37,335 nt of DNA from positions 1 through 37,335 of IMG/VR virus record IMGVR_UViG_3300044701_000242; one strand, given 5' to 3'. The translations under genes and the position numbers were made by a program. The stretch comes from a virus. The stretch's first letter is position 1. Each line of letters opens with the position of its first letter. Positions 1 through 37,335 of this stretch are shown here, in pieces. The notes under the pieces are model-generated. The model made no database searches. It saw only the letters and a program-made list of their open reading frames with translations, and was not told where the DNA came from.

Positions 1-48
1 CTTTGGCGTAAATACAACATTTTTTAGTTTCTGAACACAAAAGCCTTA
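1..48. other. Left window edge, non-coding; possible half of the packaging region
   Basis: These 48 bases lie downstream of the HNH gene on the minus strand. If the ends of the window join, they form with 37260-37335 a 124 bp gap between the HNH gene and the small terminase gene, where cos-type phages often carry the cohesive end site. I see no direct terminal repeat shared by the two window edges and cannot place a cos site. Confidence 0.4.
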
Positions 49-486
49 CTATTCTACACGCGTGTTGTATTGATGCAACAAATATGCGTAGTCGTTCTTT
101 GTGTAGTCTTTTGCACCATCTTGGGCGTAGTGCCTGTAGATTCCCTGCTTTTCTAGCCCTGATTTTTGGCTATGGCAATTGTGGCAAAGGGATTGAAATA
201 TGTTGCGGCTGAACGCATGGCTACCTATGTGCTTCCACGCAAAGAGATGGTCTATATGCTTTGCTGATGCCACTATGTTGCGTGATAGGCAACCTTGGCA
301 TAGGGGTTGTTTGCTTATCTGTACTGCCCTAATACTTTTCCATAATGGCGTTTGGTATGCGCTATCTGTATCCCGTCTTGCCATGTTGTCGATGCCGCCA
401 TGTTCTAAACAGTAGGTGTTCAACTTACTTCTAGGGTTCTTACACCCTAATGATGAACACTTACCGTTAGTGGGTACTGATGGCAT
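49..486 (-). CDS. HNH endonuclease next to terminase
   Basis: A 145-residue protein with an HNH fold. Cys63 and Cys66 form the first zinc pair, HIDH (77-80) carries the catalytic His, Asn95 lies in a RNIFQSL stretch, and CHNCH (101-105) is the second zinc pair. A second Cys cluster lies at 10-30. HNH proteins beside terminase (as HK97 gp74) help the terminase cut DNA during packaging. Its start shares one base with the stop of the upstream gene (TGATG). If the window is circular the next gene is the small terminase, the classic order. Confidence is high for the fold; the packaging role rests on position. Confidence 0.88.
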   Translation of the reverse strand: MPSVPTNGKCSSLGCKNPRSKLNTYCLEHGGIDNMARRDTDSAYQTPLWKSIRAVQISKQPLCQGCLSRNIVASAKHIDHLFAWKHIGSHAFSRNIFQSLCHNCHSQKSGLEKQGIYRHYAQDGAKDYTKNDYAYLLHQYNTRVE

Positions 487-884
487 CAGGCTAGGAATCT
501 CAATTTATATAGCGTACTGTTTATCAGGTTAGCAATCGTATCTACTTCGTTCTGTAGTTCGCTATCCTGTGGGAATCCTGATGCGCGGCGCAGGGTTGCT
601 ACTTCTTCTTTAAGGTAGGTTAGGTAGGTTACGGGGTTATTGTCGGGCAATTGGTAGTCCGATTGATACTTAGTCAATAGCCCGTACTTACCTTGGAACG
701 ATTCTACGAATCCATCTATTAGGTCGCTTACTTTATCGTAATATGCGCCTAATGCCTTATGCTGAGAGTAACTCAGGCTTTGGAAATGCAAGATATGCGC
801 GTTGGTTACGCTATGCAATAGGCACATAACAAACTGCATTACGGGGTCGCTTTGGGCGGCTTCTGCGCGGAATTTAACCATCAT
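486..884 (-). CDS. Small helical protein resembling phage DUF5856 (ferritin/Dps-like)
   Basis: 132 residues, predicted mostly helical. The stretch with SQHKALGAYYDKVSDLID followed by ESFQGKYGLL resembles a phage protein family of unknown function (DUF5856, Dps/ferritin-like helices) in which a Tyr-x-x-His-Lys-Ala-Leu motif is typical. That assignment comes from memory of the family pattern and was not searched. It starts with two Met codons inside an ATGATG that overlaps the upstream stop. It lies in the chain of small leftward genes before HNH and terminase. No function can be stated. Confidence 0.75.
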   Translation of the reverse strand: MMVKFRAEAAQSDPVMQFVMCLLHSVTNAHILHFQSLSYSQHKALGAYYDKVSDLIDGFVESFQGKYGLLTKYQSDYQLPDNNPVTYLTYLKEEVATLRRASGFPQDSELQNEVDTIANLINSTLYKLRFLA

Positions 885-1207
885 AGTCCTTCGGGTAGTG
901 GTACATCATTAGGCCATAAGCCATATCCCTGTAATTTTCGCACCGTTTCCTTATGTGCGTAAAGCCAAATCTTTTGACGTTCTTCTTTGGTCAATCCTTT
1001 GCCTTGGTCTATTTCGGCATGGCATTGGTAGCATAGGCTTGCAATTAGATTGTCATCGGCTTTTATGCCCCGACCTTTCCCGCCTTGCCAGTTAGTATGC
1101 GCGGCTACTACCGTTCCATCATCTGCGCCGCAATATTGGCATGGGATTTCGCGGGCGTTGCGTAATAGGTCAGAACTACGGATGTATTGGTGCTTGGGGA
1201 ATTTCAT
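881..1207 (-). CDS. Small zinc protein, DUF1364/HNH-like putative nuclease
   Basis: 108 residues. IPCQYCGADDGTVVAAH gives a CxxC pair followed by an A-H, and SLCYQCHAEIDQGKG gives the second CxxCH. This spacing resembles the DUF1364/HNH-fold recombination nucleases of lambdoid phages (NinG/Ref-like), but I could not confirm the family. It overlaps both neighbours by four bases (ATGA). Together with the HNH gene at 49-486 it gives two Cys/His nuclease-like proteins in 1.2 kb. Confidence 0.75.
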   Translation of the reverse strand: MKFPKHQYIRSSDLLRNAREIPCQYCGADDGTVVAAHTNWQGGKGRGIKADDNLIASLCYQCHAEIDQGKGLTKEERQKIWLYAHKETVRKLQGYGLWPNDVPLPEGL

Positions 1208-1662
1208 TCAATTTCTACCACTAAGTTACCGTTTGATTTTATGTAATTTCTTGTTTTTTGCACATAGCGTTCAAATTCTGCGCGGGTAATGCTTCCCTGT
1301 TGCAAATCGGCATATTCCAGTAATTCCCGAATTGCCTGTATGCCAACGCCATCTAATCCCATTTTTAGGGTTGTTTGGTAGCGTATAGCGGCTTTGTGTA
1401 GGCTTTCTTGGGCTTTCTCGCATACGGGTAACACTTCAGGTCCGACCCCGTTCTTAGCCATCATTTCCGCAAGGTTTAAAACATCTACTAGGGTTCGCCA
1501 ATCCTGTACCGTGCCATTGCCTTTGGTGATTGATTCCAAAGCGGCGTATTCGGTTAGCCTTAACTTATCTAGCAAATGTCTAGGTGTATAACTAGCCCCA
1601 ACAATGCCATGCGCGATTGGGTCTAGCAATGTCCAAAACTTTCGTTTAGTGCGTTTACGCAT
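1204..1662 (-). CDS. Conserved phage protein of unknown function
   Basis: 152 residues, very basic at the N-terminus ([10 protein letters not shown]), then mainly helical. Proteins opening with this basic stretch followed by a D-P-I-A-H segment are, from memory, frequent in proteobacterial phages near late-gene control or DNA genes; no function is known to me. It overlaps the upstream gene by 8 bases and the downstream gene by ATGA. There is no recognisable catalytic motif. A DNA- or RNA-binding role is possible from the basic N-terminus but not shown. Confidence 0.75.
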   Translation of the reverse strand: MRKRTKRKFWTLLDPIAHGIVGASYTPRHLLDKLRLTEYAALESITKGNGTVQDWRTLVDVLNLAEMMAKNGVGPEVLPVCEKAQESLHKAAIRYQTTLKMGLDGVGIQAIRELLEYADLQQGSITRAEFERYVQKTRNYIKSNGNLVVEIE

Positions 1663-1837
1663 TTTTACTGTTTTGTCTTAGGTATTTGCCTGTAATGCGC
1701 TTGTTCCAACATGATTGGCAAATCCATTTATGCCCCATGTCTATGCCGCCTTCGGGCGGTTTATCAATATCGCATTTGGTGCAAAGTTTAAACTTGTGAT
1801 TGGCAAACCGTGCGCCAATGTCTATTTGCGGCATCAT
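1655..1837 (-). CDS. Small zinc-finger-like protein
   Basis: 60 residues with two CxxC pairs, LCTKC (around 18-22) and ICQSC (around 39-43), separated by a Pro/Gly-rich loop: a treble-clef or zinc-ribbon arrangement. The C-terminus is basic. It starts with ATGATG overlapping the upstream stop. Function unknown; nucleic acid or protein binding is plausible. Confidence 0.7.
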
Positions 1838-2079
1838 GGTTCTAAAGCCCTATCTTTTTCTTCTGCAAGATGTTGCCGCAATTTGTTAACGCCAACCATT
1901 TCTAGGTCGGCAAATTGTTCATCAGTTAAAACGCCCATGATGCTAATGCCCTCATAGGTTACATCTTCTATGCTTTCAAAGTACGGGCCATGTTCATCCC
2001 GTTCGTATGACATTTTGCAAGTAACGGTTTCACCGCCCGCGCCTGTTGTGGCGTTAAAAGTAAATTCGTAATCTCTCAT
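1834..2079 (-). CDS. Small protein of unknown function
   Basis: 81 residues, acidic, predicted beta-rich N-terminus ([13 protein letters not shown]) and helical C-terminus ending [15 protein letters not shown] do not recognise a family. It is supported by four-base overlaps with both neighbours (upstream 31-residue gene, downstream zinc-finger gene), typical of translational coupling. Confidence 0.7.
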
Positions 2080-2171
2080 ACGGGCGCATCCTCAAAGTTA
2101 TCGGGGTTGAACTTGGGGGTTTTACGCCCCTTATCTTGTGGGTTTGGAAACGGGGGAAAGGGCCAACTCAT
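2076..2171 (-). CDS. 31-residue proline-rich microprotein
   Basis: A short open frame of 31 codons whose start overlaps the stop of the upstream gene (ATGA at 2168-2171) and whose stop overlaps the start of the downstream gene (ATGA at 2076-2079). Two exact overlaps in the correct frame are strong evidence for a real coupled gene. The N-terminus is Trp/Pro/Phe-rich ([11 protein letters not shown]) and the C-terminus acidic. Function unknown. Confidence 0.65.
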
Positions 2172-2377
2172 GCCGCTACCGCCTGTGGCATTTGCGCAAA
2201 TTGTTCAAGGGTAACGATTTTTACAATGCCTTTGTCCATTGCGTGAACCCAATGCTTGTGGCAAACATAGCGGATACATTGCAATTCAGTAGATGGAATG
2301 GTTTTGTCAATCCAAACATTATTGAATTCATCCAACATAACGACAAGGTTGTTTTTTTTGGTAGATGCGTGTTTCAT
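2168..2377 (-). CDS. Small protein of unknown function, first gene after a repressor-controlled promoter
   Basis: 69 residues starting MKHASTKKNN. I chose ATG 2377 because AAAGAAG lies just upstream at good spacing; an upstream TTG at 2449 would place the start inside the promoter. The C-terminal half holds a Cys and several His residues (CHKHWVHAMD). I do not recognise a family. It is the first gene of the leftward unit that starts at the operator-bearing promoter 2420-2449. Confidence 0.7.
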   Translation of the reverse strand: MKHASTKKNNLVVMLDEFNNVWIDKTIPSTELQCIRYVCHKHWVHAMDKGIVKIVTLEQFAQMPQAVAA

Positions 2378-2419
2378 TTTGCTTCTTTCGTTTAGACCGT
2401 GATGCAACGGCATGGTTAA

Positions 2420-2449
2420 ATTATAAGCGGGCTTATATGTCCTACGCAA
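2420..2449 (-). promoter_or_regulatory. Leftward sigma-70 promoter for the packaging/late gene chain
   Basis: Read on the minus strand: -35 TTGCGT (2449-2444), 18 bp spacer, perfect -10 TATAAT (2425-2420). It lies in the gap between the 110-residue gene and the 69-residue gene and points into the chain that leads to HNH and, across the window ends, terminase. The -10 is covered by an operator repeat. Confidence 0.65.
2421..2438. promoter_or_regulatory. Operator O5, copy of the 18 bp inverted repeat
   Basis: TTATAAG-CGGG-CTTATAT, one base off the consensus TTATAAG-N4-CTTATAA, overlapping the -10 of the leftward promoter. It is 2.5 kb away from the other four copies, so this unit appears to be under the same repressor. 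Confidence 0.65.
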
Positions 2450-2457
2450 GTGTAGGG

Positions 2458-2790
2458 TTATTCCGTTACTCTAATGCCGTTGCGTTCGTTAGCCGATTCG
2501 GTGCGCCATAATTCCCCCTTAATAGTCGCCGCGGTCAATTTCCAACGTAACAATTCTTCCTGTTCTACGGCAACCGCCAACCCTTTTAACAATTCATCAT
2601 ATTCGGGATGGGCATAGGCTTCGCGTTCTTGTGCCGCCGCGCTTTCGTAACCCATTTCCATTGCTTGCTTCATCAGCAAAGCGCGTTTCACCCGTCTAAA
2701 TTCATCAAGGTATATGCGTTCACTTTTAGCCTTTGCGTAATTTGGCGCGTTTTCTAAAATGAAATCTACTGTTTTGTAAGGCGGGTTCAT
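2458..2790 (-). CDS. Conserved small phage protein of unknown function
   Basis: 110 residues, helical and charged, with KTVDFILENAPNYAKAKSER near the N-terminus and a GYESAAAQEREAYAHPEY stretch. Proteins with these motifs are, from memory, common in phages beside a small PD-(D/E)XK nuclease gene, as here; their function is unknown. It overlaps the nuclease gene by ATGA and is the last gene before the internal leftward promoter. Confidence 0.75.
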   Translation of the reverse strand: MNPPYKTVDFILENAPNYAKAKSERIYLDEFRRVKRALLMKQAMEMGYESAAAQEREAYAHPEYDELLKGLAVAVEQEELLRWKLTAATIKGELWRTESANERNGIRVTE

Positions 2791-3053
2791 TTAATAACTC
2801 CAATCATTCTTAGGGCGGCTTCAGGGCTATCAACGCGGGAAAGGGTACTACCGCCCCAATTCTCAAAGAAATCGGCTTGTAGGGGCGTTAGCCGCCCTTT
2901 GTTCGTGCTTTTAATCTCTACCAAGAATGTATGCCCGCGGTAGCCAACTAAAAGGTCAACGGGTATGCCAATAATCCAAACATAAGCACCCGCGGCGCGT
3001 AGTGCGCTAACAATCTGTTCTTGGTTGGCATCAACCCTTGCGGCGTATCGCAT
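2787..3053 (-). CDS. Small PD-(D/E)XK nuclease, Holliday-junction-resolvase-like
   Basis: 88 residues with the restriction-endonuclease-fold signature: Asp33 in PVDLLVGYRG, then Glu46-x-Lys48 in LVEIKS. The N-terminus (ARVDANQEQIVSALRAAGA) is typical of small phage resolvase/VRR-NUC-like nucleases. It may resolve recombination or replication junctions before packaging. AAAGGA lies six bases before the ATG, an excellent ribosome site. It lies in a chain with the DUF1376 replication gene. Confidence 0.8.
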   Translation of the reverse strand: MRYAARVDANQEQIVSALRAAGAYVWIIGIPVDLLVGYRGHTFLVEIKSTNKGRLTPLQADFFENWGGSTLSRVDSPEAALRMIGVIK

Positions 3054-3243
3054 TTAAATCCTTTTGTTCATTCATTCTGCGCTTTAAATCATCGGCAACC
3101 TTTTGCCCCCGTTTGGCGGCAATTTCTTTAATGGTTTTTGCCCACCATTCGATTGCTTCGCCCTTGCCTTCTTCTAAATGCTTTTTGCGGTAGCGGGCAA
3201 TCCATTCCCGCGCTTCGCAATCCTTAAAGTGTTCCATGTCCAT
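3031..3243 (-). CDS. Small conserved phage protein of unknown function
   Basis: 70 residues from ATG 3243 (a TTG one codon upstream is possible). Cys/Glu-rich opening CEAREWIARYRKKHLEEGKG, then basic helices. The same motif is, from memory, frequent in small proteins of phage replication regions; no role is known. Its start overlaps the end of the 40-residue gene by 20 bases. Confidence 0.7.
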   Translation of the reverse strand: MDMEHFKDCEAREWIARYRKKHLEEGKGEAIEWWAKTIKEIAAKRGQKVADDLKRRMNEQKDLNAIRRKG

Positions 3244-3346
3244 CAATATCGCCAGTTAGTTCTAAGGCTTTGCGAATTACCCATTGCGGGTAACTAACCC
3301 CATCCCGCACCCTGTCCAATATTCGCATCGCCATTTCGTGTGTCAT
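3224..3346 (-). CDS. 40-residue microprotein
   Basis: Open frame of 40 codons beginning MTHEMAMRILDRVRDG and ending in a Gly/Asp/His-rich tail. The start overlaps the stop of the DUF1376 gene (ATGA at 3343-3346) and the end overlaps the next gene, so it bridges an otherwise unexplained gap. Small proteins of this look follow replication genes in other phages. Function unknown. Confidence 0.6.
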   Translation of the reverse strand: MTHEMAMRILDRVRDGVSYPQWVIRKALELTGDIDGHGTL

Positions 3347-4125
3347 GCTTTAGCCCTCAATGCCGCCATCTTTGCCAATACTTCTAACGGAATTGGTGTG
3401 GCGCGTTTTGCATCTTCTTTTATCTTTTCTAACGCGGGGTCGGGTCGATTGTTCATTGGTACGGTTACGCGGGCAATGTCGGCGGGGTTTTGTTTGGGTG
3501 CGTTTGTGCTTCGTACCCAATTACGCCATGTTGCAAACCAATCCAACTTAACGCCCTTTTGCCCTGCCTGTGAAATCCAATAATCTTTAAATTGGTCAAA
3601 GGTTTTTGTAGGGTGTAGTTCAGGGCGTGTTTGTAAACAAAAATCTTCCCATTCTTTTGTAAAGCAAAAATCATTAGCGAGGCGTGAGCCGCGCTTGTTC
3701 TTATCTATTGGTTTATGGTTAATGGTTAATGGTTCTTGGTTAGGTGTAGGTTCGTGCAATGATGGTAACGAATCGTTAACGGTTCGTGTACTTATCGTGT
3801 CTTTTAATTTACGCTTTGCTTCGCGTTCTTCAGCAATCCGTTTGTTAGTTGTGGCTTTAGCATGGTATTCGGCAATTTCTTCACGAATTCTTGATTGAAC
3901 ATAAAGACCATCTTCTAAAACAAAAAATCGGCGCAAAACAAATTCAACCGCTTCAATTTCTTCAGTTGTAGATGCCCAAGTCCATTCAATTGCATCATCC
4001 ATTGTTGGGAATCGTTCACGGTCATAACATGAATCAATCAGCAGGGTGTAAGCCCCATGTTGAAGCATAGATAACCTACCAGTTTTCTTTGCATAGTCAC
4101 CTATGTTTTTCTTAAAGTAGTGCAT
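3343..4125 (-). CDS. DUF1376-type phage replication protein
   Basis: 260 residues. The N-terminal 85 residues match the DUF1376 pattern (MHYFKKNIGDYAKKTG, then LQHGAYTLLIDSCYDRE), a winged-helix-like domain found in phage replication initiators. A charged linker follows, then a C-terminal module with KTFDQFKDYW and LDWFATWRNWVR, as in phage replication proteins. I chose ATG 4125 because GGGAGG lies six bases upstream; an in-frame start at 4143 lacks such a site. It is the only obvious replication gene, so polymerase and helicase are presumably the host's. Confidence 0.85.
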   Translation of the reverse strand: MHYFKKNIGDYAKKTGRLSMLQHGAYTLLIDSCYDRERFPTMDDAIEWTWASTTEEIEAVEFVLRRFFVLEDGLYVQSRIREEIAEYHAKATTNKRIAEEREAKRKLKDTISTRTVNDSLPSLHEPTPNQEPLTINHKPIDKNKRGSRLANDFCFTKEWEDFCLQTRPELHPTKTFDQFKDYWISQAGQKGVKLDWFATWRNWVRSTNAPKQNPADIARVTVPMNNRPDPALEKIKEDAKRATPIPLEVLAKMAALRAKA

Positions 4126-4468
4126 TTGAAACCTCCCTAACATTTTGGTTAGTAAGGTTAAAAAAATCTAACAAGTAATCTAAATCTTTGGCTTGTGGAA
4201 CAAACCATTCACCGCGTAAATGAGCATGGCGCATAGCCTTATGCAAATGCTTTTCAACTTGTGAATCATTAGGTGTTCTAATTCCCAACCAAAATGATAA
4301 CAAAAATGGGCAACCTGATTGAATGTTGCTTATTCTTTGTTTAAGATTTGTTGTCCTACCAATTTTGATGTATTCAAATTGTTGCGTAGTCAAAACATAT
4401 ACTGATGGCAATTTACTGATAGGTTTTTTTTCAGCAAAGTCGCCAATTTGATGTGGAAAATAATCCAT
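4112..4468 (-). CDS. GIY-YIG nuclease-superfamily protein (T5orf172/MUG113 type)
   Basis: 118 residues. VYVL (23-26), YIKIGRT (33-39), the LKQRI helix, Glu72 in VEKHLHKAMR and GEWF (86-89) give the T5orf172/MUG113 branch of the GIY-YIG fold. Such genes often behave as free-standing homing or selfish nucleases. The first 14 residues (MDYFPHQIGDFAEK) do not belong to that fold but resemble the start of the DUF1376 protein encoded immediately downstream, so this gene seems to have been inserted at the head of a DUF1376 gene and uses a copied start. Its end overlaps the DUF1376 start by 14 bases. Confidence 0.8.
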   Translation of the reverse strand: MDYFPHQIGDFAEKKPISKLPSVYVLTTQQFEYIKIGRTTNLKQRISNIQSGCPFLLSFWLGIRTPNDSQVEKHLHKAMRHAHLRGEWFVPQAKDLDYLLDFFNLTNQNVREVSNALL

Positions 4469-4515
4469 GATTCACCGCTTTAAAAACGCCCTTTAAAAAG
4501 AAACTGCGGCAGGGG

Positions 4516-4554
4516 AAAGGGTGAACCCTTTTCGGTTGGGTAATTAGTCCAACC
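4516..4554 (-). promoter_or_regulatory. Two adjacent hairpins in the gap before the GIY-YIG gene
   Basis: Read on the minus strand, GGTTGG...CCAACC (4554-4534, nine-base loop) is followed directly by AAAGGG-TTCA-CCCTTT (4531-4516). The 108 bp gap 4469-4576 that holds them codes for nothing I can see. There is no U-run, so these are not a simple terminator; they may be an RNA control element or a scar of the GIY-YIG insertion. Confidence 0.4.
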
Positions 4555-4576
4555 TAGCCGTGTTTCAAAAATTGTA

Positions 4577-4774
4577 TCAAAGAACCATCATCGTTTGCAA
4601 ATCTTTGCGTTCTTGATGGGTCATAAAATAATAATAACCTTGCGTGTAATCTTTGTGCAAGTGGTAGCAAATCAGTTGGTACAAAGAATCTTGCATCGAT
4701 TGATTTGCATACGCAAATGCTAGGTGTTCCATCATCAAAGATTTGTGATGTAAATATTTTTCTATTTTTGTCAT
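4577..4774 (-). CDS. Small protein of unknown function after cro
   Basis: 65 residues from ATG 4774, which overlaps the stop of the cro-like gene (ATGA at 4771-4774). Rich in His and Tyr (KYLHHKSLMMEHL, QGYYYFMTHQERKD), predicted helical. I recognise no family. Translational coupling to the repressor suggests an early or regulatory role, which remains a guess. Confidence 0.65.
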   Translation of the reverse strand: MTKIEKYLHHKSLMMEHLAFAYANQSMQDSLYQLICYHLHKDYTQGYYYFMTHQERKDLQTMMVL

Positions 4775-4923
4775 TTGAACCACTTAGGTTTGAGTAACTT
4801 TAATTGCCAAAGCCTAGCCTTTGGAATGTCTTTCCATTGGCTAATAGCGGATTGCTTAATGCCTAGCAATTCCGCTAATTCGGTTTGATTGCGTACCTTT
4901 GTTAACAATTCTTGTTTAGTCAT
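4771..4923 (-). CDS. Cro-like helix-turn-helix repressor
   Basis: 50 residues. TELAELLGIKQSAISQWKD (about 14-32) is a textbook Cro/P22-Cro helix-turn-helix, followed by IPKARLWQLKLLKP, the usual third-helix extension. It would bind as a dimer to the 18 bp inverted repeats found at five promoters, including its own, so it should be autoregulated. It is the first gene of the leftward unit and the next gene overlaps it by ATGA. No partner CI repressor or integrase is visible. The -10 box lies only five bases before the ATG, so the message is probably leaderless. Confidence 0.85.
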   Translation of the reverse strand: MTKQELLTKVRNQTELAELLGIKQSAISQWKDIPKARLWQLKLLKPKWFK

Positions 4924-4928
4924 ACCTT

Positions 4929-4957
4929 ATTATAAGCCAACTAATACAATAAGTAAA
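4929..4957 (-). promoter_or_regulatory. Leftward promoter of the cro-like gene
   Basis: On the minus strand -35 TTTACT (4957-4952), 17 bp spacer, perfect -10 TATAAT (4934-4929). Transcription should begin at or within a base or two of the ATG at 4923. Confidence 0.7.
4930..4947. promoter_or_regulatory. Operator O1 at the cro promoter
   Basis: TTATAAG-CCAA-CTAATAC, a degenerate copy of the inverted repeat; the right half departs most from consensus. It overlaps the leftward -10, so binding would block cro transcription. The weaker match fits weaker autorepression. Confidence 0.6.
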
Positions 4958-4994
4958 CTAGGGAAACTACCTACAAAATAATTTAAAAAAGTGC

Positions 4995-5022
4995 TTGCAT
5001 TGGTTATAAGTTACCTTATAAT
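4995..5022 (+). promoter_or_regulatory. Rightward early promoter 1
   Basis: -35 TTGCAT (4995-5000), 16 bp spacer, -10 TATAAT (5017-5022). It drives the gene at 5068 and shares an AT-rich upstream stretch (AAAATAATTTAAAAAAGTG) and a downstream leader (ATTCATxCATGCCCTA ... CGGGGTCTT) with promoter 2, and more loosely with promoter 3. Confidence 0.75.
5004..5021. promoter_or_regulatory. Operator O2, best inverted repeat
   Basis: TTATAAG-TTAC-CTTATAA, perfect 7 bp arms, covering spacer and -10 of early promoter 1. It sits 74 bp (start to start) from O1 in the divergent region, the usual layout of a Cro switch. Confidence 0.7.
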
Positions 5023-5067
5023 TCATCCATGCCCTAAACAAACGGGGTCTTTTAAAAAGGAAACAAA

Positions 5068-5709
5068 ATGCAAACAGTTCAAATTCAAACACGCGGTATC
5101 TGCCAATGTTGCGGTCGTGAGCAAGCCATCGTTAACGGCAGAATGGCAAAGCATGGTTACACGGTCGAATGTGGTTGGTTTAGCGGCGTATGTTCAGGCA
5201 AAAACTTTGTGCCAATGCAAGTTAGCCGTGACCATACCGACAAATTGGTTGCCCAAGTTACTAAAGAAGTTGGCGACATGATTTCTAAAGCAAACCGCAT
5301 TGAATCAGGCGAAGTTAAGCCAACAACAATTACACGCAACATCAACGGTCGCAATTCCCTTGGCGGCAAAGAAGTTGTTAATTTTGCTGATGCAACCGCT
5401 TATGAGCAAAAACAAGCAGTTGAATCTATTGTTTGGGATTTGCGTAGAAGTGCCGCAATGGGCAAAGATTTTGTAACTAGCATGGTTGAAATCGCTAACG
5501 AATTCCACGGTAAAGAATTGGTTAAAGTTGAAAAGAAACCCGCCGCTGAATTCATTATGCCCCGCGACCAAAAGATTGATGCCCAAGGCAATGTTTGCAT
5601 CTGCACATCAGTAGAGGGCGCACGGGTTTACTTCAAGTTTGACAAGAACGGCAAAACTTACAAAACTTGGATTGGTAGCCAAGCATGGAGAAAATTACAA
5701 GCGGCTTAA
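5068..5709 (+). CDS. Early protein with N-terminal zinc ribbon, function unknown
   Basis: 213 residues. The N-terminus has GICQCCGREQ and, further on, two more Cys (ECGWFSGVC), a likely zinc-binding module. The middle is charged and helical, and the C-terminal 45 residues look like a small beta domain (GARVYFKFDKNGKTYKTWIG). First gene of the rightward operon, AAAAAGG seven bases before the ATG. I know no function; early takeover or DNA transactions are possible. Confidence 0.85.
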   Translation: MQTVQIQTRGICQCCGREQAIVNGRMAKHGYTVECGWFSGVCSGKNFVPMQVSRDHTDKLVAQVTKEVGDMISKANRIESGEVKPTTITRNINGRNSLGGKEVVNFADATAYEQKQAVESIVWDLRRSAAMGKDFVTSMVEIANEFHGKELVKVEKKPAAEFIMPRDQKIDAQGNVCICTSVEGARVYFKFDKNGKTYKTWIGSQAWRKLQAA

Positions 5710-5716
5710 TAGGAAA

Positions 5717-5732
5717 GGGGGCGAAAACCCCC
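5717..5732. terminator. Hairpin after the first early gene
   Basis: GGGGG-CGAAAA-CCCCC, a perfect 5 bp G/C stem eight bases past the stop codon. There is no U-run on the plus strand and only a short T stretch (CCCCCTTTCC) on the minus strand, so termination would be weak or factor-assisted. Confidence 0.4.
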
Positions 5733-5770
5733 GTTAGGGAAACTACTTAGAAAATAATTTTAAAAAAGTG

Positions 5771-5798
5771 TTGACATAGGTATAAGTTGGCTTATAAT
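5771..5798 (+). promoter_or_regulatory. Rightward early promoter 2
   Basis: Perfect -35 TTGACA (5771-5776), 16 bp spacer, perfect -10 TATAAT (5793-5798); probably the strongest of the three cassette promoters. Drives the gene at 5845. Confidence 0.8.
5780..5797. promoter_or_regulatory. Operator O3
   Basis: GTATAAG-TTGG-CTTATAA, one mismatch in the outermost base of the left arm, covering spacer and -10 of early promoter 2. Confidence 0.65.
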
Positions 5799-5844
5799 TC
5801 ATTCATGCCCTAGCAAATCGCACGGGGTCTTAAAGGAAATCAAA

Positions 5845-6078
5845 ATGGCTTACTCAACAACATCACACACACAACAAATGGTTATTGCAGATTTTATTGC
5901 TACTGCACAAACCAACGGTATTTGCAACCTGTGGGCTTGCTTGCCAAAAAAACATAACTTAGTTTGGACAAACCGTGTTGGTCAAATTCGCAAAGTTACT
6001 GATGCAATTGCATTTGGCTTTGATGAACTTGGCAACCGTGTACGCCTGACCCCTGACCTTCGCGTTCTGCAAGATTAA
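5845..6078 (+). CDS. Small early protein of unknown function
   Basis: 77 residues, with its own operator-controlled promoter and an AAAGGAAA ribosome site. Thr/Gln-rich opening (MAYSTTSHTQQ) and a basic C-terminal half (GNRVRLTPDLRVLQD). No family recognised. Being alone in a strong promoter cassette suggests it is made in quantity soon after infection. Confidence 0.75.
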   Translation: MAYSTTSHTQQMVIADFIATAQTNGICNLWACLPKKHNLVWTNRVGQIRKVTDAIAFGFDELGNRVRLTPDLRVLQD

Positions 6079-6099
6079 AAAAAACGGGGCGAAAGCCCC
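6077..6099 (-). terminator. Intrinsic terminator-like hairpin, oriented leftward
   Basis: Stem GGGGC/GCCCC (6086-6099) with a four-base loop (GAAA on the plus strand). On the minus strand it is followed by G and eight T (6084-6077), a proper intrinsic terminator for leftward transcripts; on the plus strand no U-run follows. It could stop late leftward transcription that reads past lysozyme into the early genes, and the stem may also punctuate rightward transcription. Confidence 0.45.
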
Positions 6100-6134
6100 T
6101 ACAAAAAATAATTTAAAAATATTTTAAAAAAGTG

Positions 6135-6164
6135 TTGACATATCTTTATTAGGTAACTTATAAT
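6135..6164 (+). promoter_or_regulatory. Rightward early promoter 3
   Basis: Perfect -35 TTGACA (6135-6140), 18 bp spacer, perfect -10 TATAAT (6159-6164). Drives 6210 and probably the rest of the rightward operon, since no further promoter of this type follows. Confidence 0.75.
6146..6163. promoter_or_regulatory. Operator O4
   Basis: TTATTAG-GTAA-CTTATAA, one mismatch in the left arm, covering spacer and -10 of early promoter 3. Confidence 0.65.
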
Positions 6165-6209
6165 TCATCAACGCCCCAACTTTAGGGGTCTTTTAGAAAG
6201 GCAAAGCAA

Positions 6210-6470
6210 ATGACCGCAATACTTAAATCAGCAATGGCAATCGATGAATTGGCTAACAACCTTCAGCAAATTGCGCGTGATGACAATAAGCAAGTTACCG
6301 ATTACACCAATGCAGAAATTGTGCATGAAGCCAAATATGTTCTTAGTTGTTTCCATGAAGATGGTCATTTAAACAATGAAGATTACATTGGTGAAAACGG
6401 TGCAGAACAACGCGCATGGGCAGTTGGTCAGGTTCGCAAGTTGAACGCGTTTATTAAAAAGTTTGCTTAA
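6210..6470 (+). CDS. Small early protein of unknown function
   Basis: 86 residues, helical, acidic in the middle (EDGHLNNEDYIGENGAEQ). AAAGG precedes the ATG at good spacing. Third gene with its own cassette promoter and probably the first gene of the long rightward message leading to the recombination set. No family recognised. Confidence 0.75.
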   Translation: MTAILKSAMAIDELANNLQQIARDDNKQVTDYTNAEIVHEAKYVLSCFHEDGHLNNEDYIGENGAEQRAWAVGQVRKLNAFIKKFA

Positions 6471-6494
6471 TAAATTACATTAAAGGATAAGACA

Positions 6495-6701
6495 ATGATT
6501 CGCTTTAGCAAAGAAAACCTACTTAACGAATTGCAAAATCAAATTGCAAAGATGGAACAAATTTGGGGCTTTGTATCTGATAACGGTACAAACCAAATTA
6601 AAGATAAAACCGATTTAGACCGCGTTGTTGCCTACGGCGAATACCGCGCTTTAAATGACATTTTCGATTCTGTACGCGATAACACTTTTCTTAACATCTA
6701 A
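6495..6701 (+). CDS. Small early protein of unknown function
   Basis: 68 residues, helical (LLNELQNQIAKMEQIWGF), with AAAGGA upstream. Co-transcribed with the 86-residue gene 24 bases before it. No family recognised. Confidence 0.7.
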   Translation: MIRFSKENLLNELQNQIAKMEQIWGFVSDNGTNQIKDKTDLDRVVAYGEYRALNDIFDSVRDNTFLNI

Positions 6702-6710
6702 AGATAAAAC

Positions 6711-6803
6711 ATGAAACACAAAATCATTACAACTTTAATTGAATGTGCATTAGCCATCATCATCTTTGGCGGCATTGGTGTACTACTGGCATGGCGGGGG
6801 TAA
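6711..6803 (+). CDS. 30-residue single-pass membrane microprotein
   Basis: Open frame of 30 codons: short basic N-terminus (MKHKIITTLIE), then one hydrophobic segment ALAIIIFGGIGVLLAW ending RG. It fills the gap between the 68-residue gene and the next, two bases before the following ATG. One inner-membrane helix is the only prediction. Expression is supported by context only. Confidence 0.5.
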   Translation: MKHKIITTLIECALAIIIFGGIGVLLAWRG

Positions 6804-6805
6804 AC

Positions 6806-6997
6806 ATGAACTTAACTTATCGTTTAAAAGAATTGTGGCGTTTGCCATCCGCAAAAGAAATGGCGGTTAAAGAACTTGAAGAAGCAAAACGCCGTTTCCT
6901 AGATGCCCAATCAGCAATGGAATACACCAAGCGAATGTCGGATTACCACGCCGACCGAATTAAACGATTAACCATCTACATAGAAAGCGCAGAATGA
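6806..6997 (+). CDS. Small helical protein before the ERF gene
   Basis: 63 residues from ATG 6806, chosen over in-frame starts further upstream because GGCGGGGG lies just before it and the upstream microgene ends two bases earlier. Entirely helical and charged (KEMAVKELEEAKRRFLDAQS), a likely coiled coil. It overlaps the ERF gene by ATGA, so probably coupled to recombination functions. Confidence 0.7.
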   Translation: MNLTYRLKELWRLPSAKEMAVKELEEAKRRFLDAQSAMEYTKRMSDYHADRIKRLTIYIESAE

Positions 6998-7539
6998 AAA
7001 ACTTAGCAACCGCATTGGTCAAAGCACAAAAGGCGTTTGGCCCTGCTTTAAAGACATCTACAAACCCGCATTTCAAATCCCGCTACGCTGACCTTGCTTC
7101 TTGCGTTGAAGCGGTTATAGATGCGCTAAACAACAACGGCATTTTTTTGTTTCAAACTACATCAGAACATATCGATGGCATTATTTGCGAAACAAGTTTT
7201 TTGCATGAATCGGGCGAACGCTTAGATTGCGGCAAATTATTCTTTCCCGCACCCAAGCATGACCCGCAGGGTTTTATGTCGTGCTTAACTTATATCCGCA
7301 GGGCTTCATTGATGGCGGCTACGGGGCAAGCCCCTGAAGATGATGATGGCAATGCCGCGGTGCGTAAGCCTACGATTGATGAAACCGCGCTTATAGACCA
7401 CTTAGCCGCTATTGAGGCATCAACCGACCAAGATAGTTTAAAGAACGCCTATAAAGCCGCCTATACCGCTTGTAATGGCAATCCTGATTGGCAAAAGAAA
7501 GTGATTGCCGCCAAAGATAAAGTAAAGGCAAAACTATGA
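6994..7539 (+). CDS. erf: ERF-family single-strand annealing recombinase
   Basis: 181 residues. The N-terminal 125 match the ERF pattern: LVKAQKAFGPALKTSTNPHF followed by KSRYADLASCVEAV, then GIFLFQTTSE and MSCLTYIRRASLMAATGQAPEDDDGNA in two stretches. ERF proteins anneal complementary single strands during phage recombination, in place of Red beta. The C-terminal 50 residues are helical and variable. It overlaps the exonuclease gene by ATGA, giving a two-component recombination system. Confidence 0.9.
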   Translation: MKNLATALVKAQKAFGPALKTSTNPHFKSRYADLASCVEAVIDALNNNGIFLFQTTSEHIDGIICETSFLHESGERLDCGKLFFPAPKHDPQGFMSCLTYIRRASLMAATGQAPEDDDGNAAVRKPTIDETALIDHLAAIEASTDQDSLKNAYKAAYTACNGNPDWQKKVIAAKDKVKAKL

Positions 7540-8168
7540 TTGAAAAAGTTGAACAAGGTACGCCCGAATGGTTTGCCGCCCGCTTGGGTAATGTCACGGC
7601 ATCCCGCGTTGCTGATGTAATTGCCAAAACCAAAAGCGGTTATTCAGCATCACGCGAAAACTACATGGCGCAATTAATTTGCGAACGAATGACGGGTACG
7701 GTTGCAGAATCGTACACAAATGCGGCAATGGCTTGGGGTACAGAAACCGAACCACTTGCCCGCGCCGCTTATGAATCTATAGCCGATGTTTTGGTTGATG
7801 AAGTAGGGTACATTGCCCACCCAACAATTGAACGCGCAGGGGCTTCGCCTGATGGCTTGGTAGGCGTGTTTGGCTTACTGGAAATTAAATGCCCTAACAC
7901 GGCAACGCACATTGATACATTGATTAGCGAACAAGTACCGACAAAGTACATAACCCAAATGCAATGGCAAATGTCTTGCACGGGTCGCACATGGGCAGAT
8001 TTCGTATCGTTTGACCCACGCCTACCAAGCGGGTTACAAATGTTTGTTAAGCGCGTTGAATTTGATGCGGAATATGTGGCAATGCTTAAAGAAGAAGTAA
8101 TTAAGTTCTTAGCCGAACTTGATGCCAAAATTAGTAAACTGAATGAAAGATTAAACCATGTCAACTAA
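7536..8168 (+). CDS. YqaJ/lambda-exonuclease-type recombination nuclease
   Basis: 210 residues. QGTPEWFAARLGNVTASR near the N-terminus, MAWGTETEPLAR (65-76), SPDGLVG with Asp106, and LLEIKCP with Glu116 and Lys118 form the complete YqaJ/lambda-exo active site. It would resect duplex ends 5'-3' and load the ERF protein. Coupled to erf by ATGA and overlapping the next gene by 11 bases. Confidence 0.9.
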   Translation: MIEKVEQGTPEWFAARLGNVTASRVADVIAKTKSGYSASRENYMAQLICERMTGTVAESYTNAAMAWGTETEPLARAAYESIADVLVDEVGYIAHPTIERAGASPDGLVGVFGLLEIKCPNTATHIDTLISEQVPTKYITQMQWQMSCTGRTWADFVSFDPRLPSGLQMFVKRVEFDAEYVAMLKEEVIKFLAELDAKISKLNERLNHVN

Positions 8169-8391
8169 ATTAGATTTAATCGCCGTAGTAGGCGAATACA
8201 CCGATGCCCAAGGCAATAACAAAAAACGCTTTGCCAAGGTTGGTACGCTTTGGGATAAAGGGCAGGGCATTAGCCTAAAGATTGATAATGTGCCGCTTAA
8301 TTGGGATGGTTGGCTTAGTGCTAAACCGCCGCTAGAACCCAAAACAACTAAGCAATCCGCGCCTGTATTTGATGACGATGCGCCCTTCTAA
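8158..8391 (+). CDS. Small protein with SSB-like acidic C-terminal tip
   Basis: 77 residues. The body (LIAVVGEYTDAQGNNKKRF ... GISLKIDNVPLNW) looks beta-rich and OB-like in size. The last residues, FDDDAPF, closely resemble the DDDIPF tip with which bacterial SSB recruits partner proteins. Position after exonuclease and ERF fits a role on single-stranded DNA, or a mimic that captures host SSB partners. It is much shorter than a normal SSB (about 170), so it is not a standard one. The role is inferred. Confidence 0.7.
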   Translation: MSTKLDLIAVVGEYTDAQGNNKKRFAKVGTLWDKGQGISLKIDNVPLNWDGWLSAKPPLEPKTTKQSAPVFDDDAPF

Positions 8392-8438
8392 ATAAAAACG
8401 GGGGAAATCAAGTACCCCAATTTATAGGACATTACAAA

Positions 8439-8942
8439 ATGAACGATTTATTTGAAGAAGAATATTTAAAAAGGCTACGCGCCGATTACAAAAAAGTTCT
8501 TGAGGGTGATGGCGGTAATTGCCCTTGTTGTGCAAGATGGGGAAAGATAAACACATTCCATCTTGATGAAACTAACGCGCTTTCACTTCTTTGGATGAAG
8601 AAGAACGAACAAGATGCAGATGGTTGGATTCATACCGCAAAAGTAGCACCGCGTTGGATGATGCGGGCAAAATCATTTTCAACAATGCGGCATTGGGGTT
8701 TGGTTGAATCTGCGCCTAATGATGATAAAGAAAAGAAAGGCGCGGGCGTTTGGCGGCTTACCAACAAGGCGCATAACTTTGTTGGCGGTAAAGTGCGCTT
8801 GCCTAAAAAAGCATTTGTTTATAACCGTACCTTAGTAGCATACGGCGACCAAGAAATTTACATCAGCGAATGTTTTGGCAAGCGGTTTAACTATGAAGAA
8901 GTTATGTCGGATAGGTTTGACATTAACCAAATACAAAGTTAA
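8439..8942 (+). CDS. Zinc-ribbon phage protein of unknown function
   Basis: 167 residues. GNCPCCARWGKI (about 26-37) gives a CPxCC knuckle; the rest has many Trp and basic residues (APRWMMRAKSFSTMRHWGLVE), a possible winged helix. It is the last rightward gene and its stop overlaps the stop of the leftward lysozyme gene by four bases. Such proteins are, from memory, common at the end of phage recombination/replication blocks. Function unknown. Confidence 0.75.
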   Translation: MNDLFEEEYLKRLRADYKKVLEGDGGNCPCCARWGKINTFHLDETNALSLLWMKKNEQDADGWIHTAKVAPRWMMRAKSFSTMRHWGLVESAPNDDKEKKGAGVWRLTNKAHNFVGGKVRLPKKAFVYNRTLVAYGDQEIYISECFGKRFNYEEVMSDRFDINQIQS

Positions 8943-9442
8943 CTTAGAAACAAAGCGCGTTCGGCTTGTCTGCGCTTAACTAAACCTTTTACTTCTTTGC
9001 CGCCCGCTTTTGTCCAACTCATAAAAGCAGTAGCCGCGTCATCCCATTCGCCGCGATTTACTTTCATGCGAATGGTAGAACGCTGATAGTTTCCAAGCCC
9101 TGCGTTGTATGCAAAAGAAACAATAGAGTCGAATTTGCTTTGATGACCAACCAAATTAGGGCTAAGTCTAAGAACACCACGTTCAAAAATATCAATGTCC
9201 ATTTTGAACAAATCGACCAATTCATCTTTTGACCACGCACGGTTATCCCCTTCTTTTAGTTGATAGTCGCCACGGATTAAACCCGTGTAACCTTCTTTAC
9301 GAATGTTTGGCAAGGCTAGTTGGTCGCTATACATTGCGTGTCCAAAACCTATTGTCCAAATCGCGGCACTACACCGATACGGGCGCGTTCTGTAGCCCTC
9401 AAAGAAGTGCATTAAATGTTCGCCTTCTTTGCTGATTTTCAT
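8939..9442 (-). CDS. Endolysin, GH24 lysozyme
   Basis: 167 residues from ATG 9442, which overlaps the holin stop (ATGA). Catalytic pattern Glu15-8 residues-Cys24-5 residues-Thr30 (FFEG ... WTIGFGH), the E-8-D/C-5-T layout of phage lysozymes such as P22's, with Cys in place of Asp. An insertion of about 35 residues follows the GFGH motif, then SFAYNAGLGNYQRSTIR typical of the family. It cleaves peptidoglycan glycan strands. There is no signal peptide, so it needs a holin. Last gene of the leftward unit. Confidence 0.92.
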   Translation of the reverse strand: MKISKEGEHLMHFFEGYRTRPYRCSAAIWTIGFGHAMYSDQLALPNIRKEGYTGLIRGDYQLKEGDNRAWSKDELVDLFKMDIDIFERGVLRLSPNLVGHQSKFDSIVSFAYNAGLGNYQRSTIRMKVNRGEWDDAATAFMSWTKAGGKEVKGLVKRRQAERALFLS

Positions 9443-9942
9443 TTCTTGTTCCAACCGCGTGAACCAAACCAAAAACCAATGATGCCGCCAAGCATAGCCA
9501 TTTCATCCGAACTAAAAATGATGTCGGACAAACGAATTAAATCATCCATGTTTTGCACAAGGCTAGGGCGTGTATAGATGTAGTACGCAATCCAAGCATT
9601 GATAGCGCAAAGTTCAAAAACAAAAATGTAGGTAACAGTTGGGCGCACCGTGCCAACATAATTAGCGACCCAAGTAGAAGCGCGTTCTAAAACCTTTTCA
9701 TCATGCTTTAGTGCCGCTTCGGTCATTTGCGCTTCTGTTTCCATTGCAATTTGGTCAGTGCGGATTTCTTCAATACGCGCTTGGGCGGCAAACCCCGCGG
9801 CGGCTAACTGTAGTTCGCGTTCTGTTTGCACCCTAGCCAAAGCAAGTTCATGCGCTTGGTCGGCTTTGTTTTGAAAGTAATCAAGTAGTTTGGGCAAACC
9901 CGAAATGAGTAAGCCGCCAAGTGTAGAAAATAGTGAAAGCAT
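9439..9942 (-). CDS. Holin, three-transmembrane GTA type
   Basis: 167 residues: a short hydrophobic N-terminus (LFSTLGGLLISGL), a long charged helix (30-90), then VRPTVTYIFVFELCAINAWI and a C-terminal MLGGIIGFWFGSRGWNKK. This is the pattern of the GTA_holin_3TM family (VRP-T ... GFWFG). It would form inner-membrane lesions that release the lysozyme encoded by the next gene, with which it overlaps by ATGA. Confidence 0.85.
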   Translation of the reverse strand: MLSLFSTLGGLLISGLPKLLDYFQNKADQAHELALARVQTERELQLAAAGFAAQARIEEIRTDQIAMETEAQMTEAALKHDEKVLERASTWVANYVGTVRPTVTYIFVFELCAINAWIAYYIYTRPSLVQNMDDLIRLSDIIFSSDEMAMLGGIIGFWFGSRGWNKK

Positions 9943-10091
9943 TACAGTCCAATCATTCCAAGAAGTTTAGAAACAATCTTATCTGCTAAAGAATCAGGAA
10001 TGAACTTTAGCAGACCAAGCACCCATATCACGATACATAACCTAACAAAGATTTTAAGAAATTGGTCAAATTGTTTTTGGTACTCATTCAC
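9942..10091 (-). CDS. 49-residue single-pass membrane protein
   Basis: GTG start at 10091 preferred: it overlaps the upstream stop (GTGA) and has AAGG eight bases before it. An in-frame ATG at 10115 lacks a ribosome site. One hydrophobic segment, IFVRLCIVIWVLGLLKFI, with a short amphipathic tail. Lies directly before the holin (TAATG overlap). It could be an antiholin or second holin; not provable from sequence. Confidence 0.6.
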   Translation of the reverse strand: MNEYQKQFDQFLKIFVRLCIVIWVLGLLKFIPDSLADKIVSKLLGMIGL

Positions 10092-10582
10092 CGCCCGCAC
10101 CTTGTCGTAGCGCATAGTTCGGCAATTTGTGTAAGACCCCAACCTACCGCGCCAATCAACATAACAAGAACAACAATAGCAACCGCCCATTGCATTTGTT
10201 CTGCTTCTAAATCCTTTTGGCGTTGTTCTTCTTCTTTGGCTTTACGGGCGGCAATGGCATCATCCCTGTCCATTTCAGCGGCTCGGGCTTTAATCTTATT
10301 CCAAACGTCAATATTGCCCGTCTGCATATAAAGCAATTGCAATTGGGATTCCAACTTAGCGGTTTCCATCAACGCATTTTCGATTTGCATTGCAACGCTA
10401 AAATTGGATTTGTTGCCCGACCTTTTGGCTTCAACCATTGCCTTGGTCGCTTGGCTACGCGCATCAAATAGTTTGCCAACAACGCCCGCTAACCCGCCTA
10501 AATCGTTTGCAATCTTGGCGGCTTTACGAACTACTGCTATGGCACTCTGTAGCCCTTCTAATGCGGTTATGGGGTCTATCAT
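10088..10582 (-). CDS. Helical protein with C-terminal membrane anchor, unknown function
   Basis: 164 residues from ATG 10582, chosen because it overlaps the upstream stop (ATGA). It opens MIDPITALEGLQSAIAVVRKAA, like proteins of marine T4- and T7-like phages that begin M-x-P-I-T-A and are probably virion-linked. A long charged coiled coil (KARAAEMDRDDAIAARKAKE) precedes one transmembrane segment, VAIVVLVMLIGAVGWGLTQI. Between fibres and lysis genes; could be a virion or lysis accessory protein. Confidence 0.7.
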   Translation of the reverse strand: MIDPITALEGLQSAIAVVRKAAKIANDLGGLAGVVGKLFDARSQATKAMVEAKRSGNKSNFSVAMQIENALMETAKLESQLQLLYMQTGNIDVWNKIKARAAEMDRDDAIAARKAKEEEQRQKDLEAEQMQWAVAIVVLVMLIGAVGWGLTQIAELCATTRCGR

Positions 10583-10725
10583 TTCCGTACAACTTTCACC
10601 CATTCAAGGCAAACAACCTTTCGGTTATAAACATCACCCGACCATGCCCATCGGATACAACGATATTCTGTCTTGTCAGATGCCGCTTGTGATGCTGATA
10701 GAAAAACCACAAGCAACCAACGCAT
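10579..10725 (-). CDS. 48-residue secreted or membrane microprotein
   Basis: Open frame of 48 codons, start 10725, stop overlapping the next gene (ATGA at 10579-10582). The N-terminus MRWLLVVFLSASQAASDKTE looks like a signal peptide with cleavage after A-A-S or S-Q-A. The mature part has two Cys and WSGDVYNRKVVCLEW, a motif I remember from small proteins beside lysis genes in other phages. A periplasmic disulfide protein is likely; function unknown. Confidence 0.6.
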   Translation of the reverse strand: MRWLLVVFLSASQAASDKTEYRCIRWAWSGDVYNRKVVCLEWVKVVRK

Positions 10726-10728
10726 TTA

Positions 10729-10821
10729 CTACCACCCTGCCCATGCAATGATGTATGTGCAAAAAATAACAAATGCCGTAATGCAAACCGCCGCAACAAA
10801 TGCAACGGCGTAATCTTTCAT
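10729..10821 (-). CDS. 30-residue membrane microprotein
   Basis: Open frame of 30 codons whose start overlaps the upstream stop (ATGA at 10818-10821). Almost entirely one transmembrane helix (AFVAAVCITAFVIFCTYIIA). It could be a small holin-like or lysis regulator. Its stop is followed within three bases by the start of the next gene. Confidence 0.55.
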   Translation of the reverse strand: MKDYAVAFVAAVCITAFVIFCTYIIAWAGW

Positions 10822-10988
10822 TTCAAATGTACCAAAGATGAATAAATCACGCCCGCCATGCCGATAAGCATAGCCCCGCAAGCCTTTATCAATACGCCTT
10901 CTAGCCGTTTAAGCCGCGCACAAAGCATTTCATAACGCAATGTGCAAACGGCTTCATGGCTATCTAACCTTGCTTCAGTTTCGTTCAT
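10818..10988 (-). CDS. 56-residue membrane-anchored microprotein
   Basis: Open frame of 56 codons starting directly after the stop of the proline-rich gene (TAA then ATG). Charged helix (MNETEARLDSHEAVC ... CARLKRLEG) followed by one transmembrane segment (IKACGAMLIGMAGVIYSSLV), like haemolysin XhlA-type or other small lysis-associated proteins. Member of a run of four small membrane genes before the holin. Confidence 0.6.
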   Translation of the reverse strand: MNETEARLDSHEAVCTLRYEMLCARLKRLEGVLIKACGAMLIGMAGVIYSSLVHLK

Positions 10989-11360
10989 TTAAATTGCCCC
11001 TTGTTCCCAACCACCCGCAAAAGTGTATTGAGGGTTAGCGGGTTCAATAACAAATGCAACCAAGTTATCAGGCAAAACAGAACCATTGTTAAACCGAATG
11101 TTTACTGCATAGCCATCGTAAGGGATAGGCGTAGGCGGCGGTTCATCGGGCGGTGTAGGCGGCAATGGTTCGTACACCGTACCAATAACCACAAAGTCAA
11201 TGTCAGGATAAGCAATCCATTTGCGCTTAACAATGGGTTCAGGTTGCGGTTCATCAATAGGTGTAGGCGGTTGTGGTTCATACTCGTATTGAACCCAACC
11301 ATTTGCATCGGCAAGTTCCCACCATTGGGCTTCATCGGTGAATGTGAATCTGTAATCCAT
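10989..11360 (-). CDS. Proline-rich protein downstream of the fibre, unknown function
   Basis: 123 residues with two Pro/Glu-rich linkers (QPPTPIDEPQPEP and LPPTPPDEPPPTPIP) separating short beta segments; ends EPANPQYTFAGGWEQGAI. The repeated P-P-T-P motif suggests extended spacers. Location just after a tail fibre gene suggests a fibre-associated or assembly protein; I know no family. Confidence 0.75.
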   Translation of the reverse strand: MDYRFTFTDEAQWWELADANGWVQYEYEPQPPTPIDEPQPEPIVKRKWIAYPDIDFVVIGTVYEPLPPTPPDEPPPTPIPYDGYAVNIRFNNGSVLPDNLVAFVIEPANPQYTFAGGWEQGAI

Positions 11361-11368
11361 GATGTTCC

Positions 11369-13165
11369 TTAACTTGTTAGGGCTTGCAAGTTTGTATTTG
11401 TCAAACGCAATGGGTAATAGGAAACTTTTTTAACCCAACCTGTCATGTTTGGTGAGATATATGCCGCAATTAAATTAATTGGCAAAATTGCAAAGGAATC
11501 TGTAAATTGTAGTGTTCCGTTATATGTTCCTGCTATGTCATTAAACGCATAAGCAAATGACATTTTTTGGGCTTTAGTTGAAAATTGCCGACCTTCCCAT
11601 TGATTGGTTGAATTGTAATTTCCTGTTATATATCTATCAACACCAGTAGTGCTTATGTCGCCAATAAGCCAAAAATTTGCATAACTTTGATTTCCACCTT
11701 CAGTACATGAAAACGCATACGCACCTGTTCCCTCAACATATGCAGAACCTTGCCCTGCATTAAACCAACTACTAAAGTTAGTTCCAACCATACTTGCCGC
11801 ATCCGCCGTTCTTGTAGCACTTGCAGAAGTTGTTGCAATGTAGGATGTTGCATACGCACCCGCTTCTAGTTGTGCGCCCCAAACATAAACACCATTAAAT
11901 CCATTACCCGCAAATGATGGAAGCAATGATGTATCTGTACTTTGCGCAACCGCAATGCCTAAGTTATAACCAGTACCCCAAGCAACAGTTGCGGTGCATC
12001 TATACCAACCATTACCCACGGGTGTAATTGTTGCCGTTGCATTAGATAATGAAATAACTGTTCCGCTTGATAAGTCAAACATTGCCCCATTACCCGTAAC
12101 ATTACTTTCTCTAATTGCTAACCTAGGATACCCCCCCGCTTTAGCAAATACTGACATTGTGAAAGAACCGCTACCGCTTACTGCTTGCCCGTAAGTTATG
12201 TGAAATGTATTGCTTGTGTTAGGTATAAGTTTGTCACCAGTTAAAGTGCCATCGGGGGCAGTAATTGCGTTTATCCCAATTAAAAGATCTAATTTAGTCC
12301 ACTCGTTATCTTGAAAAGCAGAAGAATATACTTGCAAATTCGTTCTTGCTTCTTCAATCAACAAACCCAAAGATTCACCCGTAGTAGGGTTGCAATCAAA
12401 CCTTGCTTGATTACCACCCGCACTTAGTAGAACAGGAATGTAGTTTGTGATGGGTTGCGTTGTTGTTGCGGTGTATGCGGTTGCGGTTGCACGTTGTTCT
12501 GCTTGTGCGCCCCAAATGTAAACACCACTTGTTCCATTTCCTGTGGCTGTTCCTGCGTTATAAGGTTGACCTGTAGTGTAATTTTCATTTAATGGGAAAA
12601 ATCCCATACCAAATGACCCTGCTAAAGTTGATACAAAACTTATGGTTACTCGAAACCAACTATTTACAACACTAGTAATTGTTGCTCCTAAAATAGTAAC
12701 ATCACCAACATTCCCTGTTTCTATTACTGAACCTGTACTTGCCAAATCAAAAGTTGCATAAGCACCAGTTTGTGCTGATTCTCTAAAAGCAAATTTTGTA
12801 TAGCCAAACGCTTTCACATAGATAGAAATTGTGTAATTTGCATTTGCTACTAAATTAAGACTTTGAGCAAATTGATGATTAGCAGTTGCTTCTGTAGTTG
12901 GAACAAGAGAATCTGCTGTATTTGTACCATCAGGCGCAGTAGTAACATTTGCACTAATTGTTGTAGCCGTAGGACTCCAAGGTGAATTCTCAAATGTTTG
13001 GCTTTGTTGAAACAAATTCTGTTCTGCCATTGCAGTAGTTTTACCATCGTAGTAAACCGCGGGGGTTGAACGGGTAAAAGTAATGCGGTTATCTAATTGC
13101 TTTGTGTTAGCAAAATCCAATAGTAGGCTTGGCGCAATAGCGGGAAAGTTTGATTGGATGCTCAT
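11369..13165 (-). CDS. Tail fibre/receptor-binding protein with two carbohydrate-binding-like repeats
   Basis: 598 residues. After an N-terminal [20 protein letters not shown] motif come two tandem copies of about 190 residues, each with N-L-x-Q/V ... F-x-x-x-x-W, then TAPDGTxTxDxLxP and ending GVYxWGAQxExxAxAT-Y. These are lectin/CBM-like jelly rolls of phage fibres. The C-terminal 130 residues form a further LamG-like domain ([14 protein letters not shown]). Likely binds host surface glycans. It contains one of only three GATC sites in the window. Confidence 0.8.
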
Positions 13166-13329
13166 GCTTGTTCTCCATCTGCGGGTTCGGGTGTATTGCC
13201 TTCAGCAAGCCATTCTAGGTAGGCTTGGTAATCACTATTGGCTTCTACCATTGGTATGCAAGCCCCATCAGATAAACGCCTGACAACTGCAACATTTTGT
13301 GTAATTGGGTTTTTAATTAACTTATACAT
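13162..13329 (-). CDS. 55-residue fibre-associated microprotein
   Basis: Open frame of 55 codons whose start directly follows the stop of the large fibre gene (TAA then ATG) and whose stop overlaps the next gene (ATGA). The motif [19 protein letters not shown] is the usual C-terminal signature of phage fibre or fibre-assembly proteins ([11 protein letters not shown]). It may be a detached fibre tail or assembly factor. Confidence 0.7.
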
Positions 13330-16300
13330 TTATAACTCCGCGCTAAATTTAATTAGGTCTGTTGTTGCACCTGCAGTTTGACCAATAAGTGAATTGCCAA
13401 CTACCAAAGTATTTGAAACAACTCCTGAAATGAATATATTTCTTGGCGTTGGAAAAAGTGAACCTGATGATGTCCAAAAAAATGATGAAGTAAAAGTTTG
13501 GTTAGTCCAACTCCAACTTCCAGTAAGCGCAAATGTAGGTGCGGTTCGCATTTGTACTGGGAATTGATAAGCGGCATAACCTTGATTTACGCCCGTTGCA
13601 TTTCCTAAAAATGGAATTTCACCCGCGCCACCACCAATTTGTTGATAGTACCTTTGGCAAAGTTGAAACTCAGTCCCATAAGGTCGCACATCAAACGATG
13701 TTGCTATGTTGCCTTTTTCTAGTTGAACGCCTGTAATGTAAAAGGTTGCGTCTACAGTATTAGCCCAAGTGTTTGCACCAGTTGAACCCGTTGCCCCATC
13801 AGCATTAGCCGTTTGCCAAGAACCCGCAGAAATAAGCCTACCCGATTGTCCTGTTCCCATGTTCCAACGAATAAAGATTCCTGTTCCATTTGTTGTTAAC
13901 CACGTTCCAGTTGTATCACCACCAATGCTTACTGTTTTTAATTCCCAAGTATTTGCAGTATTAATAGTGTATTGAGCCGCATAAGACCTATTACCATCTG
14001 AATTACTTAACGAAAAAGAATAGATACCAATTACGCTTGAACGAACCCAAAATGACAATGTAACTATTGAAGCATTAGAAGTTCCAAAACCTAAATCAAA
14101 ACAATTTAAACCTTCAATTTTTTGTCCAAAAAAACTGTATGTTGGCGATGCTGATGCCGTTGTATTCGTCAACAACAAACTATTTATAAATCCTGCGGGC
14201 GCAGTTGTTGATTGAACAGATGTAAAAACATTACCCGAATAATAATTTATGTATCTGTCAACCGAATAATCTCCGCCACCAGTAATAGTTGGACTTGCAC
14301 CTCTTTGTGAAATTGTCATTGCACCATTGATGATTCGGTTGCGGAATCCGACAGTCATGCCCGTATTGAAATACGCATCGCCATTTTGGTAAGCCAATGA
14401 ACCTAAATATTGATTTAATGGGATTTCATTAGGTGCGCTACCAATATCGGATTGCGTAACTACTGCAACGCCATTTTCAGTTAGCGTTGTAAAGTTACCC
14501 GTACTTGGCGTTGTGTTACCAATTGCGGGCGGGCTAGATAAATTAAGCGTACCGCCTAAAGTTAAATTGCCTGATGTTGTAACAGTTCCCGACAATGAAA
14601 TGCCGCTAACCGTTCCTGTACCGCCAACGCTTGTTACCGTACCTAATGGGTTTGCCGCCCAAGATGTATCCGTACCATCGGTTGTAAGGTACTTACCATT
14701 GTTACCCGTTTGGCTTGGCACTAAAGCATTAAACGCCGCGTTAGCCGTAGTCTGACCCGTACCGCCATTAGCGATAGCAACCGTACCTGTAACATTTGCG
14801 GCATTGCCTGAAATGTTGCCTGTTACTTGCGACCCTGCCAAACTTAAAGAACTTAAAGTTGTTAGCGTTGCATTGCTTGATGCGGTAATGTTTGCCGCCG
14901 TGCCTGTCGTATTTTGATTTAGCGTTGGTACATCACCCGCAACGATTGCCGCAAGTGCCGTATTAGTTCCATCTGAACGCAAATAATAGCCTGATGTTTG
15001 CGTACCCGACAACGCGGTAATAGCCGTTGCCGCCGTTGTTTGCCCTGTACCGCCGTTAGCAATTGACAATGTACCCGTAACGCCCGTTGTAAGTGGTAAG
15101 CCAGTTGCGTTGGTTAAAGTAGCCGATGTAGGCGTACCAAGCAAAGGCGTAACCAATGTTGGGCTTGTAGATAGAACTACCGAACCAGTACCCGTAGAAG
15201 TTGTAACGCCCGTACCGCCTGAAGCAACGCCAATTGCGGTAGATGCGGTAACAGTTGTAAACGCACCCGATGATGGCGTTGTGCTACCGATAGCAGTTGC
15301 ATCAATAGTGCCGCCATTTATATCCGCAGTATCAGCAATCAAATTGTCAATGTTGCCTGTACCCGTCAAATACAAATTACGCCACTCGTGACCTGTTCTA
15401 CCCAAGTCATAAGCGTTGTCAGTAGCGGGTTCTAAATCTGAATTTACTCGACCATTAAAAGTAACAGTATCAGTATTTGATGAACCAAGCGTAGCGTTAT
15501 CGTTAACAACCAAAGTTGTTGCCGTAACCGTTGTTCCCGTTACTGTTGATGGCGTAGTTGCGCCAATGGTTGTACCGTTAATTGAACCGCCTGTAATGGC
15601 TACAGAACTTGCATCTTGCGTTGCAATAGTGCCAAGCCCAAGATTTGTTCGCGCATCAGGGGCGGTGCTTGCACCCGTTCCACCATCAGCAATAGCCAAA
15701 TCGGTAATGCCCGTGATGCTACCGCCTGTGATGGCAACGCTATTTGCGTTTTGGGTTGACATTGTGCCAAGCCCTGATACTTGCGTATTGGCAATAGCAA
15801 TCGTTACATCAGATGCCGCGGTTAGTTGACCCTGACCATTTACTGTAAATGTAGGTACTGCGCTTGCAGTTCCATAAGGCGCGGCGGTAACGGTTGTATT
15901 AGCGATTGAAAGGGTGCGGTTGGCGGCTAGGCTACCACCACCACTTAAACCCGTTCCCGCGCTGATTGTTAGGCTTGTAGGCGGTGCGCCAACATCGGTG
16001 TTAGACAAAACAACAACGCCCGTGTAGCCGTTAACGCTTGCCACTTGGTCGGTGTTATCAATCTTTTCCCATGCCGTACCGTTGTAGATTGCCCAATCGC
16101 CTACCAACCAATCGGTTACACCGTTAAGGTTTGTATTGCCCGCAACGGAAACAACATAATAATAACCTTTGCTACCAACGCTAGATACAAGCGTAGGCGT
16201 ATTGGTTGATGCGTTCCATGCGCCTTGGTAACTTACGCCGCCCTGAATACTTGCAGGGATTTGCGACAAAGGTACAGTACCGCCCGCATCTAGCGTAGCA

Positions 16301-18180
16301 ACGCCTAAAGCAACGCCCGCGTTCAATACTGCCGCACTACCCAAGCCAAGATTAGAACGCGCATCAGGGGCGTTAGATGCGCCTGTACCGCCATCAGCAA
16401 TGGCTAGGTCTGTAATGCCTGTGATGCTTCCACCCGTAATAGTTACGGCATTGGAATTTTGCGTTGACATCGTACCCAAACCCGATATTTGAGTATTTGC
16501 AATTGCAATTGGGGTTGCCGCCAATGCGGTTAACTGACCTTGTGCATTTACTGTAGCCGTAAGGGTGTTAGATGCAGAACCAAATGCACCCGCCGTTACC
16601 GTTGTATTGGCAATGTCGATTGTGCGGTTAGCAGATAAATCACCGCCGCCCGAAAGCCCCGTACCCGCGGTAATGGTTGTTGCTTGGTTAGCCGCGTTAA
16701 GGTTTGTTCTTGCCCCTGCCGCATCGCTTGCGCCCGTGCCGCCATCAGCAACCGCCAAATCTGTAATGCCAGTAATTGTGCCGCCCGTTATCGCAACCGC
16801 ATTAGCGTTTTGCGTTGACATAGTACCAAGCCCCGAAATTTGGGTATTGGTAATAGCAATAGGCGTATCGGCTAAAACAGTTAGTTGACCTTGTGCATTA
16901 ACCGTTGCCGTTAGCGTTTTAGATGCCGCACCATAAGCCGCCGCGGTAACGCCCGTATTTGTGATGCTGAAACTACGATTAGCCGTAAGGTCGCCGCCGC
17001 CCGACAAACCAGTTCCCGCGGTCAGCGTTAAGGCTTGGTCAGCGGCGTTAAGGTTAGTTCTTGCGCCCGCCGCGGTTGTTGCGCCTGTACCGCCGTTGTC
17101 TAAATCTAATGTGCCGCTTAGTGTGATTGTGCCGCTTGTGGTAACTGGCCCACCGCTAAAGGACAAACCCGTAGTGCCGCCCGATACATCAACCGATGTA
17201 ACCGTACCACCACCATCCGTTACCCATTCCAAACCCGTAGCCGTGCCATCTAAACCAAGGCGTTTGTTTGCGTTGCCTGTGTACGATGGCAATAGATTAA
17301 CCATTGCACCCGCCGCGGTGCTTGAACCAGTACCGCCATCAGCAACGGCAAGGTCGGTGATTCCTGTAATAGTGCCGCCAGTAATAGAAACGCTTGATGC
17401 GTTTTGTGTAGAAATCGTACCTAAACCCAAATTAGTTCGTGCATCAGCGGCATTACTAGCACCAGTACCGCCATCGGCTACGGCAAGGTCAGTAATCCCC
17501 GTAATGCTACCGCCCGTGATAGCAACGCTACTTGCATCTTGTGTAGCAATAGTGCCTAAACCTAAGTTAGTACGCGCACCGCTTGCAGTAGATGATGCAG
17601 TACCACCATTGGCAAGGGGCAATACGCCAGTAATATCTGCGGTAGAAATATCTAGTAAATCCCAAGATGTATTTGTTCCATCGGTTTTAAGATATTTTCC
17701 CGTATTAGTTGTTTGGCTAGGGGCAAGCGCATTAAAACTTGCGTTAGCAGTAGTTTGCCCCGTACCGCCGTTGACGATGGGCAATGTACCCGTAATATCG
17801 GCGGTAGAAATGTCTAGCAAATCCCAAGCGGAATTAGTGCCATCAGTTTTAAGGTACTTGCCTGTATTGCCTGTTTGCGTAGGCGCAAGGGCGTTAAAAC
17901 CCGCGTTGGCGGTAACTTGTCCCGTACCGCCTAAGTTAACGGGAACGGTAGTTAAACTGATTGTTGAACCGTTTACAACAATTGGCGATGTTCCAACATA
18001 TTGAATTGTGCTGATTGGGCCAACCGTGTCGGTAGTGCCATCAGAAAAAGTAAAAATAAGGTACAACGAACCATCTATAACAACGGGTTCAACATCCGTT
18101 ACGCCGCGACCCGCAACGCCCCTGTCAACGCGAACAATAAGGTTGTTACCGTCAACTACAACAACTTTAGAAATAGCCAT
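13330..18180 (-). CDS. Giant repetitive tail fibre
   Basis: 1616 residues from ATG 18180 with AAGGGG eight bases upstream. Residues about 60-1200 are a Gly/Thr/Ala/Ser/Asn-rich shaft of at least three interleaved repeat types: ITGITDLAxADGGTGAS (5 copies), AGTGLSGGGxL-AN (3 copies) and GGTGQxTANAxFNAL units. From about residue 1277 the FRNRIINGAMTISQRG motif begins a tip domain typical of receptor-binding fibres in aquatic phages, ending QLCQRYYQQIGG and a variable knob. Likely a trimeric side or central fibre. The repeats make long antisense frames that are not genes. Confidence 0.88.
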   Translation of the reverse strand: MAISKVVVVDGNNLIVRVDRGVAGRGVTDVEPVVIDGSLYLIFTFSDGTTDTVGPISTIQYVGTSPIVVNGSTISLTTVPVNLGGTGQVTANAGFNALAPTQTGNTGKYLKTDGTNSAWDLLDISTADITGTLPIVNGGTGQTTANASFNALAPSQTTNTGKYLKTDGTNTSWDLLDISTADITGVLPLANGGTASSTASGARTNLGLGTIATQDASSVAITGGSITGITDLAVADGGTGASNAADARTNLGLGTISTQNASSVSITGGTITGITDLAVADGGTGSSTAAGAMVNLLPSYTGNANKRLGLDGTATGLEWVTDGGGTVTSVDVSGGTTGLSFSGGPVTTSGTITLSGTLDLDNGGTGATTAAGARTNLNAADQALTLTAGTGLSGGGDLTANRSFSITNTGVTAAAYGAASKTLTATVNAQGQLTVLADTPIAITNTQISGLGTMSTQNANAVAITGGTITGITDLAVADGGTGASDAAGARTNLNAANQATTITAGTGLSGGGDLSANRTIDIANTTVTAGAFGSASNTLTATVNAQGQLTALAATPIAIANTQISGLGTMSTQNSNAVTITGGSITGITDLAIADGGTGASNAPDARSNLGLGSAAVLNAGVALGVATLDAGGTVPLSQIPASIQGGVSYQGAWNASTNTPTLVSSVGSKGYYYVVSVAGNTNLNGVTDWLVGDWAIYNGTAWEKIDNTDQVASVNGYTGVVVLSNTDVGAPPTSLTISAGTGLSGGGSLAANRTLSIANTTVTAAPYGTASAVPTFTVNGQGQLTAASDVTIAIANTQVSGLGTMSTQNANSVAITGGSITGITDLAIADGGTGASTAPDARTNLGLGTIATQDASSVAITGGSINGTTIGATTPSTVTGTTVTATTLVVNDNATLGSSNTDTVTFNGRVNSDLEPATDNAYDLGRTGHEWRNLYLTGTGNIDNLIADTADINGGTIDATAIGSTTPSSGAFTTVTASTAIGVASGGTGVTTSTGTGSVVLSTSPTLVTPLLGTPTSATLTNATGLPLTTGVTGTLSIANGGTGQTTAATAITALSGTQTSGYYLRSDGTNTALAAIVAGDVPTLNQNTTGTAANITASSNATLTTLSSLSLAGSQVTGNISGNAANVTGTVAIANGGTGQTTANAAFNALVPSQTGNNGKYLTTDGTDTSWAANPLGTVTSVGGTGTVSGISLSGTVTTSGNLTLGGTLNLSSPPAIGNTTPSTGNFTTLTENGVAVVTQSDIGSAPNEIPLNQYLGSLAYQNGDAYFNTGMTVGFRNRIINGAMTISQRGASPTITGGGDYSVDRYINYYSGNVFTSVQSTTAPAGFINSLLLTNTTASASPTYSFFGQKIEGLNCFDLGFGTSNASIVTLSFWVRSSVIGIYSFSLSNSDGNRSYAAQYTINTANTWELKTVSIGGDTTGTWLTTNGTGIFIRWNMGTGQSGRLISAGSWQTANADGATGSTGANTWANTVDATFYITGVQLEKGNIATSFDVRPYGTEFQLCQRYYQQIGGGAGEIPFLGNATGVNQGYAAYQFPVQMRTAPTFALTGSWSWTNQTFTSSFFWTSSGSLFPTPRNIFISGVVSNTLVVGNSLIGQTAGATTDLIKFSAEL
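13900..18000 (-). repeat. Repeated coding units of the fibre shaft
   Basis: Approximate span of intragenic imperfect repeats encoding the shaft motifs. The copies are diverged at synonymous sites, so they are old rather than fresh duplications, but they still offer substrate for recombination and length change. Confidence 0.6.
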
Positions 18181-18192
18181 TTTCAAATCCCC

Positions 18193-18678
18193 TTAAAGTA
18201 CAGTAACACCATCCGAACGAACCAAGAACATTAAAAAGATAATGTCATCTTCGGCGGGCGTTGGAGAAGCGGCGGCAAATGAAATCTTAATTTTCCCCGT
18301 AAAGCAAACGGGGTTTTGTTCATCAATTTTTAGTTGAGGGTCGGTGTTAATTAAGCCCCAAGCCGTATCATCAATTACCAATGTAAAAGAACCCGCGGCG
18401 TTTACCTTATTGGTAATCGTTAGGTTGATAGGCGTAGGAACGGTAGCGTAGTTGGCTACATCAAACGATAACCCGTTGCGGGTATCAATCAAGTTTGAAA
18501 TTTGCCTACGCGCAATATCCGCGGTAATTGTTGCCGTAGATAGGTCAACTGGCGTACCCGCGATATTAAGAATTGTTATATTCCAATACCATCGTTGGTT
18601 ATAGACCAATTCGCCCGTAATTAGCGGGTTGTCAAATCCGCTTACTTGCGTAATGACATTCTTAGAAAATAAAGCCAT
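18193..18678 (-). CDS. Structural protein of the tail/fibre region, unknown function
   Basis: 161 residues, beta-rich (ITGELVYNQRWYWNITILNIAGTPVDL), ending DDIIFLMFLVRSDGVTVL. Proteins of this size and look precede long fibres in several siphoviruses and may be baseplate wedge or fibre-anchor pieces. Start MALFSKN; 12 bases separate its stop from the fibre ATG. Confidence 0.7.
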   Translation of the reverse strand: MALFSKNVITQVSGFDNPLITGELVYNQRWYWNITILNIAGTPVDLSTATITADIARRQISNLIDTRNGLSFDVANYATVPTPINLTITNKVNAAGSFTLVIDDTAWGLINTDPQLKIDEQNPVCFTGKIKISFAAASPTPAEDDIIFLMFLVRSDGVTVL

Positions 18679-18709
18679 GTTTAGCGTTCCCTATACATAG
18701 GTCGAACAT

Positions 18710-18723
18710 CCGCGTACCCGCGG
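18710..18723 (-). other. Short GC hairpin in an 85 bp gap
   Basis: CCGCG-TACC-CGCGG on the plus strand (stem 5 bp). The gap 18679-18763 codes for nothing I can see. No U-run follows, so it is not an intrinsic terminator; it might affect message stability. Confidence 0.3.
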
Positions 18724-18763
18724 GGAATTGGTATCTTATCTTGTTTAAATTTTAGCCGTTTAA

Positions 18764-19174
18764 TTAAATTGGGGCAACGGGAAAAACAACATTAAATGGG
18801 TAGCCGGATTGTTGCGGTATATCGCGTAGTTCTTGCCGGTAGGTTGCCCAAGCCGTTTGTTGTTCTGCGGTTAGCGGGTTGTTCGGTATCTGCGTCCAAT
18901 CGCTTGCGTACAACAATCTTTGCCGTTTAATAAGAACATCAGAAATTGCCATTGTTTCGTTTTCAACCCATTGCTTTGTAGTGAAATCAAAAACTGAATA
19001 TTGGCTAGGTTTAGGCGGTATTGCTATTGGCGATTCATTTTCAATGTAATAAGCAGAATCATCAATTGCGCCATCAATGTATGATTCGCCATCTTGTAGT
19101 TGCTCTTGAATATTAGTTGTTTGAACAATTCTAAGAATTTGTCCGCTATTTTGATTGTAAATTGTGTAACTCAT
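18764..19174 (-). CDS. Tail fibre assembly chaperone-like (Phage_tail_APC type)
   Basis: 136 residues. The C-terminal part has the assembly-chaperone pattern: RQRLLYASDWTQIPNNPLTA followed by WATYRQELRDIPQQ and a Pro-rich end. The N-terminal part (YNQNSGQILRIV) is a small beta domain. Presumably helps fold or attach the neighbouring fibre. It overlaps the tail tip gene by ATGA and its last part holds two CCGG sites, so its end lies in the imported block. Confidence 0.8.
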   Translation of the reverse strand: MSYTIYNQNSGQILRIVQTTNIQEQLQDGESYIDGAIDDSAYYIENESPIAIPPKPSQYSVFDFTTKQWVENETMAISDVLIKRQRLLYASDWTQIPNNPLTAEQQTAWATYRQELRDIPQQSGYPFNVVFPVAPI

Positions 19175-20664
19175 CGTTTTGTCTCAATTGCAAATAATGA
19201 ACGATTAGAAATCCCTGCATAATCTTGTAGAGTGCCTTGCGATGTTTGACTAAGAACTTGCAATCTATAAGTATAAGTTCCCGCTGATGGCGTATCGCTA
19301 TAAGACATTGATGGGTTAAAACCGCCTTGCATTAAAACGGTTGAATCTCTAACCAATCTAAATTGCGGACTAAACGAACCTTGGGTATCTCCATCTATAT
19401 AAATACCGGAAACGGGGCTACCGGATGAAGAAACATAAACTTGGCTTCCGTTAGTTGTTATTGATAATGTTTGTGCATCTTGATATGCGGTTGTAGTGTT
19501 TAAATATGTTGCGGATGTAAAAGCACTAGAAGTTAATGTTACGGCATTAGCATTGATGTTTCCGGTAGCAACAACATTACCGTTTAGCGACATTTGAGTG
19601 CCGTTAAAAGAAATGTTAGTTGTTGGATTACCAAACGCAAAGTTACCGGTTGAATAAAGTACCCCCCCCGAACCCGTCATCGTAGTACCGCTAATTGCCG
19701 CGGTATTTGCTTGGAATGTTCCGCTAACGGTTAGGCTACCGGTATTAGTAGATACGGCGGAAAGCGCGCCAACTTTTAGCGATGAAATGTAGGGGGTTGA
19801 CCAAAAGGTAGAAGTACCGTTGTAGATGGCATCCGCTTGGTACAAAGAATCATTGCTTGATGGGTTTGGATCATTTGCATACCAAGTAACATTAAATGCC
19901 GCGCCCCATACCGCGCTTGCTTGCGCACCCGTTGGGCGGTTATCGCCGGCTACCGTTACCGTTCCCGATACGGGCGTTGGGTTGCTTGCAATGCGCGCAT
20001 ACATAATTCTTGCCGATGCGCCGTTAGTACCATCCGTACCATCCGTACCATTTGTACCATCTGTTCCATCCGTACCATTTGTTCCATTAGTACCCGCGTA
20101 ACCCGAAACAATAATACTTGCCGTTGTCCAATTAATCGTTGTTGTTGTTGCGGTTGCCGATGCCGTTATAGGAACGGTTGCCGCATACAAAATATAGCCG
20201 GCGGTTGGGGCGGTAGTAATAGAGGTTGACCAACCGCTAGGGGCGGTATATGCGCCGGTTGCCCATGTATAGGTAGATGTACCGCTAATGGATGGCGTTG
20301 ATAGCGCCCATTGAAAAACAGTAGGGCGCGCCGTTTGAACGCCCGTAGTTCCGTTTGCGCCATCATCAACAATAGCCATTGTTATGGTTCTTGTAATGGC
20401 GCTTGCTAGGTTACTACCGTTAACAGTTAAAGAAGCGGTAACGCTAGTTGCCCCCGAATCGGGCGTAATAAGAATGGTAGATGCCGAGCCGGTTGTAGGC
20501 GTTGATCCCGTAATTGCCCATGCATATGTAGGCGATGTAACATTCTGCGTAACCGCCGTAAGCGTTACCGAAGATGGCGTAATAACGCCCGTGCTTGATT
20601 TGCTAAATGCGGTAAATCCGGATATATCGACAAGCGGACCGGCTTGCCCCGCGGGGGCTACCGG
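18804..20664. other. CCGG-rich island, probable imported segment
   Basis: Fourteen of the fifteen CCGG sites I can find in the window are here (18804, 18836, 19406, 19421, 19562, 19646, 19739, 19946, 20198, 20255, 20489, 20618, 20639, 20661); the other is at 31631. Two of the three GATC (19869, 20504) are here too. The block covers the C-terminal 500 or so residues of the tail tip protein and the end of the assembly chaperone. Confidence 0.7.
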
Positions 20665-22470
20665 ATTCCAAACAAATGCGCTACTTGCCGTACTTAAAGC
20701 AGATTGCCCAATTTCATTACCAACAAGGTAGGCAAAATAATACGTTCCCGTATTAATAATATTGTTTGTAAAAGTATAGTTAAAGTTGTTGCCAATAGGT
20801 TGGCTATTGCTTGAATTTGCCGATGCAAGTAATTTCCAATCCGATGCGGTAGGCGTTGCGCTTGTTGTAAAGAAAAGATTTACAAAAGTAACGCGCCCCG
20901 TAACGGGTATAAAAACTTGTACGCTAATATTTGGAACAACCGCGCTAGGGAAACCCGTAGCCGTTGGCGCGGTTAATGATGAAAAGAAAACGGGCGATGA
21001 TAAACCGCTATTTGGAATTGGCGTAAATTGCGTTATGTCTTGGTCATCATAAACTTGTGCGTTGTATTCGCTAAGTTCTAATTTAGCACCCAATGAACCA
21101 TCGGGTAATGATGCTTCGTTAACTTTCATTACGCGGAATAGTTTGCTTGCCCATCCGTAATCAGTATTGGTAACGCTAACTACATCGCCCGCATCTACTT
21201 GAATTCCGTAATAGGTAGTGCTAAAAGAAACAATTAAATCTTCGCGGGCTTGTTCCAACAAACGATTGGCAAGGTAATGCGCTTGCACCGAATCGTTAAC
21301 CATGTCGTAAGTAACTGAATACTTGTTAACGGGTTCGTTGGGATACAGTAAACCGCTAGGTGTTTCAATGTTTACAAATGCGGCTTGGTCGCGGTTTTCT
21401 TTAAACGGGAATCGCGCTTCAACTTGATTAATTGAACTTGTAATGTCGGTTGCACTAACGCGAATTTCGCCAATAATGTTGTTGTCATTAAAAGCATACG
21501 CGGTAGATTCTGCTTTGTTAATAACAATTGACCATTGACCCAACGCGGCGTTGTAGGTCATCCAAGAATCGCAAGATGAAATTATGCGGTCAATGTTACT
21601 TAATACAGTTTGCCCCGCATCTAACACGCCGTTAATTCGGTAACGCGGTTGCGTAGATGGTACGCCACTACTATTTGTAAATGTAATAATTTGGTCGCCA
21701 TAAGCATTTAACGCGGTTGCGCTTGTGCTATTAACAAACGCCGCATCTACCGCACCGCCGTAAACCGCGTTGGTCATGTAGTCATACCAAACATCGCCCG
21801 CTTTGGCTACGCCTGTTCCGTTTAGCGTATGCGCTACTTTAAATGTGATAGGTTGTAATTGTGTCGTATCAGCATCGCGGTTATAAATTAGTTTGACAAT
21901 GGCAAAGCCTAAACCATTCATTTGCCTTGTGCCTGTCCAACGCTGACCAACGGCAATATCAGAACCGCCCATAACCGTGCTAGGTGCTGATGCGCCGTTA
22001 GCGGATGTAATAGTACCGCCCGCGGTAGATGTATAAAGATTGATGTAAAGGTTGCCGCTAATTTTTGTATCTACATTTCCCGCTTCATCGGTAAGGCTAA
22101 CAACTTTAGTTAAATCTGAACCATCAAAAGTAATTTTTCTATCACCGTAGTACATATCTGCGGTATCAAAAGCAAATTGCCCGTTAGGGCTAATGCTTGA
22201 AATAGCCAAAACATAGTACATAGTTTTTTGGTCGGTTGTCAGCACCGCATCAACAAATGTGCCGCCCATGTACGCGTTGCCATAAACAATAGGAATAGCG
22301 TTAACCGCGCTTGGCGGTACTTGTTGCCTTACGCCCATGTCTTGTTGTTGTTCGGGGTTATCTGCAAAGGCACGGGTAACAACATAAGAAACGGCAAAGT
22401 TAACGGCAAAGGTTGCCATTGCCGTAGAAAAGCCAATTGCTTCTAAACCTATAATTAAACTTGTAACCAT
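19171..22470 (-). CDS. Tail tip / host-specificity protein (gpJ-like)
   Basis: 1099 residues from ATG 22470 (AGGGA upstream; the earlier in-frame start lies inside the GNAT gene). Residues 1-60 include a hydrophobic stretch, followed by the tip core (IPIVYGNAYMGGTFVDAV ... YYGIQVDAGDVVSVTN) common to gpJ/TipJ proteins. From about 590 come fibronectin/Ig-like beta domains, nine collagen-like triplets G-T-N/D (793-819), and a C-terminal domain. The 3' part of the gene (20664 downward) differs in short-palindrome use from the rest of the genome, which suggests a swapped receptor region. Confidence 0.88.
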   Translation of the reverse strand: MVTSLIIGLEAIGFSTAMATFAVNFAVSYVVTRAFADNPEQQQDMGVRQQVPPSAVNAIPIVYGNAYMGGTFVDAVLTTDQKTMYYVLAISSISPNGQFAFDTADMYYGDRKITFDGSDLTKVVSLTDEAGNVDTKISGNLYINLYTSTAGGTITSANGASAPSTVMGGSDIAVGQRWTGTRQMNGLGFAIVKLIYNRDADTTQLQPITFKVAHTLNGTGVAKAGDVWYDYMTNAVYGGAVDAAFVNSTSATALNAYGDQIITFTNSSGVPSTQPRYRINGVLDAGQTVLSNIDRIISSCDSWMTYNAALGQWSIVINKAESTAYAFNDNNIIGEIRVSATDITSSINQVEARFPFKENRDQAAFVNIETPSGLLYPNEPVNKYSVTYDMVNDSVQAHYLANRLLEQAREDLIVSFSTTYYGIQVDAGDVVSVTNTDYGWASKLFRVMKVNEASLPDGSLGAKLELSEYNAQVYDDQDITQFTPIPNSGLSSPVFFSSLTAPTATGFPSAVVPNISVQVFIPVTGRVTFVNLFFTTSATPTASDWKLLASANSSNSQPIGNNFNYTFTNNIINTGTYYFAYLVGNEIGQSALSTASSAFVWNPVAPAGQAGPLVDISGFTAFSKSSTGVITPSSVTLTAVTQNVTSPTYAWAITGSTPTTGSASTILITPDSGATSVTASLTVNGSNLASAITRTITMAIVDDGANGTTGVQTARPTVFQWALSTPSISGTSTYTWATGAYTAPSGWSTSITTAPTAGYILYAATVPITASATATTTTINWTTASIIVSGYAGTNGTNGTDGTDGTNGTDGTDGTNGASARIMYARIASNPTPVSGTVTVAGDNRPTGAQASAVWGAAFNVTWYANDPNPSSNDSLYQADAIYNGTSTFWSTPYISSLKVGALSAVSTNTGSLTVSGTFQANTAAISGTTMTGSGGVLYSTGNFAFGNPTTNISFNGTQMSLNGNVVATGNINANAVTLTSSAFTSATYLNTTTAYQDAQTLSITTNGSQVYVSSSGSPVSGIYIDGDTQGSFSPQFRLVRDSTVLMQGGFNPSMSYSDTPSAGTYTYRLQVLSQTSQGTLQDYAGISNRSLFAIETKR
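20014..20094 (-). repeat. Nine-unit 9 bp tandem repeat encoding a collagen-like tract
   Basis: Nine successive 9 bp units (mostly ATCCGTACC or ATTTGTACC on the plus strand) encode G-T-N, G-T-D and a final G-A-S in the tail tip protein. Triplet Gly-x-y tracts form trimeric collagen-like rods in phage tails. Unit number can change by slippage. Confidence 0.75.
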
Positions 22471-22471
22471 T

Positions 22472-22918
22472 TCATTCCCTAACAAAAGTTGCGCCAAGGG
22501 CTTTGTATCCCCTGCGCGTGTAATCGATAAACGGGCCGTTAGCAGAAATCGATGTACAAACAAAATCTACATCGCCCGCTTTTAACATTTCCTTTGCGCG
22601 TTCATCAAACGCTTTCCAAAGCCTACCGCCAATTGTTCCGTTACGATGTTCGGGTTCTACCCACCAAAGCAATTCGTTTAATTCTTTTACTTTGGGCGAC
22701 CAAATGTTAGAACTTTTATAAGCCACAATCGCGCCCCTGTGATGCGAATCGATATAAATGAACCCACGCCCTTGAATGATGCTAAACAATAGTTCTTCAA
22801 CATAGCGGGGAAAGTGATTATGCGATTCGCCAAGTTTTTTAATAGGGTTTTCATAAGCGTAAGCCTCTACAATTTCTAACAATCTAGGTATGTCGTATCT
22901 TGTTGCGGGTCTTATCAT
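22472..22918 (-). CDS. GNAT-family N-acetyltransferase in the tail operon
   Basis: 148 residues. MIRPATRYDIPRLLEIVE opens a GNAT fold; WWVEPEHRNGTIGGRL (85-100) is motif A with the acetyl-CoA pyrophosphate loop R/N-G-x-x-G-G; SANGPFIDYTRRGYKALG is the C-terminal motif B. Substrate unknown; could modify a virion or host protein. GNAT genes between tail genes occur in other aquatic phages. It overlaps the upstream gene by ATGA and ends one base before the tail tip start. Confidence 0.85.
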   Translation of the reverse strand: MIRPATRYDIPRLLEIVEAYAYENPIKKLGESHNHFPRYVEELLFSIIQGRGFIYIDSHHRGAIVAYKSSNIWSPKVKELNELLWWVEPEHRNGTIGGRLWKAFDERAKEMLKAGDVDFVCTSISANGPFIDYTRRGYKALGATFVRE

Positions 22919-23559
22919 GGCGGGTCAACGTATCCTGTATCTGTTACTGTAGTATCGCTTGATTGTGTATTTGTTTTTGGCGGTGAACCAAAGTCAAAAA
23001 ATGTATTAGAAATTTCACTTACGCGGTTCATTGATGTATCACCGCTATAAATAAATTGCCAGTTGTTTTGATTTGTCTTAACACCCGACAATCTGTTTTC
23101 TAAAACACGCCGCATTGATGAACACGAAATAGAACAAGTTGCAATGCGTGTACGCGCTTCAGAATTAAAATCTTCTGTGATAGAAACGCTATTGATAATT
23201 CCTTGGTAGCGTTTAAAAAATTGCGTTGTAGGCGTAGTAATAATTTGGTTGTTTGAATCAAAGAACCCGCGCCATACTTCTACCAATGAACCTTTAATGT
23301 CGTTGCTTAAAATCAACGCTACATTGCTTGGGTTGATGCCCGTTAATTGAATAGCCATGTCATCCGATGTAGCCTTAATATCGCGCTGAACATCGCCAAC
23401 GCTAAGTAACGCACCAAGGTTTGAAAAGGTAATGCCGCCAACCGTAATAGGCGCGGCGGCGTTGCAGAATGTGTAAACAGTTCCCGCAGTACCAACGGTA
23501 AGTTTTACAAATTCCGCATGGTTGATTTGATAACCAGTTACCGCGTTAATTGTTGTCAT
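22915..23559 (-). CDS. Baseplate/tail hub protein, DUF2163-like
   Basis: 214 residues, beta-rich. INHAEFVKLTVGTAGTVYTF, then GDVQRDIKATSDDMAIQLTG, LVEVWRGFFDSNNQII and RRVLENRLSG give the layout of the DUF2163 / hub proteins of gene-transfer-agent-like and lambda-like tails. Position after the distal tail protein and before the tip protein fits a hub role. Confidence 0.72.
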   Translation of the reverse strand: MTTINAVTGYQINHAEFVKLTVGTAGTVYTFCNAAAPITVGGITFSNLGALLSVGDVQRDIKATSDDMAIQLTGINPSNVALILSNDIKGSLVEVWRGFFDSNNQIITTPTTQFFKRYQGIINSVSITEDFNSEARTRIATCSISCSSMRRVLENRLSGVKTNQNNWQFIYSGDTSMNRVSEISNTFFDFGSPPKTNTQSSDTTVTDTGYVDPP

Positions 23560-24152
23560 ACGATGTATTCTCTAAAAACAAATGGCGAATCCCATTGCAC
23601 AAATGCGCCATCCGTCATTGGGTTTAATGTATATGTTGGGCATGATTCTGCAACAACATTAAATGTGCAAGCAGTTCCCAAGAAAACAGTTGTACCCGAT
23701 GCGGGCGTACCAATCAAGGGGCGATGTATGCCTACCGATGAACCCGCGCTATCTGCGCTAATCTTGTAAACATAGCCGCTAATCATAATGAAATCGCCCG
23801 CCTTAAATGTGCCGTTAGAAGTTAGCGCAAGTGTTTGCGTATTAGCCGCGGGCGCACCGTTTAAGGTTGCCGCCGTAGCCGTTCCACGCATCTTTACAAA
23901 CCATTGTAAATTTGTACTTGCAAAACTAATTTGTTCAGGCAATTGCCTATCCCTGTTATCAATAGTTTGGATAATATCCCGAACTTGTGGATAGTAAAGG
24001 TAGGCATGGGGTTGAATAGTAAACACCCAAGGCACGGCGGTTAGGTATTGCGCTACGGTGATATAACCCGAACGGGCTACTTGTTGTCCAACCATACGGC
24101 GGTTGTTTACCGTCATGGATTGTTGTATATCAAAGATGGTTTGGAAACTCAT
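23556..24152 (-). CDS. Distal tail protein candidate
   Basis: 198 residues, beta-rich, directly downstream of the tape measure gene (ATGA overlap), the standard slot for a Dit or lambda gpM-like protein that joins tube and tip. Contains TIQPHAYLYYPQVRDIIQTI and NLQWFVKMRG. The assignment rests on position and size more than on motifs. Confidence 0.6.
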   Translation of the reverse strand: MSFQTIFDIQQSMTVNNRRMVGQQVARSGYITVAQYLTAVPWVFTIQPHAYLYYPQVRDIIQTIDNRDRQLPEQISFASTNLQWFVKMRGTATAATLNGAPAANTQTLALTSNGTFKAGDFIMISGYVYKISADSAGSSVGIHRPLIGTPASGTTVFLGTACTFNVVAESCPTYTLNPMTDGAFVQWDSPFVFREYIV

Positions 24153-26158
24153 GCCCGACCCCTATTCACCGCCAACGATTTATTGGCATACTGATTTGCC
24201 GCCCATATTGCGTTAGAACTGCCGTACAAGCGTTCTTCAAACGATTTAGTATCAATGGCGTTAATGTAGTTGTTTGTAACCATCGTAGTACCGCCCGCGC
24301 CGCCTAACGCATGGTTGGGAATTACTGTACCTGACGAACGGGGTACAAACAGTTCAGGCCCGCGTTCGCCGACAACATAAGGCGTATTCGCATTAGCAGA
24401 ACCGCCATCGGCTAAGAACCCGCCAATGTCAGCATTACCGTATGCGTTGCCAGTACCAAAGCCGCCACTTGCATACATCCCAAACAATGATTTAAACAAA
24501 CCCGTTGCTGATGCCCGCAATTGAATAGCAATCAAATCTTGAATGATGCTACGCGCCAAACTCTTAAACGATAACTTGCCCGTGCGAACAAAGTTATCTA
24601 ATGCGCTTTCCATGTTGCCCATTACAGAACCAAAAGCCTTTGCGCCATTTTCTAATTCGGTTGGCAAATCACGGAAAAACTTTGCGCCTTCTTTCATAAA
24701 GCCTTGTTCGGTAGTTCCTTCGCGTTGCGCTTTAATTGCTTGGTTTTGTGCGCGTAAATAGCGTTCGGTCGCATTGGCTAATGCGTTTTCTTGTGCAACC
24801 AAATATTCTTTTGCTTCAATAGATAAAAGATTGTTGCGTTCAATTTCCCTAATATTTTCTAATCTTTTTTGTTCTTCAAGATACAAATCTTTTGTTAACT
24901 GTATATCTTCAGAACGCAAATTACGCGTTGTATTTTCTATGTCTAACAATGCGTTCTTTATTTTTAAACCTTGTTCATCATTTTCAATTCGTTTTAATGA
25001 ATCTGTAAACGCGTTATTTTCTTTGCCCGCAACATCTAATAAAATTTTATCTAGGCGTTGTAGTTCAGCAAAGTATTTTTCTAACGCCCGCAATCTTGCT
25101 TTTTCTGCGGCTTCAGCATCTTTATCACGCGCCGCGGTTACGGGGCGACCACCGCCACTACTACTGGATTTTGATTTTAAATTATCTGTACGGCGTTCAT
25201 CGACACCACTACGCCCGTAACTTGTACCCATTATTTGGGATTCAAAGAAATCTAAGTTTTGGCGTTGTGATGCGCGGTAGGCATCGTATTTTTTATTTCC
25301 TGCTATTGCCGCATCAACGCCTTTAGTAACTAAGGTAACGGCGTTTTCATAGGTATGTTGAATTTCATCAGCAATACCTTTAAAGACAAATGCAACATTA
25401 GCACCAAGAACAGAAACCGTTTGAAATACAACTTTAAAAATTCCACTTAGTGACACGCCGTAGTCACTCATTGTTTTCATGTAATCAACTGTTGACTTTA
25501 GGATTGGCCCAAGTTCCGTAGCCAATACCAACATTACATCGCGGGAAGTTTTCTCAAAAAATTCCATTACATCTGCGGCGGCTTTGATTGCTTTTTCTTG
25601 TTCTTCAATCAATGGATTGGCTTGCGATACCTTTTCGGCAAAGCCAACCATGTCAACGCCCTTGGCGGCTTTGGAAAATATTTCCATTGCCTTGGCGTTT
25701 CGCGTAATTGGGTCTTCAACTTTGGCTAAGTTGGCAACCAGTTTGTTTAGCAATTCTTCTTGGGAAAGTTTCCCCAAGTCCTGTAAACTAATGCCTAATT
25801 CTTTAGCAGTTTTTTGCGCTTTATCTGAACCGCCCGCGGCATCGTCAATAAATTTGGTAAACGCCGATAGCATTTTGCCCGCGTTATCCGCTTTGCCGCC
25901 TGAATCTTGCAACGCATTTGATAATTTTAAAACTGTACCAATTGCCATTTCATTGGCTTCGGCAACATCAAAAAGTTCATCAGCATATCTAACCGCGGCA
26001 ACGCTTGCGGCAACCAATGCAACCGCGCCTATCTTGCCAAACTTTTCGGCGGCTTCGCTAAACTTTTCTAGTTTCTTTCCCGCGGCTTCAATACCTTTAT
26101 TGAATTCCGCGGTATCTATTCCTAGGGCTACGCCTAAGCGGGCAATCATATTAGCCAT
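24149..26158 (-). CDS. Tail tape measure protein
   Basis: 669 residues. MANMIARLGVALGIDTAEF opening, long helical and coiled-coil body, hydrophobic patches (VALVAASVAAV, IFKVVFQTVSVLGANVAFVF), and the lambda-H-type C-terminus (GKLSFKSLARSIIQDLIAIQ, then GGFLADGG and VGERGPELFVPRSSGTVIP). At the usual 0.15 nm per residue this predicts a tail near 100 nm. It sets tail length and is threaded through the tube. Overlaps the chaperone fusion by 8 bases. Confidence 0.92.
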   Translation of the reverse strand: MANMIARLGVALGIDTAEFNKGIEAAGKKLEKFSEAAEKFGKIGAVALVAASVAAVRYADELFDVAEANEMAIGTVLKLSNALQDSGGKADNAGKMLSAFTKFIDDAAGGSDKAQKTAKELGISLQDLGKLSQEELLNKLVANLAKVEDPITRNAKAMEIFSKAAKGVDMVGFAEKVSQANPLIEEQEKAIKAAADVMEFFEKTSRDVMLVLATELGPILKSTVDYMKTMSDYGVSLSGIFKVVFQTVSVLGANVAFVFKGIADEIQHTYENAVTLVTKGVDAAIAGNKKYDAYRASQRQNLDFFESQIMGTSYGRSGVDERRTDNLKSKSSSSGGGRPVTAARDKDAEAAEKARLRALEKYFAELQRLDKILLDVAGKENNAFTDSLKRIENDEQGLKIKNALLDIENTTRNLRSEDIQLTKDLYLEEQKRLENIREIERNNLLSIEAKEYLVAQENALANATERYLRAQNQAIKAQREGTTEQGFMKEGAKFFRDLPTELENGAKAFGSVMGNMESALDNFVRTGKLSFKSLARSIIQDLIAIQLRASATGLFKSLFGMYASGGFGTGNAYGNADIGGFLADGGSANANTPYVVGERGPELFVPRSSGTVIPNHALGGAGGTTMVTNNYINAIDTKSFEERLYGSSNAIWAANQYANKSLAVNRGRA

Positions 26159-26504
26159 CTTTTACCCCAAACAATGTTTTATCAAATCCTTGCGCCTGTT
26201 GCATAAATGCTAAAAGGCTATCATTTACTGCCGCCTTTTGCTTATCAGCAGATAAAGGCGGGTAGATGTAATCATACGCACTACCCAAAATGTTGGCTAG
26301 TTTATATGGCGGTGAATTTGCCGTTCTCATGTAATTAAATACCCCGTTTGTCAGGGTAGCCAATTGCGTAAGAATCCCATAATTTCCAACCATTCCATCG
26401 GCATACATTGTTTGAATGTTTGCCAAAGTTACATCGTCTAATTCTTCAATTGTTTCTAGGGTATGCCCGTTGAAAATCATTGCGGCTAGGCATTGGCTTT
26501 TCAA
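26151..26504 (-). CDS. Tail assembly chaperone, T part (reached by -1 frameshift)
   Basis: 117 codons in the -1 frame relative to the chaperone gene. It begins with a TTG (26504) that has no ribosome site and the frame is open back to the slippery site, so it is best read as the second half of the fusion. It contains FNGHTLETIEELDDVTLANI and ends KTLFGVKDG. The T part of lambda gpGT binds the tape measure or tube protein. Confidence 0.7.
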   Translation of the reverse strand: MKSQCLAAMIFNGHTLETIEELDDVTLANIQTMYADGMVGNYGILTQLATLTNGVFNYMRTANSPPYKLANILGSAYDYIYPPLSADKQKAAVNDSLLAFMQQAQGFDKTLFGVKDG

Positions 26505-26995
26505 CGAGCCTATTAGTTTCCCCGCGCTTCCCTGTAGGTTGGGCTAATTACTTCGCCAATCTTTTCCACAATCATCATTTGCACGGCAATAGGGAATTCT
26601 TCTTCAATGTCGGCATAGGTTAAATCTTCAAGGGTTACGCCTTCCATTTCAGGAACTAACAACTTAAAGAATTCAGTAATGCGGGCTTCGGTAATGGCTT
26701 TGTTCTTGGCGGCTTCGCGCATTGAACGCCCTTCAACCAAAATATCGGTATCCATAAATTTAAAATCTTCGGTTTGATTGCTTTCAAACTGTCGCAATGG
26801 CGCGGTAATTTCTTGGTAGATTTTTTCTATTGTTTCATCATCAGGGTTAGAAACCTTTTTATAGATTGCATCTGATTCAATCATTAAAGGGATGCGAACC
26901 TTAAAGGTATGCCCATTCAATACAAACGAACGGGTTAAAAGGTCTTTTCGTTTTGCTTGGTACTTTTCACCAAATGCCGAACTTAGTTTTGTCAT
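26151..26995 (-). CDS. Tail assembly chaperone G-T fusion by programmed -1 frameshift
   Basis: At GGGAAAC (26522-26516) the zero frame reads GGA AAC TAA (stop). A -1 slip reads GGG AAA, then CTA ATA GGC TCG TTG and runs on into the downstream frame, giving a product of about 281 residues. The pattern matches lambda G/GT (GGGAAAG) and its equivalents in most siphoviruses between tube and tape measure genes. The minority fusion is needed with the short form to load the tape measure protein. Confidence 0.8.
26513..26995 (-). CDS. Tail assembly chaperone (G-like short form)
   Basis: 160 residues, acidic and helical. It contains HTFKVRIPLMIESDAIYKK and an ITEFFKLLVPEMEGVTLEDL stretch, in the slot between the HK97-gp10-like gene and the tape measure. 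Typical of phage tail assembly chaperones that coat the tape measure during tube growth. The last codons carry the slippery site. Overlaps the upstream gene by ATGA. Confidence 0.82.
   Translation of the reverse strand: MTKLSSAFGEKYQAKRKDLLTRSFVLNGHTFKVRIPLMIESDAIYKKVSNPDDETIEKIYQEITAPLRQFESNQTEDFKFMDTDILVEGRSMREAAKNKAITEARITEFFKLLVPEMEGVTLEDLTYADIEEEFPIAVQMMIVEKIGEVISPTYREARGN
26516..26522 (-). promoter_or_regulatory. Slippery heptamer GGGAAAC
   Basis: X-XXY-YYZ heptamer in correct phase (G GGA AAC), immediately followed by the zero-frame stop TAA at 26515-26513. Slowing at the stop codon may aid slippage. Downstream structure was not evaluated. Confidence 0.8.
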
Positions 26996-27552
26996 TTATT
27001 TTTTATCCTGTATTTACTGATTCGCCTTGCTAAAATTTCCCCTAGCCGCTTGGCGGTTTGATTGGCTTGGGATTCCAAAGCAGGGCGTAAAAACGGTTGT
27101 GCGCCATTTCTAGCCGTGCCGAATTCTTGTGCTATGGCACGGGCATCCGATAAAACGCCTTCTTGCCGCTTTGCTTCTTTTAAATCTCGGTCGTATTGCG
27201 CTTTATCTGATTTGTACAACGCCGCATTTTTTTCGTAAAACTCTTTTTTAAGTTTTTTCTTAAACGCTTTAGTTGTTACCAAAGCAATTACTGTATCGTT
27301 TTCGGTGATGTATTTAGAACGAATATCGCGCTTGGTTGGGCGGCGGGCTTCTATTTGCATTGTCCTAGATAAATCGCCAGTATCTTTAGGCGCGTTCATT
27401 TGCGCCATTGTTAACACGGGTTTCATTGCTTCCCGTGCGGCGGGTACTAAAATAGAACTTCGTGCTTTCTTGTCGCCAATCTCAGATGCTAGTTCCTCAA
27501 ACGCGGCTAGTACACTTTTCAAGCCTTCGATTTTGTAGGTAACGCCCGACAT
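26992..27552 (-). CDS. HK97 gp10-like tail completion protein
   Basis: 186 residues. YKIEGLKSVLAAFEELASEI, then ILVPAAREAMKPVLTMAQ and NAPKDTGDLSRTM, and FGTARNGAQPFLRPALESQ are the hallmarks of the HK97-gp10_like family, a tail/neck completion component. An unusually charged Lys-rich insert (AFKKKLKKEFYEK) sits in the middle. It lies after the tube genes rather than before them, which is unusual for the family. Confidence 0.85.
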   Translation of the reverse strand: MSGVTYKIEGLKSVLAAFEELASEIGDKKARSSILVPAAREAMKPVLTMAQMNAPKDTGDLSRTMQIEARRPTKRDIRSKYITENDTVIALVTTKAFKKKLKKEFYEKNAALYKSDKAQYDRDLKEAKRQEGVLSDARAIAQEFGTARNGAQPFLRPALESQANQTAKRLGEILARRISKYRIKNK

Positions 27553-27554
27553 AC

Positions 27555-27782
27555 TTAACCCATTGGCTTAATAATCTTTTGGTACAACGCGTTGTTTAGC
27601 GTATGCACATAATCTACGATTTCATCGGGCGTAAACTTATCCGCATGGTTTGCGGCAATATCATGCGCCAAAGAAATAGCAGTTAATTTTTGTGCGGTAA
27701 ACCCAAACCAATCCTTACGCGAATCGGATTGGGCTACCAAGAAGTTCAACAAATCGTTACTGTCTTTTATTGTCGTTTGCAT
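27555..27782 (-). CDS. Small tail-region protein of unknown function
   Basis: 75 residues, helical, with AQKLTAISLAHDIAANHADK and DEIVDYVHTLNNALYQKI. It lies between tail tube and completion genes; it may be a small chaperone. No family recognised. Confidence 0.7.
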   Translation of the reverse strand: MQTTIKDSNDLLNFLVAQSDSRKDWFGFTAQKLTAISLAHDIAANHADKFTPDEIVDYVHTLNNALYQKIIKPMG

Positions 27783-27783
27783 A

Positions 27784-27957
27784 TTATGTATTGTATTTAC
27801 TAAGAACTTTTAAACATACCGCTTCTACAGAATCCGCATCAGCGGCGGCAATTGCATCTTCTAGTTCTTCGGCATCTACTACCATTCCTTGTGCAACCGC
27901 ATCAAGTGATTGGTAGGTAGTGCTTAGAACTTCTACGGCTTCTTCTACGGTCATCAT
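27784..27957 (-). CDS. 57-residue acidic microprotein after the tail tube genes
   Basis: Open frame of 57 codons whose start overlaps the stop of the second tube gene (ATGA at 27954-27957; a second ATG follows). Its TAA at 27786-27784 ends one base before the ATG of the next gene. Strongly acidic and Ala/Val-rich (EELEDAIAAADADSVEAV). It fills the only gap in this stretch. Function unknown. Confidence 0.65.
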   Translation of the reverse strand: MMTVEEAVEVLSTTYQSLDAVAQGMVVDAEELEDAIAAADADSVEAVCLKVLSKYNT

Positions 27958-28475
27958 GTGTTATTAGACCAACCATATTGGTTGCCCCTCGGATGAATTG
28001 TAAAGTTGCATTTTGCTTCTGCGCTTGGGCTTGAATCAATTGTGAATTGAGAAACGCGACCATTGAACGCATACGCAACCGTATTAGCACCGTCAACCGC
28101 GGCAACGACAAAAGTACGGTCAACCGTACCGCTATAGGCATCAGCGCGGATTTGCAATAACGCGGTATCGCTTGGATTCCAAGCCGCGGTAATGCTTAAC
28201 GATGTAGGCGCAGATTGCGTAGGAATCTTATCGCTTTGGCGTGAACCCGCTACGCCAAAAGATGCAACCGCATCATCTTGACCAAACGCGGGTACGGCTT
28301 CCACGGGCAACAAAACACCCGCGCCGCCAGTACCGTTAGCCGCCGTGCCTACGATGGTTGTAACTTGTCCTGTCCATACGGAAAGGTTTGCCGTTGTAAG
28401 TGGCGTAGGCGTTGCCGCGCTTTGCATATACAACGATGCGCTAAAACCCGCTAAAACTTTATTTGGTATAGCCAT
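27954..28475 (-). CDS. Major tail tube protein, paralogue 2
   Basis: 173 residues, beta-rich. It shares with the protein at 28485-28979 the opening MA-PNK-AGFSA-LY, the block PVEAVPAFGQDDAVASFGVA, SRQSDKIPTQSAPTSLS, and the C-terminal SQFTIDSSPSAEAKCNFTIH and RGN-YGWSNN. The N-terminal third differs by substitutions and an insertion of about nine residues (GTAANGTGGAG region). The pair are clear tandem duplicates. The slot before the chaperone and tape measure identifies them as tube subunits. Confidence 0.8.
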   Translation of the reverse strand: MAIPNKVLAGFSASLYMQSAATPTPLTTANLSVWTGQVTTIVGTAANGTGGAGVLLPVEAVPAFGQDDAVASFGVAGSRQSDKIPTQSAPTSLSITAAWNPSDTALLQIRADAYSGTVDRTFVVAAVDGANTVAYAFNGRVSQFTIDSSPSAEAKCNFTIHPRGNQYGWSNNT

Positions 28476-28484
28476 GATATTCCT

Positions 28485-28979
28485 TTAGGCGTTGTTAGAC
28501 CAACCGTAGAGATTTCCACGGGGGTGAATGGTGAAATTGCATTTGGCTTCAGCACTAGGGCTTGAATCAATCGTAAACTGGCTTACGCGGGCGTTAAAGG
28601 CGTAATAAACGATGTTTGACCCTTCGGTAGCACTAACTACAAAAGTACGGTCAATAACGCCGCTATAGGCATCGCCGCGCATCAGCAAAAGCATTGTGTC
28701 GCTAGGATTCCATGCGGCAGTTACGCTAAGTGATGTTGGTGCGGATTGCGTTGGGATTTTGTCAGATTGACGCGAACCCGCTACACCGAAACTAGCAACG
28801 GCATCATCTTGCCCAAATGCGGGTACGGCTTCAACTGGAATTAGATTACCTATAACTGCAATAGGTGCAACATTTCCAAGGGTTGAAAGTTGGGTAAGTG
28901 TTAGTGCGGTAGGTGTCGCGCCCGATTGGGCATACAACGCCGCGCTAAAACCCGCCATTATTTTATTTGGTAGTGCCAT
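28485..28979 (-). CDS. Major tail tube protein, paralogue 1
   Basis: 164 residues; see its partner at 27954-28475 for the shared blocks. First of the two tube genes after the tail terminator. The two differ mostly in residues 20-50, which could be the surface loop or the inter-ring contact. Nine bases separate the two genes, so both are on one message. Confidence 0.8.
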   Translation of the reverse strand: MALPNKIMAGFSAALYAQSGATPTALTLTQLSTLGNVAPIAVIGNLIPVEAVPAFGQDDAVASFGVAGSRQSDKIPTQSAPTSLSVTAAWNPSDTMLLLMRGDAYSGVIDRTFVVSATEGSNIVYYAFNARVSQFTIDSSPSAEAKCNFTIHPRGNLYGWSNNA

Positions 28980-29012
28980 TTTAAAAGTTCCTTCAAAAGT
29001 TGTTGGGTTGTC

Positions 29013-29432
29013 TTATGTTGGAATATCTAGGGTGCAATCAAGAAAAATTTGGGCTAACTTTTCATCATTGTCATAAGTGTTGTAAAGCCAAAAAACATCT
29101 GCTTTAGCAATCTGAAAACCATTTGTTGCACCACCAAACAAACCGCTATAACCATGTAGCGATTGTAGTATTTGATTGGAAATAGTGAAACCATCTTCTA
29201 TTACTTGCGTAAAAATACTTATCTGAAATGTTGGGCGGTCGATGCCCTTAACCGATTGAACTGGCCCTGTATAAACATCCTGATGAACATTTCTTAACAT
29301 CCAAACAATAAATTTGGGTTGCGTTGCAAAGTTACGGTTAAACGCGGCATACACGGGTACGGGCGTAACAATGCTTTGCAGTTGAAACTGTATCGCTTTG
29401 CCGTACTGTACTGGATTCTGTTGCGTTGCCAT
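29013..29432 (-). CDS. Tail terminator-like protein
   Basis: 139 residues with YGKAIQFQLQSIVTPVPVY, a hydrophobic core and QIAKADVFWLYNTYD, ending LAQIFLDCTLDIPT, the general shape of gpU/DUF3168-like terminators that cap the tube at the neck. Directly abuts the head closure gene. The assignment depends on size and slot. Confidence 0.65.
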   Translation of the reverse strand: MATQQNPVQYGKAIQFQLQSIVTPVPVYAAFNRNFATQPKFIVWMLRNVHQDVYTGPVQSVKGIDRPTFQISIFTQVIEDGFTISNQILQSLHGYSGLFGGATNGFQIAKADVFWLYNTYDNDEKLAQIFLDCTLDIPT

Positions 29433-29777
29433 TTATACCGCCGTTACTGGGTCGTTTCTGTAAGCAATGATAACCACCATCATCCTATCATCGGATTCAC
29501 GGATGTTATCAATACGCCAATCAAACCCATTGTAGGTAATTGAATACAAGTTTTGGTTACGCACCATTTCACGCGTATTAGGCGTGTAGTTCAAAGTGAA
29601 ATTAACTACATCTTGATAAAGGCGGTACTTTTCAGAAATCTTTAAACTGTTGGCAACCGAATGAACACGCGCACGGGTTTTAAACCAATCGGTTTGCGCC
29701 GTTGTTTGTTCGCCAAAATCAGTTTTAGCAAACGCTAGGTTTTTAACAGTAATTTGTTCAAACCGTGCTATTGCCAT
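29433..29777 (-). CDS. Head closure / head-tail adaptor protein
   Basis: 114 residues with FEQITVKNLAFAKTDFGEQT, WFKTRARVHSVANSLKIS and NLYSITYNGFDWRIDNIRES, the pattern of SPP1 gp16 / HK97 gp7-like stoppers (a W/R central motif and an I-x-x-x-W-R-I-x-x-I C-terminal strand). Seals the head after packaging. Adjacent to the connector gene with no gap. Confidence 0.75.
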   Translation of the reverse strand: MAIARFEQITVKNLAFAKTDFGEQTTAQTDWFKTRARVHSVANSLKISEKYRLYQDVVNFTLNYTPNTREMVRNQNLYSITYNGFDWRIDNIRESDDRMMVVIIAYRNDPVTAV

Positions 29778-30449
29778 TTACATCACCAAAGGTTTGTATG
29801 GGCGTAGCAATGTTGCCACGCCAAACGGAATTTCTTTTAACTGATTGTCAGTTGTATTGCTACGATTGTTATACAAGTGCGTAAACAAAAGCAAACCCGC
29901 TTGCTTAATAACGGGATAGGTTTGCAACGGATTAGGTGCGGTTGAATACTCGCAAATAATCGGCGCGGTCATTTGGCTATTGATGGTTGTCGGCAACGAT
30001 TGAATAATTACCTTGTTGCCGCTTGCATCGTAATAGTATTGCGTAGGCGAAACTACCGTTAAAACTGGCGGGAACGCGTTATTCCAAAACGCTACGCGGT
30101 CAATCTGTACGCCCGACATATCGGGATATTGGTTTTGCGATACTTCGGGCAAATCCAAACATACGGGGGATGCGGCTAAGTTTTCAGCACCGTACCAAAC
30201 GCGGTATGAAACTGAAAAGATAGATAAGCCTAAGTAATCTTCAATGGCTTGGCGAACCGCTACTTCCAATGAACGCAAATAACCATCTTGGGATTCATCT
30301 TCAAACAAATTTATTTGATTTGTGATTTCATCCAAGGTTAACCAAGGCGTAACTACGTCACGGTCAATCTGTTCTGTTTTTACATAACTAAACGGATTGC
30401 GGGTAGATGCCCCGAAAGGCGCACCTAATGTTTGTTCATTTGCTGACAT
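29778..30449 (-). CDS. Head-tail connector, gp6-like
   Basis: 223 residues. WLTLDEITNQINLFEDESQD, LRSLEVAVRQAIEDYLGLSI and the C-terminal QAGLLLFTHLYNNRSNT are the gp6-like (HK97 gp6 / SPP1 gp15) helical connector pattern. A beta domain lies between. It forms the ring below the portal. Located after the capsid genes as expected. Confidence 0.82.
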   Translation of the reverse strand: MSANEQTLGAPFGASTRNPFSYVKTEQIDRDVVTPWLTLDEITNQINLFEDESQDGYLRSLEVAVRQAIEDYLGLSIFSVSYRVWYGAENLAASPVCLDLPEVSQNQYPDMSGVQIDRVAFWNNAFPPVLTVVSPTQYYYDASGNKVIIQSLPTTINSQMTAPIICEYSTAPNPLQTYPVIKQAGLLLFTHLYNNRSNTTDNQLKEIPFGVATLLRPYKPLVM

Positions 30450-30460
30450 CCAAGCCCCCT

Positions 30461-31477
30461 TTAGGCGGCAGACATACGAACGCCCGCGAACGGGTCGCGT
30501 ACGGTGCTTACCATTCTTTTTTCTGCGTACATCGTCACAAAACCCGCCTGTGTTTGTTCAAACATTTGGATGCTCATTTGTTCGGTATCACCGATTGTCA
30601 AAAAGCGATTCCAGTTTGCCAAGTAGATTGGGAAATCTGTAGAAAGGTATGCGTTAGGAATAACGGGCCAACCAAAAATGTGACCAATTGCGCAACCATC
30701 TTTTTCGCCTAGTTCCAAGAACAAAGGCAAGCCCGCGGTATCTTTTAACTGGCGCAATGTTTGAATCATTGCGGGGCTAATGTGCCATGCAGTTGAATCT
30801 AGCGACCAATATTGCGGGGGCAACGCGTTAGCCATGTTTACAACTTTGTTGTAAGTTACCGTAGTGCCGCCATTACTAACCGTAGCGATAGTATGTATGC
30901 CATTTGTAATAGCCGTACCACTAGAACCGAAAGCACTAGTAGCACCACTAGCGTACATATCCAAACCGCGCAAGCCATTAGTAGCACCAGTTGATGTAGT
31001 GCCGCTACCCGCTTGGTCGCTATTAAGCACCATTGATTGACCTTCAAGTTGTGCAAACTCAAGTGCCAAATCTTCAACAAGCGTTGCATCAAGTCCATTA
31101 ACATCACTTAGCACCGCCGTTCTGATTGGCAATTGTGCAACCAATACGCGCACGGGCAATTGCCAAATAGAAGTATTCACATTAGGCGAACCGCTATTTG
31201 GCGTAAATGTGTAACCCCAAGGGTTTGTAGAATTTGCGGCGTTACCAGTTTTGGCAACGAATTGGGCATCAGAACCCGTAACTGTAATTTGGCGTGAGCC
31301 TTGGCGCAAAGGGTTTGCTTGACGCAAAGCCGCAAACGCATCATCAAAAACAACATTACCACCGACACCCGAACCCGAACCAGTAATTGCGCTTGCTTCG
31401 CGCAAGTCGATGTTTACTTTGCCGCCTTCGGTGATGGCTTGTTTGATTCCGTTCAAGATTTTTTCGGTGATAGACAT
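30461..31477 (-). CDS. Second HK97-fold capsid protein (no delta domain)
   Basis: 338 residues. Paralogue of the protein at 31536-32882: shared REASAITGSG, FAALRQANPLR, QLPIRTAVLSDVNGLDA, TNGLRGLDMYA, LPPQYW, ISPAM and EKRM-STVRDPFAG. It lacks the approximately 80-residue coiled-coil N-terminal scaffold, having only about 26 residues before the arm. It could be a minor or alternative capsomer. It lies beyond an intrinsic terminator, so it is probably made at lower level. Confidence 0.82.
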   Translation of the reverse strand: MSITEKILNGIKQAITEGGKVNIDLREASAITGSGSGVGGNVVFDDAFAALRQANPLRQGSRQITVTGSDAQFVAKTGNAANSTNPWGYTFTPNSGSPNVNTSIWQLPVRVLVAQLPIRTAVLSDVNGLDATLVEDLALEFAQLEGQSMVLNSDQAGSGTTSTGATNGLRGLDMYASGATSAFGSSGTAITNGIHTIATVSNGGTTVTYNKVVNMANALPPQYWSLDSTAWHISPAMIQTLRQLKDTAGLPLFLELGEKDGCAIGHIFGWPVIPNAYLSTDFPIYLANWNRFLTIGDTEQMSIQMFEQTQAGFVTMYAEKRMVSTVRDPFAGVRMSAA

Positions 31478-31492
31478 TTTAAATTCCTGTTT

Positions 31493-31522
31493 AAAAAAAG
31501 CGGGGGATTTTCGCCCCCCGCT
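31493..31522 (-). terminator. Intrinsic terminator between the two capsid genes
   Basis: On the minus strand AGCGGGGG-GCGAAAAT-CCCCCGCT: a perfect 8 bp stem with GC core, then six more T. It lies 13 bases past the stop of the first capsid gene and 16 bases before the second start, in the coding direction. Antitermination or partial read-through must let the rest of the late operon be expressed. Confidence 0.85.
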
Positions 31523-31535
31523 AATGGCAACGCAA

Positions 31536-32882
31536 TTAAGTAGCAGTACCAGTTGAACGATAACGAATCAACGCGTTAGGGTCACGAACCGATGTAGCCA
31601 AACGCTTTTCACCAAAGAATGTGATAAAGCCCGGCGCGGTTTGGTCGTAGCGGCGCATAATCATGTTCAATCTGTCAATGATTGTGTGACCGCGTGTGAA
31701 ATCACCAAAGAACATTGGATACAAAGAAGTTGTACCCGCAGAACCAGTAGTTGCTTGTGATGGGTTATCGCAATACTTGTTAACGACAACATCAAAGCCC
31801 AACAAATTACCTACGATACCTTCAACCGACAAACCTTCGTTACGATTAAAGATTGGTGCGCCGTTTGTATCACGCAATGCGCGAATAGCGTTCAACAAAA
31901 TTGGGCTAATCATAAACTTAGTGTCAGGTGTCCAATACTGTTGTGGCAAAGCATAAATAGTATTGATTACGTCAACATAAGAAATGTTGTTTGCGCCAAC
32001 GGTGTTTGCGTTAGTGGTAATTTGGTCATAAGTAGCAAGGCTATGCAAACCAGTATTAGAACCCGTACCGCTTGTTCCAAATGCCGCAGTAGAGCAAGTA
32101 CCACCCGCATAGGTAGCGTTAGCACCCGCGTATTGGTCTAAGCCACGCAAGCCATTTGTGCCGCCGTAAGGGTTAGTGCTTGATTGTGCCGCTTGGTCGT
32201 TATTCTGAATCATTGACAAGGCTTCGGCTTGCGAAAACTCCATCAACATATCGTCAACGACATTGGCTTCCAAACCATCAATATCATCCAAAGCCGCAGT
32301 ACGGATTGGGAATTGAACATTCAGGTCTTGCAGAACCAATTGCCAAATGCTTGTATTTTCAGTTGTGGCATCGCCGTTGTTCTGAATCGCATAGCCCCAT
32401 GCCGCACCCGCATTACCAGTTTTGACACGAAATTGATATGAAGAACCATCGGTTGCTACGGTGCGTGACAAACCGCGCATGGGGTTAGCCAAACGCAAAG
32501 CGGCAAACACGGGGTCATAAGCGGTGCGACCACCTTGGTTGTTGCCTGAGCCTGTCAATGCTGATGCCTCGCGCATATACGCATCGCGTTGGCTTTCGTC
32601 TGCAAAAATTTGCAGTTCTTTTTCTACGCGGGCATTGCTTTTGTAGAAAGAAACCAATTGTTCTTTAACAGAACGGTTTACATCGCCGCGCACGGATGTA
32701 GCGGGCTTGACGATTGCAGGGGCTTGAATAGATGCTACTTTGGCTTCCAAAGCAGAAATGGTTTCTTGCATTTCCAGTTTGATTGCTTCAACGGCGGCGG
32801 GAATTTTTGCTTCAACGGCGGCAATGCTTTCGCTTTGCTTGGCTTCGATAGCATCCAATTTTTCAATGATTGCTTGTGACAT
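31536..32882 (-). CDS. Major capsid protein (HK97 fold with delta domain)
   Basis: 448 residues. Residues 1-55 are Ala/Glu/Lys heptads (IIEKLDAIEAKQSESIAAVE), the coiled-coil delta scaffold removed by the prohead protease. The region to about 105 (ESQRDAYMREASALTGSG) leads into the N-arm. The body has FAALRLANPMRGLSR, FPIRTAALDDIDGLEAN, TNGLRGLDQYAG, MISPILLNAIRALRDTNG and the C-terminal GEKRLATSVRDPNALIRY. Self-assembles into the icosahedral shell. Four bases from the protease gene. Confidence 0.9.
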   Translation of the reverse strand: MSQAIIEKLDAIEAKQSESIAAVEAKIPAAVEAIKLEMQETISALEAKVASIQAPAIVKPATSVRGDVNRSVKEQLVSFYKSNARVEKELQIFADESQRDAYMREASALTGSGNNQGGRTAYDPVFAALRLANPMRGLSRTVATDGSSYQFRVKTGNAGAAWGYAIQNNGDATTENTSIWQLVLQDLNVQFPIRTAALDDIDGLEANVVDDMLMEFSQAEALSMIQNNDQAAQSSTNPYGGTNGLRGLDQYAGANATYAGGTCSTAAFGTSGTGSNTGLHSLATYDQITTNANTVGANNISYVDVINTIYALPQQYWTPDTKFMISPILLNAIRALRDTNGAPIFNRNEGLSVEGIVGNLLGFDVVVNKYCDNPSQATTGSAGTTSLYPMFFGDFTRGHTIIDRLNMIMRRYDQTAPGFITFFGEKRLATSVRDPNALIRYRSTGTAT

Positions 32883-32885
32883 GAT

Positions 32886-33668
32886 TTAACCTTTAATTTT
32901 TGTATCAAGAATTTTAAGAAGTTCACGCGTTTCTAAAGCCGCGAGAATTTCCGCTTCGGTAGCCTCCGCATCTGATTCACTCAGAATAGGCGCAATTTCA
33001 ATAGGCGTTGTAACTACATCGCGCAGTTCTAACACTTTTTTGAACGTAGATGCGGCGGCTACCGCATCCTTTTTAGATAGCCCAACTTCACGCAAGGCTT
33101 GTTCTAAAACTTTTAAATCCGCAGAACCATCAGGTCGGAAATATTCCAATCTGCTAACTTCTGCTTGTGGGTTGTTGGGATACATCACTACGGATACTTC
33201 GCGCAAACCGCCTTTAGTGATTTGGAAATAACCTTCTTCGTAATCTTCGCAAGGGTTGCCTTCAGCATCGACCATGCAATATTCTTCGGCGTATGCGCCA
33301 ACGGAAACGCCGCCAAACATAGCGGGGCTTTCTTGCATTACTTTGTAAAGGTCAGAACCCATCGTAGTATTGACAAACAAACGCCCTTCGGCTTTCATTC
33401 CTGTATCGTCAAACTCAAACGCATCCCATTGACCAACGGGGATTGCATCCGCATCGTGATTTACAAACATCGGTAGTGGGCGACCTGATGCAGAAAATTC
33501 TTCTGCCCATTTCATAAAACCTTCGGGTTGATAATTAAACCGCCTACCGTCTGCGCCTTCACGCGCACCCCAAGTAGTTACGGTTGCTTCAATTTTTCCT
33601 GTCATTGCGCCTTGCTTTTCCAAAACTAATTTGGCTTCGCAAATCATCATCAGGTTTTTTACGGTCAT
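32886..33668 (-). CDS. Prohead maturation protease (S78 family)
   Basis: 260 residues. Catalytic candidates: His71 (FVNHDADAIPVGQWD), Ser122 (FGGVSVGAYA) and Glu157 (GGLREVSVVMYPNNPQAEV), the His-Ser-acid order of herpesvirus-like proheadases. The C-terminal 80 residues are an acidic helical tail. ATG 33668 has GAGGT five bases upstream and is preferred. ATG 33605 (MTGKIEATV) has AAGG and is also possible; it would shorten the protein by 21 residues. Cleaves the capsid delta domain. Confidence 0.88.
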   Translation of the reverse strand: MTVKNLMMICEAKLVLEKQGAMTGKIEATVTTWGAREGADGRRFNYQPEGFMKWAEEFSASGRPLPMFVNHDADAIPVGQWDAFEFDDTGMKAEGRLFVNTTMGSDLYKVMQESPAMFGGVSVGAYAEEYCMVDAEGNPCEDYEEGYFQITKGGLREVSVVMYPNNPQAEVSRLEYFRPDGSADLKVLEQALREVGLSKKDAVAAASTFKKVLELRDVVTTPIEIAPILSESDAEATEAEILAALETRELLKILDTKIKG

Positions 33669-33801
33669 GGATTACCTCATCGATTTTAGTTCGGTCGATG
33701 TCATATATTGTTTTAGGGGGTCGCCCTCTTTTAGGGGGCGGTTCTGTATTTGGCTTATATGTTGCCAAGGATGCTATCACTAATTTAAAAATAGTGGACA
33801 A
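33589..33801 (-). CDS. Possible small basic protein overlapping the protease start
   Basis: 70 residues starting with TTG 33801 just after the portal stop. It has an AT-hook-like PPPKRGRPPKTIYDIDRTKI stretch and ends strongly basic. It overlaps the protease by 80 bases, or by 17 if the protease starts at 33605. Without it the 140 bp between portal and protease stay non-coding, which is unusual here. No clear ribosome site. Could be chance. Confidence 0.4.
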   Translation of the reverse strand: MSTIFKLVIASLATYKPNTEPPPKRGRPPKTIYDIDRTKIDEVIHDRKKPDDDLRSQISFGKARRNDRKN

Positions 33802-33808
33802 TTTATTT

Positions 33809-35206
33809 TCACTTGCCGATATTCATTTTGCGGGTTTGGTTTCCACCGCCCCCGCCCGTATCTTGGGGGGATGTTCCGACAATCGGTTTATCTTTCCCGC
33901 CCTTATCAATCAATTCATCTGCCCCATCAATATTGGGCATACCCAAGTATTCACGCGCTTCGTTAGGGGTCATAATCCCGTTTGTAACGCCCGCGGTAGC
34001 AAAATTCATTTGGTCTAATGGCGCACCTTTTAAGAAATTGCGCGTATCAAACTCAATGCACAAATTAGGGTAGCCAACAAACAAATGTTGTTTTAATTTT
34101 TGCTGAATGTTAATTAAAGTTGGGTACATTGTGGATTTATAGAATTCATCCATCATTGTTTGGGTATTGTTGTACTTAGAATCCCCGATGCCAATCATTG
34201 CCGCGGGAACGCCAAACAAACCGCAAATCCGTTTCATGGTTTGTTCTTTTAACTTAGCCGCATCGGTATCCTGTAGGGTCAACATATCTAACGGGGTGTA
34301 CTTCATGCCTTGGTCTAGCAACATACCCTGACCCGCCTTGCTTGGGTCGCTTGGGCGGCTAGAAACCATTGCCGACCATGCTTCTTTCAAGCGGGCGGCA
34401 ATTTCCTTATATTTGCCATCAGGAATAACACTTTCGGTAGTAAACATTCCGCTTGGCTTTGCGCCGTTTTGCATGATGTAGTTTGCGTAAAGGTCAATAT
34501 CTTGGTCTAGCGAAACCAGTTCTGCCGCCAAAATGCCTTTGTTAAAACCCGCAGAACCTTGCCAGTTCATTTCCTTAATGTGCATCACTTGGTTAAAGTT
34601 CAGCGGCTTATCACGGTTAAAACCGTAAGCGGGCGTACTTAAACGATACGATGGGTAACGCGCAGGGGTGATTGTTACGGCAATCAAAGTTGAATCAAGC
34701 AAGTACATTTCTAACGGGGTTTCCGTTGTGCTTTCTTGGTCTTTTCTCCACCAAAGGGTAAATGCTTCGCCCGCAAGTTCGTACCACATAAGCCATTGAT
34801 ACCAAAATTCATAGGTACTTTGGAATTGGTTAGGTTGCGCCAAAAGGTTTGCTACTTGCTTGGCTTTAGCCTTATCCCGTGCGCCAACTAGCGGCGATTT
34901 AATGGCATCAACATAAGTACCATCTTCCGATTGGCTAACCACGCGAATAGGCAATTGGGATAGGGCGCGGGCTTTTGCCGCAACGCAAGCCATGATTGTG
35001 CTATTGCGCGTAAGCAATGACATATCCACGGGGCGACCCGCGTTATTGGTTGCGCCTGTGGTTACATAAAGAATCTGAGTATTGACATTAGGGTTCTTAT
35101 TATCGCCCTGATAAACGATGTTATTACCTAGCGCAGATTGCCCAAATAGCGTATTGGATTCGTTTTTTTGGTCTTTATTGCGCTTGAAAATGTCGAAAAT
35201 AGCCAT
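33809..35206 (-). CDS. Portal protein, HK97 family
   Basis: 465 residues from ATG 35206 (GGG seven bases before). MAIFDIFKRNKDQ opening, then MACVAAKARALSQLPIRVV, the LLAQPNQFQSTYEFWYQWL segment, GMLLDQGMKYTPLDM, ICGLFGVPAAMIGIGDSKYN and the C-terminal wing (TPNEAREYLGMPNIDGADEL). All are signatures of the HK97-type portal. Forms the dodecameric vertex through which DNA is packaged. Ends with a Gly-rich tail. Confidence 0.92.
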   Translation of the reverse strand: MAIFDIFKRNKDQKNESNTLFGQSALGNNIVYQGDNKNPNVNTQILYVTTGATNNAGRPVDMSLLTRNSTIMACVAAKARALSQLPIRVVSQSEDGTYVDAIKSPLVGARDKAKAKQVANLLAQPNQFQSTYEFWYQWLMWYELAGEAFTLWWRKDQESTTETPLEMYLLDSTLIAVTITPARYPSYRLSTPAYGFNRDKPLNFNQVMHIKEMNWQGSAGFNKGILAAELVSLDQDIDLYANYIMQNGAKPSGMFTTESVIPDGKYKEIAARLKEAWSAMVSSRPSDPSKAGQGMLLDQGMKYTPLDMLTLQDTDAAKLKEQTMKRICGLFGVPAAMIGIGDSKYNNTQTMMDEFYKSTMYPTLINIQQKLKQHLFVGYPNLCIEFDTRNFLKGAPLDQMNFATAGVTNGIMTPNEAREYLGMPNIDGADELIDKGGKDKPIVGTSPQDTGGGGGNQTRKMNIGK

Positions 35207-35230
35207 GTTTTTACCCAATTTCTTGATGGT

Positions 35231-36910
35231 TTACCATTCAAAACTTCTAAATCCAAATGTATCAGAAATAAAAACATTGTCTAGATGGCAATGCAAAGCC
35301 ATAATCATTGCAATAATTCCGTCAACTTTTGCGGATGTATCGGCTTCATTCTTACGAACTTTGACATTTCCGTTTACATCTGTGTAAACCTCCGCGTTTG
35401 CCAGTTGCCAACCAACAAAAGGGTTGCCATCGTGCATGATGCCTTTTTTCAGAATCAATTGTTCTGCGGTTTTAGACGGGTTAGATAGAACCGCCATTCC
35501 CTGCCCAACCTTCTTTACGGGTAAACCCTCGGAATACAAATTAGCAACCAATGACGCGGCGTTGTACGGGTCATAGCCAATTTCTTTAACATTGTGCTTA
35601 ATACATTGTTGCTTAATGTAGGTTTCCACTTCGTTTAGGTCGGTTACATTGCCTTGCGTTAGCCGCAATATGCCGCTTGCATGGGCTTGCAGAAAAATAG
35701 ATTTATAGTGATTGGGAATTAGGTCTAAACTTTCTTCGGGTAAGAAAAATTGGAATTCTGCAAAAAACTTTTCTTCCGAATATCGGTGCAAAGTGCATAC
35801 GGCGTTTAAGTCGCGGCTATATGCCAAGTCAAACGCAATAAAAGTTGATTCGGGTTTATCTTCGGGCATAGGGCAAACTGAATCATCCCAATACCGTCTA
35901 TCGACCCACGCGCTATTTGCGCTTACATAGATGTTCAGTTGCTTACAAAGAAATTCGTTAAGGCTTGCGGGCTTAGATTGCGCTTCGTGCGCCATGTGCC
36001 TAATGTGTTCGGTAGTAACCGATATTCCAAGCATGGGGTTGGCTTTAGCCCAAGTTTCTTCGTTTGACCATTCATCACCCGCATCGATGGAATACAGTAA
36101 ACCAAACCATCGGTAGTTATCTTCTGCCGTGCCACGTAGCACCGTGCGTAAGTGGTTTAAATCTTCAAAGAACTTTGTTTCACGGGTAAACGATGCCGTA
36201 GTTAAATACATACGCAAAGGGTTCTTTCGCGCCCCCATACCCGAATGTAAAACCTCAATAGATGACCGTTCTGTAATCTGCGCGGCTTCGTCAATCATCG
36301 CGCACGATGGGTTTTTACCATCGCCTGTTTTTCTGTTGTCACGGGATAGCGCACGGTAAGTAGAAGTGGAATCGCCCGCTTTCTTTAGTTCGCTACGGTA
36401 AACAACAAACTTTTGCTGAAACTCATGCACCATATTTTCAATGATGGCTTTAGATGAATCAAAGCAAATACTTGCTTGTTCGCGGTTGGTCGCCAAGGTA
36501 AACACCTCCGCGCCCGCATCCCCAAACTGTAATTCGTAAAGTGCAATGATTGATGCCAAAGTTGTCTTGCCTGATTTACGCGGCACAAACAAAATTACAT
36601 CTGTTACCCAACGAATCGTTTTATCTTTCCTATCCCTAAACCCATAAATAGCGGCTAGGAACAAAATTTGAAACGGTTGCAGTTGGATAGGCTTGCCCGC
36701 TTCCGCACCTTTAACATGGCGGCAGAACTTGGCAAACTTTAAAATGTGTTCGGCTTTTTCGGGTACAAATTCGTAAGGCGCATCCCGCCGTTCCACCATA
36801 TCTAGGAATCGTTGGGCGGCTAACCTTACATCTTCGCAAGCGGTAATGTCGCCAAGGGTTACGCCCCTAGCGTACTGAAAAGCGGGTTCAAGCAGTTGCG
36901 AATAACTCAT
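35231..36910 (-). CDS. Terminase large subunit
   Basis: 559 residues, Terminase_1 type. Walker A VPRKSGKTT (109-117), Walker B CAMIDEAA (203-210), coupling motif LTTAS (236-240), and nuclease carboxylates Asp361 (FIAFDLAY), Asp447 (IGYDPYNA) and Asp530 (AKVDGIIAMIMAL). It powers packaging and cuts concatemers. Overlaps the small terminase end by 23 bases. HK97-like terminases of this family usually act at cos sites with an HNH partner, in line with the HNH gene at the other window end. Confidence 0.94.
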   Translation of the reverse strand: MSYSQLLEPAFQYARGVTLGDITACEDVRLAAQRFLDMVERRDAPYEFVPEKAEHILKFAKFCRHVKGAEAGKPIQLQPFQILFLAAIYGFRDRKDKTIRWVTDVILFVPRKSGKTTLASIIALYELQFGDAGAEVFTLATNREQASICFDSSKAIIENMVHEFQQKFVVYRSELKKAGDSTSTYRALSRDNRKTGDGKNPSCAMIDEAAQITERSSIEVLHSGMGARKNPLRMYLTTASFTRETKFFEDLNHLRTVLRGTAEDNYRWFGLLYSIDAGDEWSNEETWAKANPMLGISVTTEHIRHMAHEAQSKPASLNEFLCKQLNIYVSANSAWVDRRYWDDSVCPMPEDKPESTFIAFDLAYSRDLNAVCTLHRYSEEKFFAEFQFFLPEESLDLIPNHYKSIFLQAHASGILRLTQGNVTDLNEVETYIKQQCIKHNVKEIGYDPYNAASLVANLYSEGLPVKKVGQGMAVLSNPSKTAEQLILKKGIMHDGNPFVGWQLANAEVYTDVNGNVKVRKNEADTSAKVDGIIAMIMALHCHLDNVFISDTFGFRSFEW

Positions 36911-37259
36911 CTACTTCGGATGCCTTGTTTTTAATCTTTGGGCGACCCCTTGCCACTAATGCTAGTTCGGCAAGAATCTTTATCGCTTTGTCCATTGATT
37001 CGGTTCTTATCTTGTAATAGGGGCTTGGTGCATCCCCCGCGTTGTAGTGGTAAATCGCGCCATTTTCCAATAATCCAATGTGCGCTTGCACTAAAGTTTC
37101 CACCACCAAAACCAAAGAACCAATTAGCAGTTCATCCGATGCAGTTAACGCACCAGTTGAATTTTCTACTTCGTTCCTGATGGCGGTTTCAAACGCGTCT
37201 GCGTTCCAAGTGCTTGGATTACGCAAAAACGCAATAATTTGTTTGGGTGCTTTTTTCAT
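36888..37259 (-). CDS. Terminase small subunit, P27-like
   Basis: 123 residues, helical. SDELLIGSLVLVVETLVQAH, SPYYKIRTESMDKAIKILAE and the terminal ALVARGRPKIKNK fit the P27/HK97 small terminase pattern (fold of helices then a basic tail). It recognises the packaging site. Start MKKAPKQII; upstream sequence is A-rich without a clear ribosome site. A weak TTGCTA-17-TAATAT is the only promoter-like signal before it. Confidence 0.75.
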   Translation of the reverse strand: MKKAPKQIIAFLRNPSTWNADAFETAIRNEVENSTGALTASDELLIGSLVLVVETLVQAHIGLLENGAIYHYNAGDAPSPYYKIRTESMDKAIKILAELALVARGRPKIKNKASEVDELFATA

Positions 37260-37335
37260 TTTTTTATATTAAACGCTTTGTTGTAGTTTAGCAACCTTAT
37301 AACCCCCGCTAACTTTGCCTTTCTACAGAAAAAGG
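37260..37335. other. Right window edge, non-coding; possible half of the packaging region
   Basis: 76 bases upstream of the small terminase gene. They contain a weak promoter-like sequence, a short C-run (ACCCCCGC), and an imperfect inverted repeat CCTTT-CTACAGAA-AAAGG at the very end (37319-37335). Together with bases 1-48 this would be the gap between the HNH and terminase genes. A cos or pac site is expected near here by analogy with HK97-type phages but is not identified. Confidence 0.4.

Follow-up and report, generated by a model that had tools for sequence, protein, structure and literature searches.

The window, that is, the whole stretch of DNA analyzed here (37,335 nucleotides, IMG/VR record IMGVR_UViG_3300044701_000242), comes from a freshwater virus of bacteria and corresponds approximately to a complete tailed-phage genome, being essentially full-length. 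It contains a cro gene, a divergent early unit, 2 further rightward cassettes, and a leftward unit, each preceded by a copy of the same 18-bp inverted repeat and, in all units except cro, by a leader hairpin (Table 1). The only Rfam match in the window is an int-alpA RNA match at 4489-4564.

Table 1. Features of the window discussed in the text.
Feature	Position	Strand	Basis or remark
cro, 50-residue P22-type Cro repressor	4771-4923	-	PF14549, fold match
Operator 1	4930-4947	-	over -10/spacer of cro promoter
Operator 2	5004-5021	+	perfect palindrome over promoter of divergent rightward unit
Operator 3	5780-5797	+	over second rightward cassette promoter, TTGACA-16-TATAAT
Operator 4	6146-6163	+	over third rightward cassette promoter, TTGACA-18-TATAAT
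Operator 5	2421-2438	-	over leftward promoter facing terS and late genes across genome ends; centre CCCG
Tentative decayed sixth operator-like site	37286-37301	-	42-57 bp upstream of terS start codon
5' leader hairpin behind operator 2	5023-5060	+	model R1, 45.6 bits; stem covariation
5' leader hairpin behind operator 3	5799-5840	+	model R1, 34.2 bits
5' leader hairpin behind operator 4	6165-6201	+	model R1, 42.2 bits
5' leader hairpin behind operator 5	2384-2419	-	model R1, 38.3 bits
213-aa early protein, first gene of divergent unit	5068-5709	+	phrog_17208, E 3.5e-59
77-aa small early gene, cassette 2	5845-6078	+	family found behind other hairpins in relatives
86-aa small early gene, cassette 3	6210-6470	+	
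69-aa first gene of leftward unit behind operator 5	2168-2377	-	orthologues behind equivalent operator in L016, L017, L018

The product of cro matched the Pfam family PF14549 (P22_Cro) with 35.3 bits (cut-off 30.2, E 9.6e-9) as well as phrog_409, a transcriptional regulator, and its best PDB sequence match was P22 Cro. The predicted structure has 5 helices (pLDDT 87.6) in the all-helical Cro fold with a helix-turn-helix, and the nearest folds were P22 Cro (1rzs, TM 0.77) followed by N15 Cro (2hin/6on0, TM 0.76), with weak E-values (0.15) as the chain is short. The protein is Cro-like, as the initial annotation had proposed. We found 399 relatives of this Cro. The TATAAT box of cro ends 5 nt ahead of the ATG, a layout kept in 67 of 68 homologues, and the cro mRNA is probably leaderless.

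We found no integrase and no CI among the 40 proteins scanned against PHROG and the 20 scanned against Pfam, and neither a partition gene nor a CI-type C-terminal domain in the proteins scanned; we consider this a putative lytic phage, without detectable lysogeny genes among those proteins, whose P22-type Cro appears to be the sole recognizable Cro/CI-class repressor that it keeps. The CI/C2-type prophage repressor that a lambdoid bistable switch has opposite cro was not found. The nearest isolate by terminase, P19250A (60.6% identity), lacks both an annotated Cro and a set of sites like this one, and a nucleotide search with the intergenic region gave no match among isolated phages. One could still suppose that the protein is the maintenance repressor, equivalent to CI, of a temperate or plasmid-like phage, silencing all lytic promoters in the lysogen. 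Sites on both early arms and on a late-facing promoter would suit this role, the leaderless layout resembles that of lambda cI, and the int-alpA match hints at temperate ancestry. However, the genes just listed were not found in the scanned proteins, fold and length are those of P22 Cro, and 84,980 bacterial and archaeal genomes contained no close homologue, although prophage repressors would be expected there. The leaderless trait is also not specific to cI, because the cro mRNA of PY54 is leaderless too (PMC4488713). We therefore consider a maintenance repressor unlikely and favor a Cro acting without CI.

The inverted repeat TTATAAG-N4-CTTATAA occurs at 2421, 4930, 5004, 5780, and 6146 with 1, 2, 0, 1, and 1 arm mismatches, respectively. 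These 5 copies, already listed by the initial annotation, are not due to chance: the core TATAAG-N4-CTTATA with at most 1 mismatch is present exactly 5 times in the window versus 0.12 expected from 300 dinucleotide shuffles, where the maximum in any shuffle was 2. A scan of the window with the full motif at up to 3 mismatches gave 8 matches versus 3.1 expected, and the 3 extra ones (7437, 22449, and 35097), each with 3 mismatches, belong to the chance background. The list had nevertheless missed the decayed site near terS, which carries 3 mismatches in the window but only 1 at the equivalent place in L012, L017, and L018. We also looked de novo for exact inverted words of 6 bp that recur, but outside the window this approach was too noisy and was dropped.

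All 5 copies do lie over the -10 box and spacer of sigma-70-like promoters, as had been claimed, 2 of which have a weak -35. Promoter scores were 12/12 at 5780 and 6146 and 10/12 at cro (-35 TTTACT, -10 TATAAT, spanning 4957-4929), while the promoters at 5004 and 2421 combine a perfect -10 with a weak -35 (TTGCAT and TTGCGT, respectively). As the downstream arm includes the -10 box in 5/5 operators, independent evidence comes only from the other arm and the spacing. Moreover, the 3 rightward copies have a common AT tract, -35, and leader and must therefore be regarded as copies of one cassette rather than as independent sites. Both facts would fit repeats that are simply the preferred promoter sequence of the phage, spread by cassette duplication, with an incidental symmetry and a left arm that no repressor reads. 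The left arm argues against this. In the window, TAT(A/T)AG stands ten bases upstream of each of the 5 CTTATAAT 8-mers, and across 17 genomes the left arm is present at 63/63 of the -10-anchored sites, although it lies in the promoter spacer, which is not normally constrained by sigma-70; by chance it would occur with a probability of about 0.007-0.013 per site, i.e., about 1e-10 for 5 sites assuming independence. It also occurs at cro and 2421 with unrelated flanks and varies in other clades along with the Cro recognition helix, as described below. We consider this explanation very unlikely and retain the repeats as operators.

We then related the operators to the protein across relatives. 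Residue Gln24 of Cro, located in the recognition helix, is the equivalent of Gln27 of lambda Cro. Proteins with Gln24 go with A-type half-sites and those with Leu, Ser, or Asp24 with G-type half-sites (33 and 15 proteins, no exception); this fit is complete over the 48 informative proteins but corresponds to about 3 changes on the tree, of which one alone is forced by well-supported branches. Two contigs with Arg24 have A-type sites, so that more than a plain split between Gln and all other residues is involved, and a strict association of all non-Gln residues with G-type sites had to be softened. In the opposite direction, a scan using only DNA for operator plus leader returned Cro-encoding stretches in 37/45 cases. 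Because the half-site type changes with the residue expected to read it, these comparisons support the 5 sites as very probable targets of the phage's own 50-residue Cro. Recognition by a host regulator instead, as used by other phages, is very unlikely, as site type tracks residue 24 of the phage's Cro, the operator nearly always adjoins the cro gene in relatives, and the core AAG-N4-CTT is of the P22/434 operator type.

Operators are kept at equivalent promoters in at least 16 relatives, and the cro operator is found at -23 in 17/17 group-A genomes. A promoter with a second site nearby occurs in L007, L008, and L018 only. On the cro side, clade B (L021-L028) has no more than a half-site match, and other clades of the wider group have 1 to 3 operators, which ruled out that every genome of this group carries at least 5. 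We also discarded a fixed spacing of 74 bp (7 turns) between the divergent operators, which would have hinted at looping, as it ranges from about 47 to 93 bp across clades. The regulon, previously described as genome-wide, covers the 2 early arms together with the leftward promoter at 2421, and its extent is limited to these. The genes downstream of this leftward promoter, proposed to feed the packaging and late chain, are indeed co-directional across the genome ends into terS in contigs reading through the join, from which we infer that the promoter drives late genes. An operator at this late-facing position is not what one would expect of an early shut-off alone, and would require weaker binding or another factor.

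The hairpin lies directly behind 4/4 non-cro operators, its stem covaries, and the pairing of operator and hairpin is strict. The leader hairpins had no Rfam match, either in the window or at the leaders of 8 relatives. A short open frame from an AUG near the predicted leader start was rejected, as its frame and stop vary among relatives. The promoter, operator, and hairpin together look like a single cassette that was duplicated ahead of different small genes, and in relatives the cassette precedes more than 10 unrelated small genes. A more tentative idea, which we would sooner doubt than accept, is that the hairpin is a phage regulatory RNA of a new class, acting with Cro in antitermination or mRNA stability, and the cassette a mobile unit that adds feedback-controlled genes. 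Cro itself would then escape control at the RNA level because its mRNA is leaderless, and virulent phages would gain genes that come with negative feedback in place.

Taken as a whole, we consider it very probable that a CI-less Cro limits early transcription from 5 operators. What we observed are the sites with their conservation and promoter overlap, the identity of Cro, the covariation of residue with base and of the hairpin stem, and the reuse of the cassettes; that Cro binds and represses, when it does so, where the leaderless transcript starts, and what the hairpin does are inferred components of this model. Cro would be made early after infection from its probably leaderless mRNA, and the accumulating dimer would bind TTATAAG-N4-CTTATAA at 5 promoters, in each of which the repeat covers the -10 and spacer: that of its own gene, that of the divergent early unit reading rightward (recombination arm), those of the 2 further rightward cassettes, and the leftward one at 2421. 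Bound Cro would exclude RNA polymerase, and early transcription would therefore be a self-limiting pulse. The outcome would be a lambda/P22 switch reduced to its lytic half, with CI missing and every regulated unit but cro opening with a 5' hairpin.

Comparison with known systems places this Cro closest to those of P22 and N15/PY54 (16-18 bp operators), with which it shares the all-helical fold and PF14549 family, an 18-bp dyad operator with an AAG-N4-CTT-like core, divergent early promoters, and, as predicted here, autoregulation. In contrast, those phages have tripartite OR/OL operators and a CI or C2 partner, whereas in the window we found no OR1-3/OL1-3 arrangement but one operator per promoter, on 5 promoters including a late-facing one, with a hairpin leader behind each non-cro operator, and no such partner. 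With lambda, it shares a Cro-like repressor carrying the Gln27 equivalent, a replication-gene arm, and a divergent recombination-gene arm. On the contrary, lambda Cro is alpha+beta while this one is predicted to be all-helical with one site per promoter, and the cI-rex immunity segment is replaced by about 80 bp without a gene between the divergent promoters.

The repressor of mycobacteriophages L5/Bxb1 has 20-30 operator/stoperator sites (PMC6550527) and is similar in that one phage repressor has many genomic sites of one motif, with binding predicted in our case. However, L5 is temperate, unlike this putatively lytic phage, and a monomer of its repressor binds asymmetric sites, most of which lie away from promoters; the sites of the window are palindromic and all on promoters, unlike those of a stoperator system. 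TgrL (gp216) of the virulent Caulobacter phage phiCbK, characterized through its host target genes (PMC10688885), is likewise an XRE/Cro-like regulator that a virulent phage has retained and expresses early (early expression being predicted here), but the recognizable targets in our case are the phage's own promoters.

The usual view of Cro is that of a partner in the switch between lysis and lysogeny. A large environmental phage group appears to keep it without CI, and one lineage appears to have spread its operator to about 5-7 promoters, providing a testable case for the action of Cro on its own. In addition, the recognition-helix code can be tested on a natural set of over 50 different Cro proteins and their operators, and the paired operator/hairpin cassettes point to a simple way in which a phage could bring added genes under control.

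Finally, we looked at the four-base centre of the operators, thought to differ in all 5 copies and to tune affinity. Only 3 centres exist, because TTAC/GTAA and CCAA/TTGG are reverse complements and the apparent 5 came from reading one strand only; in promoter direction they are CCCG (2421), TTGG (cro), TTAC (5004), TTGG (5780), and GTAA (6146). Tuning of affinity does not hold in the form proposed but receives some support from relatives, where the centre is specific to the promoter class, with CCCG in 10/11 late sites and TTGG in 18/19 cro sites.

The window was found to carry a probable P22-type Cro regulon that lacks CI and has spread in the form of cassettes of promoter, operator and 5' leader hairpin, with binding and repression as predictions. 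The initial annotation, in which one 50-residue Cro-like protein acts on five copies of TTATAAG-N4-CTTATAA, was largely right: all five sites are real and lie where they had been placed (table below). Allowing three or fewer mismatches, eight matches were found in the window (3.1 expected), the three additional ones being weak background, and a scan for further copies of the core TATAAG-N4-CTTATA with at most one mismatch returned exactly these five, with 0.12 expected from shuffling. The proposed overlap with promoters also held, as the downstream arm doubles as the -10 box (CTTATAAT) in every copy. For a fair test in view of this double role, sites were picked by the -10 box alone and then examined for the other arm. 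Results showed that TAT(A/T)AG was correctly placed at 5/5 such boxes in the window and at 63/63 in the window plus 16 relatives, the chance per site being about 1%. The centres, described as different in each site, are in fact three, as TTAC is GTAA read on the opposite strand, and CCAA likewise TTGG. The three rightward sites share the AT tract, the -35 box and the leader, and are copies of a single cassette.

Operators, cro and other features of the window
Feature	Coordinates	Strand	Remark
Operator, late-facing (leftward) promoter	2421-2438	-	1 arm mismatch
Operator, cro	4930-4947	-	2 arm mismatches
Operator, rightward	5004-5021	+	0 arm mismatches
Operator, rightward	5780-5797	+	1 arm mismatch
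Operator, rightward	6146-6163	+	1 arm mismatch
cro ORF	4771-4923	-	product MTKQELLTKVRNQTELAELLGIKQSAISQWKDIPKARLWQLKLLKPKWFK; above P22_Cro cut-off
Decayed operator-like site before terS	37286-37301	-	TATAAGGTTGCTAAAC
DUF5856 protein	486-884	-	phrog_858 (label: starvation-inducible transcriptional regulator)
int-alpA RNA (Rfam RF02996)	4489-4564	-	37.0 bits, cut-off 35.8
ORF, major head protein family	30461-31477	-	phrog_10
Adjacent ORF, major head protein family	31536-32882	-	phrog_10

The Cro-like character of the ORF was borne out by its family match and by P22 Cro as top PDB sequence match. Its predicted structure (pLDDT 87.6, five helices) is closest to P22 Cro, then to N15 Cro, free and DNA-bound, with E-values that are weak for such a short chain. 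The recognition helix KQSAISQW aligns with YQSAINKA of lambda Cro and KQQSIQL of 434, placing Gln24 at the position of Gln27 in lambda Cro and Gln28 in 434, residues that recognise an adenine of the outer half-site. By this alignment, the matching base in the present operator is predicted to be the third of TTATAAG. Among Cro relatives, no G was found at this base with Gln24 (33/33 informative distinct proteins), G was found with Leu, Ser or Asp24 (15/15, as in TGTAAG-N4-CTTACA), and the two Arg24 contigs kept A. The best tree has three changes, of which well-supported branches force only one; therefore, the covariation forms a strong pattern but draws on a modest number of independent events. 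Hall et al. 2005, as cited in PMC4997575, proposed that recognition helix and half-site are correlated in Cro proteins.

In group A, relatives of the window (L005-L020, L066-L070), the same operator precedes cro by 23 bp and usually occurs at about -97 for the divergent promoter. It recurs at a leftward promoter, some 2-4 kb downstream of the cro gene, with one to three further rightward cassettes carrying it in most genomes; reversed-pattern controls gave no matches at one mismatch in these genomes. In other clades, the usual complement is the divergent pair or one to three sites, which marks the larger regulon as an expansion within this lineage. A DNA-only scan of the viral collection with the operator and the start of the leader found 49 stretches, and this Cro family was encoded in 37 of the 45 newly fetched. 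In three group A members (L007 and L008, both at 9933; L018, 8766), an extra operator-like site lies 45 bp upstream of that of cro and may serve the divergent region as a second operator.

All non-cro operators of the window are followed, about 8 nt after the -10 box, by a hairpin-folding leader, AUGCC...GGUCU. Of the stem cells in 19 distinct leaders, 97.9% were paired, and 4/5 stem pairs showed compensatory changes; the covariation score was 0.484, whereas sliding the partner gave no more than 0.094. The covariance model gave four matches in the window, exactly adjoining the four non-cro operators, and 45 in 36 sources overall, each adjoining an operator; the sole match outside group A, in the relative L037, has the same operator type. 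The hairpin matches no Rfam family. The cassette was found ahead of more than 10 unrelated small genes, and across genomes one gene can stand behind different hairpins and one hairpin ahead of different genes. As the hairpin sits at the 5' end and its stem is free in sequence, it is more likely to protect the mRNA than to serve as a binding site for a protein; a role in antitermination may also be considered.

Unlike these hairpin-led units, the cro mRNA appears leaderless, judging from its upstream regions: the -10 box ends 5-7 nt before the ATG in 67 of 68 distinct regions, and all 68 lack a Shine-Dalgarno-like motif at the normal spacing. The cro gene of PY54 is a proven leaderless case (PMC4488713). 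In L012, L017 and L018, the counterpart of the decayed site before terS has only one mismatch. The site may overlap the -35 box of a putative terS promoter, in which case the terS mRNA would also be leaderless. The contigs of the window, L007 and L012 stop at the identical point, 76 bp upstream of terS, and L017 (about 9560) and L018 (about 14570) carry ten additional bases at the join, CAAGCGCGGT or CAAGCGCGGG. The genome end is thus likely a cos site whose 10-nt single-stranded overhang was lost in sequencing.

In the simplest mechanism, Cro made early would exert negative feedback, shutting its own and the other promoters through occlusion of the -10 box. The centre is TTGG in 18/19 cro sites and CCCG in 10/11 late-facing sites of relatives, the latter despite an altered -35 region. 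As central A-tracts increase affinity by indirect readout in 434 and P22 (PMC3317979), the late-facing promoter may be the least repressed owing to its G+C-rich centre. This promoter reads leftward via two HNH genes to the left end, and in L017 and L018, which span the join, the strand of the unit runs on into terS and terL. The DUF5856 gene lies behind it, flanked by the two HNH endonucleases.

Leftward of cro are a GIY-YIG-type ORF and a DUF1376 primosomal-type replication protein; the rightward arm carries the cassettes, then ERF and YqaJ recombination genes. The layout of the arms is like that of lambda, but the immunity segment between them is missing. No close Cro homologue was found among 84,980 bacterial and archaeal genomes, and neither integrase nor CI among the proteins scanned, which suggests that these phages are virulent. 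The int-alpA RNA match, in the cro operon upstream of the GIY-YIG-type ORF, had no int or alpA gene to go with it and was absent from eight relatives searched with Rfam. Two adjacent ORFs both match the same major head protein family.
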